Source: an uncultured cyanobacterium (GTDB lineage Bacteria > Cyanobacteriota > Cyanobacteriia > Cyanobacteriales > Nostocaceae). Taken from it: DNA of 64,000 bases. Where the stretch lies: contig CAINGU010000063.1 of the NCBI GenBank assembly GCA_903848645.1, positions 1-64,000 on the forward strand. The letters run 5' to 3'. The notes under the pieces are model-generated. The model worked only from the letters and a program-made list of their open reading frames with translations, did no database searches and was not told the DNA's origin. Numbering within the stretch: the first letter of the stretch is position 1; the number at the start of each line of letters is the position of its first letter. Shown here piece after piece: positions 1-64,000 of the stretch. Both the position numbers and the translations under genes were made by a program.

Positions 1-90
1 ACCAGTACGACAGATATTGCAATTGCGCTTACTTTTGATTTTTTTCGCTGCTTTTGTGAGTCCATCAATTTTTAATGTTAAACGCTCCAT
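1..90 (-). CDS. 5' end of an unidentified gene, cut by the window edge
   Basis: An open frame reads from an ATG at 90 down to the window edge (30 codons, MERLTLKIDGLTKAAKKI...). It is lysine-rich and has a C-x-x-C pair (CNIC) near the edge. I do not recognise the family. There is no strong ribosome binding site, so it could be a chance open frame. Confidence 0.3.
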   Translation of the reverse strand, partial: MERLTLKIDGLTKAAKKIKSKRNCNICRTG

Positions 91-217
91 GATTTACCAT
101 TGCTTGTTTACCCAGGCTACGGCTATGCCGAGACGAGATAAATCAGGGGTTTCTCCTTAATAAAACACTTCTTTGCGTTGATGGTTATTCCTACTTACTA
201 ATTAATTCTATCATGTC

Positions 218-237
218 ACGGCGAATTTATTCGCCGT
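218..237. repeat. Small perfect hairpin
   Basis: Arms ACGGCGAA and TTCGCCGT enclose the loop TTTA. It lies in the otherwise gene-free stretch 91-391, which also holds the CRISPR-like repeat at 314. It is probably one of the short palindromic repeats common in Nostocales. No T-tract follows it. Confidence 0.35.
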
Positions 238-313
238 TGGCACTTCCTCCACGCATCTATTGCCAAGTGGCTTCCGTGCCTTTCGTTCTATTTGGTGAGC
301 AATGGGTTGATAA

Positions 314-350
314 GTTTCCGCATATCTAATCCCCGCAAGGGGACTAAAAG
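314..350 (+). CRISPR. Solitary CRISPR-like repeat (relic)
   Basis: This 37-base segment starts GTTTCC, has a CCCC-GCAA-GGGG stem-loop near its 3' end and finishes GGACTAAAAG. That is the layout of cyanobacterial type I-D/III repeats, which typically end GGGGACxGAAAC. It lies 42 bases upstream of a truncated cas6. I found no second copy and no spacer, so this is not an array. The usual final GAAAC is degraded to AAAAG, as in terminal or decaying repeats. Confidence 0.45.
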
Positions 351-391
351 GTTGTAAAATATTGAGTATGAAATAATGTAGCATAAAAAAA

Positions 392-697
392 ATGTCAGAA
401 CTAGCTACATCTAGCAAACGTAAAAACCCATTAAAAAACACCCCTTTAATATGGGCAGATAATACCGAATTAGTTAGTTTAGTCTTGGACTTAGAAGCAA
501 CCGATTCTGGATCTCTATATTCGCAATATACCATTGGAATTCATGCTTGGTTTTTGGATCAAGTGCGGCAAATTAACCCAACGCTTTCAGCATATTTGCA
601 TGATGGTGAGTCAGAAAAACCCTTTAGTATTTCTGCACTAGAAGGTCAATTACTTCCCACCGGAAAACAACTGCAACTGCAAGCAAATTACAGGTAA
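392..697 (+). pseudogene. cas6: N-terminal fragment of CRISPR endoribonuclease Cas6
   Basis: The 101-residue frame matches the N-terminal ferredoxin-like half of cyanobacterial Cas6 in pattern: a hydrophobic first strand (SLVLDLEA), then an IHAWFLDQV helix, then LHDGESEKPFSISALEG. Complete Cas6 proteins are about 250-330 residues. This one stops soon after the first domain, so the catalytic and second RNA-binding regions are missing. The sequence after the break continues in another frame with unrelated HTH-like sequence. Cas6 cuts CRISPR transcripts; this fragment should be inactive. The family call comes from sequence pattern only. Confidence 0.6.
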
Positions 698-789
698 TAG
701 CCGAGGATTTGGAAATACCTTACACCACAGCGAAAACCTATGTTAAATTAGCTAGTCGGATGCTTAAAGATACCCATTCAAATATTTGA
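694..789 (+). pseudogene. C-terminal HTH fragment of an unrelated gene
   Basis: In a different frame from the cas6 fragment and overlapping its last codons, this reads VIAEDLEIPYTTAKTYVKLA... to a TGA at 787-789. The I-A-x-x-L-x-I-P-Y-x-T-x-K-T-Y-V spacing resembles the recognition helix of sigma-region-4 or LuxR-type HTH proteins. No start is visible, so it is probably the tail of a gene joined to cas6 by a deletion. Confidence 0.3.
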
Positions 790-974
790 TTTATAGCCAA
801 GGAATCACACTGACTTTACAAAACGCGTTGCTTTCTGTCTATTTCAGCTTCATAGATTTTATGTATAAACAAATACTTGACATTAATTTTAAATGATGTC
901 ATACTGTATGGCAATTTTAGTTTTGTCTAAATAAAAATGAATTGTGTATTAGCAATATCGGGAAAGTAAAGTAG

Positions 975-2249
975 ATGTCTCTACCTTTCTTACCTGCCAA
1001 TTTTGTTCATTGGGCTAAATTACTTAGCAAGTTTGTCTCTATTCAAATTATAGTTCAAGCTTTGACCTTAGCTAGTGGAATTTTTATAGTTCGTACCCTT
1101 GATCAGAAAGAATATGCTTACTATACTATTGCTACTTCCATGCAAGGGACTATGAGTGTTTTGGCTGACATGGGTATTAGCATTGGACTTTCAGCGATTG
1201 GTGGTAAGGTATGGCAGGATAGGTATCGGTTTGGACAGCTAATTAATACAGCTTTACAGCTTCGGTATTATCTGGCTGTTGTTTCCATTGCGGTTATAGC
1301 ACCAATTTCTATCTGGATGCTATTCAGAAATGGAGCTTCCTTGTGGTATGCTATTTTAGTCACAATTATGGTGTTGATGGGGCTGAATTTTCAGCTAACT
1401 ATTGGTGTTTTGGATATTGTACCCCGTCTTCATTCACAGATTAATCAAATTCAGAAACTAGATTTAGCTTTCAATATTTCTAGAATAGTTTTATTAGGGG
1501 TTTCTTATCTAACAGTTTTCAACACAGTTGTAGTCACATTTGCAGCCTCACTTGCTCTTTTGATACAGCGATCGCTATTAGGAAATTTAGTCACTGATAA
1601 TATTGATAAGAAAGCCCCCTTGAATAGTGAAGATAGGGCAGAAATTATCAAAATTATTAAACAATCAGCACCTAATACCATATTTTACTGTTTTCAAGGA
1701 CAAATTACCGTATTCTTACTGAGCATCTTTGGCAGTGTCGAAACTGTGGCTGAAATTGGAGCATTAGGGCGTTTATCGGTTGTTTTCGCAGTTATTGGCT
1801 CAGTTATGAATGGAATTGTCGTCCCCAGCTTTGCTCGTTGTCAGTCTCCAAAGTTGCTATTTCGGCGTTATCTTCAGATGATTGGTACTATTTGTCTATT
1901 TTCAACCGTTTTAGTAGGTCTGGCTGCCCTTTTTCCTAATCAGATATTATGGATAATAGGCTCAAAATATGCCCATCTACAGTCAGAATTGATTTTAGTA
2001 ATGATCAGTTCAGGATTATTATTCGTTGTTAATAGTATGTGGTCATTAAATGCTTCCAAAGCATGGCTTGATTTTGTCTGGTTACAAATACCAGGAACAC
2101 TTATGGCACAGATGATTACACTTCTATTAATAGATGTATCTACACTCAAAGGAGCAATTTTATTTGGAATTTCCCCATTAATTCCAGGGTTTATATTAAA
2201 CTCATACATGACCTACAAAGGGTTAAAAAATACTAGTCTGAATATATAA
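975..2249 (+). CDS. Wzx-like polysaccharide flippase (MATE/PST superfamily)
   Basis: This is a 424-residue protein with about 11-12 hydrophobic helices spread over its whole length and no large soluble domain. That fits the oligosaccharide-lipid flippases that move undecaprenyl-linked repeat units across the plasma membrane. The N-terminus (LLSKFVSIQIIVQALTLASG) has the usual amphipathic start followed by a first helix with the IVRTLDQKEY turn. It is the first gene of a plus-strand run of transferases (975-7362), which supports a role in exopolysaccharide export. Nine bases separate it from the next gene, suggesting cotranscription. Sugar specificity cannot be read from sequence. Confidence 0.8.
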   Translation: MSLPFLPANFVHWAKLLSKFVSIQIIVQALTLASGIFIVRTLDQKEYAYYTIATSMQGTMSVLADMGISIGLSAIGGKVWQDRYRFGQLINTALQLRYYLAVVSIAVIAPISIWMLFRNGASLWYAILVTIMVLMGLNFQLTIGVLDIVPRLHSQINQIQKLDLAFNISRIVLLGVSYLTVFNTVVVTFAASLALLIQRSLLGNLVTDNIDKKAPLNSEDRAEIIKIIKQSAPNTIFYCFQGQITVFLLSIFGSVETVAEIGALGRLSVVFAVIGSVMNGIVVPSFARCQSPKLLFRRYLQMIGTICLFSTVLVGLAALFPNQILWIIGSKYAHLQSELILVMISSGLLFVVNSMWSLNASKAWLDFVWLQIPGTLMAQMITLLLIDVSTLKGAILFGISPLIPGFILNSYMTYKGLKNTSLNI

Positions 2250-2258
2250 CCAAAATAT

Positions 2259-2969
2259 ATGAACATTCTCGAAAAATTCCTTATTAAATTCAGATTTACT
2301 ATTTGGGCTAGACTTAAAGCTAACTTCTATCCCAGTTTCAACCATTCACATTCTCAATTTGGTGAAGATATGGTGTTGAGATTTTTAACTAATGATATCA
2401 AAAAAGGATTTTATGTAGACATTGGCGCTCACCATCCAGTTTACTGTTCCAATACCCATCACTTTTATTGTAAAGGCTGGCAAGGAATTAATATTGATGG
2501 CACTCCTGGTAGTATGGATATATTCCAAGTTTTACGAACAAGAGATATAAATTTAGAGCTTTTATTACATCCAGAAAAACAATCGGAAAAGATAGATTTC
2601 TATATATTTGAGCAAGGTGGATATAATACCTTTAATCAGGAAATGGCAGAGAAAGCATTAGCTTTAGGAGTAAAGTTAATTGAAAAGAAGACTCTGGAAA
2701 CAACTACACTTGAGGAAGTATTAAATTTATACTTACCAGAAGGAACAAATATTGATTTCATGAGTATTGATATAGAAGGTATGGATGAAGCAATTCTTAT
2801 GTCTAATAACTGGGAAATATACAAGCCCAAAATTCTAGTTTTTGAAAAACATGATATTTCTGTAAAGGAGATTGAAAATTTAGAAATCATTAATCATCTA
2901 GGCAAATATGGATATGAGATAATAGCTAAATGTGGACCATCAGTTATTATGAAATTGGAAAATAGTTAA
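2259..2969 (+). CDS. FkbM-family methyltransferase
   Basis: This 236-residue SAM-dependent enzyme belongs to the group that O-methylates sugars or lipids. Motif I reads GFYVDIGAHHPVYCSNT (about residues 50-66), with the acidic binding residue in NIDGTPGSM. The FkbM signature D-F-M-S-I-D-I-E-G-M-D lies near residue 168. It starts at ATG 2259, nine bases after the flippase stop, and probably shares its transcript. The likely target is a sugar hydroxyl in the polysaccharide repeat unit, inferred from context. A tiny open frame (3001-3075) follows but is not convincing. Confidence 0.8.
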   Translation: MNILEKFLIKFRFTIWARLKANFYPSFNHSHSQFGEDMVLRFLTNDIKKGFYVDIGAHHPVYCSNTHHFYCKGWQGINIDGTPGSMDIFQVLRTRDINLELLLHPEKQSEKIDFYIFEQGGYNTFNQEMAEKALALGVKLIEKKTLETTTLEEVLNLYLPEGTNIDFMSIDIEGMDEAILMSNNWEIYKPKILVFEKHDISVKEIENLEIINHLGKYGYEIIAKCGPSVIMKLENS

Positions 2970-3099
2970 ATAATACCAAATATCATGAGGAAATAAATTT
3001 ATGAGAAATCAGGGAATTGACAATTTAAAAGATGTAGAGTGTTTGTGCAGAAGTTATGATTATAAATTCTTTTAGGAAGACTATCTAAAATTTTTTATC

Positions 3100-4293
3100 A
3101 TGAAAAGTTTATCAATCTTTGTTCATTCAGCTTCAGAGTGTCTGACTGACTACGAATCTCATGGAGATGGTCTAATTTGTTTCTCTTTACTTAACGGATT
3201 AGCTCAACGGAATCACAATATTTTTGCTTATACCAGATATCCAGTTATTTCTCAGGAATATCCTAACTTACAAGTAAAAGTAGGTGGACGGCATCGTGTC
3301 CCCTTTGACTCCCTTCAGGATTGGGAACATTCCTGGAAAGCAGATAATTGGTTGCAAAATTTAAGCCATAAACATGATATTGATATTGTTTGGCGAATGC
3401 ACCCTTATGGAACAAGTTCTCCCACAATGCCCAAAACTCTGGGCAGACCTTTGGTAGTTGGACCCCTATTTTTGAGTTGTCCAGAAAATAAGGCTATGAA
3501 GTCCAAACCTAGATTTGGTATTGGTATAGAAAAATTTGTTAGTCCTTTTGCCCAACAAGGATGGCATCGGACATTACAAGCAGCTTCTCTGATCATTTGT
3601 GCCACAACTAAACAAGCTGAATCTATACAAAATCAGTATCCCCAAGCTAAGGTATTATGTTTACCAGTGATTGTAGATCCTCCTTTTTCTGATCTATCTT
3701 CAACTAGGCGTATTCCCGATAAATCAAGACCTTTTCATCTGTTATTTGTTGCTAATCTTCTTCCTAATAAAAATCCTTTAATATTTTGTCAAGCAGTCAA
3801 GATTTTACGTGATCAAGGAATGAATGTGAAAGCAACACTTTTAGGAGATGGTCCAGAACGTTCAAAGATAGAAGCTTATTGTGCTTCAGAGAAATTGGAG
3901 GATTTTATATACTTACAAGGGAAAATTCCTCATCATGAAGTTTATAAATATCTGCATTCTGCCGATTTACTAATCTCAAGTTCTCTATTTGAAGCTTATG
4001 GACGTAGTATAGTTGAGGCTATGTCTGTAGGTACACCCTGTATTTGTTCTTATGATTCAGGTGGACCTGCGGAAATTATTGAAAATGATGTTGATAGTAT
4101 ATTGGTGAAAGAACTAACTGCCAAAGCTTTTGCTGATGCGATCGCTCGTATTTATAGTAATCCTCAAATTTGGCAGTATTTATCTGAAAATGCAATTGCT
4201 AAAGCTAAAACTTGGAGAAGTGAAGTAGTGTTAGTTCGCCTGGAGGATTCGCTAATAGAAATTAGTCAGACTAAAAAAATTATTTGGAGGTAG
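3100..4293 (+). CDS. GT4-family glycosyltransferase
   Basis: This is a 397-residue GT-B-fold retaining glycosyltransferase. The C-terminal nucleotide-sugar domain shows LLFVANLLPNKNPLIF, the LLGDGPE loop and the E-x7-E motif in FEAYGRSIVEAMSVGTP, followed by GGPAEII. The N-terminal acceptor domain is less typical (starts MKSLSIFVHSASE). It transfers a sugar from a nucleotide donor to a growing lipid-linked glycan at the inner membrane face. It sits in the plus-strand exopolysaccharide run. Donor and linkage are unknown. Confidence 0.85.
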   Translation: MKSLSIFVHSASECLTDYESHGDGLICFSLLNGLAQRNHNIFAYTRYPVISQEYPNLQVKVGGRHRVPFDSLQDWEHSWKADNWLQNLSHKHDIDIVWRMHPYGTSSPTMPKTLGRPLVVGPLFLSCPENKAMKSKPRFGIGIEKFVSPFAQQGWHRTLQAASLIICATTKQAESIQNQYPQAKVLCLPVIVDPPFSDLSSTRRIPDKSRPFHLLFVANLLPNKNPLIFCQAVKILRDQGMNVKATLLGDGPERSKIEAYCASEKLEDFIYLQGKIPHHEVYKYLHSADLLISSSLFEAYGRSIVEAMSVGTPCICSYDSGGPAEIIENDVDSILVKELTAKAFADAIARIYSNPQIWQYLSENAIAKAKTWRSEVVLVRLEDSLIEISQTKKIIWR

Positions 4294-4296
4294 TTA

Positions 4297-4347
4297 ATGA
4301 AAATTTTAATTTCAGTATATAGATTTTGCCAAACCAATTTTCAATAA
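4297..4347 (+). pseudogene. Possible 5' remnant of a glycosyltransferase gene
   Basis: The best Shine-Dalgarno in this area (GGAGG, overlapping the end of the previous gene) is followed at good spacing by an ATG and the peptide MKILISVYRFCQTNFQ, then a stop. Many GT4 enzymes begin MKILIS-x-Y, so this looks like the first codons of a lost glycosyltransferase. It is too short to be certain. Confidence 0.3.
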
Positions 4348-4421
4348 TGGATACCCTTACTTTACTGGTTAACAGTAGTCAAAATAAATTTGAAAATTTA
4401 TACAGATGAGTTTCAATCTCT

Positions 4422-5591
4422 ATGAACAAGCCTTTGAGAATACTTATGATCCTGCATATGCCTTGGAGCAGAAATTTAGGAGGCTCACGAGTACAGTTAG
4501 AATTAGCTGATGCATTTCAGGCAATGGGGCATCAAGTTGAAAAATTTGACTACAATGATGCCTTTCCTCAAGTCGATCCTTCTCAATTCCGCTATTTAAT
4601 TCGTCCTGGTTTTCATATCAAAGCGAAAGCTTTTGTTCAGGCAAATGCTCATCGTTTTGATATTATTGATGCTCACCAAGGAAATTTACCATTTTCAAAA
4701 CAAGAATTAGGATTTAAGGGTTTATTAGTTGCTCGTTCAGTAGGACTATATGCTTTTTATGATGAATTTACTAGATTAGAAAAAACTAAAAACCCACCCC
4801 AAAAACTTAAAACTAAGCTTGGCAATATTTTGCGTTCACGGCAAGGTAAACGACAGATTCTTTTATACATTAGAAGTTTGCAAACCTGTGATCTAATTAA
4901 TTTACCAAATCATGATGAATTAGTTTATGTTCGTGATGTTTTGGAACTAGGGAAAAAGTGTATAGTCTTTCCATTTGGACTTTCTCAAAAACGGCATAAA
5001 GCATTTAATAATGCTATTAAACCAGTCGAAATTCGATTAGCAAATAAGCAAATAGCTTTTATTGGCAGTTGGGAACCGCGCAAAGGTTCTAGAGATTGGG
5101 CAGAAATTGTTATGCGCGTCAAAAAACAAGTACCAGAAGTTCGCTTCCTATTTTTAGGCACAGGTTTTAGTGCCGAAAAAGTTTTAGAGGAACTAAATTT
5201 ACCAACTTGCAACTGGATTGAGGTTATTCCTAAATATGACAGTGATGAACTACCTAACCTTTTGAGTGGAGCAACAGTGGGAGCATTTCCAAGCTATATT
5301 GAAGGATTTGGTTTCGCTGTACTGGAGAAACTTGCTGCTGGGCTGCCAACAGTGGCTTATGATGTACCAGGACCAAGAGAAACTTTACGACTATTGGATG
5401 AGTCTTTGCTGGTTTCGGCTGGAAATGTTGACCAGTTTGCTCATAAATTAGTTTCTATACAGGATATGGAGTTAGAAAATTATAGTAATCTAACTAATAA
5501 GTGTCTTGATATTGGTAGTAAATTTTCTTGGGAAGAAATTGCTCAACAAACACTGGAGATTTACTATAAATTTTTGGAGGAACAGAAATGA
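4422..5591 (+). CDS. GT4-family glycosyltransferase
   Basis: This 389-residue GT-B enzyme has an N-terminal strand (LRILMILHMPWSRNLGGSRVQLELA) with the Gly-Gly loop typical of the acceptor domain. Its C-terminal domain has IAFIGSWEPRKGSRDW, FLFLGTGF and the E-x7-E motif in PSYIEGFGFAVLEKLAAGLPTV, then DVPGPRETL. Its last four bases overlap the start of the next gene (ATGA), a strong sign of translational coupling. Role: assembly of the exopolysaccharide unit. Confidence 0.85.
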   Translation: MNKPLRILMILHMPWSRNLGGSRVQLELADAFQAMGHQVEKFDYNDAFPQVDPSQFRYLIRPGFHIKAKAFVQANAHRFDIIDAHQGNLPFSKQELGFKGLLVARSVGLYAFYDEFTRLEKTKNPPQKLKTKLGNILRSRQGKRQILLYIRSLQTCDLINLPNHDELVYVRDVLELGKKCIVFPFGLSQKRHKAFNNAIKPVEIRLANKQIAFIGSWEPRKGSRDWAEIVMRVKKQVPEVRFLFLGTGFSAEKVLEELNLPTCNWIEVIPKYDSDELPNLLSGATVGAFPSYIEGFGFAVLEKLAAGLPTVAYDVPGPRETLRLLDESLLVSAGNVDQFAHKLVSIQDMELENYSNLTNKCLDIGSKFSWEEIAQQTLEIYYKFLEEQK

Positions 5592-6451
5592 GTCAAATTA
5601 TTATTCCGAATATTTTGATTGATATGGTTGGTCAGTTTATTAAATTAACTCCTGAGTATCGTGGCAAGTGGAGATTAATTAGGTATTGGATGAATCATCA
5701 GTATGATAACGCTGTGAAACTGAGAATTTTGCCTGGTGGTGAAAAAGTTTTTTGTCATCTGAGCATACCCTATGAAGCAATGGTTTGGTTAGAACGAGAA
5801 GAACAAACAGACTTAGAACTACTCACAAAATTGCTAGAACCAGGACAAACTTTTATTGATTGTGGAGCTAATGTTGGCATCTGGTCTCTGGTAGCTGCTT
5901 CAGTGGTACAACCATCCGGGAAAATTTATGCTTTTGAACCAAATCCATCGACTTTTAAGAAGTTGTCTGACAATGTATCCTTAGCAAAGTACAAAAAAAA
6001 CATTAACTTGATTTCATCAGCGGTGGGGAACGAACAAAAAAGTATGTCGTTTCATTGCGATGCGGCTCATAACATATCTCATATCACTAACTCTCCAGAC
6101 TTAAACTCTATTCGAGTTTCTGTAGTTACGATAGATTCAGTTTTAGAAACAAATATCGTTCACGGCATAAAAATAGATGTTGAGGGTTTTGAACTTGAAT
6201 GTCTTCAAGGGGCTGAATCTACGTTAAAAAAATACAGTCCTTGGCTATGTGTTGAATTTAATACGCTGCTGGCTAAGGTGAATAAATTATCAGATTGGGA
6301 TGTTCATCAATATTTAAAGGGATTGGGGTATGTATGTCGTCAATTTAAAGATGCTCTTGATTATAGTAGCTTAAGTATTTTGCCTGATACTTGGGTGACT
6401 ACTGGTTATTGCAATTTATACTATTCAATTAATAGGCAGCAACAATGTTAG
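5588..6451 (+). CDS. FkbM-family methyltransferase
   Basis: This 287-residue SAM-dependent methyltransferase has motif I TFIDCGANVGIWSLVA (about residues 92-107), the acidic loop YAFEPNPSTF and the FkbM hallmark GIKIDVEGFELECLQGA, then PWLCVEFN. It overlaps the preceding glycosyltransferase by four bases and the next gene by seven, so the three are probably one transcript. It is only distantly similar to the FkbM gene at 2259, so it is not a recent duplicate. The presumed substrate is a glycan hydroxyl. Confidence 0.8.
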   Translation: MSQIIIPNILIDMVGQFIKLTPEYRGKWRLIRYWMNHQYDNAVKLRILPGGEKVFCHLSIPYEAMVWLEREEQTDLELLTKLLEPGQTFIDCGANVGIWSLVAASVVQPSGKIYAFEPNPSTFKKLSDNVSLAKYKKNINLISSAVGNEQKSMSFHCDAAHNISHITNSPDLNSIRVSVVTIDSVLETNIVHGIKIDVEGFELECLQGAESTLKKYSPWLCVEFNTLLAKVNKLSDWDVHQYLKGLGYVCRQFKDALDYSSLSILPDTWVTTGYCNLYYSINRQQQC

Positions 6452-7362
6452 ACAATAAAGACAAAATTCGTATGAGTATCGCTCTAGTCACTCGCAACCG
6501 TCCAGAAAGTTTGGAACGTTGTTTAAAAAGCCTGCGCTCGCAAAGTATTCAACCATTTGAAGTAGTAATTTCTGATGATTCCGACCCTGATCTGGCAGGT
6601 CAAACTGAGTCAGTTGCTTCACGTTGGGATTGTCTCTATATTAAAGGTCCACGAAGGGGTTTGTATGCTAATCGCAATTATTCAGCTTTAGCTTGTAAAG
6701 GAACGCATATTCGGACAATGGATGATGATCATGAATTTCCTAATCAGCATATAGAAAATTGTCTTCTAGCAATTCAATCTGATCCTCAATCAGTGTGGAT
6801 TATTGGAGAATATTTACATGGAAAAACAATAGGAAAATCTCCTCATTTTTGTCCAGGTCAACTGCATCCCCGTGGCTTTTCTTACCTCCCTGAAAATACT
6901 CAAAATTGCTGGGCTATTGCTGATGGTGCAAGTATTTATCCCCAGGAAATTTTTGAGCGGGGTTTGAGATTTGTTGAAGCTTGGAAATTTGGTTCTGCTT
7001 ATTTAGAATGGGGTAGTCGTTTATATTATTTAGGATATCGAATTCGGCATTTAGAATCTACCTATATTATTCATCACTATGATCCCCAAAATCGCTCATT
7101 TTCAAATAAAATATGGGAACAGAGTTCTATGTTTTTTGCCATGAGATGTCATTCATTTATTTATCAATCAAATTTCAAAAATAAACTTCTTTTTTACTTC
7201 GAGATTTGCAAGCAATTAATTATTTCTCCATCTGTCAGTTGGCAAGCATTACAAGAATATATACCAATATATAATCAATTTTATCGGGAGTTTTTCCTAT
7301 TAAATTCTCATAAATTCATGTCTCAGTTTGCATCTGAAAATTCTACAAAAAAAAAGCAATGA
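6445..7362 (+). CDS. GT2-family glycosyltransferase
   Basis: This 305-residue GT-A-fold transferase opens with IALVTRNRPESLERCLKSLRSQ and VVISDDSDPD, the family-2 nucleotide-binding start. MDDDHEFPNQH is the metal-binding D-x-D equivalent (about residue 92), followed by ADGASIYP and a C-terminal aromatic region. It overlaps the FkbM gene by seven bases. It is the last gene of the plus-strand operon; only 30 bases separate its stop from that of the convergent gene, and no hairpin terminator is visible there. Confidence 0.8.
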   Translation: MLDNKDKIRMSIALVTRNRPESLERCLKSLRSQSIQPFEVVISDDSDPDLAGQTESVASRWDCLYIKGPRRGLYANRNYSALACKGTHIRTMDDDHEFPNQHIENCLLAIQSDPQSVWIIGEYLHGKTIGKSPHFCPGQLHPRGFSYLPENTQNCWAIADGASIYPQEIFERGLRFVEAWKFGSAYLEWGSRLYYLGYRIRHLESTYIIHHYDPQNRSFSNKIWEQSSMFFAMRCHSFIYQSNFKNKLLFYFEICKQLIISPSVSWQALQEYIPIYNQFYREFFLLNSHKFMSQFASENSTKKKQ

Positions 7363-7392
7363 AAAAAATAACTTGACAATTATTTGCATATT

Positions 7393-8520
7393 TCAAGCAA
7401 TTAATTGCTGAATTGCCTTAGCCATATCATCCCAAGTGTAATTTCTTAATTCCTGACTAAGAGAAAATACTAACTTTTTATAATCTTCTTGATGCGATCG
7501 CCATTTTTGCAGTCTTGCTACCAAATCATCAACATCATCAGGATTAGGAAGTAACAAATCTTGCAACTGCGGGGGATAACGTTCCGCAACACCAGCATCA
7601 GCACTAACTATTGCTGGTAAACCACAACAGAGAGCTTCATGTACTCCTAAACCATAAGCCTCATAACGAGTCGGAGCAACCAAACAATCAGCAGCCCGTA
7701 GCAAATTCGGAACATCGTTACGAAAACCTAGAAAATGAATGTTAGAGATGCCAGCATCAGCAGCACGGCTTTTCCATAACGGTAGTTCCGCACCAACTCC
7801 TACCACCACCAAATCTGCATTCCAATTTGGCGATTTACATAACTCTTGCCAAGCTGTAAATAGAGTATCAAATCCTTTCCGGCGATCGCCTAAAGCACCA
7901 ATAAATACTACAATATTCTTATCTAGTGACCATCCTAACTGTTGACGAAGTATAGCCCGTTCTGTTGGTGACGCTGGATAAAAGATTTGGGGATCTATAC
8001 CATAATAAATTACCTGTATTTTTTCCTCTGGTATTGCCAATTTCTCTATCAAATCTTGTTTAGTCCGCTGAGAATTAGCAATAACTACCCGTGCATTAGG
8101 TAATACTTGTTTTTCCTCATTCAAACATACCCAATGATCAATCTTACGCTTCCAATAACGGAGTAAGTTCACCTGAGAATCAGATTCATAAGCGGCATGA
8201 ACATAATGTACCCAATTCCCATCTCCCCATTGACAATTACCCCCATTCACCAAAACTCTAGTATCCTCTCCTCTGAGACGCTTTGCTTGTAAACGTCCTA
8301 TCCAATTAAGGAACGGGTTACTCAGTAAATTAGAATTAGCTAATTTTGGCACAGGATGAAATTGAACATGAGGATAAGCCAATAATTCATCCGCTACTTG
8401 ATAGGCTACTAGATTTACTTTTTCTCCCTGTCTTGCCAAATATTCAGCTAGAGCAAAATTAGCTCTATCCATGCCACCGGTTTTCACAAAATCGGCTACT
8501 ACGAGTAAATAAGATTTCAT
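7393..8520 (-). CDS. GT4-family glycosyltransferase
   Basis: I start this at MKSYLLVVADFVKTGGMDRAN (ATG at 8520). A longer open frame to 8589 would run through a palindromic repeat and adds residues the family lacks. The roughly 375-residue protein has the glycine-rich acceptor loop, VVFIGALGDRRKGFDTLF, LVVVGVG and the E-x7-E motif in TRYEAYGLGVHEALCCGLP. It is the last gene of the minus-strand exopolysaccharide run from 13563, separated from the O-antigen ligase gene by about 117 bases containing the repeat. Confidence 0.85.
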   Translation of the reverse strand: MKSYLLVVADFVKTGGMDRANFALAEYLARQGEKVNLVAYQVADELLAYPHVQFHPVPKLANSNLLSNPFLNWIGRLQAKRLRGEDTRVLVNGGNCQWGDGNWVHYVHAAYESDSQVNLLRYWKRKIDHWVCLNEEKQVLPNARVVIANSQRTKQDLIEKLAIPEEKIQVIYYGIDPQIFYPASPTERAILRQQLGWSLDKNIVVFIGALGDRRKGFDTLFTAWQELCKSPNWNADLVVVGVGAELPLWKSRAADAGISNIHFLGFRNDVPNLLRAADCLVAPTRYEAYGLGVHEALCCGLPAIVSADAGVAERYPPQLQDLLLPNPDDVDDLVARLQKWRSHQEDYKKLVFSLSQELRNYTWDDMAKAIQQLIA

Positions 8521-8574
8521 AACTATATACGGTTGGGAGATGGACTTTTGCAAAATTACGAAAAACCTAGATTT

Positions 8575-8603
8575 GTAGGGGTTTAGCACTGCTAAACCCC
8601 TAC
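8575..8603. repeat. Perfect 14-bp palindrome (GTAGGG...CCCTAC family)
   Basis: Arm GTAGGGGTTTAGCA, a single C, then the exact reverse complement. The GTAGGG/CCCTAC ends are shared with the repeats at 21052-21222 and 44814-44940. It may act as a processing or termination hairpin between the ligase and glycosyltransferase genes, but no T-tract follows. Confidence 0.7.
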
Positions 8604-8637
8604 CTACAGAATCAAATAATTAGCCGTGTTGAGTATA

Positions 8638-9996
8638 CTAGGTTGTTGAAAGTTTGTCATTTTTAATATTATTAGCAGCCGCAAATAGTGCGCCATTCAA
8701 TAACCATAATTCCATACCCCCTTGACTATTAAATATAGGATAATTAAAGGTAATGGCTATAGCACCAAGATTGTAAGCAAAAACCAATCCACCCCACAGC
8801 GAAAAGTCACCTAATTTACGATTAATAGCAATTTTCCAAGCAGTAATGCAGGCAAAATAAAGTGCAGCAACATAAGCAAATATCAGTGGTACACCTCCAT
8901 CTAATAGCCACCCTGTCCACTGGATTTCTACCCAAATAGGTTGGGACTCCAGATAGGTGTTATCACCAAAATAGTTATTCATCATTCCCCAACGCCCTAA
9001 ACCAGCCCCCAAAGGATATTTAGGTAGTAAGTCGTTAATAGTATCCTGCAAAAAATGTCCCCTATTTTCCTGGTATACTTGGTTAGCAGAACCAGCAAAT
9101 AAGCTAGTTATCCGTTTGAGGGTAGACTGACCTCCAATTGCTACTGCCCAGGAAAACGTTGCTATAAACAAAGCTGTTACACTGGAAACCATCATTGTCA
9201 AACGGGCAATCTGGGCTGTCCTGATTAAGACTACTGCTAATAAGATCATAGAAATAGCAGCCAACACCAAAACAGAACGAACTTGAGACAAATAGATGCA
9301 AAATAGCCCAATACCACCACTAGTTATCCCAGCAATTCGTAAAATCGGATTTTTGTATTTGATGGCAATAACAACACCAAACAACAAAGCATAAAAACCA
9401 GCAGTTGCTGCCCCTCCTGGTGCGTCAGTCAACCCCGTTGGCCGATACACTTGTACGCCATTAGCTAACGTAATTAATAAGTTATCTCCACCATAGGTAC
9501 TATTCTTAATAACTGTGGAAAGAGATGGCTGAAATTTGCCAGGAAAGTACATTTGTAACACCCCAAAACATGAACTGAGAGTGTGAATTCCCCACATCAA
9601 AAATATTAAACTATTGAACCCAACCTGTGTAATTTTTAAACCTCTCGCCCAAAATAGGGGACTGAGAATGGCAAGATATATGGCACATTCAGCCAGCCCA
9701 GCCGTTATAGAATTAATCTGAGGATGTAAACTCAACTCTAACACCAGGATGGCCATGACTATCAATGCTGGGTTAGTGGCAGGATGTTTGTTTCCTTCTG
9801 GTTTCAACTTTACTAATAAAAACAGACTCAGTGCGAAGGTGGCAATCCGCATGGGTATACGGATAAGACCTATTTGGGGAATCAATAATAATAGTTGAAG
9901 GGTAAACTGGATGAGAATGAAGTTGTGCGCCCATGTCCAGTTTAGTTTTTCCCAGATAGAAGCATTTAGTAAGTTATGTTCTGTTTGGCTAATCAC
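8638..9996 (-). CDS. O-antigen ligase / Wzy-like polymerase family membrane protein
   Basis: This 452-residue protein has about 11-12 membrane helices and one large loop around residues 290-360 containing RGHFLQDTINDLLPKYPLGAGLGRWGMM. A G-x-G-x-G-x-W loop is the usual position of the periplasmic catalytic loop in WaaL/Wzy proteins. It would polymerise or transfer lipid-linked glycan at the outer face of the plasma membrane. It follows the acetyltransferase gene by 35 bases on the same strand. Sequence does not separate polymerase from ligase; with a Wzc-like protein nearby, polymerase is the better guess. Confidence 0.75.
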   Translation of the reverse strand: MISQTEHNLLNASIWEKLNWTWAHNFILIQFTLQLLLLIPQIGLIRIPMRIATFALSLFLLVKLKPEGNKHPATNPALIVMAILVLELSLHPQINSITAGLAECAIYLAILSPLFWARGLKITQVGFNSLIFLMWGIHTLSSCFGVLQMYFPGKFQPSLSTVIKNSTYGGDNLLITLANGVQVYRPTGLTDAPGGAATAGFYALLFGVVIAIKYKNPILRIAGITSGGIGLFCIYLSQVRSVLVLAAISMILLAVVLIRTAQIARLTMMVSSVTALFIATFSWAVAIGGQSTLKRITSLFAGSANQVYQENRGHFLQDTINDLLPKYPLGAGLGRWGMMNNYFGDNTYLESQPIWVEIQWTGWLLDGGVPLIFAYVAALYFACITAWKIAINRKLGDFSLWGGLVFAYNLGAIAITFNYPIFNSQGGMELWLLNGALFAAANNIKNDKLSTT

Positions 9997-10031
9997 TCAA
10001 TTTACCTAAATATAAATAATTTAATTTATCC

Positions 10032-10514
10032 CTATCTATTACTAACAGATTCATCATTCATGCTGCTTGTAGATAGTGCTTTTTGGATTGGTTTTGCTGG
10101 TACTCCTACTACTGTTTGACCTGGTGGTACATCCTTTGTAACTACAGCATTAGCGCCAATTATTGCACCATTACCAATGGTTAAACTTTGGTATCCCCGT
10201 CCAACTATCACTACTCCAGTACCAATAATGACATCATCCCCAATAAAAACTTTATGTTCAGAGCCAATGGGAACATTAGCAGCTATTGTGACATTGTGAA
10301 ATATTTCCACACGATGCCCTATTTTTGTGTTGCAGTGAATAACGACACCTAAAGCATAATGTTGAAGTTTAATATCTTTTTCCATTTCTACTTCTGGAGG
10401 CAGAATAGCATGAAATATTAAAAAGTTAATTGCTTTCAATATCCGAGCCATAAAATACATTTTTCTTTGATAAGCTTGGCTACTTAGCCACCATAAATAA
10501 GAGGGATTTAACAT
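10032..10514 (-). CDS. Hexapeptide-repeat (CysE/WcaF-like) acetyltransferase
   Basis: This 160-residue protein has a left-handed beta-helix built of isoleucine-led hexapeptides ([24 protein letters not shown], then [17 protein letters not shown], then [20 protein letters not shown]). It ends in VVGVPAKPI, the standard acyl-CoA-binding end. A conserved His is present (IFHN). Such enzymes O-acetylate sugars or serine; in this glycan cluster sugar O-acetylation is more likely. The N-terminus ([20 protein letters not shown]) resembles the serine acetyltransferase-like cap. Confidence 0.8.
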
Positions 10515-10559
10515 AATTATCCTTGATTTTAATTTTAAAAGAAAATTAGAAGCTCCATT

Positions 10560-11234
10560 TCATGATTTCTGACCTACACAAAGAATATTGTCACTAAAAG
10601 CCCGACCCCGAAAACCTAAACTTTTCGGCCAGTTCCAAGGTGTAAAAGGTATCCGTCCACAATGACTATAATCTATGTTAATATTAGTCAAACCGCACTC
10701 TGTAAATATTCTAATTAAGTCAATTTCCAATAATGCAGTTATATGGGCGGGATAAAGACCAGGTGCTTCTTGAAAGGCGTTAAACTGATTTTTGAGAATT
10801 AACGTTAACTTGCTCAACAGGCTTAAATTATTAGGTGTAGTCACAATTACCAATCCACCTGGTTTAGTTAACCTAAACAATTCTCGCATCAAAGCTCGTG
10901 GGTTTTCTAGGTGTTCAATAACCTCCACTGCACAGACTACATCAGCCACTTGTTCTAGTAAAGGTACTTTGCCAATATCTAAATCAAAAGGAATAAATTC
11001 TATCGGTGTCGGTAAATCATCATAGCGAACAGCGTCTACACCAAGATAACGGTTAAAGCCATTATTTACCAATGAATAAAGTTTGCCCTGACCACAACCC
11101 ACATCTACCAATACACCACCTTGAGAATGTCCTTGGGCTATTATTCTCGCTACCATTTGATAGATATGATCGCCACTAGCACCAAGGCTTTGTTTTGCCC
11201 TATTTTCAACATTACTGACATCAGATAAAGTCAT
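10560..11234 (-). CDS. Class I SAM-dependent methyltransferase
   Basis: The 224 residues show motif I VLVDVGCGQGKLYSL, the acidic LGVDAVRYDDL, then VCAVEVIEHLENPRALMREL and GGLVIVTTPN. This is the Methyltransf_11/23 pattern (EVIEHL is typical of UbiG-like and glycan-modifying enzymes). Its start codon overlaps the stop of the upstream glycosyltransferase by four bases. The substrate is unknown, probably a sugar or lipid carrier intermediate. Confidence 0.8.
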   Translation of the reverse strand: MTLSDVSNVENRAKQSLGASGDHIYQMVARIIAQGHSQGGVLVDVGCGQGKLYSLVNNGFNRYLGVDAVRYDDLPTPIEFIPFDLDIGKVPLLEQVADVVCAVEVIEHLENPRALMRELFRLTKPGGLVIVTTPNNLSLLSKLTLILKNQFNAFQEAPGLYPAHITALLEIDLIRIFTECGLTNINIDYSHCGRIPFTPWNWPKSLGFRGRAFSDNILCVGQKS

Positions 11235-12355
11235 GCCACTACCTCCTGTTTAACAACTTGAGAAAGCAGATTGTAAACCCGATTTAGCTGCTTTTCAGGA
11301 TTACACAAATACTCAGCCCTGGACTTACCACCAGATGATAAAGTTGCTCTTTCACTAGGACTATTAATCAATGCACTTAAAACATCACTTAAGGCATTGA
11401 TATCATGAGGAGCAACCAAGCGCCCACAGGAATCATCAACAATTTCCATTGCTCCCCCCATAGCTGTTGTCACCACTGGTAAACCTGCATAAAGCGCTTC
11501 TATAAAGGCAATTCCAAAAGGTTCAGAACCACTATTGGGCTGACAATGAATATCCGCAGATGCTAACAAGTATGGTACATCAGAACGTTGTCCCAAAAAG
11601 CGAACCTGTTCACTAATACCCAGTTTTTTGACTTGAGTTTCCAATTCTTGCAGATATTCCGCTTCATGGGGACGTTGCACTCCTCCAGCTATCCAACATA
11701 CCCACCCTGGTACTTCCCGCAATTGTCCTAAAGCCGAGATTAACAGACTTTGACCTTTCCAGCGTTCCAGACGAGAGGCTTGAATGATGACTATAGCATT
11801 ATCAGGAGTATTGAGTTCGGCTCTTACAGATTGGCGAATTGAAGCATCATTAACAATATTTGCAGGAGCTACAGGTAGATAAACAGTCTCACAGTGAGTT
11901 TGATAAAGTTTCGTTACAGTCCCTTGGGTGTAATGACTATTAGCAATCACTAAATCTGGAATAACTAACTTTGCTAACTGTTCTAAAACCTGGTTGCCAT
12001 TCACTGTATCATGACACCAAAAAATCAGCGGTATGTGATTAGCCTTGACAACTGAGCCAAAAATTCCTTGTACCCAGCAACCATGACAAATCACTACATC
12101 AAATTGTTCTTGTTTGAGGACTTTTTGGAGTTGATTTCTCGCGTTCCATACAGTCCAAGGATGACTAATTTTAACGTTACCTAATTGATGTACTTTCGCT
12201 CCTAAATTTTGGAGTTCGTCAGCTAATCTACCTGGAAAACACAAAGCAAACTGAGGCTGCATTTGTTGACATAAACCTTGGTATTTGGCTAAAGTTACCA
12301 ATAGGGTTTCAATTCCCCCAAAGATATTTCCTGAGTAAATATGCAGGATTTTCAT
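11231..12355 (-). CDS. GT4-family glycosyltransferase
   Basis: A 374-residue GT-B transferase. MKILHIYSGNIFGGIETLLVTLA gives the acceptor-domain glycine loop. IIQASRLERWKGQSLLISAL and WIAGGVQRPHE mark the nucleotide-sugar domain, and the E-x7-E motif sits in SEPFGIAFIEALYAGLPVV followed by GGAMEIV. It overlaps its neighbours by four bases at both ends (12352-12355 and 11231-11234), so it is in the middle of a tightly coupled operon. Confidence 0.85.
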   Translation of the reverse strand: MKILHIYSGNIFGGIETLLVTLAKYQGLCQQMQPQFALCFPGRLADELQNLGAKVHQLGNVKISHPWTVWNARNQLQKVLKQEQFDVVICHGCWVQGIFGSVVKANHIPLIFWCHDTVNGNQVLEQLAKLVIPDLVIANSHYTQGTVTKLYQTHCETVYLPVAPANIVNDASIRQSVRAELNTPDNAIVIIQASRLERWKGQSLLISALGQLREVPGWVCWIAGGVQRPHEAEYLQELETQVKKLGISEQVRFLGQRSDVPYLLASADIHCQPNSGSEPFGIAFIEALYAGLPVVTTAMGGAMEIVDDSCGRLVAPHDINALSDVLSALINSPSERATLSSGGKSRAEYLCNPEKQLNRVYNLLSQVVKQEVVA

Positions 12356-13563
12356 AGTAAATTCACGGGTGATTGTAGTGTAGTGTAATTCAATTCTGAA
12401 CTCAAAATTTTGTCATATATATTCAAACTACGTTCACCCATAGAAATATGATTAAAATATTCGGCGCGGCTTTGGCAAGCTTTAACGAGTCTATCACGTA
12501 GTCCTGGCTGACGCAGTAGACGATTGGCCGCTTGAGCTAAAGCCTCCGGGTTATTAATAGGTATTGTTAAACCTTCCTGTTCATGACGACTAACCCAAGC
12601 AACTCCACTACAGGGAATATTGGCATTAATCACCGGACAACCACTAGCCATTGCTTCTACCTGAACTAAGCCAAATCCCTCGCTGCGGACATTAGAAGGA
12701 AACCAAAGAGCGGTAGCAGCATGATAAGCTCCTACAAGTTGATCTTCACTGACATGACCTAACCAAACAATGCGGTTTTCAACTCCTAATTTTCTAGCTA
12801 ATGCTCTTAACTTTGCTTCTAAAGCTCCAACTCCAATGATAACGAGTTTTCCGCGTACTCTTGTGAGAGCCTGAATAGCTATATGCAAGGCTTTGTAATA
12901 GACTATTCTACCCACAGCCAGCCAGATTGTATCTCCATGTTCTTGCTGAAGACTGCGACTGTAAGCGAGTGCTTTTTGATGCGGTTGTCTATAAGTTTCA
13001 ATATCTAAACCTAGTGGGAGTGCGTTTAATTTATGAGGATAAAATTGCAGAAATTTTGAGCCTTGAATATACTGAAAACTAGTAGTTAATATTTGTGAAC
13101 TTTGACTGTAAATAATATGTTCAAAAGGACGCAAGGCATATTTTAAGATTTTTTGTTTAATGACATCACTATGGTGAGTAATTACTAAAGGTATTTTCCT
13201 ATTCAACATGGTTAAAGCCATGAGCATAGTTGGATTAGGAGTATGGAGATGAAAAATAGTATTTGGTTTGTTAACAAATTTATTAATTTCTTGGCACAGT
13301 CCTGAACAAATATCAAATCTAGCTACTGATAAAAGCCGACCAAGACGGGTAATTTGAACATTTCTATCCATTTCATAAACAGTCCTGGTTTTAGTCGCTA
13401 AATGTCCCTGTTCATCAAATCCATTGACACAAATTACATGAACTTCTGCACCCATAGCTGCTTGAGTTCTGGCTAGAGTTTGAATATGAGTTTCTATACC
13501 TCCTCTATCTGGAGGATAATATTTAGACAAATGAACAATCCGGATATTAGTAGTTTTTTGCAT
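12352..13563 (-). CDS. GT4-family glycosyltransferase
   Basis: A 403-residue GT-B enzyme with IVHLSKYYPPDRGGIETHIQ at the N-terminus (Gly-Gly acceptor loop), HLHTPNPTMLMAL, IWLAVGRIVYYKALHIAIQAL in the donor domain and the E-x7-E motif in SEGFGLVQVEAMASGCPVI. It starts with ATG at 13563, downstream of MITE1, and overlaps the next glycosyltransferase by four bases. Its promoter may lie in the 13564-13722 spacer or be read through from the exosortase gene. Confidence 0.85.
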   Translation of the reverse strand: MQKTTNIRIVHLSKYYPPDRGGIETHIQTLARTQAAMGAEVHVICVNGFDEQGHLATKTRTVYEMDRNVQITRLGRLLSVARFDICSGLCQEINKFVNKPNTIFHLHTPNPTMLMALTMLNRKIPLVITHHSDVIKQKILKYALRPFEHIIYSQSSQILTTSFQYIQGSKFLQFYPHKLNALPLGLDIETYRQPHQKALAYSRSLQQEHGDTIWLAVGRIVYYKALHIAIQALTRVRGKLVIIGVGALEAKLRALARKLGVENRIVWLGHVSEDQLVGAYHAATALWFPSNVRSEGFGLVQVEAMASGCPVINANIPCSGVAWVSRHEQEGLTIPINNPEALAQAANRLLRQPGLRDRLVKACQSRAEYFNHISMGERSLNIYDKILSSELNYTTLQSPVNLL

Positions 13564-13722
13564 TTTGCTAACTCGTAAATTTATAGGGAAATTAAATTGT
13601 CAGAAATGGCTAACGCCACGCTTCGCTATCAAGATGTCCAGGATTAAAGGATTAACAGGATGAAAGATGAAAACAGAGATTCTATTACCAATTACCTATT
13701 ACTAAAATAAAAATTTATTTAA

Positions 13723-13896
13723 GAGGATGTTTGAAAAGTCTAATTTCTTACTAGTCCCGGCGACTGGAAGTCGCGGCTATACAGACGAAACCCACCTGCG
13801 TGGGTTTGAAAACCTTAATTTTCAGTTAGTCCGCGCAGGCGGACTTTGTTTGTGTAGTAGCGATTTATAATCGCCGGAAACTTTTCAAACACCCTC
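13723..13896. mobile_element. MITE with IS5-like ends (MITE1)
   Basis: A 174-bp non-coding element with imperfect inverted ends. The left reads GAGGATGTTTGAAAAGT and the right, reverse-complemented, GAGGGTGTTTGAAAAGT. A 3-bp TAA duplication flanks it (13720-13722 and 13897-13899). GAG-starting ends with TNA duplications fit the IS5/IS1031 group. The inside (13777-13857) is a hairpin-rich core also found at 54643-54712. The right end and its duplication form the stop codon of the exosortase gene. It has no transposase and would need one in trans. Confidence 0.75.
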
Positions 13897-15470
13897 TAAG
13901 ATTTTAGCAATAAAGATTGCCATTTAGGGTAGTTGTCTAACCAAATTGACTGTAAAATAGGATAGATACTAGAGGCTGAAACTCCATTTAAAGGAACAGA
14001 TAACTGTGTCCATAAACAACGATCATCTCTCAGCACATTTTGACCAAAAAGCCAAGGTAAAACCCGGCGCATGGTTAAGTCGTATTTATAGCGGTTTTGC
14101 ATAAATTGAGCGGAGTTAACTGTGCTACCTCCACGAGGATTAACACAGGCTGTAAAGTAAGCTTGTTTACTATCCTCATAGATAATATAGTATCCTATTT
14201 CTGGTGAATACATAACTTGTTTTTGGATATTTTTAAGTGAATCTTGCTTTTTTCCATCTAAAAATGGGTTTTGATTGCCTCTAGTATTGGTCATGTAACG
14301 AATTTGTAATTGTAGTTGCTGATTTTGACTGAGGTAGTTATAATCTTTCCCAGATTGGAACGTGAAAAAATTTTCTGTATTTATATATATTTTCTGTTCT
14401 GGTAAAGAAGTAAATTTAATTTGTTGCCACTTGTTTAAGGCAACTTGTTGTGGTAAAATATTAGGGTTATTGATGGATTTTCTCGTAGCAATTAAAGAGA
14501 TGGCTGTGAGGATAATTCCTAGCCAAGTCCCAACTAAAAATAAGCGCCGTTTTGGTTGAATTAGTTGTTTCTGAATAGGTTTATCTGTGTCTGGAGATGA
14601 ATTTTCTAATGGTAATATCCAATTACATAAAAAGGCATAAGTAATAGTTGCAAAGGTCATAAAAATAACTGCGCCTGTTTGTCCGTGCCAATATGTAAAC
14701 AGACTTTTGTTATTGACGACAAAGACTAATAAAGAAACACGAATACAGCCTGTGAAAAAGCCAACACTAATAGTAGATATAAATAATAAGCATTTTTGCC
14801 GCCAAGTTAGGGGAAAAACAGTTACCATAATTAAAAGTGTGAGCTTAAATAACCAGAGGATTAATACCCCACCTGTACAAGCATAAAGAACTCTTACTTG
14901 GCCAGTAGGGAGTTTAACTAAATCTCCGTAATGAGTGGCTTGAAAGCCAATATAGTGCAGTGAAAAGGCGGATATGGTAGCGGTTAATTCGTTAAAGTGG
15001 AGACGAGAATCAAAGATTTCATTGATAAAGCTAAAGGGGAAAAGCATTAAGCATAATATTAAAAATAATCGCCAATGCTGCTTGAATCCTGAAAAGCCAA
15101 AGGAGAGTAATCCTAATCCTAAACCAGCGATAATGGGGGCATAACGAAAGAGAGTTAAGTCTAAATGCCAAAAATGAAGAGGTCTAAATATAACTATAAA
15201 TAATAGTCCTAAGCCTAACCAACTAGAAACCCAATTTGGGGTATTTTCTTGATAGCGATTTTGCCATAATAAATATAAAATTCCTCCCCAATAAATTGCA
15301 TAGAAGCTGATTTCCTCACTTTCAATGGGGTGAGTTCTAATCATATCTAAATGCCAAACTCCCAGAGTGGTAAAAATCCCCATCAAGTAAAACCATTGGG
15401 TTTGTAATAATGGTGATATCTGAGTTAAAAATTCTTTTTTGATTGCGGTAATTTTTGGATTAATTAGCAT
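13896..15470 (-). CDS. Cyanoexosortase fused to an EpsI-like associated domain
   Basis: The first 290 residues are a polytopic exosortase with the expected triad: Cys198 in VLYACTGG, Arg244 in GCIRVSLL and His262 in YWHGQTG. Exosortases cleave and probably re-anchor PEP-CTERM proteins at the cell surface. A linker leads to another membrane helix (about 309-328) and a soluble domain (about 335-524, with QLQIRYMTNTRGN) that looks like the separately encoded cyanoexosortase A system-associated/EpsI protein. Exosortases alone are about 280 residues, so 524 indicates a fusion. HpsJ-like and PEP-CTERM genes lie just upstream on the same strand. The TAG stop is formed by MITE1. The A-type assignment is by pattern only. 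Confidence 0.8.
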   Translation of the reverse strand: MLINPKITAIKKEFLTQISPLLQTQWFYLMGIFTTLGVWHLDMIRTHPIESEEISFYAIYWGGILYLLWQNRYQENTPNWVSSWLGLGLLFIVIFRPLHFWHLDLTLFRYAPIIAGLGLGLLSFGFSGFKQHWRLFLILCLMLFPFSFINEIFDSRLHFNELTATISAFSLHYIGFQATHYGDLVKLPTGQVRVLYACTGGVLILWLFKLTLLIMVTVFPLTWRQKCLLFISTISVGFFTGCIRVSLLVFVVNNKSLFTYWHGQTGAVIFMTFATITYAFLCNWILPLENSSPDTDKPIQKQLIQPKRRLFLVGTWLGIILTAISLIATRKSINNPNILPQQVALNKWQQIKFTSLPEQKIYINTENFFTFQSGKDYNYLSQNQQLQLQIRYMTNTRGNQNPFLDGKKQDSLKNIQKQVMYSPEIGYYIIYEDSKQAYFTACVNPRGGSTVNSAQFMQNRYKYDLTMRRVLPWLFGQNVLRDDRCLWTQLSVPLNGVSASSIYPILQSIWLDNYPKWQSLLLKS

Positions 15471-15488
15471 TTGTATTTACCATTCTTA

Positions 15489-15747
15489 GAGGATGTTTGA
15501 AAAGTTTTTAATGTATAAAGAGACCCCTCTCCAAACCTCTCCCCTACCAGGGGAGAGGCTTTAAAACCCCCATTCCAGCTAACAAAAGTTTTTCCGTTTC
15601 CCTCTCCTCTTAGGAGAGGGTTAGGGAGAGGTAGGGAAGGGGTGCTGGGGGGTTAGGTTTTTGGAGATTATGGGTTTCATATAATACTTTATGGTTAACG
15701 CCACGCTATGCCTTCGGCACACTTCGTGAACGCTATCAAACAACCTC
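15489..15747. mobile_element. MITE-like element (MITE2)
   Basis: A 259-bp non-coding element starting GAGGATGTTTGAAAAGTTTT and ending in the reverse complement of GAGGTTGTTTGATAG. It is flanked by TTA duplications (15486-15488 and 15748-15750). The interior carries a CTCTCC...GGAGAGG hairpin repeat and, near the right end, a copy of the ACGCCACGCTATG-type repeat. It fills the gap between the hpsJ-like gene and the exosortase gene, and the right duplication is the hpsJ-like TAA stop codon. Confidence 0.65.
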
Positions 15748-16491
15748 TTATCGCTGACTTTTCTCAATGGTGCGTGTCCAACTGGTTAACCTCCAGAGGA
15801 TAATAAAACAAACTCCTGAGATGATTGCACCTATGTTGATTCTGACTGCGGTTTTAATCAGGTTTTTTGTTTGTTCTCGTTTGGCTGTATTGGCAACATT
15901 GATAGCATTTTGAGCGGAGTTTTGAATTTGTTGGGAGATTTTATTTTTTAAGTCTTGGGGGGATTGCTGAGAATTGGGTTCTATGGGGATATTCAAACTT
16001 GCGGCTATGCTAGTTAGTTGTTGGGGAGATGTGACAGTTTTTAATTTTTCTGTAATTTTTTGGATTTGCTCTTGTTGTTGTGATTGTTGAGTGGCAAATT
16101 GATTGTTAATAGTTCTATAAATTGTCAGACTATTATTAATTCCCAAAGGCAACATTAATAAATAAAATATGCCAATGACTAAGGATATCCAAGATAAAAA
16201 TTTTAATATACCGATTTGTTTAACATTAACAATGCTGCTTTGGTTGAATACAAAGATAAATGCAAATCCTAGTAAAATACTCCAAACATGATCTACCATT
16301 TGGCTAATGGCCTGAAATTCCCAATTCGGATTTGTTAGCTGGGGAGGGAGGAGAATAGCGAGGTAGTCAAATAGGGAAAATATGAGGAGGCTATAACCAA
16401 GAAATCGTAATAAGGCAAAGGAACGCTTTTCAATAAATTCTGTAATTTCTATGGGTTTGCTAGGGGTTTTTTCGGCTTTTTTGGCTTTCAT
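15748..16491 (-). CDS. HpsJ-like membrane protein, exosortase-associated
   Basis: A 247-residue protein with three N-terminal membrane helices (about 27-48, 66-84, 93-117), a Gln-rich helical section (about 125-205; QQSQQQEQIQKITEKL and PQQLTSIAASLNIPIEP) and a final helix (about 214-233). This layout matches HpsJ-like proteins of hormogonium polysaccharide and cyanoexosortase loci. The exact role is unknown; it is proposed to help polysaccharide or exosortase function at the membrane. It lies between the PEP-CTERM gene and the exosortase gene, same strand. Its TAA stop is the MITE2 target duplication. Confidence 0.65.
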   Translation of the reverse strand: MKAKKAEKTPSKPIEITEFIEKRSFALLRFLGYSLLIFSLFDYLAILLPPQLTNPNWEFQAISQMVDHVWSILLGFAFIFVFNQSSIVNVKQIGILKFLSWISLVIGIFYLLMLPLGINNSLTIYRTINNQFATQQSQQQEQIQKITEKLKTVTSPQQLTSIAASLNIPIEPNSQQSPQDLKNKISQQIQNSAQNAINVANTAKREQTKNLIKTAVRINIGAIISGVCFIILWRLTSWTRTIEKSQR

Positions 16492-16713
16492 TAGTTTGTA
16501 ATTAGCTTGTTCTGGGAATTAATTTAATTATGTCTCGTTCTCTTCGTCAATATTAGAAATCATTGCAATATCAGCCACCTAAAAAACAGTTGGGGGATTT
16601 GGTTGTTAAAGGATTTGGATATTAGCAATTTTCACACACCCAAGAAAAGAACAAAAGCCTCACCCCAACAGGTATTTAACTAGTTTGTAATTGTGAAGTA
16701 GTGGAAAAGTTTA

Positions 16714-17349
16714 TCAAGAGCGAACCGCTACAACAGGGTTGGCAATGCGGGTTTTTGATGCTATGCTTTTCCTTACTTTTCTCATTGCACCCAGCGCTAG
16801 TAGAGAGCCTACTGCGGGAATGGTTGCGCCTCCGGGGATGTTGTCGAAGGGGACAGCTTCAGCAGAGAACGCTCCCCTCCAGCTATTGTTTTGATCATTC
16901 ATTAATGTAGCTCCTATATATTGACTTGTTGTTATTTGATTTGTTGTTATTTGATTTGTTGTTGTGTTACCTTGATCATCAACAAAAGGCAGTATATCAT
17001 CATCTGATTGATATGTTAATGTCCCTTGAACGGATTGCTCCATGGCTAACTTGTACTTAATCCCTCCTATATTGGTAAAGCTTACCCCATTAACGTTGAG
17101 AGGGAATTGGTTATCATTTCCACTCCACACCCCAGCACCCAACAGAGATCCAATAGGAGTTCCACCGACACTTCCAGAAATTCCGGTTATTGTATTGCCC
17201 GTGACATCGAATGTTCCACTCGTGTTTGCTAAACCCGAGAAACTCCAGTTATACGTCAGTGCATGAGCAGGAGACATACTAGCAAGGACACCAGCAACAG
17301 CGCTACCAACAACTAATGGTAAAAGACGAGATAGGGATTTGAGTTTCAT
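16714..17349 (-). CDS. Secreted PEP-CTERM-like protein (cyanobacterial PF variant)
   Basis: A 211-residue protein with a clear signal peptide (SRLLPLVVGSAVAGVLASM, cut near SPAHA, about residue 30) and a Gly/Thr/Asn-rich beta body. Its C-terminus has AVPFDNIPGG, then the short hydrophobic IPAVGSLLALGAM and basic RKVRKSIASKTR. That is the tripartite exosortase signal, with PF in place of PEP and an unusually long tail (about 12 residues after the basic patch). QITTN is repeated near residue 135 and encoded by a 15-bp tandem repeat. The exosortase two genes downstream is its presumed processor. The function of the body is unknown. Confidence 0.65.
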   Translation of the reverse strand: MKLKSLSRLLPLVVGSAVAGVLASMSPAHALTYNWSFSGLANTSGTFDVTGNTITGISGSVGGTPIGSLLGAGVWSGNDNQFPLNVNGVSFTNIGGIKYKLAMEQSVQGTLTYQSDDDILPFVDDQGNTTTNQITTNQITTSQYIGATLMNDQNNSWRGAFSAEAVPFDNIPGGATIPAVGSLLALGAMRKVRKSIASKTRIANPVVAVRS

Positions 17350-17400
17350 GTTCTTTCTGATATGCTTATAAGTTTACGGAGGATATAAAAAAGATGATAC

Positions 17401-17442
17401 TACCGATTCAGTATTAAAATCAATATTAAAATTTACCGATTC
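17401..17442. promoter_or_regulatory. Symmetric direct repeats between divergent genes
   Basis: TACCGATTC occurs at 17401-17409 and 17434-17442, bracketing two copies of a 12-base block (AGTATTAAAATC and AATATTAAAATT). The 33-bp spacing is about three helical turns. It lies between the divergent PEP-CTERM and wzc-like genes, so it may be a shared regulator site. An inverted pair TTATGGTAT/ATACCATAA (17450-17458 and 17493-17501) precedes the wzc-like ATG. Confidence 0.35.
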
Positions 17443-17505
17443 TATACTCTTATGGTATTGTTGTATAAAAATAACTAAAATTTGACTACCCCATACCATA
17501 AATAT

Positions 17506-19596
17506 ATGGAAGAATACTTACGATATTGGATTATCCTCAAGCGTCGGTGGTTGCCTGTTTCCATCGTTTTCTTGACTCTGTTGGGCTTGAGTATTGTTAA
17601 AACCGTACTAGAAACACCTATTTATCAAGCATCTGGTCAGTTAGTGCTGAAAAAGAATTCCACCTCTTCACTAACAGGGGTAGGTAGCCAATTAGGACAA
17701 CTGGAAAGTTCAGTCACAGGTAGACCGGTGGGAACGGAAGTAGCAATATTACGTTCCCTACCTATAGCTACCAGAACTATTAATAGCCTCAAACTCAACT
17801 TAAACCCTTTCGTTTTTTTAAAAGATTTAGAGGTCAAGAATATAGAAAATACAGATATTCTGGAAGTAAATTATATAAGTACAAATCCTGGAGAAGCGGC
17901 TAAAATTGTTAATTCTCTCATGAAAATCTATATAGAGAATGATATTAATGCCAACCGAATGCAAACCAAGTCTGCGAGGGACTTTATCGCTCAACAACTG
18001 CCAAAAAGAAAAGCTGCATTGCAAGCTGCGGAAAAAAGACTGCAAGTTTTCAAACAGCAAAACAGAGTATTAGACCTAAAAGCAGAAGCCGCATCCACTG
18101 TCAGTATTTTAACAGATTTAGATAGACAAGTAGCGGCAACCAGGTCAGAATTATCAGCACAAACAGCAAGAAAGGAATCAATTCGGGAATTGTTTGGCGT
18201 AACTTCACAGCAAGCTGTAATTTCTGGTTTTGTAGGTGAGTCACCCAATGTTACCCCAGTTCTCCAACAGTTACAAGATGCCCAACAAAAACTCGCAGTC
18301 TTAAAATTGCGCTTAACTGATACCCATCCAAGCATAGTTAATCTCAAGGAAGAAGTAGCAGTTCTTAACACAGAACTTAAGAGCCGTATCGAAAAAAGTT
18401 TTATTGGTAATGTCGGGCGCTTAAATAAAATCCGTGAAGCAAAAGATATCATTCAACTACGTGGTCTAGGTTTACAACAAGGTATTCTCAGTAATTATGC
18501 TAGTGCTGAATCGGAACGATTAAGCTTACAGGTGCGGTTGAAGGCTTTGGCTGGTGTGATTCAATCTTATCGAGAAAGGGCTGGATCATTACCACAACTT
18601 GAATTACAACAACGCCAGTTAGAACGGGAAATCAATGCCAGTGATACTAGCTATCAAAATCTTTTGGCTAGGTATCAGGATTTGCAAGTAGCCGAAAATA
18701 TGCAAGTCAGTAATGCCGTAATCATTACACCTGCCTTTATTCCCGGCGTACCAATTAAGAGCCGTCAGTATATTAATTTACTGCAAGGATTGATTGGTGG
18801 GCTGTTACTGGGTGCGGCTACAGCCTTTGTTCTAGAAAAAATGGACAAAACGATCAAAACAACTAAATCTGCTCAAGATTTACTGGGATATAAGCTACTG
18901 GCCTACATTCCCCAGTTTAGTAATGATGGGGAAATTCCCGATGTAATTGTGAGAAATAAACCCGAATCTCCTGTCAGTGAAGCTTTTCGGATGTTGCAAA
19001 CCAATTTGAGATATTTTAATTCTGACCAATCTATCAAAGTCATTGTGATATCAAGTGCCGCACCCAAAGAAGGTAAATCAACAATTGCCGCTAATTTAGC
19101 CTTTTCAATATCACAAATAGGACGGAGAGTGTTGTTGGTAGATGCAGATTTGCGAAACCCCAGTCAAGATAAAATTTGGGAAGTTACCAATGAACTTGGT
19201 TTAAGTAATGTAATTAGAGATCAATTGAATTTAGATAATGCCGTGACGGAAATTGTTCCTAATTTTTATTTGATGACTGTTGGTGAACAAATGAATAATC
19301 CATCTACCCTCATTGATTCTAGTCAAATGGCTGTATTTGTCGCCCAAGCTGCCCAAAAATATGATTTTGTCGTCATAGATACACCACCCTTGACAGTTGC
19401 TGCTGATGCCACTATTTTAGGCAAATTGGCAACTGGAATTTTGTTTGTTGTCCGACCAGGAGTAGCTGATACTAATAGTATTTCTATTGCTAAGGATTTG
19501 TTAGAGAAAGCCAACCAAAATGTTTTAGGTGTGACAATGAATGGTATTAGCGCCAAGCAGCAATATTATGATTATGCTGGAAGTGAGGTTAATTAG
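17506..19596 (+). CDS. Wzc-like polysaccharide co-polymerase / bacterial tyrosine kinase
   Basis: The protein (696 residues from ATG 17506; a TTG at 17482 is possible) has a Wzz domain with membrane helices near residues 17-37 and 421-445, flanking a long periplasmic coiled coil. The cytoplasmic BY-kinase domain has Walker A APKEGKST (about 517), Walker A' RVLLVDADLRNP and Walker B DFVVIDTPP. A short tyrosine cluster (QQYYDY) at the C-terminus is the likely autophosphorylation site. It controls chain length and export in Wzy-dependent polysaccharide synthesis. It is divergent from the PEP-CTERM gene. Confidence 0.9.
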   Translation: MEEYLRYWIILKRRWLPVSIVFLTLLGLSIVKTVLETPIYQASGQLVLKKNSTSSLTGVGSQLGQLESSVTGRPVGTEVAILRSLPIATRTINSLKLNLNPFVFLKDLEVKNIENTDILEVNYISTNPGEAAKIVNSLMKIYIENDINANRMQTKSARDFIAQQLPKRKAALQAAEKRLQVFKQQNRVLDLKAEAASTVSILTDLDRQVAATRSELSAQTARKESIRELFGVTSQQAVISGFVGESPNVTPVLQQLQDAQQKLAVLKLRLTDTHPSIVNLKEEVAVLNTELKSRIEKSFIGNVGRLNKIREAKDIIQLRGLGLQQGILSNYASAESERLSLQVRLKALAGVIQSYRERAGSLPQLELQQRQLEREINASDTSYQNLLARYQDLQVAENMQVSNAVIITPAFIPGVPIKSRQYINLLQGLIGGLLLGAATAFVLEKMDKTIKTTKSAQDLLGYKLLAYIPQFSNDGEIPDVIVRNKPESPVSEAFRMLQTNLRYFNSDQSIKVIVISSAAPKEGKSTIAANLAFSISQIGRRVLLVDADLRNPSQDKIWEVTNELGLSNVIRDQLNLDNAVTEIVPNFYLMTVGEQMNNPSTLIDSSQMAVFVAQAAQKYDFVVIDTPPLTVAADATILGKLATGILFVVRPGVADTNSISIAKDLLEKANQNVLGVTMNGISAKQQYYDYAGSEVN

Positions 19597-19836
19597 GGTT
19601 ACAGGGAACAGGGAAGAGGGAACGACAAACCCGCCCAGAAATGAATTTCTGGGCTAATAAGCAAAGTTTACTAAAGTAAACTGGGGGATTTTTAGTCATC
19701 TTTAGATGACTTTTGCTATGAGACTGGGAATATGGCTTACGCCACGCTACGCTATCATTCCCAGTCGGGCTATGGGTTTTAGGTTAAGTTGACACCAATG
19801 AGCATTTTCTCAACGAGTGAATTTAATTTTGTCTGA
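19597..19836. repeat. Repeat-filled spacer between convergent genes
   Basis: No gene is visible. The spacer holds GGGAACA-type heptamers (about 19606-19622), a palindrome AGTTTACTAAAGTAAACT near 19670, and inverted copies of GACTGGGAAT/ATTCCCAGTC (about 19724 and 19757). The latter flank GGCTTACGCCACGCTACGC, a block with relatives near 13614 and 15694. These are Nostocales-type interspersed repeats. Hairpins here could end transcription from both sides. Confidence 0.6.
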
Positions 19837-21018
19837 CTATTTAACCTGCTGATAAATTGTAATAATTTGTTCACCTAAACGTTGGTGACTAAAATTATTT
19901 GTAGCTGTTTTTCTGGCATTTGCTGAGAGAAATTGGCGTTTTTCTGGGTTGTCAAGTAAATCTAGAATAGCTGCTGCTAGGGCTTTTGGTTCTCCTGGTG
20001 GTACACCAATTGCATCATAATTATGGGTGAATAACTCAGCCGCACCACCAGCTTGAGATACTATCACTGGTTTACCACAAGCCATTGCTTCTACTATTGC
20101 TAAACCAAAGGGTTCAGGTTGGGTACTGGCATGAATGACGATATCCAAATCACGGTAAACTTGAACTATATCTTCCTGAAAACCGAGAAAATCAACTTTG
20201 TCTGCAATCTCTAAATATGCGGCTTTATCTTTTAATTCCTGTTCGGAAAATTGAGAACCGCGAGTTTTATAAATTGCTCCACCAACTATCCAAAACCGCA
20301 CATTTAAATCAGGATGGGTTTTGATAATTTCTGCTGCTGCTGCTAAGAAAATATCATGACCTTTCCACCGGGCAAAAGTCGCAACCAATCCTATTTTTAA
20401 GAAAGTATCGGGAGGTGAAGCTAGGGGAGAGAAATAATTAATATCAATGGCATTATAAACTATTTTTATTGGTAATTTAGGTAATGTACTTTTCGCATCT
20501 TTGGCTACAGCTTCAGAAATAGCAATTCCCATTTTAGCCTGATAGCTGAAAAGTTTTAAAACCTGTGCCATGAAGGGACGTGAACCATAGAAATCATGGA
20601 TATGCCAAATAACTGGTGTATCCTTGATTCTGGCTAATGCTATGAGTAAATGAGTTTTAATTCCGTGGGAGTGAATTAAATCTGGTTGGAGTTCCCGGAG
20701 CGATCGCTGAAATTCTCGCAGATATTTGCCGATATGGGGTAAAATTGTGACTAGTCTGAATAATAATATTAATCTCATTACAGCCTGATTACTACCTTTA
20801 AAAGCACTGTCACCCAGTTGGTTTAATTCTTCTGGTAATTTTACTAATTTTACTGATACACCCAATTTTGTCGCTTCCTCTATCAATGGTCCATCAGTCC
20901 CGACAATCAGGAAGAGTTGGATATTTGGCTTTGTATTCAAAAGTGCAGCTATCATAGTTAATAAAACTCTCTCAGCACCACCAATTACTCCTACAGGGTT
21001 GACAAATACAATTTTCAT
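19837..21018 (-). CDS. GT4-family glycosyltransferase
   Basis: A 393-residue GT-B enzyme. KIVFVNPVGVIGGAERVLLT is the acceptor-domain glycine loop, IHSHGIKTHLLIALA and VIWHIHDFYG follow, VATFARWKGHDIFLAAA opens the donor domain, and the E-x7-E motif is in PEPFGLAIVEAMACGKPVI, then GGAAELF. Its ATG (21016-21018) is immediately adjacent to a repeat element (21019-21257) that therefore supplies its ribosome-binding region. It is probably cotranscribed with the next upstream glycosyltransferase (21259-22389). Confidence 0.85.
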   Translation of the reverse strand: MKIVFVNPVGVIGGAERVLLTMIAALLNTKPNIQLFLIVGTDGPLIEEATKLGVSVKLVKLPEELNQLGDSAFKGSNQAVMRLILLFRLVTILPHIGKYLREFQRSLRELQPDLIHSHGIKTHLLIALARIKDTPVIWHIHDFYGSRPFMAQVLKLFSYQAKMGIAISEAVAKDAKSTLPKLPIKIVYNAIDINYFSPLASPPDTFLKIGLVATFARWKGHDIFLAAAAEIIKTHPDLNVRFWIVGGAIYKTRGSQFSEQELKDKAAYLEIADKVDFLGFQEDIVQVYRDLDIVIHASTQPEPFGLAIVEAMACGKPVIVSQAGGAAELFTHNYDAIGVPPGEPKALAAAILDLLDNPEKRQFLSANARKTATNNFSHQRLGEQIITIYQQVK

Positions 21019-21257
21019 ATATAGGATTCCTATTTGATTGTTGAACTATACGTAGGGTGGGCATTGCCCACCGGAGTCCGGTTGTCGGAGTCCGGTTGTC
21101 GGAGTCCGGTTGTGGTGGGCATTGCCCACCGGAGTCCGGTTGTCGGAGTTCGGTTGTGGTGGGCATTGCCCACCGGAGTCCGGTTGTCGGAGTCCGGTTG
21201 TGGTGGGCATTGCCCACCCTACTTAATATTTTCAGGAATCATAAATGATTGCTATAT
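21019..21257. repeat. MITE-like element with tandem palindrome array (element A)
   Basis: It fills the entire gap between two glycosyltransferase genes. Related ends (ATATAGGATTCCTATTTGA on the left; the reverse complement of ATATAGCAATCATTTATGA on the right) enclose 21052-21222. That core holds four copies of the palindrome GGTGGGCATTGCCCACC separated by three, two and two copies of GGAGTCCGGTTGT(C). The same ends and palindrome occur once at 44814-44940. Apparent open frames inside it are products of the repeat. Confidence 0.75.
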
Positions 21258-21258
21258 T

Positions 21259-22389
21259 TTAAATATGTGCTAATCTTAAATAAGATTGGGCAATAATCTC
21301 AGCATGATTAGACCAAGAATATTTTTGAGCTTGATGCAAACGCAGATTTAGATGAGGGGCAGTAATTGGATTTGCTAATACTTGTTCTATTGTTTGCACC
21401 CAAGCTGATATATCTGTAATTGAACAATACATAACAGCTTCTCCACCTACTTCCCGCAATACAGGAATATCACTAGCAACTACTATACCTCCACAAGCTA
21501 AAGCTTCAATCACAGGTAATCCAAAACCCTCGGCTTCACTAGTTAATAACACGGCGGATGCTTGTTGGTAAAGAGCCGCAATAGTTGCACGTTGCAAATC
21601 TTGAAGATGAATAATTGCATCACCAATATTCAACTGCGTAATTTGCTGTTGTTGGTTTGGTGTCCAGTCACCGCTAACTTTAACAAGTTGTAACTCTGGA
21701 TAAATCTTGCGGACTTGTGCAAATACTTCTAATAGAATATCTATCCGTTTGCGGGGAATACAGCTACCAACGTGGAGTAGAAAAGGTTGTTTAGGTATCT
21801 GCGGTAATAATATATCTAAGTCAGAATTCATACTAAACTCTGGGGCGATACCCAAGGGCGCATGGACTAAGCGCGATGGTTCTACCAGTTGGTAATGCTC
21901 AATTTGTTTTCTCACTTCTGCGGTAGAATAAAATACCAGGCTGCATGATTGCAAACCGTGTAAAATTCTCCGAGACATGGCTTGATACCAGCCTGGACGA
22001 GGCTCTTTTCCTGGTTCTACAAGAGAGCGAAAGGCATCAATATCATGACAATATACTCCCGTCCGTTCTGGCGGTAAAACATGGGCTAAATGGGCGTAGG
22101 AGTGGTCAGCAATGTGATAAAAATCGAAATCTGTTACCAGTTGTTTGAGATATTGGGGATAGTCCCAAAAGCGGTTAAGTAAGCGATCGCTATTATAAGC
22201 AAATTGCTTTTTACCAAATTGAGGAATTTGTTGAAACCGTCTATTAAATATTGGACAAATTTGGCTAGTTTGAATAGATGCAGAGTGTTCAGATTGCAAC
22301 TGTTTTAGTAACATCTGAGCGCATAAATCCATGCTAGGCCAGTTCTCTTCTGGGTAATCGCAGATAATGGCAAGACGCATTGAAGTCAT
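21259..22389 (-). CDS. GT4-family glycosyltransferase
   Basis: A 376-residue GT-B enzyme with a C-terminal donor domain: FLLHVGSCIPRKRIDILLEVF, ATIAALYQQASAVLLTSEAEGFGLPVIEAL (E-x7-E) and CGGIVVASDIPVLREVGGEA. The N-terminal region starts MRLAIICDYPEENW (residue 4). The stop codon touches repeat element A. It is read away from the gene at 22482, with about 90 bases between the starts that must hold both promoters. Confidence 0.85.
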   Translation of the reverse strand: MTSMRLAIICDYPEENWPSMDLCAQMLLKQLQSEHSASIQTSQICPIFNRRFQQIPQFGKKQFAYNSDRLLNRFWDYPQYLKQLVTDFDFYHIADHSYAHLAHVLPPERTGVYCHDIDAFRSLVEPGKEPRPGWYQAMSRRILHGLQSCSLVFYSTAEVRKQIEHYQLVEPSRLVHAPLGIAPEFSMNSDLDILLPQIPKQPFLLHVGSCIPRKRIDILLEVFAQVRKIYPELQLVKVSGDWTPNQQQQITQLNIGDAIIHLQDLQRATIAALYQQASAVLLTSEAEGFGLPVIEALACGGIVVASDIPVLREVGGEAVMYCSITDISAWVQTIEQVLANPITAPHLNLRLHQAQKYSWSNHAEIIAQSYLRLAHI

Positions 22390-22481
22390 GTTATTAATTG
22401 TAATTTTCTCCAGTATCTAATATGCCCCACCATCTAATATACTAAGTGATTTATGAACATCTTATGATGAGTTACGGAAAT

Positions 22482-23570
22482 ATGAAAATTACTGCTATTG
22501 TTCCTCGTCTACCCCCTGCTGTTGATGGAGTGGGAGATTATGGGTTAAATTTAGCTCAACAAATGCGTCAAGATTTTGGTATCATCACCAATTTTGTGAT
22601 TGGAGATGCAAATTGGTCTGGAGAAGCTATTATAGAAGGATTTGCAGTTAAACAGGTGGCAGATTGCTCACGGACTGCTTTATTAGAATTATTACTTAAT
22701 CAAGATGATATAAAACAGACTTTGCTATTGCATTATGTGGGCTATGGTTACGCAAAGCGAGGCTGTCCTGTGTGGTTAGTAGAAGCTTTAGAACAGTTGC
22801 GAAAAGGGGGAAATAACCGCCGTTTGGTGACAATGTTTCACGAAATTTATGCTTTTGGTCCAATTTGGAATAGCCAGTTTTGGACATCACCACTCCAAAG
22901 AAATTTAGCGACTCGGTTGATTAAATTGAGCGATCGCTGTTTAACTAGCAAAGAAGGATATGCTGATATTATCCGAAAATTTAGTCAAGGAAAACATTCT
23001 GATATTCCCACCTTACCAGTATTTTCTAATGTCGGTGAACCAAAAAATCTCACCCCTTTGTCAGCACGACAGCGGCGTTTGATAATATTTGGTGGTACAG
23101 TCCCACGTTCTCGTGTTTATCAGCAATCTCTTTTAGCGTTACAGAGGACTTGTCAAGAATTAGAAATTGAGGAAATTTTGGATATTGGTTCTCCTCTCAA
23201 GTTTCAGATTCAGCCTATTAATGGAATTCCTGTTACCTGTTTGGGAATTAAATCCAGTCAAGAAATTAGTAATATATTATCTAATTCCTTAGTTGGTTTT
23301 TTCAATTATCCTACTGAATATTTGAGCAAATCAGGAGTTTTTGCTGCCTATTGTTCTCACAGATTGTTACCTATTGGTGTATGGGATGAAGGTAAAGATG
23401 GAGATGGTTTACAAGCTGGAAAGCATTACTGGCTGGCGGATAGAGATAGGTGCAATCTGGACTTATCAAAGGGACAGATAGTGGCGGATAATGCTTTTGC
23501 TTGGTATGAACAACATCAATTATCAGTGCAAGCCGTTACTTTTGCAACTTATTTAGGGTTTGCTGAATAA
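22482..23570 (+). CDS. Glycosyltransferase-like protein (GT-B, divergent)
   Basis: I start at MKITAIVPRLPPAVDGVGDYG (ATG 22482); frames from 22446 or 22464 add a tail without family support. The roughly 362 residues have the GT-B opening with the Gly-x-Gly-Asp-Tyr loop, TMFHEIYAFGPIWNS and RRLIIFGGTVPRS as donor-domain start. The usual E-x7-E is replaced by a region around YPTEYLSKSGVFAAYCSHRLLPI. It is related to glycosyltransferases of exopolysaccharide clusters, but catalytic assignment is less secure than for its neighbours. Confidence 0.65.
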   Translation: MKITAIVPRLPPAVDGVGDYGLNLAQQMRQDFGIITNFVIGDANWSGEAIIEGFAVKQVADCSRTALLELLLNQDDIKQTLLLHYVGYGYAKRGCPVWLVEALEQLRKGGNNRRLVTMFHEIYAFGPIWNSQFWTSPLQRNLATRLIKLSDRCLTSKEGYADIIRKFSQGKHSDIPTLPVFSNVGEPKNLTPLSARQRRLIIFGGTVPRSRVYQQSLLALQRTCQELEIEEILDIGSPLKFQIQPINGIPVTCLGIKSSQEISNILSNSLVGFFNYPTEYLSKSGVFAAYCSHRLLPIGVWDEGKDGDGLQAGKHYWLADRDRCNLDLSKGQIVADNAFAWYEQHQLSVQAVTFATYLGFAE

Positions 23571-23613
23571 GTTATTAACTTTATCGTGGGAAAATTGATT
23601 TATTGATTTTGAC

Positions 23614-23636
23614 CTGTTCCCTGTTCCCTGTTCCCT
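23614..23636. repeat. Heptamer tandem repeat (TGTTCCC)
   Basis: Three head-to-tail copies of TGTTCCC lie between the convergent glycosyltransferase and protease genes. The same heptamer, in either orientation, recurs near 19606, 35740 and 35885. It belongs to the short tandemly repeated heptamers of heterocystous cyanobacteria. Confidence 0.7.
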
Positions 23637-23665
23637 AAAACCTTGATAAATCAATAATTTCAGGG

Positions 23666-25057
23666 TTATGCAAAAAAGTTAAAATCCCCGTCAAAAAATG
23701 TCTGAAATTGGGAATCGGGAATTTTATTAGCGTAGCTTGGTGTCAGCACTATTTTGAATTTTGAATTTTCAATTGTTAATTTACTGACATTTTCCAACGA
23801 ATTGCTCATAGAGCTTAGTGTTTGTAATTTTAGATTAAAAGGAAGTTGTGATCCGATATTAATCATATTGAGCAATGACGGCGGAAAAAAAGAGTCTAGA
23901 GGGGGGAAAAGAGATGGCATTGTCAATCCCGGTTGTGAAGGTGTTGTCGGCTGTGGAGTATTAGTGCTATTTGCCGATGTACTGGTAATGATTTCGCGGA
24001 CTTGACTCTCTGTTAGGTGAGGGTTAGCACTGAGCATGAGAGCAACGACACCAGCAACGTGCGGGGTTGCCATGGAAGTGCCAGAGTAATTGGCATATTG
24101 ATTATTGGGTATTGTGGAGTAAACATCAACTCCTGGGGCAGTAACATAGGTGATTTCTTGAGAACCAGAACGGTTGGAAAAGTCCGCAAAGTTATTATTT
24201 TTATCTACTGCACCTACGGCAATTCCTGAATTATAGGCATAGCGGGCGGGATAGGATGGTACTGGGTCGCTATTATTACCTGCTGCCATGACAACAATTA
24301 CGCCTTTGCTGCTGGCATATTCAATAGCTGACTGGAGAGTATTATCAGGAGAATTACCTCCTAAACTGAGATTAATGACATTTGCACCATTATTAACCGC
24401 GTAATTGATTCCTTTGGCAATATTTGAGTCTGAACCTGAGCCATTTGCGTCTAGAACTTTGACTGGCATAATTTTGGAGTTATAGGCAATGCCAGTCACA
24501 CCAATACCATTATTTTCTCCGGCTATAGTTCCAGAAACATGAGTACCATGACCATTATTGTCTAAAACATTGTTATTGTTATCTACAAAGTTCCAACCAT
24601 GAACATCGTTAATATAGCCATTACCATCATTATCCTGTCCGTTACCAGCTATTTCTTTGCTATTAGTCCAAATATTATCTTTTAAGTCTTGATGGTTATA
24701 GTCTACGCCGGTATCTAGAACAGCAACAATAATTCCTTGGCCTGTATATCCATTATTCCATGCTGTTGGAGCTTTGATCAGATCCGCTCCCCAATTATTG
24801 CCACCCAATGCAGGAGCATCTGTATAGGGACTCTTACCAGCAGCTTTACTGACTGCTAATCCTGCATTCACTAAGCCATAACCATTATTTGAGTTATAAC
24901 TGCTATTACTGGCAATAGATTCGTTCATGGCAGAAGCACTATGACTACCCCAACTAATACTATTACTAGTAGGATCTTGAAAGGCATTGGTTGGGGAAAT
25001 AGCAGTATAATTGATTTCTTTTTGAGATGGGAAATTTTGAGAAATATCCAATGACAT
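23666..25057 (-). CDS. Subtilisin-like serine protease (peptidase S8)
   Basis: A 463-residue protein with a complete catalytic triad: Asp in VAVLDTGVDYNHQDL, His in NGHGTHVSGTIAG and Ser in GTSMATPHVAGVVALM, plus the oxyanion Asn in VMAAGNNS. Asp/Asn-rich loops (GNGQDNDGNGYIND) suggest calcium binding. The roughly 65 residues before the catalytic domain are Ser/Asn-rich. No Sec signal peptide is visible, so it is either cytoplasmic or exported by another route. The last 30 or so residues are encoded by low-complexity repeat DNA (see findings). It may act on surface or heterocyst proteins; the substrate is unknown. Confidence 0.85.
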   Translation of the reverse strand: MSLDISQNFPSQKEINYTAISPTNAFQDPTSNSISWGSHSASAMNESIASNSSYNSNNGYGLVNAGLAVSKAAGKSPYTDAPALGGNNWGADLIKAPTAWNNGYTGQGIIVAVLDTGVDYNHQDLKDNIWTNSKEIAGNGQDNDGNGYINDVHGWNFVDNNNNVLDNNGHGTHVSGTIAGENNGIGVTGIAYNSKIMPVKVLDANGSGSDSNIAKGINYAVNNGANVINLSLGGNSPDNTLQSAIEYASSKGVIVVMAAGNNSDPVPSYPARYAYNSGIAVGAVDKNNNFADFSNRSGSQEITYVTAPGVDVYSTIPNNQYANYSGTSMATPHVAGVVALMLSANPHLTESQVREIITSTSANSTNTPQPTTPSQPGLTMPSLFPPLDSFFPPSLLNMINIGSQLPFNLKLQTLSSMSNSLENVSKLTIENSKFKIVLTPSYANKIPDSQFQTFFDGDFNFFA

Positions 25058-25543
25058 AAGTATTTAAACTCCAAGAATAGCCATATTTTTTTTGACAAGC
25101 TAAATTTGTCAAAATCTGCAAATACAATAATTTGAAATTACGAGTTATTCACCTTTGTTAATTATTACTATGAATTGATAAGGCAAAAAGATATTTTAAT
25201 TACGAATAAACTAAGGTTTAATGAATGATATTAACCACAAGAATAAATGGAAATTTCATCACATATCAAAAATATGATTTCATCACAAAATCATGATTCT
25301 TTTATATAGCTGTATGTACTTGTATGAGATATAAAAATTAGGATAAATAACAAAATCCCCAACTTTTTGCAGAAGCTGGGGATAGGAAATAATTATGTTT
25401 TTATACCAAATTAAGATGAAGTTGCATAAGATTTCCAGAATAATTGACCGCAGATGTACGCAGATAAATACGGATGGAAAAACTGGCTTCTCTAGATTCT
25501 TGCTATTAACAAATATTCTGACTTCTGAATTCTTATGTATTGT
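25058..25543. other. AT-rich spacer without a gene
   Basis: No convincing open frame is present. The stretch contains the hairpin at 25355-25383 and, near 25442-25475, an interspersed repeat (CGCAGATGTACGCAGATAAA) related to the TTATCTGCGTT repeat at 60855. The upstream promoter of the protease gene should lie just right of 25057. Confidence 0.6.
25355..25383. terminator. Hairpin, possible terminator of the pentapeptide gene
   Basis: Arms ATCCCCAACTT and AAGCTGGGGAT pair with one mismatch around the loop TTTGCAG. It is about 160 bases past the stop of the gene at 25544 (minus strand). T runs are modest, so it may instead be one more interspersed palindrome. Confidence 0.35.
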
Positions 25544-26293
25544 TTAAATTGTCAACTTAGCTTCTCGTAAGTTTGCTCCTTCGAGAATTGCATCATTTAA
25601 AATCGCACCTTGTAAACTAGCTAAATATAGATTAGCTCGTTGTAAGTTAGCACCGAGAAGGTTAGCATTATCAAGGTTTGCCGCGCTAAGAATTGCACCG
25701 GATAAGTTAGCAAGATGGAGATTTGCACCTTCTAAGTTAGCAGCGGTGAGGATAGCTCCTTCTAGGTTAGCATTAGTAAGATTAGCGCCGGAAAGATTGG
25801 CTTGATAAAGGTTAATCTGTTTTAAATTAGCTCCCTGTAAGTTGATACCTCTCAAGTCTGTATAACTTAAATCAATTTGCTCATCTTTGGGATCTTTTGT
25901 GGTGTCTCTTCTGGCAATAACAGTGATAGCTGCTTGAATAAATGGGCTAATTTTGTCTGAGGAGTTAGTGGTTATTTCTTTTTTAGTAGCAGGTAAGGTA
26001 TTATTTCTAACAAGCTTGGTAAGCATATTCATAATTACCCAATGGTATTGGGGATTAATATCAGCAATATGCTCTAAATCGTGAATTGTATCTATGTTTG
26101 TATTCATGGGATATTGCTCCATGTCTTTGATGATTTTTGCTAAATAATTTTTAGGATCTTGATATGGTTGAGTGTGTTTTATTTTTTGCTGAATTTCAAT
26201 AATCTTAGGGATGATTTTGTTTTGCAAAATACTGTTGACAGGAATATTTATTTTTTGAAAAAAAATGCCAGCATTAAAAAATACTTTCGACAT
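25544..26293 (-). CDS. Pentapeptide-repeat protein
   Basis: I start at MSKVFFNAGIFF (ATG 26293), since upstream codons to 26353 look unstructured. The roughly 249-residue protein has an N-terminal helical part (about 1-130) and then at least 20 A-(N/D)-L-x-x repeats (GANLKQINLYQANLSGANLT...) that form a right-handed beta-helix. Such proteins are scaffold-like and abundant in cyanobacteria; few have known roles. The N-terminal segment (DTIHDLEHIADINPQYHWVI) occurs with pentapeptide repeats in related proteins. It stands alone on the minus strand. Confidence 0.85.
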   Translation of the reverse strand: MSKVFFNAGIFFQKINIPVNSILQNKIIPKIIEIQQKIKHTQPYQDPKNYLAKIIKDMEQYPMNTNIDTIHDLEHIADINPQYHWVIMNMLTKLVRNNTLPATKKEITTNSSDKISPFIQAAITVIARRDTTKDPKDEQIDLSYTDLRGINLQGANLKQINLYQANLSGANLTNANLEGAILTAANLEGANLHLANLSGAILSAANLDNANLLGANLQRANLYLASLQGAILNDAILEGANLREAKLTI

Positions 26294-26531
26294 AATGGAA
26301 ATACTGTTTTTGTAATTGTTTAATTTGAAGATGTAACTTATGAACGTAATCAATGTAAAATTAATCTACATTTCCATAAATTTAGAAGTTTTTAATGTAG
26401 ATGCTAATAATACACTTTTTACTGTTTATTAATACGTAATGATTAATGCAAATCCTGATAATATTCTGTATTTATCATCAATCATAGATATTTGTTTGTT
26501 ACTAACTTGATAATCAGGTTTTATTGAGGTT

Positions 26532-27689
26532 ATGAAAAAAAATATACTGAAAAATATAGTCTTAATTGGTGGTGGTCACAGTCATGCTATTGTATTAAAA
26601 CTTTTTGGCATTTATCCAGTATTAGGAATAAATTTGATCTTAATTACTCCCGATCAATATACACCCTATTCTGGAATGTTACCAGGACATATTGCCGAAT
26701 TTTATAATTATAAGCAATGCCATATTGACTTGAAAAATTTATGTAGATTTGCTAATACACAATTATATCTTGACCGAGTAATTGGGCTGGATTTAAAAAA
26801 TAACCAAGTGCTTTGTGCTAACCAATCTGCGGTAGATTTTGATATCCTATCTATTGATATTGGCAGCACTCCTGGGAAATTTTCTGTATCAGGGGCGGCA
26901 GAATATACAATTGCAGCTAAACCAGTAGCGCAACTTTTACAACATTGGGATAAATTACGGGCAAATGTAGTTACAAATTTGCCAAAAACCCTAAGTATTG
27001 GAATTGTTGGTGGTGGTGCTGGTGGTGTGGAATTGGCGTTATCAATGCAAGCAGGATTACAAAATTGGGGAATAGATAATTTACAAGTGCATTTATGGCA
27101 AAGAAGTAGTCAATTAATGCCAAATTATCATTTATCTGTGCGGGGAATTATGGAGAAAGTTTTAATTAATAAAGGTGTTAAATTACATTTGGGAGAAACG
27201 GTGGATGCAGTTGCACCAAACCAGGAAAAATTAGAGATTAAATGTGAATCGGGGTTAATTGTTGAATGTGATCAAGTTTATTGGGTGACACAAGCATCAG
27301 CAGCCGATTGGGTAAGGGATTCGGGAATTGGTACAGATGAACAAGGTTTTATTTTAGTTGATGATTATTTGCAATCTGTGACTCATCCTCATATTTTTGC
27401 AGCGGGTGATATTGCGACAATTATCAATTATCATCTCCCCAAAGCGGGTGTTTTTGCGGTGCGTCAAGGTAAACCTTTATATGAGAATTTGCGAAGGATG
27501 ATTTTGGGTAAATCACTTATATCCTATCAACCACAAAAAACTTATTTAAGTTTAATTAGTACAGGAGATGGCAGAGCTTTAGCTACTAGAGGCAATTTAA
27601 CTTTACCACCTCATCAATTATTATGGTACTGGAAAGACTGGATTGATCGCCGTTTTATGAACCAGTTTCATCATCATGGAAAGCCCTAA
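26532..27689 (+). CDS. FAD/NAD(P)-dependent oxidoreductase of the SelD-N-terminal type
   Basis: The 385 residues have a two-dinucleotide-fold flavoprotein layout: VLIGGGHSHAIVL at the N-terminus binds FAD, GIVGGGAGGVELALS (about 157-171) binds NAD(P)H and FAAGDIATI (about 295) closes the FAD site. GGGHSH and YTPYSGMLPGHIAE are typical of the oxidoreductase normally fused in front of selenide-water dikinase SelD in cyanobacteria. Here the frame stops after the flavin domain and no SelD sequence follows. The enzyme may work alone as an NDH-2-like quinone or sulfur-compound oxidoreductase. Confidence 0.8.
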   Translation: MKKNILKNIVLIGGGHSHAIVLKLFGIYPVLGINLILITPDQYTPYSGMLPGHIAEFYNYKQCHIDLKNLCRFANTQLYLDRVIGLDLKNNQVLCANQSAVDFDILSIDIGSTPGKFSVSGAAEYTIAAKPVAQLLQHWDKLRANVVTNLPKTLSIGIVGGGAGGVELALSMQAGLQNWGIDNLQVHLWQRSSQLMPNYHLSVRGIMEKVLINKGVKLHLGETVDAVAPNQEKLEIKCESGLIVECDQVYWVTQASAADWVRDSGIGTDEQGFILVDDYLQSVTHPHIFAAGDIATIINYHLPKAGVFAVRQGKPLYENLRRMILGKSLISYQPQKTYLSLISTGDGRALATRGNLTLPPHQLLWYWKDWIDRRFMNQFHHHGKP

Positions 27690-27703
27690 GTAACTCAATA
27701 CTT

Positions 27704-29026
27704 TTATTTTTCAGCCCAAATAACTTCTAACCTTTTTTGAGCTTCTTGTAAAGCTGTTTTGCCAGAAGATTTACCTAATAATGTTGCCTCAATGGCTCTA
27801 CCTAAACTATCAGCAATTCGGCTATATCCAGCCATAGAAGGTAAGGATTGTGCTACAGGCAACTGATCAAAAAATACTTTTAATAATGGTTTGTTATTGA
27901 TAAATTGCTGATAAGTTTTACTGCGAGCCGCGGAAAAAGTAACTGGTAAAAAACCTGTTTTTATAGTCCATTCTGTTTGAAACTCCTCACTTAAGACATA
28001 CTCCAAAAATTTGAGTGTGGCTTTTTCTTTAGCTGGTGATGACTTCATCGCAAACAAACTTGCCGTACCTGTTACTGTTGCAGGTATCACTCCGGCAGGT
28101 ACAGGAAATATTTGATGATCAACTTCAGACTTCATGATTAATGTCCAAGGGCCAGTAATCTGCATTGCCACACGACCATCAAGAAAAGCGTCTTCTTCAT
28201 AACCTCGTTCGGGAGCAGAAAGCATCACTGAACCATCTTTGATCAGGTCTTGCCAAAATTGTAAAGCAGCGATCGCTCCAGGATGAGTTAAATTTGGATA
28301 ATTATTTGTGATAATTTCTCCCTTAGCACCAAATAAAAACGGCAACCAACTAAAAACAGTCCATCCTCCTTTTCCTAAAGGCAGTAATATTCCATATTGT
28401 TCCGGCCGATTATCTCCATTCTTGTCTATAGTTAATTTTTTAGCAACTGCTCTCAATTCGTCCCAAGTCTTCGGTATTTCGGTAATTCCTGCCGCTTGAA
28501 ACAGCTTAGGTCGGTAAAAAATCCCAATATTGCTAGTGTGCATAGGAACAGACCAAATATGACCATTTATCTCCATTCCTTTTAATAGATTTGGTCTAAT
28601 ATCTGACTTGATTTTTAACTTTTCTAACCAATCATCTAAAGGTCGAATTGCTCCCAAGTCTACAAATTGACCAGTATATTCTGGATAGAATAACAGCATA
28701 TCTGGCAGGGCATTACCAACAAATGCGGTTAATATTTTTGGTAATTGAGGTTCAGGTTCAAAGATAGCCTCAACTTGAATATCCTGATGAGTTTGATTAA
28801 ATTTTTTGACCAAAGTTTGAAACAAATCACGATTTTCAGGAGGATTTATTGATTGCCATAATGTTAGGTGAATTACTCCATTATCTTTTGGTGCTATTTG
28901 CTGACAACTCCATAAAGATATTAGACAAAAAACCAGAATAATTCCTAAAATATAAATCTGCTTGATTCGATTGAAAATTGGACTGCAAAAGTTTATGATT
29001 TTCGATAATAGAAAGTTAATATTCAT
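27704..29026 (-). CDS. Sugar ABC transporter substrate-binding lipoprotein
   Basis: The protein (about 440 residues) is a family-1 extracellular solute-binding protein, UgpB/MalE-like: IHLTLWQSINPPENRDLF, LLFYPEYTGQFVDLGAIRPLDDWL, GRVAMQITGPWTLI and AMKSSPAKEKATLKFLEYVL. I choose the ATG at 29026; a GTG at 29089 would overlap the upstream glycosyltransferase by 14 bases. A hydrophobic segment ending LISLWSC is the lipobox. No permease or ATPase gene is next to it, so it depends on partners elsewhere. It shares strand and spacing with the glycosyltransferases upstream. Confidence 0.85.
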   Translation of the reverse strand: MNINFLLSKIINFCSPIFNRIKQIYILGIILVFCLISLWSCQQIAPKDNGVIHLTLWQSINPPENRDLFQTLVKKFNQTHQDIQVEAIFEPEPQLPKILTAFVGNALPDMLLFYPEYTGQFVDLGAIRPLDDWLEKLKIKSDIRPNLLKGMEINGHIWSVPMHTSNIGIFYRPKLFQAAGITEIPKTWDELRAVAKKLTIDKNGDNRPEQYGILLPLGKGGWTVFSWLPFLFGAKGEIITNNYPNLTHPGAIAALQFWQDLIKDGSVMLSAPERGYEEDAFLDGRVAMQITGPWTLIMKSEVDHQIFPVPAGVIPATVTGTASLFAMKSSPAKEKATLKFLEYVLSEEFQTEWTIKTGFLPVTFSAARSKTYQQFINNKPLLKVFFDQLPVAQSLPSMAGYSRIADSLGRAIEATLLGKSSGKTALQEAQKRLEVIWAEK

Positions 29027-29075
29027 ACCTGATATCCATTGACGAAATAGATTAAAATCAAATAATAATGATAAT

Positions 29076-30251
29076 TTATTTAATCGCACTTTGGAAAATC
29101 TCCTGGAGGAAAGTTTCTAACCTGTTAGCACAGCTAGATTCACTAAATAGTTGTTCTATTTGTTCAGAACGGTCGATAACTTCTTGAGGATTTTCTACAT
29201 GATCAATAATTGCTTTTGCTAAACTATCCACATCACTTGGTAATACTAAAGTTCCACATTTTAGCACTTCATAAATTTCCCTCGGACCGACTGGACAATC
29301 ACTAGCAATAAAGGTTACTCCACTGGCCACAGCTTCCACAAGAACCATCCCAAATCCTTCATAATGAGAAGCAAGTATAACTGCTCTAGATAGTGAAAAA
29401 TAATTTCTAGGATTAGGAACAGCCCCGGCAAATAACACAATATCATTAATTGCTAAAGCAGTTACCAAATCTTGCATTTCTGTTTGTAAATCACCATCTC
29501 CTAATAAAATTAATCGGATATGGGAGTGAATTTGACTAGCTTGAGCAAATGCTTTAAGTAAAGTTTTGTGATCCTTTTGATGATGAAATCTAGCAGCAGA
29601 TACGAAGGTAATTAATGTAGGGTTTTTTAACCATAGTTCAGCTTGAGAATGTAAAGATTGATGATTTGGATCGGGTATTGCGGGATTATAGCATACTGCT
29701 ACATGATGATGATTTAAACCCATTTTCAAGAATCTCTCATAGAGACTTTTACAAACAAATACTAATCCATTTGCTTTTTCCAGACTACGCAAACTCATCC
29801 AATTATCAAAACGTATAGAGAAGTTTTGAAATACTCCTCTTAGTGATTTTGCTTGGCTTTCAGTTGGTAATTCAGAAATAACATCAGTATGAATATAACT
29901 GAGATAGGAAATTAAACTATTTGTAGAAATCAGTTGAGAAAGATGAAAAATTTTGGTAATAAATGCAGCATGACAAATAACAATATCTGGTTTAAGGTCA
30001 GAAATTACTTTACTTAATTGTATAGCTATCCATATTTGATGTATTATTCCACCAATATAAAATGAATTGCCAGCAACTTTCATAATTATCAGTTTTTCCG
30101 CATTTTGAAAATTTACTGTCCATTGTGGATGTAAATCAGTTAAAACTACGGTAGAAACTTTATAACCTGCTTTTGATTGGGAGGAAATTAGGGAATCCGC
30201 AGTTCTTGGCGCTCCACCAATGTTACTCAAAACTAGATGACAAATATTCAT
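29076..30251 (-). CDS. GT4-family glycosyltransferase
   Basis: A 391-residue GT-B enzyme. NICHLVLSNIGGAPRTADSLI is the acceptor start; ITFVSAARFHHQKDHKTLLKAF, LILLGDGDLQTEM and the E-x7-E motif in ASHYEGFGMVLVEAVASGVTF make up the donor domain, followed by DCPVGPREI. It lies nine bases after the GT2 gene, same strand, so both are probably in one transcript with the downstream lipoprotein. Confidence 0.85.
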   Translation of the reverse strand: MNICHLVLSNIGGAPRTADSLISSQSKAGYKVSTVVLTDLHPQWTVNFQNAEKLIIMKVAGNSFYIGGIIHQIWIAIQLSKVISDLKPDIVICHAAFITKIFHLSQLISTNSLISYLSYIHTDVISELPTESQAKSLRGVFQNFSIRFDNWMSLRSLEKANGLVFVCKSLYERFLKMGLNHHHVAVCYNPAIPDPNHQSLHSQAELWLKNPTLITFVSAARFHHQKDHKTLLKAFAQASQIHSHIRLILLGDGDLQTEMQDLVTALAINDIVLFAGAVPNPRNYFSLSRAVILASHYEGFGMVLVEAVASGVTFIASDCPVGPREIYEVLKCGTLVLPSDVDSLAKAIIDHVENPQEVIDRSEQIEQLFSESSCANRLETFLQEIFQSAIK

Positions 30252-30260
30252 ACCAAAAAT

Positions 30261-30929
30261 TTAGTTAGATGAGGACATTTCTTCTAAAAAACTTTTAGTA
30301 ACACTACTTTCCGCTCTTGTGTAAAGATAGGTTTCTGGTTTAGTAAGTTTTTCTGTTTTAAATACTTTTTCTGCTCTACACCAAAATTCTGTATCTTCTA
30401 CGTAAGGAATATCATTAAATCCTTGCAATTCAAAAAATACACTCCTTTTGCCAAAGAAAGTTGGGCCCACAACACATTCTTTCAGATTAATAGTTTTATC
30501 GCGTTGAAAATAATCAACAACCCAAATTTCTCCTTCGGTAGCAAATCCTCCTTCTATTAAGTCCAATTCTGGATAAGATTTCATATATTGAATTCTCGAT
30601 TCTAGATGATTTTCTAAATATGAGTCGTCGCTATCAATGAATGTTATGTATTGCCCAAATGATGCTTGAATGCCCGCATTTCTTGCATAACCAGGTTTTC
30701 TATTTTTATGCTTAAAATAACGAATACGATTAAATTCTTGAACATACAAATTCACAATATCAAAAGTATTATCTTGGCTGCCATCATCAACTACAATCAA
30801 TTCCCAATTCTGAAAAGTTTGATTAATAATACTATCAATACACCTATTTAAGTATTTTGCCCTGTTGTAGGTAGGTAGGATAATTGAGATTTCTGGAATC
30901 GGTTCAAACATGACACTGTTCATAATCAT
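30261..30929 (-). CDS. GT2-family glycosyltransferase
   Basis: A 222-residue GT-A transferase: ISIILPTYNRAKYLNRCIDS, WELIVVDDGSQDNTFDI, RNAGIQASFGQYITFIDSDDSY with the D-x-D metal motif (DSDD), and PYVEDTEFWCR late in the protein as the catalytic ED motif. The start is uncertain: ATGs at 30929, 30923 and 30911 are all possible, and the last gives the most typical N-terminus. It is the first gene of a three-gene minus-strand run. Confidence 0.85.
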   Translation of the reverse strand: MIMNSVMFEPIPEISIILPTYNRAKYLNRCIDSIINQTFQNWELIVVDDGSQDNTFDIVNLYVQEFNRIRYFKHKNRKPGYARNAGIQASFGQYITFIDSDDSYLENHLESRIQYMKSYPELDLIEGGFATEGEIWVVDYFQRDKTINLKECVVGPTFFGKRSVFFELQGFNDIPYVEDTEFWCRAEKVFKTEKLTKPETYLYTRAESSVTKSFLEEMSSSN

Positions 30930-31051
30930 AAATTACTGTAATTACAGTTTCAAAAAAAACTTAAATAGGTAAATATAACCTTATTTTTCAATGCCGCTAC
31001 GAGTTTTAAAGGGATATTTTGATTAAAACCTGTTGGTTGGCAGAGAAATAT

Positions 31052-31693
31052 TTAGCATACTCTGATACTTTCCCGTTCCCACAAACCTAAATGTCTGATG
31101 GGATAACCTTCAATCCAGTCTTCGATAAATGCGATGGGTTGAGCAAAGTTAAATGGCTCTTTTTGTAGATTCAGCAGACGAAATGATCCAGTTTGAATGT
31201 CTTCATTTTCAAGGTTAGAATGAGTTGATGTGAGTAGGTACTTAACATCGCTTCTTAAAAAGTTTTCAATCACTGATAAAATGTCTTCATTAGATAAGTG
31301 GAAAAGGCAATCTCGGCACAACCACATATCAGCCTTTGGTAAAGCGTCCTGAATTATATTTAAATAGGTGAAATTCTGATTTTGATTCCCATAAAGTAAT
31401 TGATTCCGATTTATTAATGGTTCTACAATATCAGCACCGATATATGTAATTGGTTGCTTCCAAGAAATCATTCTGAACCAGTTGAAATCTCCACAGGGGG
31501 CATCCAAAATTACTTTGATGCCTAATTTATTGACTAATTCAGGGAGTTCTTTGCGAATATTCTCCGTATATTCAATTGTTGATCCCGGACCAGAAACGCT
31601 TTCTCCATTTCCCCATAAGTTGTCTGTGTAATGATGCTGAAATATTTCTTTTACATTAGTCACGATGGAATGATTTTCAATTTTGTGTTGCAT
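31052..31693 (-). CDS. SAM-dependent methyltransferase (class I)
   Basis: A 213-residue protein with LGIKVILDAPCGDFNWFRM as motif I, TYIGADIVEPLI as the acidic strand, ADMWLCRDCLFHLSNEDILSVI as the post-I/IV region and YLLTSTH. LWGNGESVSGPGST near the N-terminus is typical of a small family found in polysaccharide clusters. The substrate is unknown. It is divergent from the methyltransferase at 31909, with about 215 AT-rich bases between the starts. Confidence 0.75.
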   Translation of the reverse strand: MQHKIENHSIVTNVKEIFQHHYTDNLWGNGESVSGPGSTIEYTENIRKELPELVNKLGIKVILDAPCGDFNWFRMISWKQPITYIGADIVEPLINRNQLLYGNQNQNFTYLNIIQDALPKADMWLCRDCLFHLSNEDILSVIENFLRSDVKYLLTSTHSNLENEDIQTGSFRLLNLQKEPFNFAQPIAFIEDWIEGYPIRHLGLWERESIRVC

Positions 31694-31908
31694 GAATTTT
31701 TAGAACCAAGATGTTGAAAAAAATAGCGGTGATTAATTTATTATCAGGATTTACAACTGTTTTCCCCTCCAGACTATATGTATGATAATATTATACAGGT
31801 TTATATAAAAAATAGAAACAGTTATTAAATGTAATTTTAGAAAAATTTGGGATAATCTTTGGTATCATCTAAAAATACAATTTACTTTATGATTGAGATA
31901 TCAATTTC

Positions 31909-32652
31909 ATGGATAGACTTTTACTCCCATCTTTCTTAAGCGATTATTCACAAACTTCATTTAATTTAAAACAGCATTTACAAGAGTTTTTGCATTTAGA
32001 TTCAGAAACACTAGAGCAAAATTTAGCTACGGGTAAAGAGAAGTTGGCTGAATTAGGTCACAAAGATTTTGACTGGGAAGCAGCAACTACTTTTTATCGT
32101 GACAAAGTTGGAGAGATTTATTTATTTGAGTTGGGAGCATGGCATTTAGAAAGCTCTGAAAATATTGAAAATACCTTATTTTTGATTGTAGATCATGCCA
32201 AAGGTCGGGTGTTAGATTTTGGTGGTGGGATTGGAACTCATACAATTTGTGCTGCTCTTTGTCCTCAAGTTGAACAAGTAATCTATTGTGATATTAATCC
32301 TCTAAATCGTGATTTTGTTCGTCATCGAGTCGAACAGTTGGGGCTAAGTCAAAAAATAGTTTTTTGTTCGGAAATGCCGAAAGAAGAGAGTTTTGAGACA
32401 ATTATTTCTTTTGATGTTTTAGAACATTTACCAGATCCTTGTCAACAATTACTTTTATTCCATCAAGCCTTAAAACCGACAGGTAAAACTATTCTGAATT
32501 GGCATTTCTTTAAAGGCTTTAATCAAGAGTATCCTTTTCATCTGGATGATCCACAAGTCATAGAAGCCTTTTTTAAAATAGTTCAGAGTAAGTTTTTGGA
32601 AATTTTTCATCCTTACTACAGCACGGCTCGTTGCTACCGTAAGTGGGTTTAA
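31909..32652 (+). CDS. SAM-dependent methyltransferase (class I)
   Basis: A 247-residue protein. GRVLDFGGGIGTHTICAA is motif I, VIYCDINPLNRDFVRHRVEQ the acidic strand, FETIISFDVLEHLPDPCQQLLL and LKPTGKTILNWHFF the later motifs. The N-terminal 80 residues are helical and may form a substrate cap. It closes the glycan region and ends before a strong hairpin at 32702. Confidence 0.75.
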   Translation: MDRLLLPSFLSDYSQTSFNLKQHLQEFLHLDSETLEQNLATGKEKLAELGHKDFDWEAATTFYRDKVGEIYLFELGAWHLESSENIENTLFLIVDHAKGRVLDFGGGIGTHTICAALCPQVEQVIYCDINPLNRDFVRHRVEQLGLSQKIVFCSEMPKEESFETIISFDVLEHLPDPCQQLLLFHQALKPTGKTILNWHFFKGFNQEYPFHLDDPQVIEAFFKIVQSKFLEIFHPYYSTARCYRKWV

Positions 32653-32701
32653 ATTAAAAGGTGAAATCGGTGTTCCTAAAAGATGAATCCTTATTTTTCA
32701 A

Positions 32702-32741
32702 TTTTATCCGGTAGAAAAACTAAGTTTTATACCGGATAAAA
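32702..32741. terminator. Bidirectional hairpin between convergent genes
   Basis: TTTTATCCGGTA and its exact complement TACCGGATAAAA enclose an inner AAAAC-TAA-GTTTT stem. It lies 50 bases after the stop of the methyltransferase gene and 36 bases from the stop of the convergent gene at 32777. The A/T-flanked stem can act in both directions. Confidence 0.55.
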
Positions 32742-32776
32742 AATTCTAAATGTTAGAAAAAGATGCTAAATAGTTT

Positions 32777-33001
32777 CTATGCTTCTGTTTCATAAGTATA
32801 CCGGAAATCTTCCCCAACAATAAATCTCATTTTATTATCGGCGGGATAGGTTTTAACATAAATAAGACAACCGTTTTTTGAAGCAGGGCTATAAGGGTAA
32901 TCAGGTGAATACCCTAGCCAACTGTTAGTTGGGTAATCCCCTAATTCATCACTCCAAGATTTGACATCGTTTATATCAGTTAATAAACTTTTGTATTTCA
33001 T
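32777..33001 (-). CDS. Small hypothetical protein
   Basis: From ATG 33001 (MKYKSLLTDINDVKSWSDEL) this gives 74 residues rich in Tyr/Asp, with SWLGYSPDYPYSPASKNGCLIYVKTYP. No domain is recognised and there is no signal peptide or membrane helix. The open frame continues upstream to 33055, but that part is encoded by a palindromic repeat (GGGTGGGGAAACCCCACCC at 33035-33053), so I use the internal start. Confidence 0.5.
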   Translation of the reverse strand: MKYKSLLTDINDVKSWSDELGDYPTNSWLGYSPDYPYSPASKNGCLIYVKTYPADNKMRFIVGEDFRYTYETEA

Positions 33002-33034
33002 ATAGCGGTTTTCGATCAAATAGAATAGAATCAA

Positions 33035-33053
33035 GGGTGGGGAAACCCCACCC
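33035..33053. repeat. GC-rich palindrome GGGTGGGG-AAA-CCCCACCC
   Basis: A perfect 8-bp stem with a 3-base loop, within a repeat that begins TATAGCGGTTTTCG directly upstream of the ATG at 33001. It resembles elements A and B in having a GGGTGGG-type hairpin core and an end beside a start codon. Confidence 0.6.
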
Positions 33054-33213
33054 ATACGGCCTTTGCAATTTCAAACTGTATTTCACTGCTCCAAAAACAG
33101 CTACAAGGGTTGCCCAAAAACCATGATTTTGGAATTATCAACCGAATTACAAGGGGTTAAACGCCTAATTCACATCAGCCGGATGATTCTTTGTTTGACT
33201 GTATTTGGATAGT

Positions 33214-33705
33214 TTAGTAATAAATTTTACCACCACCCCATTTAGTGCCAACAACTTTTGGCTGGAGGAGAATATGTCCAGCGATCGCTGTTAAGTCCTC
33301 ATCCGTCAGATTTCGCATTTCTGAGAAAATATCCGCACTCTTGATACTGGGGTGAAGTTCAGAAATCTCTTCTGCACCATCATAAGTAGTGGGATTTTTC
33401 ATGTAATCTACCAAACCTTCAATATTATTGCGGTTGGGTAAAGCTCCTGCCAAAGCTTCTGGTTCAAGTCCCACGTTTTGGTTAGTCTTGGTGACTCCAC
33501 CCGCATGACATTGAGCGCAAGCGTATTGAAATAATCGTTTGCCTTCTTTGACTTGTTTCAAGCTAAGTACAACAGTATCCCCTTGGGCATTTAATGGCAC
33601 TGTGCGGATAGCTTCATCTAGTTCCATCGCTGTTGCACTACCGATAACCATCTGAAATGTCAGCAAAATAGTGGCTACAACAACGCCAATTAGTCTTCTA
33701 AACAT
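33214..33705 (-). CDS. psbV: Photosystem II cytochrome c-550
   Basis: This 163-residue lumenal haem protein is an extrinsic subunit that stabilises the oxygen-evolving manganese cluster. A Sec signal peptide (VVVATILLTFQMVIGSATA, about 1-26) is followed by mature ELDEAIRTVPLNAQG. The haem site is CAQCH (C-x-x-C-H), with a second axial His expected in SELHPSI. The end ILLQPKVVGTKWGGGKIYY is characteristic of the family. Length matches known PsbV (about 160-163). It is monocistronic here, with no petJ- or psbV2-like gene after it. Confidence 0.97.
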   Translation of the reverse strand: MFRRLIGVVVATILLTFQMVIGSATAMELDEAIRTVPLNAQGDTVVLSLKQVKEGKRLFQYACAQCHAGGVTKTNQNVGLEPEALAGALPNRNNIEGLVDYMKNPTTYDGAEEISELHPSIKSADIFSEMRNLTDEDLTAIAGHILLQPKVVGTKWGGGKIYY

Positions 33706-33813
33706 ATTTCCCCTTAAAGATTTTGATCCTTAATATCAGCTTTGATTACAATGCTAAATCTCTATATTGTTCATTACAGACGGGTGATTTGTCTTTGCTA
33801 GTAACCATTAATT

Positions 33814-34011
33814 CTAATTATTTTCGGTAAAATTTTGTGTATGCGCTACCGCTAATAGTTGAGAATCAATCACCTTTATACCATCTAAGTCCAAACGGGT
33901 TTGATGGCGTTTATAGGCAACTAAGAGGTGGTTACACAGAAAAAACACTCTGTCCACAGGATGACTGTGGTAGGCTGCTATCTCTGCGATTAATAGCTTT
34001 GGACAACCCAT
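33814..34011 (-). CDS. Doubtful small hypothetical protein
   Basis: A 65-residue open frame (MGCPKLLIAEIAAYHSHPV...) in the psbV upstream region 33706-34154, which otherwise shows no gene. The composition is plausible (VFFLCNHLLVAYKRHQ, GIKVIDSQLLAVA), but there is no clear ribosome binding site or recognisable family. It could be a decayed gene or chance. Confidence 0.25.
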   Translation of the reverse strand: MGCPKLLIAEIAAYHSHPVDRVFFLCNHLLVAYKRHQTRLDLDGIKVIDSQLLAVAHTQNFTENN

Positions 34012-34154
34012 AACATTTGTGAACTGATCATAGAAATTGAGTCACTTTAATACCAATATCATGTTAGGAGTCCAATTTGTTGCCAAAAATATGATCCGTT
34101 AGACTCTGATGATCTAAGTTCCTGGATAGGATAGAGTCAACAAAGCTAGAATCG

Positions 34155-34586
34155 CTATTTTTGCTGTTGTGAAATGGAAAGGGTATATTTGTAATTTTGT
34201 TTCGATAATTCACCCACATACACTGAGTATTTACCCGCAGTCCAGTAACCAGAAAGCTTTGGTTTACTCTTGTGATCATCATTACTGAGTACACAGAAGC
34301 GCCCTCCTGGTCCATTAACCAATAATGTTGGCTGTCCTTCACTCTCTACTGTTAACTGTAAATAAGGGAATGGATCTGTCACGTCAATCACTTGACTGGG
34401 TGTAGTGGAAATAGCCCCGCAATCAGTTTTTACCGTCCCTCCGGACATACCAGTTAAAGTTATGGGGTCTATCTGGAGAGGATTGTTAATTTTAGTAATT
34501 GGGGGTTCAGCAAAACTAGCCTGACTCAGCAATAAATTCATTGCTAACCCCAAGGGAACAATTATCAATAGCCGCAAAGTCTTCAT
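34155..34586 (-). CDS. Secreted hypothetical protein
   Basis: A 143-residue protein with a signal peptide (LRLLIIVPLGLAMNLLLSQ, cut near SFA-EPP). The mature part is beta-rich with two Cys (TDCGAIS and GRFCVLS), which may form a disulfide. Phrases such as LTVESEGQPTLLVNGPGGRFCVLSND and SGYWTAGKYSVYVGEL resemble the small beta-sandwich proteins found in cyanobacterial periplasm. No domain name can be given with confidence. It is a single gene on the minus strand. Confidence 0.7.
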   Translation of the reverse strand: MKTLRLLIIVPLGLAMNLLLSQASFAEPPITKINNPLQIDPITLTGMSGGTVKTDCGAISTTPSQVIDVTDPFPYLQLTVESEGQPTLLVNGPGGRFCVLSNDDHKSKPKLSGYWTAGKYSVYVGELSKQNYKYTLSISQQQK

Positions 34587-34830
34587 GTTATTTCTATGAC
34601 CTCAAATGTTTATAACGCAACTTATAAAAATACTGGCTGAAAACCCCTCAGTTCATTAATATATAAATCCTAAATAGCCTAGATTATGAGACGATGACAA
34701 TCAGATTGTGTTCCTAGTGAATATTTTCTCATTCCAGAGTGCGGAAAACAATGGCAGGATTGCGTTAGGCTGAATGAAACTGCAAAACAACGGATTGTTT
34801 CATCCGTATAAATCCTGATAAAATTTTCTG

Positions 34831-35685
34831 ATGTTCAAACTAAAACATCTTCAAAACACTAACACAGGGTGGTCTTTGGATCAACGAGATCCAAAGTTCA
34901 TCGAGTCTATGATGCCTATATTGGGCTTGTTATATAACTTCTATTTTCGAGTCCAAACCAGTGGTTGGGAAAATGTCCCAGATGGCAAAATCCTGATTGT
35001 CGGTTCTCATAATGGCGGACTGGCATCTCCAGATACATCCATGATGTTATATGATTGGTTGCGTCGTTTTGGCGTGGAACGAGAGATTTATGGGTTGATG
35101 CACCCTAAAGTTTGGGATGTATTCCCTCCAGCGGCAGAAATGGCGATGAAAGCGGGTGCAATCAGAGCGCATCCCAAAATGGCTTACGCGGCTTTGCGGG
35201 CTGGTGCTAGTGTCCTAGTCTACCCTGGTGGTGCGGAGGATGTCTTTCGTCCCCATGCAATGCGGGATCAAATTTACTTTGCTCAACGTAAGGGGTTTAT
35301 CAAATTGGCACTGCGGGAAAATGTACCGATTGTCCCGGCGATTTCCTGGGGGTCACATGATACTCTGATTGTGCTGACTGATATCTATGAAATCATGCAG
35401 CAATTCCATAAAATGGGAATGCCTTGGTTATTAGGGGTTGACCCTCTGGTTTTTCCCATTTATCTGGGACTACCTTGGGGATTGGCCTTTGGACCTTGGC
35501 CTAATATTCCCTTACCCGTGCCTATCTACACTAGGGTTTGTTCCCCAATTGTGTTTGCAAGGTATGGAAAAGCAGCCGCAAGCGATCGCAATTATGTTGA
35601 CGAATGCTATGAATTAGTCAGAAGCAAAATGCAGCAGGAGTTGGATACTTTAATCCAAGAAGCCAGTACCGCAGCGCGGAATTAA
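34831..35685 (+). CDS. DAGAT/PlsC-like acyltransferase
   Basis: The 284 residues show ILIVGSHNGGLASPD near residue 52-66 (an acyltransferase H-x-D block with wider spacing than the NHx4D of PlsC), then MKAGAIRAHP, and VLVYPGGAEDVFRP, the YPGG-x-x-E/D block typical of diacylglycerol acyltransferase-like and hemolysin-type enzymes. The late part (PWLLGVDPLVFPIYLGLPWGLAFGP) is hydrophobic and likely membrane-associated. It probably acylates a lipid or alcohol; the acceptor is unknown. It is a single gene followed by a hairpin at 35858. Confidence 0.75.
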   Translation: MFKLKHLQNTNTGWSLDQRDPKFIESMMPILGLLYNFYFRVQTSGWENVPDGKILIVGSHNGGLASPDTSMMLYDWLRRFGVEREIYGLMHPKVWDVFPPAAEMAMKAGAIRAHPKMAYAALRAGASVLVYPGGAEDVFRPHAMRDQIYFAQRKGFIKLALRENVPIVPAISWGSHDTLIVLTDIYEIMQQFHKMGMPWLLGVDPLVFPIYLGLPWGLAFGPWPNIPLPVPIYTRVCSPIVFARYGKAAASDRNYVDECYELVRSKMQQELDTLIQEASTAARN

Positions 35686-36017
35686 AAATTAACAATTAAA
35701 AATTAAAAATTAAAAAAGCAAATTACAAAAGAAGGGAAAAGGGAACAGGGAACAGGCAACAGATAAGAAACAAAAGTTGCTGAGTTTAAAGCTCAGTCAG
35801 AAAAAAGACGTTTTTACAAGATGCGTAGCACGAAAAAAACAGTGTCATTATTTCAATCTCATGTTTTTAAACATGAGTTTTTCCTGTTCCCTGTTGCTTC
35901 GGAGTTCCCTCTGAAACAAGCTTTTTAGAAATTTTTAATCGTTAGTTGATTTACGCCGTTGTCTACTTGTAAATACAATCACCCTGGCGGTTTTTAATCG
36001 CCAGGTATTTTAACCAA
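35686..36017. other. Repeat-rich spacer
   Basis: No gene. It holds AATTAAA heptamers (about 35688-35718), GGGAACA heptamers (about 35739-35760 and, inverted, 35884-35900) and the hairpin at 35858-35877. It separates the convergent acyltransferase and devA-like genes. Confidence 0.6.
35858..35882 (+). terminator. Intrinsic-terminator-like hairpin
   Basis: CTCATGTTT and AAACATGAG form a 9-bp stem around TT, followed directly by five T residues (35878-35882). It lies about 170 bases downstream of the acyltransferase stop and could end that transcript. Confidence 0.45.
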
Positions 36018-36734
36018 CTATACCCGTAAAAAATCGCTTTCTTCTCTGACAAGATGGCCGTCTTCCATGTAAACAATCCGGTCAGCAATATCTAAAATGC
36101 GGTTATCGTGGGTGACAAGTAAAATTGTACATCCATGCTCTTTTGCTAATTTCTGCATTAATTCTACCACATCCCGTCCCGATTGTTTATCAAGTGCGGC
36201 GGTAGGTTCATCTGCTAGGACAATTTTCGGTTGACTGACTAATGCACGCGCGATCGCTACCCGTTGTTTTTGTCCCCCTGATAAATTATCTGGATAATAA
36301 TTCAGGCGATTTCCTAATCCTACCTCTTCTAGCATTTTCTGTGATTGCATTAACATTTCTTGTGCAGACATTTTCGGTTGTAATTCTAAACCCATTCTCA
36401 CGTTTTGAATTGCCGTTAAGCTACCATGTAAATTGTGAGCTTGAAAAATATAACCATGATTGCATCGCGCTTGCGTGAGTTGTTTAGCATTAGCTTTACA
36501 GAGTTCGTTACCTAATATTTGTAAACTGCCAAATTGAGCCGAACGTAATCCACCAGCTAAGGTCAATAATGTAGTTTTCCCAGAACCAGAAGGACCTGTC
36601 ATGATCACAATTTCACCTGTATTAATGGTCAGGTTAATATTAAATAATACTTGTTTTCGCAGTTGTCCAGTTCCAAAGTAATGATCAAGGTTTTGGATGG
36701 AAATTACAGGTTTGGGAGAGTTAATAGTTTTCAT
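36018..36734 (-). CDS. DevA-family ABC exporter ATPase
   Basis: I start at MKTINSPKPVISIQ (ATG 36734); an upstream frame to 36779 adds an unlikely leader. The roughly 238 residues have Walker A GPSGSGKTT, the Q-loop region FQAHNLHGSLTA, signature LSGGQKQRVAIARAL, Walker B IVLADEPTAALD and the H-loop VTHD. DHYFG near the N-terminus is typical of DevA. With DevC and DevB it forms a type I-linked exporter like those exporting heterocyst glycolipids. It is last in the operon, about 65 bases after devC. Confidence 0.85.
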   Translation of the reverse strand: MKTINSPKPVISIQNLDHYFGTGQLRKQVLFNINLTINTGEIVIMTGPSGSGKTTLLTLAGGLRSAQFGSLQILGNELCKANAKQLTQARCNHGYIFQAHNLHGSLTAIQNVRMGLELQPKMSAQEMLMQSQKMLEEVGLGNRLNYYPDNLSGGQKQRVAIARALVSQPKIVLADEPTAALDKQSGRDVVELMQKLAKEHGCTILLVTHDNRILDIADRIVYMEDGHLVREESDFLRV

Positions 36735-36799
36735 AGTTGAGGTTTTAAGTTTTTTTGCACGCAGAGACGCTCCAGGCACAGAGAGTAATTTTCAGGTTT

Positions 36800-37981
36800 T
36801 TAAAACATATCTGCGGGATCGGCTGTTTGGAGTTTATTGGTGGCTATTGCACCGGAAATTGCACACATGATTATTGTCATGAAAAAAACTACTAATGCTC
36901 TGGTTAAGGTCATATATATGGGCAAGTTTGTGGCGTTTCTCGCTAGTTGATAAAGTCCTAAAGGAATCAAGAAGCCGGGAATGAAACCTAATGCTGCTAA
37001 AATTATCGCTTCTTCAAAAATTACTCCGAGTAGATATATATTAGGATAGCCCATTGCTTTAAAGGTAGCGTATTCTTTGATATGGGCATTTACATCTGTG
37101 GAGAGAACTTGATAAACAAGAATTACACCAACTATAAATCCCATGGATACACCTAATGTAAAAATAAACCCGATGGGGCTTTCTTTTTTCCAATAATCTT
37201 CTTCAAATTTGATAAATTCTTGACGGGTGAAAACTTTCACGTCTTGATTATTTTGAAGATGGGATTTTAATGTTGCTGCTACCTGCTGAGAATTATATCC
37301 TGGTTGAAGGTAAACTAAACCCAGGGTGACACTTCCTATTTGTCGTTTGGGAGAGATGCGAATGAAGTTTTCAGGACTAGAAATTATTGTACCATCAGCC
37401 CCAAATGATGATCCTAATTTAAATAAACCACCAATATTAATTGTCCGTTTATCTATTTCTGTGGTGACAATTTTACCCGCATCAATTTGACTAAAAACTT
37501 GTTTGTATTCTCCTTTTGCTGCCCGATCAAAAAGAAAGTTATCTGGTAATTTAATTTTATCTAATTGAGCGTTGACTTCTGGAATATTTAATGCAGGTTG
37601 TTCAGGATTAAAAGCAACTGCTTGGACTGTGGTTTTGCGTTTTGTTTGGGGATTTTTCCAAGTAATCATCCCGATATACATGGGTTCAGCAGATTTGACC
37701 CCTGGGACATCAGCGGCTTGAAACAGTCTTCTGCGGGAAAAGGTGGACATATTTTGCAAATTCCGGCTTTGCGGACTGATTAAAACTATGTCTGCAAGCA
37801 CAGCGCGGTTTAAGGTAGTACCGCTGTCATACAAGGCATTCTGAAAGCCAAGCTGCATGAAAATGATCACATCTGCAAAGGCAATACCGGATAAAGCCAC
37901 TAACAAGCGACTTCTACTATGGCTGAGTTGCAACCATCCTAAAGGTGTGCGTCTTTGCAGTGCTTGAATGAATCCTATCAT
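36800..37981 (-). CDS. DevC-family ABC exporter permease
   Basis: A 393-residue FtsX-like permease. PLGWLQLSHSRSRLLVALSGIAFADVIIFMQLGF (read in two blocks) is the characteristic DevC start, with one helix, a large periplasmic loop (about 45-255; SAEPMYIGMITWKNPQTKRKT in the middle), then three helices including VLSTDVNAHIKEYATFKAMGYP before the second one. It overlaps the devB-like gene by four bases (37978-37981), indicating coupling. Confidence 0.88.
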   Translation of the reverse strand: MIGFIQALQRRTPLGWLQLSHSRSRLLVALSGIAFADVIIFMQLGFQNALYDSGTTLNRAVLADIVLISPQSRNLQNMSTFSRRRLFQAADVPGVKSAEPMYIGMITWKNPQTKRKTTVQAVAFNPEQPALNIPEVNAQLDKIKLPDNFLFDRAAKGEYKQVFSQIDAGKIVTTEIDKRTINIGGLFKLGSSFGADGTIISSPENFIRISPKRQIGSVTLGLVYLQPGYNSQQVAATLKSHLQNNQDVKVFTRQEFIKFEEDYWKKESPIGFIFTLGVSMGFIVGVILVYQVLSTDVNAHIKEYATFKAMGYPNIYLLGVIFEEAIILAALGFIPGFLIPLGLYQLARNATNLPIYMTLTRALVVFFMTIIMCAISGAIATNKLQTADPADMF

Positions 37982-39282
37982 AGTGAAATTACTGCCTTGA
38001 TTTGCAAATTGGTAAATTTTGCTGCTTTCTCGCTTGAGGCTTCATCTAGCTGAACATGAACTTCTACTACTCTAGAATCAATATTGTCACTAGGGTCAGA
38101 ATTAATCACATTTTGCCGTTGTACCTTCCAACCAACCCAATCTACTGTTCCCTGTAATTCACCGGGAAGGGAGTTACTAGATATTTTTACCAGTTGTTGG
38201 GGACGGATTTTACTAACATCACTTTGGTAAACTTCAACTACTGCATACATCTGATTTATTTGCCCAAGTTCGACAATGCCGTTATTGGATACTACTTCAC
38301 CTGCACGGGTATAAATGTCAAAAATTACACCATTTTGAGGTGCTTTAACATAAGTTTGCTCTAAATTTGCCTTTGCTTGTTGGGCTGCGGCTATAGTACG
38401 ATTAACTTCGGCTTTGGCTGCTGCTACATCTACCGGACGCACTTCAGCTATTTTATTTAAGGTGGCTTGGGCGGAAATGACTTGTTTGCTACCTGTGGCA
38501 TTAATGCGAGTGAGGGCGGTTTTAGCTTCACTAATTTGCTTACGTCCCGTGCTATCAATCCGGTTGAGGTTGGCTTTGGCTTCGCTCAATTGTTGGGTCA
38601 TGGTATCAACACTGAGGCGTTTACTGTCAAATAATGACTGAGAAATTGCCCCGTCTTGGTATAGTTGCTGATAGCGTTGCAGTTCTACTTGAGCATTTTT
38701 GAGTTCTGCTTGTAATTTATTAATTGTTGCCTGTTGTGCGGTTGTTTCCCCTTGCCATTGCGCTTCTAATCTGGCAACGGTTTGTTGTTGTCCAGTTTCA
38801 TCTCCAAGCTTTTGCGCCTCTATTCTGGCAATATCAGCTTTTTGTGCCTCTATTTCACCTATTTTCGCGCCTGATTGCACTTTTTCTAAGTTTACCTGGG
38901 CAACTTTCACCGCTGCTTGGGCTTCTTGGTAAGCTGCTTGAAGACGGGGACGATTATCCAAAATAGCTATTACCTGCCCTGCTTTGACTTTATCCCCTTC
39001 TTTGACCAAAAGCTGTTCTACTCGGCTACCTTCACTAGATGTAGGTGCAGAAAGTTTGATTACTTTTCCCTTGGGTTCAATTCTCCCTAATGCTGTCACC
39101 GTCTTAATTTGCGGTGTAGTTATTTGGGCAGATTGGATTACAGTATTTTGAGATTGAAGTTGTGAAAATCTATACCCTTTAATTCCTAGAATTGCCACAA
39201 TTATCGCTGTTGTCAGCATTATTATTTGCCGAGAACTAGGTTTCCAAAATGCGGAATCTTTAGCTGTTACATCACGCACCAT
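37978..39282 (-). CDS. DevB-family membrane fusion (HlyD-like) protein
   Basis: A 434-residue periplasmic adaptor: one N-terminal membrane helix (IIMLTTAIIVAILGIKGY, about 18-36), the biotinyl-lipoyl start TVTALGRIEPKGKVIKLSAP, then VKEGDKVKAGQVIAILDNR, a long coiled coil with Gln/Ala repeats (about 115-290) and the returning half YVKAPQNGVIFDIYTRAGEVV. Its partners are devC and devA downstream and a TolC-type pore elsewhere. Its start faces the TetR-type gene across 125 bases with a perfect operator-like palindrome, so control by that regulator is likely. I see no GTA-N8-TAC NtcA site in this gap. Confidence 0.88.
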   Translation of the reverse strand: MVRDVTAKDSAFWKPSSRQIIMLTTAIIVAILGIKGYRFSQLQSQNTVIQSAQITTPQIKTVTALGRIEPKGKVIKLSAPTSSEGSRVEQLLVKEGDKVKAGQVIAILDNRPRLQAAYQEAQAAVKVAQVNLEKVQSGAKIGEIEAQKADIARIEAQKLGDETGQQQTVARLEAQWQGETTAQQATINKLQAELKNAQVELQRYQQLYQDGAISQSLFDSKRLSVDTMTQQLSEAKANLNRIDSTGRKQISEAKTALTRINATGSKQVISAQATLNKIAEVRPVDVAAAKAEVNRTIAAAQQAKANLEQTYVKAPQNGVIFDIYTRAGEVVSNNGIVELGQINQMYAVVEVYQSDVSKIRPQQLVKISSNSLPGELQGTVDWVGWKVQRQNVINSDPSDNIDSRVVEVHVQLDEASSEKAAKFTNLQIKAVISL

Positions 39283-39313
39283 AAGTTTTCCCCTATGATT
39301 TAAAATGGGAAGT

Positions 39314-39348
39314 AAACTAATTAGTTTAGTTGCCTGTAACTAAACTAA
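39314..39348. promoter_or_regulatory. Overlapping palindromes, probable TetR operator
   Basis: TTAGTTTAGTT (39321-39331), six bases, then the exact complement AACTAAACTAA (39338-39348). A second palindrome AAACTAATTAGTTT (39314-39327) overlaps its left arm, so the half-site AAACTAA occurs repeatedly. It is centred between the devB-like start (39282) and the regulator start (39408), where a repressor could block both promoters. Confidence 0.65.
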
Positions 39349-39407
39349 ACCGTCCATTACAATCTTGTCAAGAGTCATGACCAAAATAATTATTCTCGGT
39401 AGCTAAT

Positions 39408-40286
39408 ATGCGAAAAAAGAGCAAAGAAGTCGAAGAAAGTCCTGTAGAAAGATCCTTGTTAGTAGAAAAAGTTGATGCTATCCTGACTGGTGCAATGCAG
39501 GAATTTTTGGCCAATGGCTACGCAGCTACAACTATGGATAAGGTGACAGCAGCCGCAGGGGTGTCGAAAACAACGGTATATAGCTATTTTCAGGATAAGG
39601 AAGGATTATTTACGGCACTAATTGAAAAATTAGCCCAGAAAAAATATTTGGCTGTTGTAAACCCTGAAGACCCGCATTTTCTGGAAGGTGAACCGGAGAT
39701 GGTGCTACGTCACTTGGCAAGAAGTATGTTAGATAACACCAATTGTTCCCAGGAATTACTGGGTCTTGTCAGGCTGATTATTGCCGAATCTGGACGGTTT
39801 CCTTTACTAGCTCAGGTTTTCATCCGCAATGTAGATAAAGTTGCTTTAGACTTACTTACTCAATATTTTACGGCACATCCAGAATTACAATTAGCTGACG
39901 CGGAGGTAGCAGCACGGATTTTTCTGGGGACTTTAATCCATTTTTCAATTATTCAGAATATGCTGCATTGTGAAGAGATTCTACCAATGGAGCGCGATCG
40001 CTTGATTGATAATTTGGTTAATTTAATCACCAGTAATAAAATAGATATACATGGTGACAAGTATTCAGGAACAAGGCATAAATCACCCAGACGCAAGCGC
40101 ACACCAGGGGGTAAATTTCAGGCTGATTATGGTGATGAGTCTAAAAAGCTGCGGTCTATCAGGCTTACAGATACCGCTTGGGCTAAGTTGGATGAATTAG
40201 CCCAAGCAAATAATTTGACCCGCAGCGAGATGATTGAAATCTTTGCTCGTCAAGGTTTTGGAGATGGTCAGGCGGTGGGAGAATAA
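39408..40286 (+). CDS. TetR-family regulator with C-terminal ribbon-helix-helix segment
   Basis: A 292-residue protein. Residues about 20-70 are a TetR HTH (AILTGAMQEFLANGYAATTM, then AAGVSKTTVYSYFQDKEGLF). Residues about 75-210 are the helical ligand/dimer domain. After a basic linker (SPRRKRTPGG), residues about 247-285 read RSIRLTDTAWAKLDELAQAN and NLTRSEMIEIFARQGF, an Arc/CopG-like ribbon-helix-helix. TetR proteins are usually about 190-220 residues, so this looks like a two-DNA-binding-domain fusion. It is divergent from devBCA and probably represses it and itself. Confidence 0.75.
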   Translation: MRKKSKEVEESPVERSLLVEKVDAILTGAMQEFLANGYAATTMDKVTAAAGVSKTTVYSYFQDKEGLFTALIEKLAQKKYLAVVNPEDPHFLEGEPEMVLRHLARSMLDNTNCSQELLGLVRLIIAESGRFPLLAQVFIRNVDKVALDLLTQYFTAHPELQLADAEVAARIFLGTLIHFSIIQNMLHCEEILPMERDRLIDNLVNLITSNKIDIHGDKYSGTRHKSPRRKRTPGGKFQADYGDESKKLRSIRLTDTAWAKLDELAQANNLTRSEMIEIFARQGFGDGQAVGE

Positions 40287-40339
40287 TTTTGTATATACAT
40301 GGATATGGTAAAATTTCAGTATTACTAAAGGATAATTTT

Positions 40340-42157
40340 ATGCGCTTTGATACATATCTACATTCGATTCAAAATAATCTGCAACGGGGAAGTGAACGCA
40401 CTCATTACCCGACATTAAAAAATTTATTGGATAACCCAGCAGCAGAGTTAGAAGCAATAATTGAAGAGAAAGGTAACAAAGCTGGTATTCCTGATTTTAC
40501 TGTCAGACGGCGTGATTTGTTGGTTGGTTATGTAGAAGCTAAAGATGTAAAACTAGATTTAACTCAAGTTGAAAATACAGAACAACTCAACCGCTATCGT
40601 GAGTCTTTTCCTAACTTAATTTTGACTAATTATGATGATTATGTGAAATTTATCCGGTTTGGACAATGGAGAATTAATCAAACTGGGTTTGGTGTTTTGG
40701 CGTTTATTACTAATCATGGTTATCTTGATAATCCCACATTTAGGGGAATGCGTGAAAGTCTGATGAAAACTTTTACAGATATCTATATTTTAGATTTACA
40801 TGGTAATGCTAAAAAGAAAGAAGTTTCTCCTGACGGTTCACCAGATAAAAATGTCTTTGATATTCAGCAAGGGGTAAGTATTGGGATTTTTATTAAAGCA
40901 CCGGGAAAGGAAACACCTGCAAAAGTTCAGCATGGTGAGTTGTGGGGTAGTCGAGATTTTAAATATGAAAAGTTAAATTTATTAGATATTGATACAACTG
41001 ACTGGGAAATAATTCAACCTCAATCACCTTTCTATTTATTTTCACCGCAAAATAAAGATTTACTAATTGAATATAATGCAGGCTGGAAAATTACAGAAAT
41101 ATTTCCTGTTAACTCTGTGGGGATAGTAACTGCGAGAGATTCCTTAACAATAAAATTGTCTAAACAGGAAGTAAAAGATACAGTTAAGGATTTTGTTTCA
41201 CTTCCTGTAGAAGAAGCTAGAAAAAAATATGATTTGGGTAAAGATACGCGAGATTGGCAAGTATCACTTGCTCAAGATGATATAAAGAGAAATGGTATTG
41301 AAGATTCTAAAATTGTCCCTATTTTATATCGTCCATTTGACACAAGATTTACCTATTATACAGGACAGACAAGAGGTTTTATTTGTATGCCTCGCAATGA
41401 TGTAATGCGTAATATGATAGTAAATAATCTAGCAATTATATCTGCTAGAAGTAATAAATCACAAGAATCTGATCATTTTTATTGTTCACAGGTTATTGCA
41501 GAAGCAAAGTGTGGAGAATCGACAACTCAATCTTGTCTTTTCCCTCTCTATACATATCCTGACACCGAAAATGCCCAGAGTAGTTTATTCATAGAACGCG
41601 CCCCAAACCTATCCCAAAACTTCCTCAACGCCATTCTAGAAAAACTCAGCTATATCCCCACACCAGAAGCTATATTTTATTACATATATGCCATTTTTCA
41701 CAGTCCAACATATCGCCAAATTTACGCTGAATTTCTGAAAATAGACTTTCCTCGCATACCTCTTACCACAAATGATGAACTGTTTAAAAAACTAGCTGTA
41801 AAAGGTGAAGAATTAGTACAATTACATTTAATGAAATCTAAAAAACTAAATAAAGTCATCACTAAATATCCTGTGAGTGGTGATAATGCTGTCACAGAAG
41901 TAAACTATCAACAAAGTGAACAGCGAATTTACATTAATAAACAGCAATATTTTGAAGGTGTTTCCCCTGAAATTTGGGAATTTAAAATAGGTGGTTATCA
42001 GGTTTTAGAAAAATGGCTAAAAGACAGGAAAAAAGCAAACCGCACTTTATCATTTGATGATGTGTTACACTATCAGCGTGTAGTGGTGGCGTTGAAAGAA
42101 ACCATGCAGATAATGACAGAAATTGATGAGCTTATTCCTGGATTTCCGTTGAGTTAA
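40340..42157 (+). pseudogene. Type ISP restriction-modification enzyme with internal deletion
   Basis: From ATG 40340 this is an intact 605-codon frame, but the domains do not add up. Residues 1-96 are the N-terminal PD-(D/E)xK nuclease (P51-D52...E66-A67-K68, IPDF...GYVEAK) ending in NLILTN. Then, without the coupler and methyltransferase motifs I and IV (NPPY), it continues at YVKFIRFGQWRI, normally just after the NPPY region, followed by FITNHGYLDNPTFRGMRESL and the target-recognition part. Full enzymes are about 1000 residues or more. About 350-450 residues seem lost in frame. A nuclease without its methylase should be inactive or toxic; inactive is more likely. Confidence 0.7.
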
Positions 42158-42234
42158 ATTTTCAGATTTTGCACATTAAAACTCATAAAAGTGCAGTTGA
42201 TAATCGCTGTCTTTGTCTTTCAATCAGCAGAAAA

Positions 42235-42262
42235 CAGGACTTACTAACTAAAGTAAGCCCTG
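42235..42262. terminator. Hairpin after the restriction gene
   Basis: CAGGACTTACT and AGTAAGCCCTG pair with one mismatch around AACTAA. It is about 80 bases after the stop at 42157, between convergent genes. No long T run follows, so it may be an interspersed repeat. Confidence 0.4.
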
Positions 42263-42349
42263 ATAGATTTCAATCCCAAATTATACCAATTGGAAAAATG
42301 AATAATCGAAAAACTAATTCACCATCCCAAATAGTATAAAATAGAATAA

Positions 42350-42829
42350 CTAAGGTTTCTTAACAGTCTTCACCTTAGCTTCTACCTTGACACTTTTCAC
42401 ACCAGCTACTTGCTTAATTAAAGTTTCAGCTTGTGTGATTTCTTCCTTAGAAGTTGCAGTTCCTTTGAGGGTAATTTCACCATCTTTGTTTGCTACTTCC
42501 AATTTATTTCCAGGTAAACCCTCTTTTAGCTTTTTGCTAACTTCGATTTTTAAGTCTGCTTGGGTTTTAGGTGCAGGAGTTGCGGTGGGAGTTGAAGCAG
42601 GAGTAGGAGTTTCCGTAGGAGTTTCCGTAGGAGTTTCCGTAGGAGTTGCGGTGGGAGTAGGGGTAGAATTATCTGTAATCGGCGTAAGATCAGAAGCAGG
42701 TTTTGCTGGTACAGCCGGAGTTTCACTAGTAGTACCAGTAGTTTCTGAACCTGTTTTTGGCGCTTCTTGACAACCAACCATACCAACTACCAAAACGCTA
42801 CTAACTAGAAAAGGAATGAGTTTTTTCAT
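42350..42829 (-). CDS. BON-domain lipoprotein with Pro/Thr-rich linker
   Basis: From ATG 42829 (MKKLIPFLVSSVLVVGMVGC) this is a roughly 159-residue lipoprotein: lipobox VGMVGC, then a Thr/Pro linker (about 30-90) with TPTE repeated, encoded by an 18-bp tandem repeat, and a C-terminal BON domain (DLKIEVSKKLKEGLPGNKLE, then EITLKGTATSKEEITQAETL). BON domains bind phospholipid or envelope components. It probably sits on the outer membrane or plasma membrane periplasmic side. The longer frame to 42892 is not needed. Confidence 0.8.
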   Translation of the reverse strand: MKKLIPFLVSSVLVVGMVGCQEAPKTGSETTGTTSETPAVPAKPASDLTPITDNSTPTPTATPTETPTETPTETPTPASTPTATPAPKTQADLKIEVSKKLKEGLPGNKLEVANKDGEITLKGTATSKEEITQAETLIKQVAGVKSVKVEAKVKTVKKP

Positions 42830-42892
42830 GTTGATTTCCAAAATAGAATACTTGAAGTGATGGATTTTACTGTGAGTGATGCCGAGGAGCAA

Positions 42893-43294
42893 ATCTTAAA
42901 AAAAGAATTAAATTGCTACACCCAAAAGTCATAAACCAAACACCCAGATAACTGACAATATGAAAACTTCCCAATAACTAAATTAAAACGGTTTTATTGA
43001 GAATAGCCCATTTAATTGTACTTATGGCTATAGAATATTGACGATTTGATTCTCACAGTTAGCCACTATATCTATATTCTCTATCATAGAGACTCAGCCG
43101 CATCTTTTCCTGGATTGGTAATTGGGGACTGGGGACTGGGGACTGGGTAATTTTCTTCTGACAACTGAGAAAGAGAGGATATTGCACCTTAATTGTTCGG
43201 TTATACTACTTTCTGTGTTCACACTAATGACTATAATCTCGTAGATATAGAGAGCCACCGTTAGCTGCTGATAACCATCAAGGGGTGAAAACCT
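42893..43294. other. Spacer with G-rich heptamer repeat
   Basis: No gene. At 43124-43147 GGGGACT is repeated three times and followed by GGG, giving four G runs separated by ACT, which fits a G-quadruplex. It is about 150 bases before the histidine kinase start and on the sense strand. The rest is AT-rich and should contain divergent promoters for the BON lipoprotein and the kinase. Confidence 0.6.
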
Positions 43295-44740
43295 GTGTAC
43301 GAATGGATTTTGCCAAGTCTCAAGGAAGTTTTATCTGGAAGTCAATCTCATATCGCTGAGTGTTCAACGGCTATTGCCCAACAGCAATGGCGTGTTAGTC
43401 TCGCAGCCACAGAAAACCTGCTGTTAAAAACTTTAGCCACAACTTCACCTGATACTACTTCTGGTTTGGTATTAGCTGCACCTGCACCTTTATTTAGTCA
43501 CCCCCAACTAACACAGCGGTTACAAACGGTAACTTTTACAGCAAAACCTTTTAACCCTTTGGCCTTAATGCCATTCATGATGCCATCAGTAATGGCGCAG
43601 AATATCAATAATATAGAAAGTATAGCCGAAATTAATCACCATCATCCCACTTTTCAAGAATCTATCTTACCTTTATTACCTGCTGATCCTTTAGGTGCGG
43701 AACAGTTTTGTTTAGTATTCACAGATAAATTTAGATTAGTGCTGATTTTAGCAGAAAATCAAAATGGTAAAAAAGAGTTTTTGTTTTCCTTTGAACCAGA
43801 AGTAGTACAAAAAGCTTGGCAATCTTTAGGTGCTAGAGTAGTTTTAACTAATCCAGAATTGTTTGCTGATTTAGATATTAAGGTGCAAAACTATCCTTTA
43901 GTTGCACCAGATTATCAAACTATAATTCAATTTAGTCAGTTATTACTGCAAGAATTAACTGTTACAGAAAATAATCCAGTTACACATACTTCATCATTTG
44001 CTCATGCACATACTCCACAGCAAAAACCTCCATATCGTTCAGATGTAGAATTACTCCAAGCTTTTGCCCATGAAGTCCGCACGCCGTTAACAACAATTCG
44101 GATGATGACACGTTTACTCTTAAAACGGCAAGATTTACCCGTGAATGTGATTAGTCGTTTAGAAGTTATTGATCATGAATGTACTGAGCAAATTGACCGG
44201 ATGGAGTTATTATTTAAAGCAGCAGAATTAGAAAATTTATCACAACCTTCAAAATTTACTAATTCCCAACTAACACCAATGTGTTTAGATCAAGTTTTAC
44301 AACAAAGTATTCCCCGTTGGCAACAAGCAGCAACTCGCCGTAATTTAACTTTAAATGTAGTTTTACCGCAGCAACTACCCACAGTAGTTAGTAATCCAGC
44401 GATGCTAGACCGGGTACTCACCGGCTTAATAGAGAATTTTACCCGCAGTTTACCTCCTGGTAGTTGTATTCAAGTCCAAGTAATTCCTGCTGGTGATCAA
44501 CTAAAATTACAATTATCTCCTCAGTTTGATTGTCAAGATAAAGGTTATACAACAACACCACCAATTCGTAAATCTTTAGGTCAATTATTAATGTTTCAGC
44601 CGGAAACAGGAGCAATTAGTTTAAATATGGCGGCAACTAAGCATTTATTTCAAGCAATTGGTGGAAAATTGATTGTGCGTCAACGTCCTCAAAATGGGGA
44701 AGTATTGACAATTTTTTTACCTTTGGAAGTTAGTCACTAA
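43295..44740 (+). CDS. Histidine kinase-like protein with weak ATPase domain
   Basis: A 481-residue protein starting with GTG (43295). The N-terminal half (about 1-235) is a sensor-like region (FCLVFTDKFRLVLILAENQNGK) of unknown type. The HisKA helix pair begins FAHEVRTPLTTIRMMTRLLL with the phosphoacceptor His (about 254). The C-terminal ATPase domain has an N-box-like LDRVLTGLIENFTRS, but I see no D-x-G-x-G G1 box; FQPETGAISLNMAATKHLFQ resembles a weakened G2 region. It may be a low-activity or pseudokinase. No response regulator is adjacent. Confidence 0.75.
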   Translation: MYEWILPSLKEVLSGSQSHIAECSTAIAQQQWRVSLAATENLLLKTLATTSPDTTSGLVLAAPAPLFSHPQLTQRLQTVTFTAKPFNPLALMPFMMPSVMAQNINNIESIAEINHHHPTFQESILPLLPADPLGAEQFCLVFTDKFRLVLILAENQNGKKEFLFSFEPEVVQKAWQSLGARVVLTNPELFADLDIKVQNYPLVAPDYQTIIQFSQLLLQELTVTENNPVTHTSSFAHAHTPQQKPPYRSDVELLQAFAHEVRTPLTTIRMMTRLLLKRQDLPVNVISRLEVIDHECTEQIDRMELLFKAAELENLSQPSKFTNSQLTPMCLDQVLQQSIPRWQQAATRRNLTLNVVLPQQLPTVVSNPAMLDRVLTGLIENFTRSLPPGSCIQVQVIPAGDQLKLQLSPQFDCQDKGYTTTPPIRKSLGQLLMFQPETGAISLNMAATKHLFQAIGGKLIVRQRPQNGEVLTIFLPLEVSH

Positions 44741-44813
44741 CTCTGAATTTATCTGGAACAATTTATCTATTTTTGTAACAGTTTGCGCTAAAAAGATTAT
44801 AATATAGCCAGTG

Positions 44814-44940
44814 ATATAGGACTAATATTTGATTTTGAAATATACGTTTGGTGGGCAATGCCCACTAAACCCCCCTACGGTGGGTATTGCCCACCCTACA
44901 CTACTTAAAATTTTTCAAATATCATTTATGATTCCTATAT
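44814..44940. repeat. MITE-like element B (single-core relative of element A)
   Basis: Ends ATATAGGACTAATATTTGA (left) and the complement of ATATAGGAATCATAAATG (right) match those of 21019-21257. The core carries GGTGGGCAATGCCCACT and GGTGGGTATTGCCCACCCTAC. It lies between the two histidine kinase loci and has no coding capacity. Confidence 0.65.
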
Positions 44941-44971
44941 AAGAGTAATTACAAAAACTAAATATATTTAA

Positions 44972-46094
44972 ATGCTGATATCTGTAAATGCTATGAGTGA
45001 AGCAGAATTAAAGTTAGCTATTGTTCGTAACCCGCTAATAGTGACAGCGGATACAACTGTTACGGAAGCGATCGCCCAAATGAGTGGTGTAAAAGGAGTT
45101 TGTTCAGTTGGAAACTACCCAACGCATTCGTCAATCCCTGGATTTAGCTACTATTTTTAATACTGCTGTTGAAGAAATCCGGCAATTAATCAATGTAGAT
45201 CGAGTAGCAATTTTTAAATTTGATCCAGACATTAATTTTAACAATGGTGAATTTGTCTCAGAATCTGTAGTTGGTGGTTTTAAATCAGCCCTAGAAACTA
45301 AAATTCATGACCACTGTTTTGATGAACAATATGCTATCTACTATCAACAAGGGAGAATGCAAGTAGTAGATGATATTGACAATGCTGGAATTACAGACTG
45401 TCATCATGATGTTTTGGCACAATTTCAGATTCGCGCTAATTTAATTCGCACACCTTTAGCCATTATTTCCTCATCTACAGGCATTTTACAAAACTTTAGC
45501 GATCGCCTCAGTCCAGAAAAAAAACAAGCACACCCAGAGATTATTCAAAAAACCATCAAGCATACAGTCCAACTTCTGGATGATGTTCTCATGATCAACC
45601 GCGCTGAAGCTGAGAAAATGGAATTTAAACCAGAAGCACTAGATATAATTGGCTTTTGTCGTCATCTCAAAAACGAAATAGAAGCTACTAGCAGCAAACA
45701 TACAATAAATTTTTCTCTAAATACCAGCGAGCCAACATTAAATGATATTGTAGTTGTGCAGTTTGACCCAAAACTGATTCGCCAAATTCTCACAAATCTC
45801 CTTAGTAATGCTATTAAATATTCTCCTGAAAATAGTTCAGTTGATTTCAGATTGCATATCGAACATGACCAACTAATTTTTAAAATTAAAGATTCTGGTA
45901 TTGGTATTCCTGAAAAAGATCAAATTAATTTATTTGGCTCATTTTATAGAGCTTCTAACGTTGGTAGTATTTCTAGTACAGGGTTGGGTTTAGCTATAGT
46001 CAAAAAATGTGTTGATCAACATCAAGGTGAAATTACATTAAATAGCGAAGTACATAAGGGAACAACATTTACAGTTAGGATTCCTTTGTTGTAA
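44972..46094 (+). pseudogene. Decayed CBS/GAF hybrid histidine kinase
   Basis: Frame 1 (44972-45160) starts like the CBS domains of large cyanobacterial hybrid kinases (NPLIVTADTTVTEAIAQMSG), then loses frame after KGVCS. Frame 2 (45108-46094, only a TTG to start) resumes in a GAF domain (TTQRIRQSLDLATIFNTAVE, VDRVAIFKFDPD). At IRANLI the GAF breaks off and joins RTPLAIISSSTGILQNFSD. That is the HisKA helix without its S-H-E-F, so the phosphoacceptor His is gone. The ATPase domain is complete (LLSNAIKYSP, DSGIGIP, STGLGLAIVKK). Two deletions explain this. Kinase function is lost. Confidence 0.75.
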
Positions 46095-46102
46095 GCAGGT
46101 AG

Positions 46103-46121
46103 GGGCGCAGGGCCTGCGCCC
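46103..46121. repeat. Palindrome GGGCGCAGGGCCTGCGCCC, copy 1
   Basis: A perfect 9-bp palindrome around one G, preceded by GTAG. An identical copy lies at 51749. It sits between the convergent kinase pseudogene and murE and could stop transcription in either direction. Confidence 0.75.
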
Positions 46122-46131
46122 AGGAGTCAGG

Positions 46132-47625
46132 TTAACTAAATTCGATATTTACTCTCTGCTGTAAAGCTTCCCGCGCTTGTTCTCTGTCGTCAAAATGAAT
46201 TTTTTCAGTACCGAGAATTTGATAATCTTCGTGACCTTTACCAGCTAATAATACACCGTCTCCAGGTTGAGCTTGTAAAATAGCAGTCCGAATTGCCGTA
46301 GCGCGATCGCTGATCACCATTGGTTGTACCATATCAGGAATACCTGCTAATACATCCTGTAATATCCTTGCTGGGTCTTCCGTGCGGGGATTATCTGATG
46401 TTACTACAGCTACATCTGCAAGTTCCGCCGCTATTTTACCCATTTTCGGGCGTTTAGTGCGATCACGATCCCCTCCACAGCCAAATACACAAATCATCTT
46501 ACCAGGAATAAACGGCCGAGCAGCTTTGAGCAAATTCTCCAAACTATCGGGAGTATGGGCATAATCTACAATGACGCTAATATCTTGTTGTGGGTGAATT
46601 TGCACCCGTTCCATACGTCCAGGAACACCGGGAAACCCAGGAATAGCATTTGCTACCAATTGCAAATCTAACCCCAAATGGACAACAGCACCAACAGCAG
46701 CTAAAAGATTTTCTAAGTTATATTGACCAACCAAAGGAGAACTAAAATCTACATCTCCTTTGGGAGTATGTAAAATTCCACTCACACCATGGGGTTGATA
46801 ATTTAAATCACTCATCCAAAAATCAGCGGTATGATCATTAACTCTATAACTCCAAACCTGTTCTGGATTCAAAGACGCAATTATCCGTTTACCATAAGCA
46901 TCATCAGCGTTGATAATTGCTCGTCCGTGGAGATAATCAGGACTAAATAACAACGCTTTCGCGGCAAAATAGTCCTCCATATCTTTGTGATAGTCTAAAT
47001 GATCTTGAGTGAGATTGGTAAATACTCCTACTTCAAAAGCACAATTTAATACTCTACCCTGGTGCAAAGCATGAGAACTAACTTCCATTACCCCAGTTTC
47101 ACAACCAGCCTTCATGGCTTGGGCTAATTGCTGCTGCAAATCTACAGCAAAAGGAGTAGTATTCACAGCGGTTTCCTCAAACCCAGGCCAGCGCGTGTAA
47201 AGTGTCCCTATTAAAGCCGTGGGTAAACTAGCGTGAGTTAGAAAATATTCAATCAGGTGAGTAGTGGTAGTTTTACCATTTGTCCCCGTCACACCCACCA
47301 TTTTCAGTTTTTGTCCCGGATAACCATAAAAAGCTGCGGCTATTTGAGCGCAAGCTTTGGTCATATTATCAGCACTAATCACGACAGAGTTTGGTGAAGG
47401 CGGATTTTTCTGGATTGCTTCCGAGGAAATAATCGCCGCTACAGCACCAGCAGCCAAAGCACTCGGCCAAAACCCCCCACCATCTACTCTAGTTCCTGGC
47501 ATCCCTATAAACAAATCTCCCACAGCACAGGCATGGGAATTAGTTTTAAGTCCTTGAATATCAATATCTGGTATATTTACAGACTCAATCCCATCTACAG
47601 TCGCTAATAATTCCCGCAATTTCAT
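46132..47625 (-). CDS. murE: UDP-MurNAc-L-Ala-D-Glu:meso-diaminopimelate ligase
   Basis: A 497-residue cytoplasmic Mur ligase that adds meso-diaminopimelate to the peptidoglycan stem peptide. Visible are the N-terminal UDP-binding domain (TNSHACAVGDLFIGMPGTRVDG), the ATP loop GVTGTNGKTTTTHLIEY (about 115-131), the central EVSSHALHQGR and NLTQDHLDYH, and in the C-terminal domain VFGCGGDRDRTKRPKMG and DNPRTEDP, the motif that selects meso-DAP. Length is normal. It is followed on the other side by the thioredoxin-fold gene at 47680 (same strand, upstream). Confidence 0.97.
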   Translation of the reverse strand: MKLRELLATVDGIESVNIPDIDIQGLKTNSHACAVGDLFIGMPGTRVDGGGFWPSALAAGAVAAIISSEAIQKNPPSPNSVVISADNMTKACAQIAAAFYGYPGQKLKMVGVTGTNGKTTTTHLIEYFLTHASLPTALIGTLYTRWPGFEETAVNTTPFAVDLQQQLAQAMKAGCETGVMEVSSHALHQGRVLNCAFEVGVFTNLTQDHLDYHKDMEDYFAAKALLFSPDYLHGRAIINADDAYGKRIIASLNPEQVWSYRVNDHTADFWMSDLNYQPHGVSGILHTPKGDVDFSSPLVGQYNLENLLAAVGAVVHLGLDLQLVANAIPGFPGVPGRMERVQIHPQQDISVIVDYAHTPDSLENLLKAARPFIPGKMICVFGCGGDRDRTKRPKMGKIAAELADVAVVTSDNPRTEDPARILQDVLAGIPDMVQPMVISDRATAIRTAILQAQPGDGVLLAGKGHEDYQILGTEKIHFDDREQAREALQQRVNIEFS

Positions 47626-47679
47626 CTAGTGAACCTCGCCACAAGCTTGTCTTGCGCTTATTTAAGCATTATTTTTTAT

Positions 47680-47943
47680 TTATTGGGAGATATAATCACC
47701 TAACATTTTTTCCAACCGTTCAACACTCAAACGGGGAGAAGGACGAGGTATAGATTGTTCCGTACCGTCACTAGTGAGTAAATGCAGTACCGGAACTTCA
47801 TATTGATATGCAGCAAACCAATCATCATGGGTGGTAATATCCCGAACTTCTAACTCAAAACTGAGATCTTTGATTTGTGCTAGTTTTTCCTGTAACCCTT
47901 CACAAAGATGACAACCGGGTTTGCTGTAGAGAATTAATTGCAT
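47680..47943 (-). CDS. Glutaredoxin-like (DUF836) thioredoxin-fold protein
   Basis: An 87-residue protein: QLILYSKPGCHLCEGLQEKL with a C-x-x-C redox pair (C11, C14), then YEVPVLHL with the cis-Pro position of the thioredoxin fold. It probably reduces disulfides; the partner is unknown. It lies 54 bases upstream of murE on the same strand and may share its transcript. Confidence 0.85.
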   Translation of the reverse strand: MQLILYSKPGCHLCEGLQEKLAQIKDLSFELEVRDITTHDDWFAAYQYEVPVLHLLTSDGTEQSIPRPSPRLSVERLEKMLGDYISQ

Positions 47944-48198
47944 GGGCTGATATTTAATAAAATTGAACCGTGACTTTTTTCATATTTTTAGAGCAGATGT
48001 CAGGTAGTAGTTGAGATTCAGCTATGATAAAACTCTTACATACAAAGACTTTCAACTCTATTTCCCATTGTTTACTATAGTCGTTACCAAAATTGTAACC
48101 GTCGAGGATTTATCAATCTGGACATGAGATAGTGAACAATTAGCAAATTATCAACGTCTGGCTAGATAGACACCTACTCAAAATCTGGAGCAATTGAG

Positions 48199-48405
48199 AT
48201 GAATTCTGTAAACAGCAATTTTCTACAACGACGTTACGGAGTAAGTTTAGGAAGACGTTATGTTTTAGCAGCCGCTAGTGTCATGCTATTAGGTGTAGTT
48301 GGTTGCTCCTCAGTAAATAATAGCAGTAACGTCCTCACCAAATCTGATCTACCCAGTGCAGAACAGAGCTTTTTGCCGGAAAACAATCTATTGTCAGATA
48401 AATAA
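48199..48405 (+). CDS. Small lipoprotein of unknown function
   Basis: 68 residues with a basic n-region (QRRYGVSLGRRYVLAAA), a hydrophobic stretch and lipobox LLGVVGC, then a short Ser/Asn-rich tail of about 32 residues. The n-region RR might suggest Tat export, but lipobox placement fits the Sec lipoprotein route. It ends seven bases before the stop of the convergent AI-2E gene. Small lipoproteins like this are seen in related genomes; the function is unknown. Confidence 0.6.
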   Translation: MNSVNSNFLQRRYGVSLGRRYVLAAASVMLLGVVGCSSVNNSSNVLTKSDLPSAEQSFLPENNLLSDK

Positions 48406-48411
48406 TTTAGT

Positions 48412-49572
48412 TTAAGAAATACTCAAGGAATTATTTGCTTCTATTTTTGGAGATTCTTCTGGTGTCATGGGTGCAGCTATCTCATCTAAAGAAGAGTCTT
48501 CCGTGTCGAGATTAAGCGCCGGGGGACGAATAGCGCTGATAATGCTTTTAATAACCACAGCACAGGGGACAGCCACAATTACCCCTAAAAGTCCGCCAAT
48601 TCTCGCCCCAGTTAAAACCGAAATTAAAATCCAAACGGGGTTTAAACCCGTAAAACTGCCTAAAATTCTCGGTGCAATCAGATTTTCAAGAATTTGCTGG
48701 ACAATTACAGCGGCTATTAATACCCTTACCCCCATAGAAACATCTTGGAGTGAAACTAAAGAAGTTGTCAGGGCAATACCGACAGAACCACCAAAGGGGA
48801 TAAGGGCCATAACTCCAATAGTTAACCCAAATAATAACCCAAAAGGAACTTTCAGCCACAAAAAAGCAGGAATCAGGGCAGAAGCCATGCAGGTTGATAA
48901 AATTAGTTGGGTAATAAAAAAGTTTTGAAAGCTTAAACGGACTGTTTTGGAAAAGGGAGCGCGAAACTTAGAAGGTAGCCATTCTACTAAACTTTGCCAC
49001 AGTTCACCGCCATGCTGTAATAAATAAAAAGTTAATACCATTGTCAGCAAGAAATCTAGTAAACTGGTAACAGTGACTACAGCCAAATTTAATACCTGTC
49101 CGGCGATACCCTGTAATTCTCCCTTGACACGATCATTAATTTGTGAAGCTAAAGCATCTAAGTTGATGGGTAAACCCGCACTTTCGGCTTTTTCGTTGAG
49201 GATCATTAATTGAGAACGTCCTGAGTCAATTAATTCTGGTAACCGTGCCACCAGTTGTTGGGCTTGAGTCAGGGCTAGAGGAAACAGGGTGACACCTAGA
49301 GCTAATAAAATGGATAATGCTAATAAAAATACCAAAATAGCCACTTGTTCTCGTTTAGCCCCGTGATTTTCCATCCAACTCACAGGGTAGCTGAGTAGAA
49401 ATGCTAGTACGGAAGCTCCAACTAAAATAACTATCAGGGAATGAAAATAATTGAAAATTGTGGCAATAGCCCAACCATTGAGAACCAATAAAGGTGCAAG
49501 TAGGGCAATGGCTAGATATCTGGCTATGGGTGTCAGTGTTTGCCACCAATTAAGTAGCTTACGTGTCTGCAT
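48412..49572 (-). CDS. AI-2E-family (PerM/YdiK-like) membrane protein
   Basis: A 386-residue integral membrane protein with 7-8 helices and the family layout: two N-terminal helices (LLAPLLVLNGWAIATIF, then LIVILVGASVLAFLLSYP), the central amphipathic section (QAQQLVARLPELIDSGRSQL), then FGLTIGVMALIPFGGSVG and ENLIAPRILGSFTGLNPVWI near the C-terminus. Members move small solutes or act as antiporters, and autoinducer export is proven for few. The C-terminal 40 residues are acidic and soluble. Confidence 0.9.
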   Translation of the reverse strand: MQTRKLLNWWQTLTPIARYLAIALLAPLLVLNGWAIATIFNYFHSLIVILVGASVLAFLLSYPVSWMENHGAKREQVAILVFLLALSILLALGVTLFPLALTQAQQLVARLPELIDSGRSQLMILNEKAESAGLPINLDALASQINDRVKGELQGIAGQVLNLAVVTVTSLLDFLLTMVLTFYLLQHGGELWQSLVEWLPSKFRAPFSKTVRLSFQNFFITQLILSTCMASALIPAFLWLKVPFGLLFGLTIGVMALIPFGGSVGIALTTSLVSLQDVSMGVRVLIAAVIVQQILENLIAPRILGSFTGLNPVWILISVLTGARIGGLLGVIVAVPCAVVIKSIISAIRPPALNLDTEDSSLDEIAAPMTPEESPKIEANNSLSIS

Positions 49573-49681
49573 TTTTAGATAATTACACTATAGAACTAAG
49601 GCGATTTCTTCTTTACAGAATATTATCTCTAACTTCATGACTGTTATTCACCATCTCTAGTTTATGATCACATCAACCACT

Positions 49682-50044
49682 ATGGATAACCTGCCGCCAA
49701 AAGACACAGATACCTCGAAAACACAACTAATTTTGTATTTGATTCCCATTGTTGGCTTTTTTCCGTCGCTGTGGACTCTCTATCACCGTCAGGGTAGCCG
49801 GGAACAACTGGCTCTGAGCCGTTTGTCTATTACCTTGGCTTTTATCTGGATGTTAGGTTATTTATTGTTAACGACTGGGGCAGCAACGGATTTTTTGACA
49901 ATGCGGCTGTTAATCCTGGACAGTTTCCTGACTTCTGGTTACTTTTTAGTGAGTATCTGGTTAATTTTCCGGGTCATTCAAGGCAAATCTTCCCGATTAT
50001 CAGGATTTAGCAATTTGGCGGAGCGAGTATGGAACAAATATTGA
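49682..50044 (+). CDS. Small membrane protein of unknown function
   Basis: About 120 residues from MDNLPPKDT (ATG 49682; 49664 also possible), with three to four helices (LILYLIPIVGFFPSLWTLY, ITLAFIWMLGYLLLTTGAA, FLTSGYFLVSIWLIFRVI). The first helix pair resembles DUF4870-type cyanobacterial membrane proteins. No catalytic residues are evident. It has its own promoter region divergent from the AI-2E gene. Confidence 0.7.
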   Translation: MDNLPPKDTDTSKTQLILYLIPIVGFFPSLWTLYHRQGSREQLALSRLSITLAFIWMLGYLLLTTGAATDFLTMRLLILDSFLTSGYFLVSIWLIFRVIQGKSSRLSGFSNLAERVWNKY

Positions 50045-50332
50045 ACAAGAGGCAAGGGAGCAGGGAGCAGGGGGACTCAGACCCATGTTCCGCTCCGCTT
50101 CACGGTAGGAGGAAGAGGCAGAAGAAAGGGTCATTTCCTCCTGCCTCTTCGTTGAACAAGAAACAGATAAAGAGGAAAATCATGCTACTAAACTTCTGAA
50201 ATATTAGAATTATGATATTTAGAAGTTCTTCATCGCAAACTTGATTAAGGTTGGTTATTATAGTCTGATTTGTTTTAGATGTATTGAGTTGACAAATTTG
50301 TTTTATTTAAAATCGTAGGTGAGAGGAAGTCT

Positions 50333-51748
50333 GTGACTAGTCAAAAAACAACAGCAGCACAACAAAAAGCCGCAAAAGCTAAATATAAGGGTAAAAATTC
50401 TCGTTCATCAAAATCGGGACGGTGGCTATGGTTTGCGGTGGGTATGGGTGGGATTGCCATAGTATCAGGAATTGCCGGGGCATTGTTGGCGGTTTCTTGG
50501 GAAAGTACACCTTTGCAACAAGCTCAACTCAGTCCCCAGGAAGAAGCCGTATTTGATGGCGATCGCATTTCTGGGAATGGGTTACAATTTTCCCAATTAA
50601 CTCGCCCTGTAAATATCTTACTGCTGGGGATGAGTGTATTACCACCAGATGTGCAGAACGCACCTCCCGAAAGTAAAAATCTCAGATACCAACCCCAAAT
50701 TAATTCCTTTGAAGGTCTTTCTGATGTCATGCTGTTGATCAAATTTGATCCAGAGACAAAAAAAATCGTCCTCCTTTCCGTTCCCAGAGATACCCGCACA
50801 GAAATTGAAGGGCATGGATTAAAAAAGATTAATGCTGCTAATGTGGAGGGTGGACCAGCGTTAACCGCGAAAACCGTTAGTAATCTTTTAGGTGGAGTGG
50901 GAATTGATCGCTACATTCGCATAAATGTTTTAGGAGTTAGCAAGCTAATTGAAGCATTAGGTGGAGTCAATGTTTATGTCCCCAAAGACATGAAATATCG
51001 GGATGATTCCCAGCATTTATACATTAATTTAAAAGCGGGTCAACAACATCTCAGTGGTGAGCAAGCGTTGCAATTATTACGCTATCGCCATGATGAACTA
51101 GGAGATATTGGTCGGATTCAGCGGCAGCAAATGGTGTTGCGTGCCTTAATTGAACAGACTCTTAACCCGACAACTCTCGCGCAAGTACCGAAAATTCTCA
51201 ATGTTGTTAAAGAAAATATTGATACTAACTTATCTGTGGAAGAATTAGTAGCGCTGGTTGGTTTTGGCTCACGAACCAATCGCTCGAATATGCAAATGTT
51301 AATGGTGCCTGGGCGCTTTAGCGAAACTCATGAGTTTGATGCCAGCTACTGGGTCCCAGAGAAACGAGCCATTAACAAATTAATGTCTCAATACTTTGGT
51401 TTAGAAGCAAAAACAGAAGCACAGTCAAGCGTTCCTGGTCGCTTACGTGTAGCTATTCAAGATAGTACAGGAAGCGACCGGTCTCAGTTGCGTCCCTTAA
51501 TTAAAACATTGGAAAAAGCTGGATATACCAATATCTTTATCTCTAAACCCTGGGGACAACCCCTAGATGTAACTCACATTGTCGCTCAAGCAGGAGATGG
51601 AGATAGCGCGGAATCAGTCCGTAGTCTGTTGGGATTTGGGGAAGTGCGGGTAGAAAGCACAGGTAATATTAGTTCAGATATTACTATCCAGGTGGGTAAG
51701 GATTGGTTTCAAAACCAAGCTGTTTTCCAAAACTCCACCCGTCCGTAG
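50333..51748 (+). CDS. LCP-family (LytR-CpsA-Psr) glycan-wall ligase with LytR_C domain
   Basis: A 471-residue protein starting at GTG 50333. One membrane helix follows a basic tail (WLWFAVGMGGIAIVSGIAG, about 32-50). The LCP domain (about 90-300) has SDVMLLIKFDPE, LLSVPRDTRTEI with the conserved Arg/Asp set, the KINAANVEGG block and LLRYRHDELGDIGRIQRQQ. A C-terminal LytR_C domain (LRVAIQDSTGSDRSQLRPLI) ends the protein. LCP enzymes move lipid-linked glycan onto the cell wall, so this may anchor the exopolysaccharide made upstream. The TAG stop lies at the edge of a palindromic repeat. Confidence 0.9.
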   Translation: MTSQKTTAAQQKAAKAKYKGKNSRSSKSGRWLWFAVGMGGIAIVSGIAGALLAVSWESTPLQQAQLSPQEEAVFDGDRISGNGLQFSQLTRPVNILLLGMSVLPPDVQNAPPESKNLRYQPQINSFEGLSDVMLLIKFDPETKKIVLLSVPRDTRTEIEGHGLKKINAANVEGGPALTAKTVSNLLGGVGIDRYIRINVLGVSKLIEALGGVNVYVPKDMKYRDDSQHLYINLKAGQQHLSGEQALQLLRYRHDELGDIGRIQRQQMVLRALIEQTLNPTTLAQVPKILNVVKENIDTNLSVEELVALVGFGSRTNRSNMQMLMVPGRFSETHEFDASYWVPEKRAINKLMSQYFGLEAKTEAQSSVPGRLRVAIQDSTGSDRSQLRPLIKTLEKAGYTNIFISKPWGQPLDVTHIVAQAGDGDSAESVRSLLGFGEVRVESTGNISSDITIQVGKDWFQNQAVFQNSTRP

Positions 51749-51767
51749 GGGCGCAGGGCCTGCGCCC
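51749..51767. repeat. Palindrome GGGCGCAGGGCCTGCGCCC, copy 2
   Basis: Identical to 46103-46121. It begins on the base after the LCP stop codon; the TAG itself is part of the shared GTAGGGG edge. It can fold into a 9-bp hairpin and may terminate the LCP transcript before the KAP gene. Confidence 0.75.
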
Positions 51768-51885
51768 TATTCCCTGAATTATGGGCGCAGAGGGTAGCAG
51801 AGGGTAAAAAAGGGAAAACGTAAACAAACATATAAAACCCTTTACAACCAAAAAGTAACATAGTATAAACCAGTAACACCCACAG

Positions 51886-54591
51886 ATGACTGTTAACAAT
51901 ACTGGTATGGAAGCACCCCAAAATCTAGAAGCAGCAACCCCAGAAACCGAAGAATTCTTTGTCAAGTTCCAGAGTGAAGTATTGGCTAATGTTCGTCATG
52001 TTCCCCAAACTGTTAGCAATGACCAAGCAAATGGTGAAGACTCTCTAGATATAACTAAGGAACTGGAATCTTTAGCCGATGTGTTGATGTTGCGAAGTCT
52101 TGAACCTCCTTTAGCTGTGGCAATTTTAGGTGGTTGGGGTAGCGGAAAATCCTTTGGTATGCACCTCATAGAACAACAAATTACTAAAATTCGCTGTCAA
52201 CAAATAAGTGATAAACAGACATGGGGTGAAGTCGGAGATGAAGCATATCTTTCTCATTTTGTTGGTCATGTTTACCAAATCAAATTTAATGCCTGGAGTT
52301 ATGCTAAGTCTGACCTATGGGCAAGTTTAATGCAGACTATTTTTGAGCAACTTGATCGGCAATTAACTTTAGAGAAGCAGTTAAGAGATATTTTAGGAGA
52401 AGGTTCTGATTTAGCAGGAAGTGAGATTTGGTGTGTCCTCAATCAGATTAATGATCGAGAAAGAAAGATAATATTAGCCAAGGAATTGGGTAAAGATGTA
52501 TTTGCTAAATTGCCAGAGGGGAATGCCCTTTGGGATCTTCTCGGTGAAGTTAGAGAAGAAGAACAGAAGAAATTAAAAGATGCAGAAGCAGAACTGAAAA
52601 ATTTAGAAATAGAAGTGCAAAATGAAAAAGAGAAAATCGAAAAAGAAGTAAATCAAGAATTTGAAAATAAATCAATAATCATTGTCTTTTTAACTCAACT
52701 CAAAGAACTGAGTCAAGATAAGTTTGGTAATTCTATCCTCAAAGATTTTCTCAATACCTATGATTTCAAAGATAAAAAAGATTTAGAAACTCAATTTCCG
52801 ATTTTTGAGAATTTGGATAAGTTAGCAGAATCTGATCTAATTGAAAAAGTTGAGGATTTGATTAAAACTAAAGATAGCAGAATCGAGAATATTATTAAAA
52901 AATCCGAGAAAATTAAGGATTTTGCCGAAGAACAACCTAGTAAAATAGTTGGTTTACTTGAATTTATTCAGAAAGATCAGAAAGTATTAATCCTGTTTAT
53001 CGCTACAACATCTCTACCATTAATACTTTATTGTTTATTGAGTCTCTTACCATTAATAAAAGAAATTGCTGCTGCTTTGAAAATTTGGTTAACCATAGTT
53101 TCTACAACTCCGGCAATATTTAGCGGAATTGAAATATTTAAAAAATTAAGGGTTTTTCAAGCTAAAACAAGCAGATTACTTAAAGTAGCCAAAGAAAGCG
53201 TAGAACAGGAGAAACAGAAACTAGCTGTTGAGAAAGATCAGAAAATTCAAGCTAAAATTAAACGTAATAATTCTGAAAACCAGGAGAAAATCGAAAACCT
53301 CCAAGCACAAATAGAACGACAAAAACAGCGAATTGGTTTAACTGCTCAATATAAATCATTATTAGATTTTGTCAACAACCGATTAGAGGATAATTCCTAT
53401 CAAAAATTGCTTGGGTTAATGAACCAAATTCAAAATGATTTAGCAGATTTATCTGACCATTTAACCTATAAACCAGGAAAGACAAATCCTGAAAAACTCG
53501 CAGTTCTGAAGAAATACTTCCCTAGAGGACCTGCAAGAATAGTTTTATATATAGATGATTTAGATCGTTGTCCTCCTGATAAAGTTGTCCAAGTTTTGGA
53601 AGCTGTCCAATTATTGTTAAGTACGCAAATATTTGTGATTGTGTTAGCAATAGATGATCGTTATATTGGTCGTTCTTTAGAACAAATTTACCGAGGAGTT
53701 TTAAAACGGTGTGGTACTCCTTCTGGGGTGGATTATTTGGAGAAAATTATCCAAATTCCCTACAGAATGCGACCTATTAGCAAAAATGTGACAGCAAATT
53801 ATTTAAAATCTTTGGTAGATATTGAAGAAGGGACTAATAAAGATAGTCAAGAAGATTTATCAATTTTCTCACAAGTAACTCAAGAAAGTAGCTTTTTTCA
53901 ACAAACAACAGATGCTAGAAATTCAGCTATTCAAGGTATTTATGAACCAAAAATTCAAGAAGATAATTTAGAAGAGAATAATGAAAAAGTACAACATTCT
54001 GTAAATGCAGATCCATTAGTTAGATGTGAAGGATTTACTGCGGAAGAATTCGCGTGGATATCAGAATGTTGTCAGCACGTTGATTTAACTCCCAGAACTG
54101 CAAAACGACTAATTAATATTTGCAAAATCATTAAAATTATCTGGACTCCAGCAGCCAATGATGCAACATGGAAACAAGAACCAGACAAAGAATATAAACA
54201 AACATTAATTGCATTTCTTGCTTTAGCTGGGAGATATCCCAAAGAAATGCGGAAATTATTAGAGGAGATTTATTTAGAGTTTGAAGAAACAGACGAAAAT
54301 ACAATCATAATTAACAAAGATAAATGGCTAAATCGCTTACAAAATCAAGATGTATTTATGGATAGACATAACCAAAGGGAGTGGAAAAAGTTTAAAAACG
54401 ATTTTTATAAAATGTCACCGGAAAAAGAATTTGTATTTGAAAAAAGAACATTTAATTTAGCAGTTTCTTTCTGCTTTGTTGGTGATATTGGTTATGATCC
54501 AGATGATAACTACAATCGTGAATATAGATTTGAGGATAGTAAAAAAGAATATGGTTTTTTGTCTTCAGAAAATCAGAAAAAGGGCGATTAG
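51886..54591 (+). CDS. KAP-family P-loop NTPase with membrane segment
   Basis: A 901-residue protein. Walker A is GGWGSGKSF (residues 82-90), followed by the KAP hallmark KFNAWSYAKSDLWASL. Acidic coiled coils (about 220-270 and 430-485) flank a membrane region of two helices (about 367-418; KVLILFIATTSLPLILYCLL). Walker B and arginine region are RIVLYIDDLDRCPPDKVVQV (about 550), then IFVIVLAIDDRYI. The C-terminal third is helical and winged-helix-like. KAP proteins are membrane-linked signalling NTPases; some, such as plasmid PifA, exclude phages. No partner gene adjoins it. The role is open; defence is a hypothesis. Confidence 0.85.
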   Translation: MTVNNTGMEAPQNLEAATPETEEFFVKFQSEVLANVRHVPQTVSNDQANGEDSLDITKELESLADVLMLRSLEPPLAVAILGGWGSGKSFGMHLIEQQITKIRCQQISDKQTWGEVGDEAYLSHFVGHVYQIKFNAWSYAKSDLWASLMQTIFEQLDRQLTLEKQLRDILGEGSDLAGSEIWCVLNQINDRERKIILAKELGKDVFAKLPEGNALWDLLGEVREEEQKKLKDAEAELKNLEIEVQNEKEKIEKEVNQEFENKSIIIVFLTQLKELSQDKFGNSILKDFLNTYDFKDKKDLETQFPIFENLDKLAESDLIEKVEDLIKTKDSRIENIIKKSEKIKDFAEEQPSKIVGLLEFIQKDQKVLILFIATTSLPLILYCLLSLLPLIKEIAAALKIWLTIVSTTPAIFSGIEIFKKLRVFQAKTSRLLKVAKESVEQEKQKLAVEKDQKIQAKIKRNNSENQEKIENLQAQIERQKQRIGLTAQYKSLLDFVNNRLEDNSYQKLLGLMNQIQNDLADLSDHLTYKPGKTNPEKLAVLKKYFPRGPARIVLYIDDLDRCPPDKVVQVLEAVQLLLSTQIFVIVLAIDDRYIGRSLEQIYRGVLKRCGTPSGVDYLEKIIQIPYRMRPISKNVTANYLKSLVDIEEGTNKDSQEDLSIFSQVTQESSFFQQTTDARNSAIQGIYEPKIQEDNLEENNEKVQHSVNADPLVRCEGFTAEEFAWISECCQHVDLTPRTAKRLINICKIIKIIWTPAANDATWKQEPDKEYKQTLIAFLALAGRYPKEMRKLLEEIYLEFEETDENTIIINKDKWLNRLQNQDVFMDRHNQREWKKFKNDFYKMSPEKEFVFEKRTFNLAVSFCFVGDIGYDPDDNYNREYRFEDSKKEYGFLSSENQKKGD

Positions 54592-54594
54592 AAA

Positions 54595-54739
54595 GATGCC
54601 TCCGGCACGCTACGCGTAGCTTGCTTCCCGAAGGGTACGCGTCTACACAAGCAAAGTCCACCTGCGTGGACTCAAGAAATTCAACCCACGCAGGTGGGTT
54701 TTGTCTGTGTAGCTGCGAATTCTATTCGCCTATTCGCCC
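54595..54739. repeat. Nested hairpin repeat related to the MITE1 core
   Basis: It contains GCTACGCGTAGC and, at 54643-54712, a core with outer ends CTACACAAGCAAA and TTTTGTCTGTGTAG and two inner hairpins (AGTCCACCTGCGTGGACT and ACCCACGCAGGTGGGT). The reverse complement of this core matches 13777-13857 inside MITE1. It fills the gap between the KAP gene and the convergent nucleotidyltransferase. Confidence 0.7.
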
Positions 54740-54756
54740 TTTTAAATTACCGACAA

Positions 54757-57285
54757 TTACATATCTAACCTGTAATTTTCCTGTTCACGTTCCACAAAAT
54801 ATTGCACACGGGCGCGGTAATCTTTGAGAGTTTCATCAACCCAATCCCGATCGCTACTGTTAACATAGAGATGAACTAATGGCTCACTGGCATCAGGTAA
54901 AACCAACAACCAATTATCATCATAAGGCTGACGGATTTTCACACCGTCAATTAACTCCAAATTTTGCGCTGGGTGCGTTTCTACCAAATAGCGCATTAAC
55001 GCCCCCTTAGCAGTCCAGGGACAGCGCACTGTGTAGTTTCTGTTAATAACACGGGGTAATTCAGACCGCACGGTTGCCAGCGATCGCTCTTGAATGGTTA
55101 ACATTTCAATAAGCTTGGCAATACAGAACATCGAATCAAAGCCTGGATGTAATTGCGGAAAAATAAACCCCGTTTCCCCACTCCCACCCAAAACCACATT
55201 AGGATTTTTTTGACAAGCTTCCATTAAAGCCGTCGGATTCGCTTTAGTCCTAATCACTTTACCATCATGACGATGGGCGACTAATTCCACCGCACTGGAA
55301 GCATGAACTGGCACAACTACCGAACTTCTAGGGTTAGCAGTTAACATCATATCAACCATCAACGCCGTCAGCATTTCTCCCCGAATAGGAAAACCCGATT
55401 CATCAACTAAAATTAGTTGTTCACCATTAGCGGATACTTGGACACCAAAATTAGCATTTACCGCTTCCACAACGTGGCCTAATTGAGTTAGCAGTAATTC
55501 CCTATCAGCGTTGGAAATTGCCGTTTTATTCAAACTAGCATTTAGCACCACCGCATCAGCCCCAAATTTATCTAACATTTGCGGCAAAACTGCCCCAGAT
55601 ACAGCGTAAACATAGTCAATGACCACTTTTGCCCGACTGTTACGCAAAGTCTCCACATTCAATAACTTTTCAAAAGCCTTGCCATAGCAATCCATTAATT
55701 GGCTAGAATATACGACATCACCAATTTCATGACTTTGGGAACGACGCATATCTTCTTTAAAATACGCCCCTTCGATTTTCTTTTCTTGGGCTTTAGAGAT
55801 ATTAATGCCCTTAATATCCATAAATTCAATCAAAATATAATCCCGACGTTCTGGGTGGACTCGCACATGAATACCCCCGGCTACTGACATTGTGGGGATC
55901 ACTGTCCGAGCGATGGGAATAGCTGTAGTATCGAGGTTTTGGACATCTACACCGACAGACATTAAACCAGCAATTAAAGAGCGTGTCACCATGCGGGAAA
56001 CATTGCGTTGGTCACGGGAAACTGTCACCATTGAACCGGGTTTTAAAGTCGAACCATAGGCAGCCCCCAGCTTCACCGCAAACTCTGGAGTAATATCAAT
56101 ATTGGCTAATCCCTGTACCCCGCGCTGTCCAAATAAATTCCGTTGGGCAGTATTTCCCCAAATCAGATTAATATTTAAAATTGCACCAGACTCAATCTTT
56201 TTACTCGGCCACACCCTCACCCCAGGGCTAATTTGTGCTTCTTCTCCCACTGTGGACAGCGAACCCACTACAGCCGCTTCTAAGACATGAGCGCGTCTAT
56301 CTACACGAGTACCACGAGCAATTACGCAAGCTGATAAATGAGCTTCATCGCCAATAATTGCTCCATTCCAAATAATTGGTCGCTTTAAATGAGCATCAGC
56401 ACCAATGGTCACATTATCACCAATTATCGTTCCATCTTCAATTTTTACTCTCGCGCCAATGCGGCAATTATTGCCAATTATGGCTGGGGTTTCAATTTTG
56501 GCTGTAGGATCAATATAAGTATTTTGTCCTATCCATAAACTCGGCGCAATTTCTGGATAAGCTACTTCTAGCTTAACTTTCCTTTCTAAACCATCATACT
56601 GAGCTTCTCGGTAAGCATCTAAGTGACCCACATCACACCAATAACCCTCGGCAATATAACCGTAAATTGGCTCATCTTTAGCTAGTAATAGGGGAAATAA
56701 ATCTTTAGAAAAGTCGCATTCAGTATGTTCTGGTAAATAGTCTAAAACTTCTGGTTCTAAAATATAAGTGCCAGTGTTAACGGTATCAGAAAAAATTTCG
56801 CTAGTAGAGGGTTTTTCTAAAAATCGGTTAATCCGTCCTTCGGCATCCGTAATTACCACACCAAATTCAATTGGGTTAGGCACACGGGTTAAAATTAAAG
56901 TCGCTTTTGATTGTTTTTGTTTATGAAATTCAATTGCTGCACTCAAATCAAAATCTGTGATACTATCACCGCTAATCACTAAAAAGGTTTCATCCAAAAG
57001 TTCAGCAATATTTTTGACACAACCTGCTGTTCCCAAAGGCTGATCTTCTTCGATAGCATAGGTCATTTGTACACCAAAATCACCGCCATCTTGAAAGTAA
57101 TCACGCAAGACATCTGGTAAATAATGCAACGTAGCAATTATTTCATAAATCTGGTGTCGTTTGAGGAGATTGATAATATGTTCAGCAATTGGACGATTTA
57201 ATATAGGAACCATTGGTTTGGGTAAATCGCAAGTCAAAGGACGTAACCGCGTTCCCGAACCACCTGCCATTAAGACTGCACGCAT
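54757..57285 (-). CDS. Sugar-1-phosphate nucleotidyltransferase / phosphomannomutase-like fusion
   Basis: An 842-residue protein in three parts. Residues 1-235 are a nucleotidyltransferase (MRAVLMAGGSGTRLRPLTCD, LPKPMVPILNRP, ISGDSITDFDLS). Residues about 250-370 are a hexapeptide beta-helix. Residues about 380-842 are a phosphohexomutase fold. Cyanobacterial homologues are called mannose-1-phosphate guanylyltransferase. The mutase part lacks key motifs: GGIHVRVHPERRDYILIEFM stands where TASHNP is expected, and VDESGFPIRGE stands for the D-G-D-x-D-R metal loop. It probably makes GDP-mannose or another NDP-sugar for glycans, with a non-catalytic mutase domain. Confidence 0.85.
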   Translation of the reverse strand: MRAVLMAGGSGTRLRPLTCDLPKPMVPILNRPIAEHIINLLKRHQIYEIIATLHYLPDVLRDYFQDGGDFGVQMTYAIEEDQPLGTAGCVKNIAELLDETFLVISGDSITDFDLSAAIEFHKQKQSKATLILTRVPNPIEFGVVITDAEGRINRFLEKPSTSEIFSDTVNTGTYILEPEVLDYLPEHTECDFSKDLFPLLLAKDEPIYGYIAEGYWCDVGHLDAYREAQYDGLERKVKLEVAYPEIAPSLWIGQNTYIDPTAKIETPAIIGNNCRIGARVKIEDGTIIGDNVTIGADAHLKRPIIWNGAIIGDEAHLSACVIARGTRVDRRAHVLEAAVVGSLSTVGEEAQISPGVRVWPSKKIESGAILNINLIWGNTAQRNLFGQRGVQGLANIDITPEFAVKLGAAYGSTLKPGSMVTVSRDQRNVSRMVTRSLIAGLMSVGVDVQNLDTTAIPIARTVIPTMSVAGGIHVRVHPERRDYILIEFMDIKGINISKAQEKKIEGAYFKEDMRRSQSHEIGDVVYSSQLMDCYGKAFEKLLNVETLRNSRAKVVIDYVYAVSGAVLPQMLDKFGADAVVLNASLNKTAISNADRELLLTQLGHVVEAVNANFGVQVSANGEQLILVDESGFPIRGEMLTALMVDMMLTANPRSSVVVPVHASSAVELVAHRHDGKVIRTKANPTALMEACQKNPNVVLGGSGETGFIFPQLHPGFDSMFCIAKLIEMLTIQERSLATVRSELPRVINRNYTVRCPWTAKGALMRYLVETHPAQNLELIDGVKIRQPYDDNWLLVLPDASEPLVHLYVNSSDRDWVDETLKDYRARVQYFVEREQENYRLDM

Positions 57286-57619
57286 AAATCCTCCTAAACT
57301 TGACTAAAACCATAATATTTTTCTTCCTTTAGTTTCATACAGATATTTAGATTTAAGGAACTTCCATAAGAAACATTTCTGAAAGGAGTCAGGAGTCACC
57401 GAGTTAGGAGGAAAGAAGAAGAAAGGATAAAGAATATTTTTCTCTTCTGTTTCCTGTTTCCTGCTATAGGATGAATAGCAGCAACCTGTGATCCTAATTT
57501 AAACTAGAATCAAGTAACGCCAATGCCGATAACTTAAAACCTTAGTTATAGCTTACCTATATTCGGCAATGAAGTTTATTTAGATAAAATTATGTCAGTT
57601 ATTAAGGGAGTTGATAGTC
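57286..57619. other. Spacer between divergent genes
   Basis: No open frame of note. It is AT-rich with low-complexity purine tracts (about 57380-57435). It includes an ATAACT/AGTTAT inverted pair near 57528 inside a wider TGCCGA/TCGGCA pair, and an AAGGGAG ribosome binding site before the ATG at 57620. Promoters for both flanking genes must lie here. Confidence 0.5.
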
Positions 57620-57814
57620 ATGATTGATTTACTTGTTTTTGGACTAATAGTGGTTTATATCGGTGGTGTGTGGAAGTTTTGGACTGGATTTAGGAGAACT
57701 AATTTTAATCAAACTTTACCTAATCGGATCGGTTTAGCTTTGCTATGGCCTGCTTTGTTTTTAGCTAATCCATCCTATCGTCGCAATTTTCAGAAGGCAC
57801 TGAAGGGTAATTAA
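57620..57814 (+). CDS. Small membrane protein
   Basis: From ATG 57620 (with AAGGGAG upstream; the TTG at 57611 is unlikely) this is 64 residues: an N-terminal helix (LLVFGLIVVYIGGVWKFW), basic loop RRTNFNQTLPNR and a second hydrophobic stretch (IGLALLWPALFLANPSYRR). The pattern resembles conserved small proteins of cyanobacterial genomes. Function unknown. Confidence 0.65.
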   Translation: MIDLLVFGLIVVYIGGVWKFWTGFRRTNFNQTLPNRIGLALLWPALFLANPSYRRNFQKALKGN

Positions 57815-57848
57815 TTCATAATTCGTAATTTGTAATTATGAATTAATT
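57809..57848. terminator. AT-rich perfect hairpin between convergent genes
   Basis: AATTAATTCATAATT (57809-57823) and its exact complement (57834-57848) surround a 10-base loop. It overlaps the last codons and stop of the small membrane protein gene and faces the stop of the YCII gene at 57876. It could attenuate both transcripts, but it is all A/T and so only moderately stable. Confidence 0.4.
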
Positions 57849-57875
57849 ATCTTTGTTAAAAATTGTGCCAATTGA

Positions 57876-58145
57876 CTAAAAAGCCTGAATCCATTCTTTA
57901 ACAAAATACTCTGTCCAAATGCCGTTTTGCCAATAGGGATCTGATTCCACTAATTGACGAACGGTGTTTTCGTCTTCGGCTTCGTAAATGGCAAAAACTT
58001 GAGTTACATCTTTGGTAGGACCAATGGTAATTAAAATCCCAGATTCTTTCTGTTGTGCTAATCCGGCTAAATGGGCTTGACGATGAGGTTCACGTTTGGT
58101 GAGAACGTCTTCACAATAACTTCCCCATAAGATGTATTTTGTCAT
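57876..58145 (-). CDS. YCII-family protein
   Basis: An 89-residue single-domain protein: KYILWGSYCEDVLTKREPHR with the conserved His, AHLAGLAQQKESGILITIGP, and DENTVRQLVESDPYWQNGIW, the Asp-Pro (DP) motif of the YCII fold. YCII proteins are small dimeric ferredoxin-like enzymes or ligand binders of unclear role. It is a single gene on the minus strand. Confidence 0.85.
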   Translation of the reverse strand: MTKYILWGSYCEDVLTKREPHRQAHLAGLAQQKESGILITIGPTKDVTQVFAIYEAEDENTVRQLVESDPYWQNGIWTEYFVKEWIQAF

Positions 58146-58259
58146 AACTGCTTGTTAGTGATACTTGTTAATAATATAAAACAAATTTGCATTTTTTTAC
58201 TTGAAATATGGTAATGAGAATGGGTAATTACCCAATTACCCATTACCCATTACCAAATT

Positions 58260-60707
58260 CTAACTTCTGAGACTAACACCAAATTTCTCAACTAAGGCTG
58301 TTCGCACTTGATTATGAACTGGTTCAATTTCATTTTCGGTGAGAGTGCGATCGCTCGCACGATATACTAACCGAAAAGCTAAACTGCGTTGTCCTGTGGG
58401 GACGTGTTCACCACGATATTCGTCAAACAATTCCACAGAATTTAATAATCCCTTCCCAGCTTTATTAATGACTTTTTCCAGTTCGGAAACTGTCACTTTC
58501 ACAGGGGCAAAAAATGCCAAATCTCTGTCACTAGCCGGATAGGTAGAATAAGCACTGAATTTGGGAACTAGCAAATCATCATGATCCCAAGCATCCAACA
58601 AAGCATCTAAATCCAATTGAAACACATAAACGGCTTCTGGTAAATCTTTCTCTCGACGTAATTGGGGGTGAATTTGTCCGAATGTTCCCAGTCTATTACC
58701 TTTTACCCACAATGAAGCTGTGCGTCCAGGATGTAAGCGAGAATCTCGATTTTCCGGTTGAAATTCTACCGTTAATTTTAGTTGTTTAAAGACACTTTCT
58801 AAAATGCCTTTGGCTTCAAACCAAGTAATCGCTTCTTCCTTACCACCGCGTGACCATTTACCGCAAGTTATATCACCACCAATAATTCCAGCCAGCATTT
58901 CCGCTTCTTGTAAACCGTCTTCTTCGCGCCAGAAAATCCGTCCGATTTCAAAACCGTTTAAAGCCCCATTTCCTTGCTCTATATTATATTGAAAAGCGGT
59001 AATTAAACCAGAAATTAAATCAGTGCGTAAAGCTGAATATTCGGCAAACAAAGGGTTACTTAAAACAATCTGTTTATCTTCACCGGGTTTCACCAAAGAA
59101 TAATGAATTAATTCTGTCAAACCTTCAGCACGTAAATAACCGCGTAACCTGCGAATTAATTCTTGCTCTAAAGATAGATACCCAGCTTCAGATTTTTCTG
59201 GTAAAGTATCGCAGAATTTATCATAACCATATAAACGGGCAATTTCTTCAATTAAATCAATTTCCCGTTCTAAATCGCGGTAACGATAGGGAGGTACGGT
59301 AACTGTCCAATTTCGGTTATCAATTTTGACTAATTTACACCCTAAAGCAGTGAGAATTTTTTCTACATCTGACCCTTGTAATTCTCCAGTTTCAAGTCCT
59401 AATTCAATGGGACCTAACACTTCATTCACTTTATCTAAACGCAGGTTAATAGAATGTGACCAAGTAGAAGCATCTGGACGATAATCGGAAATTTCTTGCT
59501 GAACAATCACACCTGCGGCTAATTCACTAATTAAGGATAAAGCCCGGTTACAAGCTATTTCTAATTCTGCGCGATTTACTCCTCTTTCATATCTGCCAGA
59601 AGCTTCACTTCTTAAACCCGCACTACGAGAAGAACGGCGAATAGCCACAGAATCAAATAACGCAGCTTCTAAAACTAAACTTTGTGTACCTTCATGAACT
59701 TCTGTTTCTGCACCACCCATAACACCTGCTAAAGCTACTGCCTTATTATTAGCAGTAATTAATAAATTTTGGGGCGATAAATTGCGAATATTTCCATCTA
59801 AGGTTGTTAAAGTTTCTCCAACTTCCGCAAACCGCACACCAATAATTAAATTTTCTCCTCCACCTACAGATTGTAAACGCTCTTTGTCGAAAGCGTGGAG
59901 AGGTTGTCCTCTTTCTAATAAAACGTAGTTAGTGATATCAACTACATTATTAATTGGTCTAACTCCCGCAGCGCGTAAACGCTGTTGTAACCATTCAGGA
60001 GAAGGTGCAATTTTGATGTTTTCAACAACTGTACCAATATAAGCAGGACAAGCTTGGGTTTCAGAAATTTTTAAAGTCAGGTTTTTTGCGGTTTTGATAT
60101 TTTCTACTTCCGCAATTTGGGGAATTGATAATTTTCCACCGGTCAAAGCTGCTACTTCCCTCGCAATACCCACCATAGATAAAGCGTCAGCACGGTTAGC
60201 GGTAGCGGTGACATCTAAAATCACATCCTCTAAACCCAACAGGGGACGCACGTCACTACCCAGTTTAATTTTTTCGGGCAGATTTTCTTCCGAGAAGATA
60301 TGAATACCGTCAATATCAGTGGGTAAACCGAGTTCTTTTAAAGAACATATCATCCCATTAGAAGGAACACCCCGCAGTTTTGCGGGTTTGATTTTTAAAT
60401 CAATATTGGGTAAATAAGTTCCTGTGGTTGCGACGGGAACATAGATATCTGCGCGGACGTTCGCAGCACCACAAACGATATTTACAGTCTCAGCAGCACC
60501 AATATCTACGGTACAAACGCTCAATTTATCGGCATTGGGGTGGGGTTGACGTTCTAGCACTTTCCCCACAACTACGCCATTAGCCCAAGTGCGACGATCT
60601 TCTATATCTTCTACTTCAAACCCTGCCATTGTCAAGGTTTCCGCCAGTTCTTCTGGGGTGAGTTTGATTTCTACGAGTTCTTTTAACCAGTTTAGAGAAA
60701 TACGCAT
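58260..60707 (-). CDS. pheT: Phenylalanyl-tRNA synthetase beta subunit
   Basis: An 815-residue protein, the normal length. The N-terminus [20 protein letters not shown] leads to the tRNA-binding OB fold ([30 protein letters not shown]). The B3/B4 editing part has [20 protein letters not shown], followed by B5 and the catalytic-like core ([18 protein letters not shown]). The C-terminal FDX-ACB anticodon-binding domain is [20 protein letters not shown], ending [15 protein letters not shown]. It charges tRNA-Phe together with PheS, which is encoded elsewhere. Confidence 0.97.
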
Positions 60708-61220
60708 GGAGTCTGTTTGTTTGGATTTTTTTCTGCTCTAATTTTATATATTAAGTGAAAATTATTAATTTTTTTGTTTCACCTATAAGTAGAGATATTA
60801 TCCCAACTTTACATGAGACCGCACAGAATCATAAAAACCATGAATTCATCCGTATTTATCTGCGTTAATCTGCGTTTATCTGCGTTCAATAATTCTTGAA
60901 ATTTGATTCTATGCAGTTTTATCTTAACTTGGTATTACACAAAAAGCCTCTACATTTTTTTTCACCGGATGTCTATTATGATTAATTCAGCAGATATCAA
61001 CATCTATTCCTATGGGAGATATGTCCAATATGGTACAGCAATTATCACCCGCAGCGGGGGGATTGAGGGGGGTGCGAGGAGGGGGCTATGATATACTTGA
61101 TATGATTAGGAAATCCTATTTAAGATTTAGTTGTTCTACATACATTATTTTGGAGTTGGAATTATGACAGATGGGAAAAATATCAATAAACTCTTATTTT
61201 CTCAACAGGTTAGAAACAAC
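60708..61220. other. Repeat-containing spacer upstream of pheT
   Basis: No convincing gene. At 60855-60887 TTATCTGCGTT-type units repeat three times, related to 25442-25475. At about 61055-61085 is a purine-rich G tract (GGGGGGATTGAGGGGGG). A 24-codon frame (61164-61238, MTDGKNINKLLFSQQVRNNL) follows a GGAG motif but overlaps the stop of the gene at 61221. It could be a leftover gene start. Confidence 0.5.
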
Positions 61221-61538
61221 TTAAAGAGTGTGAATTAAATCTGCAAAACCGTAAATACTAATTCCTAATAATAATAATGCAGTTAATTGGGTAATGCGTT
61301 TTTGATTTAAAAATGTGTGGCTGTGTCCGTTGGGAGACATCGCTTCCCGGACTAAAATAGAAGTTGATGCTCCCACTACGAAACTTAAACCGAGGATGAT
61401 ATAAGGTTTATCTGGGACAATAATGGAAATTGTTAACATAGCGATCGCTAATGTCAACATTAATAATTCCACAAACCGTGGTGGATGATATTGACTAGAT
61501 AAAATCAAGCTGTTTAACCAAAAATTCCAGGTTCTCAT
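61221..61538 (-). CDS. Small membrane protein of unknown function
   Basis: 105 residues with three membrane helices (LMLTLAIAMLTISIIVPDKP, IILGLSFVVGASTSILV, LTALLLLGISIYGFADL) and short loops, including REAMSPNGHSHTFLNQKR. No recognised motif. It lies downstream of chlI on the same strand, separated by the heptamer repeat at 61544-61648. Confidence 0.65.
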   Translation of the reverse strand: MRTWNFWLNSLILSSQYHPPRFVELLMLTLAIAMLTISIIVPDKPYIILGLSFVVGASTSILVREAMSPNGHSHTFLNQKRITQLTALLLLGISIYGFADLIHTL

Positions 61539-61543
61539 AATTT

Positions 61544-61648
61544 GTCAGTTGTTAGTTGTTAGTTGTTAGTTGTCAGTTGTCAGTTGTCAGTTGTTAGTTG
61601 TTAGTTGTTAGTTGTTAGTTGTTAGTTGTTAGCTGTCAGTGGTTAGTA
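61544..61648. repeat. Heptamer microsatellite GT(T/C)AGTT, 15 units
   Basis: Fifteen contiguous 7-base units, mostly GTTAGTT with GTCAGTT variants; the last three are degenerate. It lies between chlI and the small membrane protein gene. It is a short tandem repeat of the Nostocales type, likely variable in copy number between strains. Confidence 0.9.
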
Positions 61649-61689
61649 GTTGTTGCACTCACCACTGACATCTATATTAACTAAATTAA

Positions 61690-62808
61690 CTAACGAACTC
61701 CAGCTTTGATACCTGCACCGTTTTTCTGTGCGGAATCTTCTGGGAGTTCCACACCAAAAACTCGACAAAAGACCTTTTCCACCTTATAGCCAGTATCAAT
61801 GGATTCCAAGGGATCTTTCCGCAAACGGTGACGCAGACATAAAGTAATTACCCGACGGATATCGTCAACTGTAACTTCTGTCCGGCCTTCAAAAGCAGTT
61901 AAGGCTTTCGCAGCGCGGTTAGTAACGATGTCACCGCGCAACCCGTCCACATCCAATTCTGAACAAACTTCGGAAATTTTCACCCGGAAGTCATAGTCTA
62001 AATTAACTTGTGGTAATAAATTTTGGGCATTGACAATTTGCTCTTGTAATGCTACTTGGGGAGCTTGGTGTTTTTCTAAATACACCGGAGGATTTTGGTC
62101 AAATTCGCCCCGTTCTTCCACGATTTGCACCCGTAAAGCTGGTTCTTTAACAGTGCGGATTTCTGCGTGCATTCCGAAACGGTCGAGAAGTTGAGGACGC
62201 AGTTCCCCTTCTTCTGGGTTTCCCGAACCGACGAGAACAAACTTTGCTGGGTGACGGATAGAAATCCCTTCCCGTTCCACCGTGTTCCAGCCACTAGCAG
62301 CAGAATCGAGGAGTACGTCTACCAAGTGGTCATCTAACAAATTGACCTCATCAACGTAGAGAATACCTCTGTTGGCTTTGGCTAGGAGTCCAGGTTCAAA
62401 AGCCTTAACACCCTCAGATAAAGCCTTCTCAATGTCAATTGTCCCACAAACCCGGTCTTCTGTAGCGCCCAATGGTAAATCTACCATTTGCACCTTTTTG
62501 TGAGTGATGGGAATTTCCAACCCTTGGGCTACTTGTTGACGGACTTCATCACTCATCAAGTCCGTGTCATTGGGGTCACTGTTGAAGGGGTCATTGGCGA
62601 CAACAGGGATTTCTGGTAAAAGGTCCGCCAAGGCGCGGATAGTTGTAGATTTGCCGGTACCGCGATCGCCCATAATCATTACACCACCAATTTTGGGGTC
62701 TATGACGTTTAGCAGCAGCGCCAGTTTCATTTCTTCTTGGCCGACGATGGCTGTAAATGGAAAGACCGCACGACGCGCACTCGCACTAGCTTGAGCAGTT
62801 GAAGTCAC
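61690..62808 (-). CDS. chlI: Magnesium chelatase ATPase subunit I
   Basis: A 372-residue AAA+ ATPase that, with ChlD and ChlH, inserts Mg2+ into protoporphyrin IX, the first committed step of chlorophyll synthesis. Visible are [20 protein letters not shown], Walker [21 protein letters not shown] (about 46-65), Walker [21 protein letters not shown], sensor [20 protein letters not shown] and the C-terminal helical lid ([17 protein letters not shown]). Length is normal. Confidence 0.97.
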
Positions 62809-62975
62809 TAAATTACCTTAACAATATTTTTTATGACAATTCTTTATTTTGACATATTTTGGGGAGGTGGGGGAGGGAAGTCAGTGATGATGACCGTCTT
62901 TTTGTGAATTAACCCAAACCATCCTCAACCTGTTTGAATTATCCTGGTACTTGAAACCAAAATCTAAAATCTACA

Positions 62976-64000
62976 ATGCTAAGAGCCGGAATTGTCGGAC
63001 TTCCCAACGTCGGAAAATCAACCTTATTTAACGCTGTAGTCGCTAACGCTAAAGCTGAAGCGGCTAATTTCCCATTTTGCACCATTGAACCGAATGTTGG
63101 CATGGTCTCCGTCCCCGATGACCGGTTAAATGTTTTAGCAAAAATTGCCGGTTCTGCACAAATTTTACCTGCCCGTGTCGAATTTGTGGACATTGCCGGT
63201 TTGGTAAAAGGTGCAAGTCAAGGAGAAGGACTGGGTAATCAATTTTTATCCCACATTCGGGAAGTTGATGCCATAGTTCATGTTGTCCGTTGTTTTGAAA
63301 ATGATGATATTATTCACGTTGCTGGTTCTGTTGACCCAGCCAGAGATATTGAAATCATTAATTTAGAACTTGGTTTATCTGATTTATTCCAAATTGAAAA
63401 ACGCATTGATAGAACTCGCAAACTCGCACGCACTAGCAAAGATGCACAGTTTGAAATTACAGTTTTGGAAAAATTAGCCGCTGCTTTAAATGCAGGTAAA
63501 TCTGTCCGTCAAGTCAGCTTGAATGCCGAAGAATCCGAAATTATTAAAGGCTTAGGCTTACTGACTAATAAACCAATTATTTACGCTGCTAATGTTTCTG
63601 AAGAAGACTTAGCAACGGGTAATGATTTTGTCGAAAAAGTCCGAGAAGTTGCTGCGGTCGAAAATGCTCAAGTTGTCATAGTTTCCGCCCAAGTAGAAGC
63701 GGAATTAGTGGAATTACCAGAAGCAGATAAAGCTGATTTTCTCGAATCTTTGGGTGTGCAAGAAGGTGGTTTAAAATCTTTAATTCGTGCAACTTACACT
63801 CTTTTAGGTTTGCGAACTTATTTTACCTGTGGACCGAAAGAAACCCGCGCTTGGACAATTAATGCGGGAATGTCTGCACCTCAAGCCGCAGGAGTCATTC
63901 ACTCTGATTTTGAACGGGGATTTATTCGCGCTGAAACTGTGGCTTATGACGATTTAGTAACTCATGGTTCAATGAATGCGGCTAAGGAAAAAGGCTTGGT
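62976..64000 (+). CDS. ychF: YchF/OLA1-type GTP/ATP-binding protein, 3' end beyond window
   Basis: The frame opens at ATG 62976 and runs off the window after 341 codons (the family is about 363). P-loop GLPNVGKSTLFNAVV is at the N-terminus, followed by NFPFCTIEPNVG (G2 region) and FVDIAGLVKGASQGEGLGNQ (G3, DxxG). NKPIIYAANV takes the place of the usual NKxD, as in YchF proteins that prefer ATP. A coiled-coil stretch and a C-terminal TGS domain (LRTYFTCGPKETRAWTINAG) follow. It is a ribosome-associated, redox-responsive regulator. Confidence 0.96.
   Translation, partial: MLRAGIVGLPNVGKSTLFNAVVANAKAEAANFPFCTIEPNVGMVSVPDDRLNVLAKIAGSAQILPARVEFVDIAGLVKGASQGEGLGNQFLSHIREVDAIVHVVRCFENDDIIHVAGSVDPARDIEIINLELGLSDLFQIEKRIDRTRKLARTSKDAQFEITVLEKLAAALNAGKSVRQVSLNAEESEIIKGLGLLTNKPIIYAANVSEEDLATGNDFVEKVREVAAVENAQVVIVSAQVEAELVELPEADKADFLESLGVQEGGLKSLIRATYTLLGLRTYFTCGPKETRAWTINAGMSAPQAAGVIHSDFERGFIRAETVAYDDLVTHGSMNAAKEKGL

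Follow-up and report, generated by a model that had tools for sequence, protein, structure and literature searches.

A cyanobacterial exosortase joined in one frame to its system-associated protein, a modest variant of known exosortase-partner fusions

Introduction

A single minus-strand frame in the window (the whole 64,000-nucleotide stretch of cyanobacterial DNA that was analysed) was predicted, from its letters alone, to encode an exosortase joined to an EpsI-like associated protein, in a combination thought to be undescribed. The locus therefore raises the question of whether two normally separate proteins have become one enzyme, and if so which partner is involved, how often the join has arisen and on which exported proteins the enzyme might act. 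We compared the frame with family models, with relatives in sampled and strain genomes and with known exosortase systems.

Results

The fused frame and its two domains

The frame at 13896..15470 (minus strand) begins with ATG, encodes 524 residues and contains no internal stops. Its exosortase domain (residues 23-285; 14616..15404, minus strand) matched the Pfam model PF09721 at residues 35-282 with 95.1 bits (cut-off 25.7) and scored 28.9 bits against the NCBIfam exosortase model TIGR04178 (cut-off 23). The cyanoexosortase A model TIGR03763 (NCBIfam) gave the top score of the exosortase subtypes, 131.9 bits at residues 23-285, though under its cut-off of 150, and we therefore term this half CrtA-like. 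Cys198 (in YACTGG; codon 14877..14879), Arg244 (14739..14741) and His262 (in YWHG; 14685..14687), all on the minus strand, are presumably the exosortase active-site residues, with Cys198 catalytic. Each was invariant in the 75 aligned rows (25/25 fused and 50/50 split), which together with the PF09721 score bears out the complete exosortase of the original prediction.

An extra membrane helix recognized by hydropathy (residues 308-330; 14481..14549, minus strand) links the two halves. It begins at PKRR, so that by the positive-inside rule the C-terminal domain should lie outside the cytoplasmic membrane. That domain (residues 336-521; 13908..14465, minus strand) matched TIGR04153, the cyanoexosortase A system-associated family, with 164.3 bits against a cut-off of 100. 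The helix and the 186-residue helper domain correspond well to the further helix and domain of about 190 residues that had been proposed. Cys442 and Cys485 of the helper domain were both invariant in the alignments. The structure model of the whole fused protein was weak (pLDDT 65.4, pTM 0.42), too poor for contacts between the two domains to be claimed.

Identity of the partner domain

Judged by its model score, the partner half is a member of the cyanobacterial TIGR04153 family, above the cut-off. The prediction of an associated protein was thus correct, while its EpsI-like character found no counterpart in sequence: the window protein and 21 family members, of which 7 come from fused proteins and 14 are encoded separately, all lacked a match to PF11984 and TIGR02914 at E<=10, with the HMMER filters on, which discard most matches above about 0.1. 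All 21 matched TIGR04153. The helper domain alone was predicted to be beta-rich with a long final helix (pLDDT 83.9). Foldseek found nothing similar to this model in the PDB at E<=0.001, and the helper profile against the sequences of solved structures gave three matches, none good (best E 6.6). We know of no experiment in which TIGR04153 helps catalysis.

Across 291 genomes of the phylum, PF11984 (EpsI) gave one weak match below the cut-off, in an XrtO exosortase. A tblastn search of plasmids with the XrtO protein that has the weak EpsI match gave zero matches. At L171:283-1833 (G069, of the same class), an exosortase O is joined to a different partner family, its C-terminal part being weakly EpsI/DUF3485-like.

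Fused orthologues in other cyanobacteria

Fused orthologues of the window protein occur elsewhere in cyanobacteria, mostly at 56-71% identity. They include proteins of Cylindrospermum sp. NIES-4074 (529 aa, 59% identical), Chlorogloeopsis fritschii PCC 6912 (529 aa, 60%) and Chrysosporum bergii ANA360D (533 aa, 71%), and intact fused loci were also found in Trichormus sp. NMC-1, Anabaena lutea, Nostoc linckia and Sphaerospermopsis aphanizomenoides. The nearest relatives in the 388-genome sample, from five other genomes, were fused, full length and 56-62% identical. In at least 13 of the 118 family-sample genomes, the window's included, a single open frame matched the query over almost its full length, with an identity of at least 43%; set aside from this count were G745 (stops), G731 (a fragment) and two distant fused frames in G289 (25%) and G245 (28%). 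A scan of strain genomes gave 40 loci, 12 of them intact fused forms of the window clade, and these loci probably overlap with the sampled genomes, so that the counts are not additive. Two fused-gene copies (G745:C257:1326-2879 and L130:1462-2711) looked broken by stops or a frame change, through decay or assembly error.

An artefact of assembly or sequencing might have made one frame of two normal genes, the more easily as the split genes of relatives are almost contiguous. The orthologues of similar length and the same layout come from separate isolates and assemblies, which rules out an assembly accident and leaves this explanation a negligible chance. On the evidence of these full-length orthologues, the fusion is genuine.

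Of the 16 genomes sampled from the genus of the window, 10 matched the fused protein, and every match was a fused frame. The window copy was merely 25-30% identical to the copies of its congeners, as against 56-71% to those of other genera, so that on sequence identity the window copy is likely to be of another lineage or to have been acquired by horizontal transfer. One congener (G354; loci L039 on C34 and L044 on C43) carries two differing fused copies. The window genome itself has a single TIGR04153 match, that of the fused gene.

Split forms of the pair

TIGR04153 matches were found in 129 of 388 genomes. Among the approximately 150 matches listed, 7 lay in open frames of at least 500 aa and the others in frames of at most 343 aa; split forms are the majority of relatives among these matches. 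The members of the split pair were adjacent on the same strand in 50 of 50 loci, with gaps of -143 to 59 nt, the large overlaps arising because the first start codon was taken. This supports the earlier statement that the components are usually adjacent separate genes, in a sample tilted toward adjacency since 20 of the 50 loci were retrieved as joint matches (the other 30 by the helper alone, a few genes being retrieved twice). A second set of 22 loci with a split pair was likewise adjacent throughout. Adjacency is not universal, as L154, L156 and L157 have exosortase and HpsJ-like frames and no helper frame was found between or beside them.

The original prediction had also named, as an outcome that would count against it, a tail shared by all exosortases of the clade as one native domain. 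This holds in the near clade, where 10 of 10 tree rows were fused and the tail is accordingly the native state, and fails outside it, where split forms occur.

Gene neighbourhood

The next gene upstream (15748..16491, minus strand) encodes an HpsJ-like, cyanoexosortase A-associated protein (NF050013, 260 bits, cut-off 140), the A-type neighbour expected of a cyanoexosortase A system. An HpsJ-like gene lay upstream on the same strand, at most 300 nt away, in 11 of the 12 intact fused loci of the clade; at the fused locus L120 it was a 93-aa frame only, and at L132 there was none. Divergent from these genes is a gene for a Wzc-type polysaccharide chain-length/tyrosine autokinase protein (17482..19596, plus strand; NCBIfam search), found in the divergent position in 10 of the 12 loci. 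The downstream genes (7393..13563, minus strand), judged from best NCBIfam matches under the cut-off, encode three glycosyltransferase-like proteins, one methyltransferase-like and one acyltransferase-like protein, along with a polytopic membrane protein for which no informative match was obtained. Short repeated units at 20972-21217, beside a glycosyltransferase-like gene, read as a repetitive frame and are probably intergenic repeats.

A separate, split CrtB system of the window genome, as described for Nostoc punctiforme, lies on contig C104 (L084, genome G000), with aminotransferase-like, CrtB, TIGR04533 partner, Wza-like and Wzc-like genes in a row.

Comparison with known exosortase systems

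The closest known arrangement is the split cyanoexosortase A (TIGR03763) with TIGR04153, which has the same domains, order, active-site residues and HpsJ-like neighbour. The window differs from it in encoding one polypeptide, in an exosortase half that scores below the CrtA cut-off, and in its upstream HpsJ gene, which is downstream in 21 of 22 split loci (mostly Microcoleus relatives). XrtD (486 model positions), XrtW (494), XrtO (451) and XrtT (472) likewise carry an exosortase and a C-terminal extension in one protein; the window protein matched the exosortase part only of XrtD and XrtW, and it gave no match to XrtO or to XrtT. The pair of cyanoexosortase B and TIGR04533 (Parrett et al. 2025, PMC12188702) is likewise an exosortase plus an associated protein, but the two belong to other families and are separate genes; the window genome has both, split, on C104.

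The view that no such fusion had been described did not survive. Haft et al. 2006 (PMC1569441) note homology to EpsI in the C-terminal region of several EpsH proteins, and Table 1 of that paper enters Nmul_A2521 and Tbd_0290 each as EpsH and again as EpsI. The NCBIfam title of TIGR02914, ‘exosortase C-terminal domain/associated protein EpsI’, agrees with this. This kind of fusion was therefore already known. In those fusions, as in the window protein, one chain carries an exosortase and, C-terminal to it, an associated domain, and by the same paper the exosortase family usually lies near polysaccharide genes, a further likeness; they carry EpsI, whereas the window protein carries TIGR04153 with no sequence match detected to the EpsI models. 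In the exosortase literature, covered mostly through abstracts, we found no description of CrtA and TIGR04153 in one chain. The fusion is thus ordinary in kind, a real but modest variant of known exosortase-partner fusions.

Number of fusion events

The trees comprised 25 fused and 50 split rows, 75 in all, picked as best hits, with uneven sampling. Repeats, near-copies and fragments (L002, L003, L058, L061, L065, L066 and L072) were omitted, as was L001, which gave no hit. The fused rows fell into three groups, namely that of the window (group 1, 10 rows), that of the congeners (group 2, 13 rows) and a pair (group 3, 2 rows). Three changes between fused and split states were required on the exosortase tree and likewise on the two-domain tree, and the two-domain alignment rejected a single fused clade (p 0.018). 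The HpsJ gene lies upstream in group 1 and in loci L076, L092 and L093 of group 2 (none was found in L074 and L075, both short loci), and downstream in group 3 (L078 and L079), as in the 21 split loci mentioned above. The placement of HpsJ fits two or more fusion events.

One fusion ancestral to all sampled fused forms, followed by later splits, would be at odds with the three changes on both trees, the two-domain rejection and the gene order of group 3. It draws support from the exosortase domain alone, which did not reject a single fused clade (AU p 0.09), from the union of groups 1 and 2, which was not rejected on either alignment (p 0.198 for the exosortase, 0.216 for the two domains), and from the HpsJ-upstream order that these groups share where HpsJ was found. 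We consider a single origin improbable. The stems of the trees are long, so that two or more separate fusions are probable on these alignments, short of proof.

A conserved tail as candidate sorting signal

A gene 1.2 kb upstream of the fused gene (16714..17349, minus strand) encodes an exported-looking protein of 211 aa, recognized by sequence pattern as a candidate substrate. Its tail is IPGGATIPAVGSLLALGAMRKVRK and its C-terminal end VPFDNIPGGATIPAVGSLLALGAMRKVRKSIASKTRIANPVVAVRS, with the IPGGATIP motif, located by motif search, encoded at 16817..16839 (minus strand). The tail PF[DN]IPGGATIPxxGxLxALGxMRKxRK, with variants, was seen on exported-looking proteins in the window (16714-17349) and at L108-L110, L112-L118, L127 and L160-L167, and some genomes hold several such proteins each. 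Variants include TPGGATIATVGSLFALGLMRKAKK in G639 and TPAGQAMATVGSLFALGLMRQAKK in G612. All 15 distinct tails gathered by pattern had the motif, a hydrophobic stretch and a basic cluster, as expected of tails selected with just such a pattern. Their hydrophobic part is short, and the chain continues for about 10 to 20 residues beyond the basic cluster.

Against NCBIfam, the 211-aa window protein matched no family at E<=0.5, four tails alone matched no family, and five further tail proteins matched no sorting-signal model. In the PEP-CTERM and exosortase literature, represented mostly by abstracts, we found no description of an IPGGATIP-type tail.

The exact motif DNA occurred in 5 of 388 genomes of the order, in G369 inside another protein; G369 aside, three of the four other exact-motif genomes in this sample hold the clade-1 fusion. 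The exact motif was present in 1 of 16 genomes of the genus, that of the window, and absent from three of the six closest fused genomes. Among the matches listed for the family sample, a match covering the tail was found in 9 of 13 clade-1 genomes (G642, G725, G731 and G775 had none) vs 2 of 105 others (Fisher p 4e-9, with genome kinship ignored), and any match of the tail protein in 10 of 13 vs 7 of 105. G289 has a tail-region match and a distant fused enzyme as its sole one; no such tail was printed for its locus L168. These distributions suggest that the conserved tail is a candidate sorting signal tracking this fused lineage.

The IPGGATIP-tail proteins might instead be processed by CrtB or by no exosortase, with other substrates for the fused enzyme. 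G212 combines a tail protein with a CrtB-like enzyme as its sole exosortase, and a CrtB-like exosortase is also encoded in all nine tail-bearing clade-1 genomes, so that CrtB might be the enzyme of the tail; ‘CrtB-like’ was assigned here by similar score, the copy of the window genome being tested with its own model. The continuation past the basic cluster also sets these proteins apart from textbook PEP-CTERM tails. Against this assignment, G205 and G394 have a CrtB-like exosortase without the exact motif, and G663, G726, G742 and G753 have one without a tail-covering match. In the window genome, G670, G747 and G766, moreover, the tail gene lies within 4 kb of the fused gene and the CrtB-like gene on another contig. 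We regard processing by CrtB or by no exosortase as rather unlikely. A tentative proposal, for which we would give somewhat less than even odds, is that the lineage of fused CrtA-like enzymes forms a separate sorting system with a tail signal particular to it (PF[DN]IPGGATIPxxGxLxALGxMR[KQ]x[KR]K and variants), the tethering of the helper being paired with a changed substrate signal.

Discussion

Our preferred reading, to which we give a probability of about 70%, is that a CrtA-like exosortase has been joined in frame to its TIGR04153 helper and acts on tail-bearing exported proteins. Most likely, an adjacent helper gene downstream in the same direction came to be read on from the exosortase gene by loss of a stop. 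The exosortase would cleave exported proteins at a C-terminal sorting tail on the outer face of the cytoplasmic membrane, forming an acyl-enzyme at the cysteine and then passing the protein on. The tethered domain, placed beside the active site by the extra helix, may assist in holding or receiving the substrate, in the manner of a separate helper, and the fusion would keep exosortase and helper at 1:1. The IPGGATIP-tail proteins, including the one encoded 1.2 kb upstream, are the likely substrates. We infer that the two domains act jointly on them.

The join could also be functionally neutral, a stop-loss fusion in which the helper acts as it does in trans and co-inheritance is the only consequence. 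Split pairs overlap or almost touch, so that fusion is mechanically easy; it probably arose at least twice, and split forms are the commoner (7 of about 150 matches listed lie in frames of at least 500 aa). Had the join brought no benefit, it could have been lost again over such divergence, yet all 10 window-clade and all 13 second-group tree rows, picked as best hits, were fused. A neutral join is, in our estimation, rather doubtful, and we retain the cooperating fused enzyme as the preferred reading.

Of the two halves, the helper alone scored over the cut-off of its subtype model, so automatic annotation may label the whole enzyme an ‘associated protein’. The fusion as such establishes no new principle. 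Its recurrence, in probably two or more events, is independent genetic evidence of direct cooperation between helper and exosortase, on which the fused protein offers a single-gene handle. It also points to an unnamed tail signal; as a concrete putative substrate feature, this candidate signal may matter more than the fusion itself.
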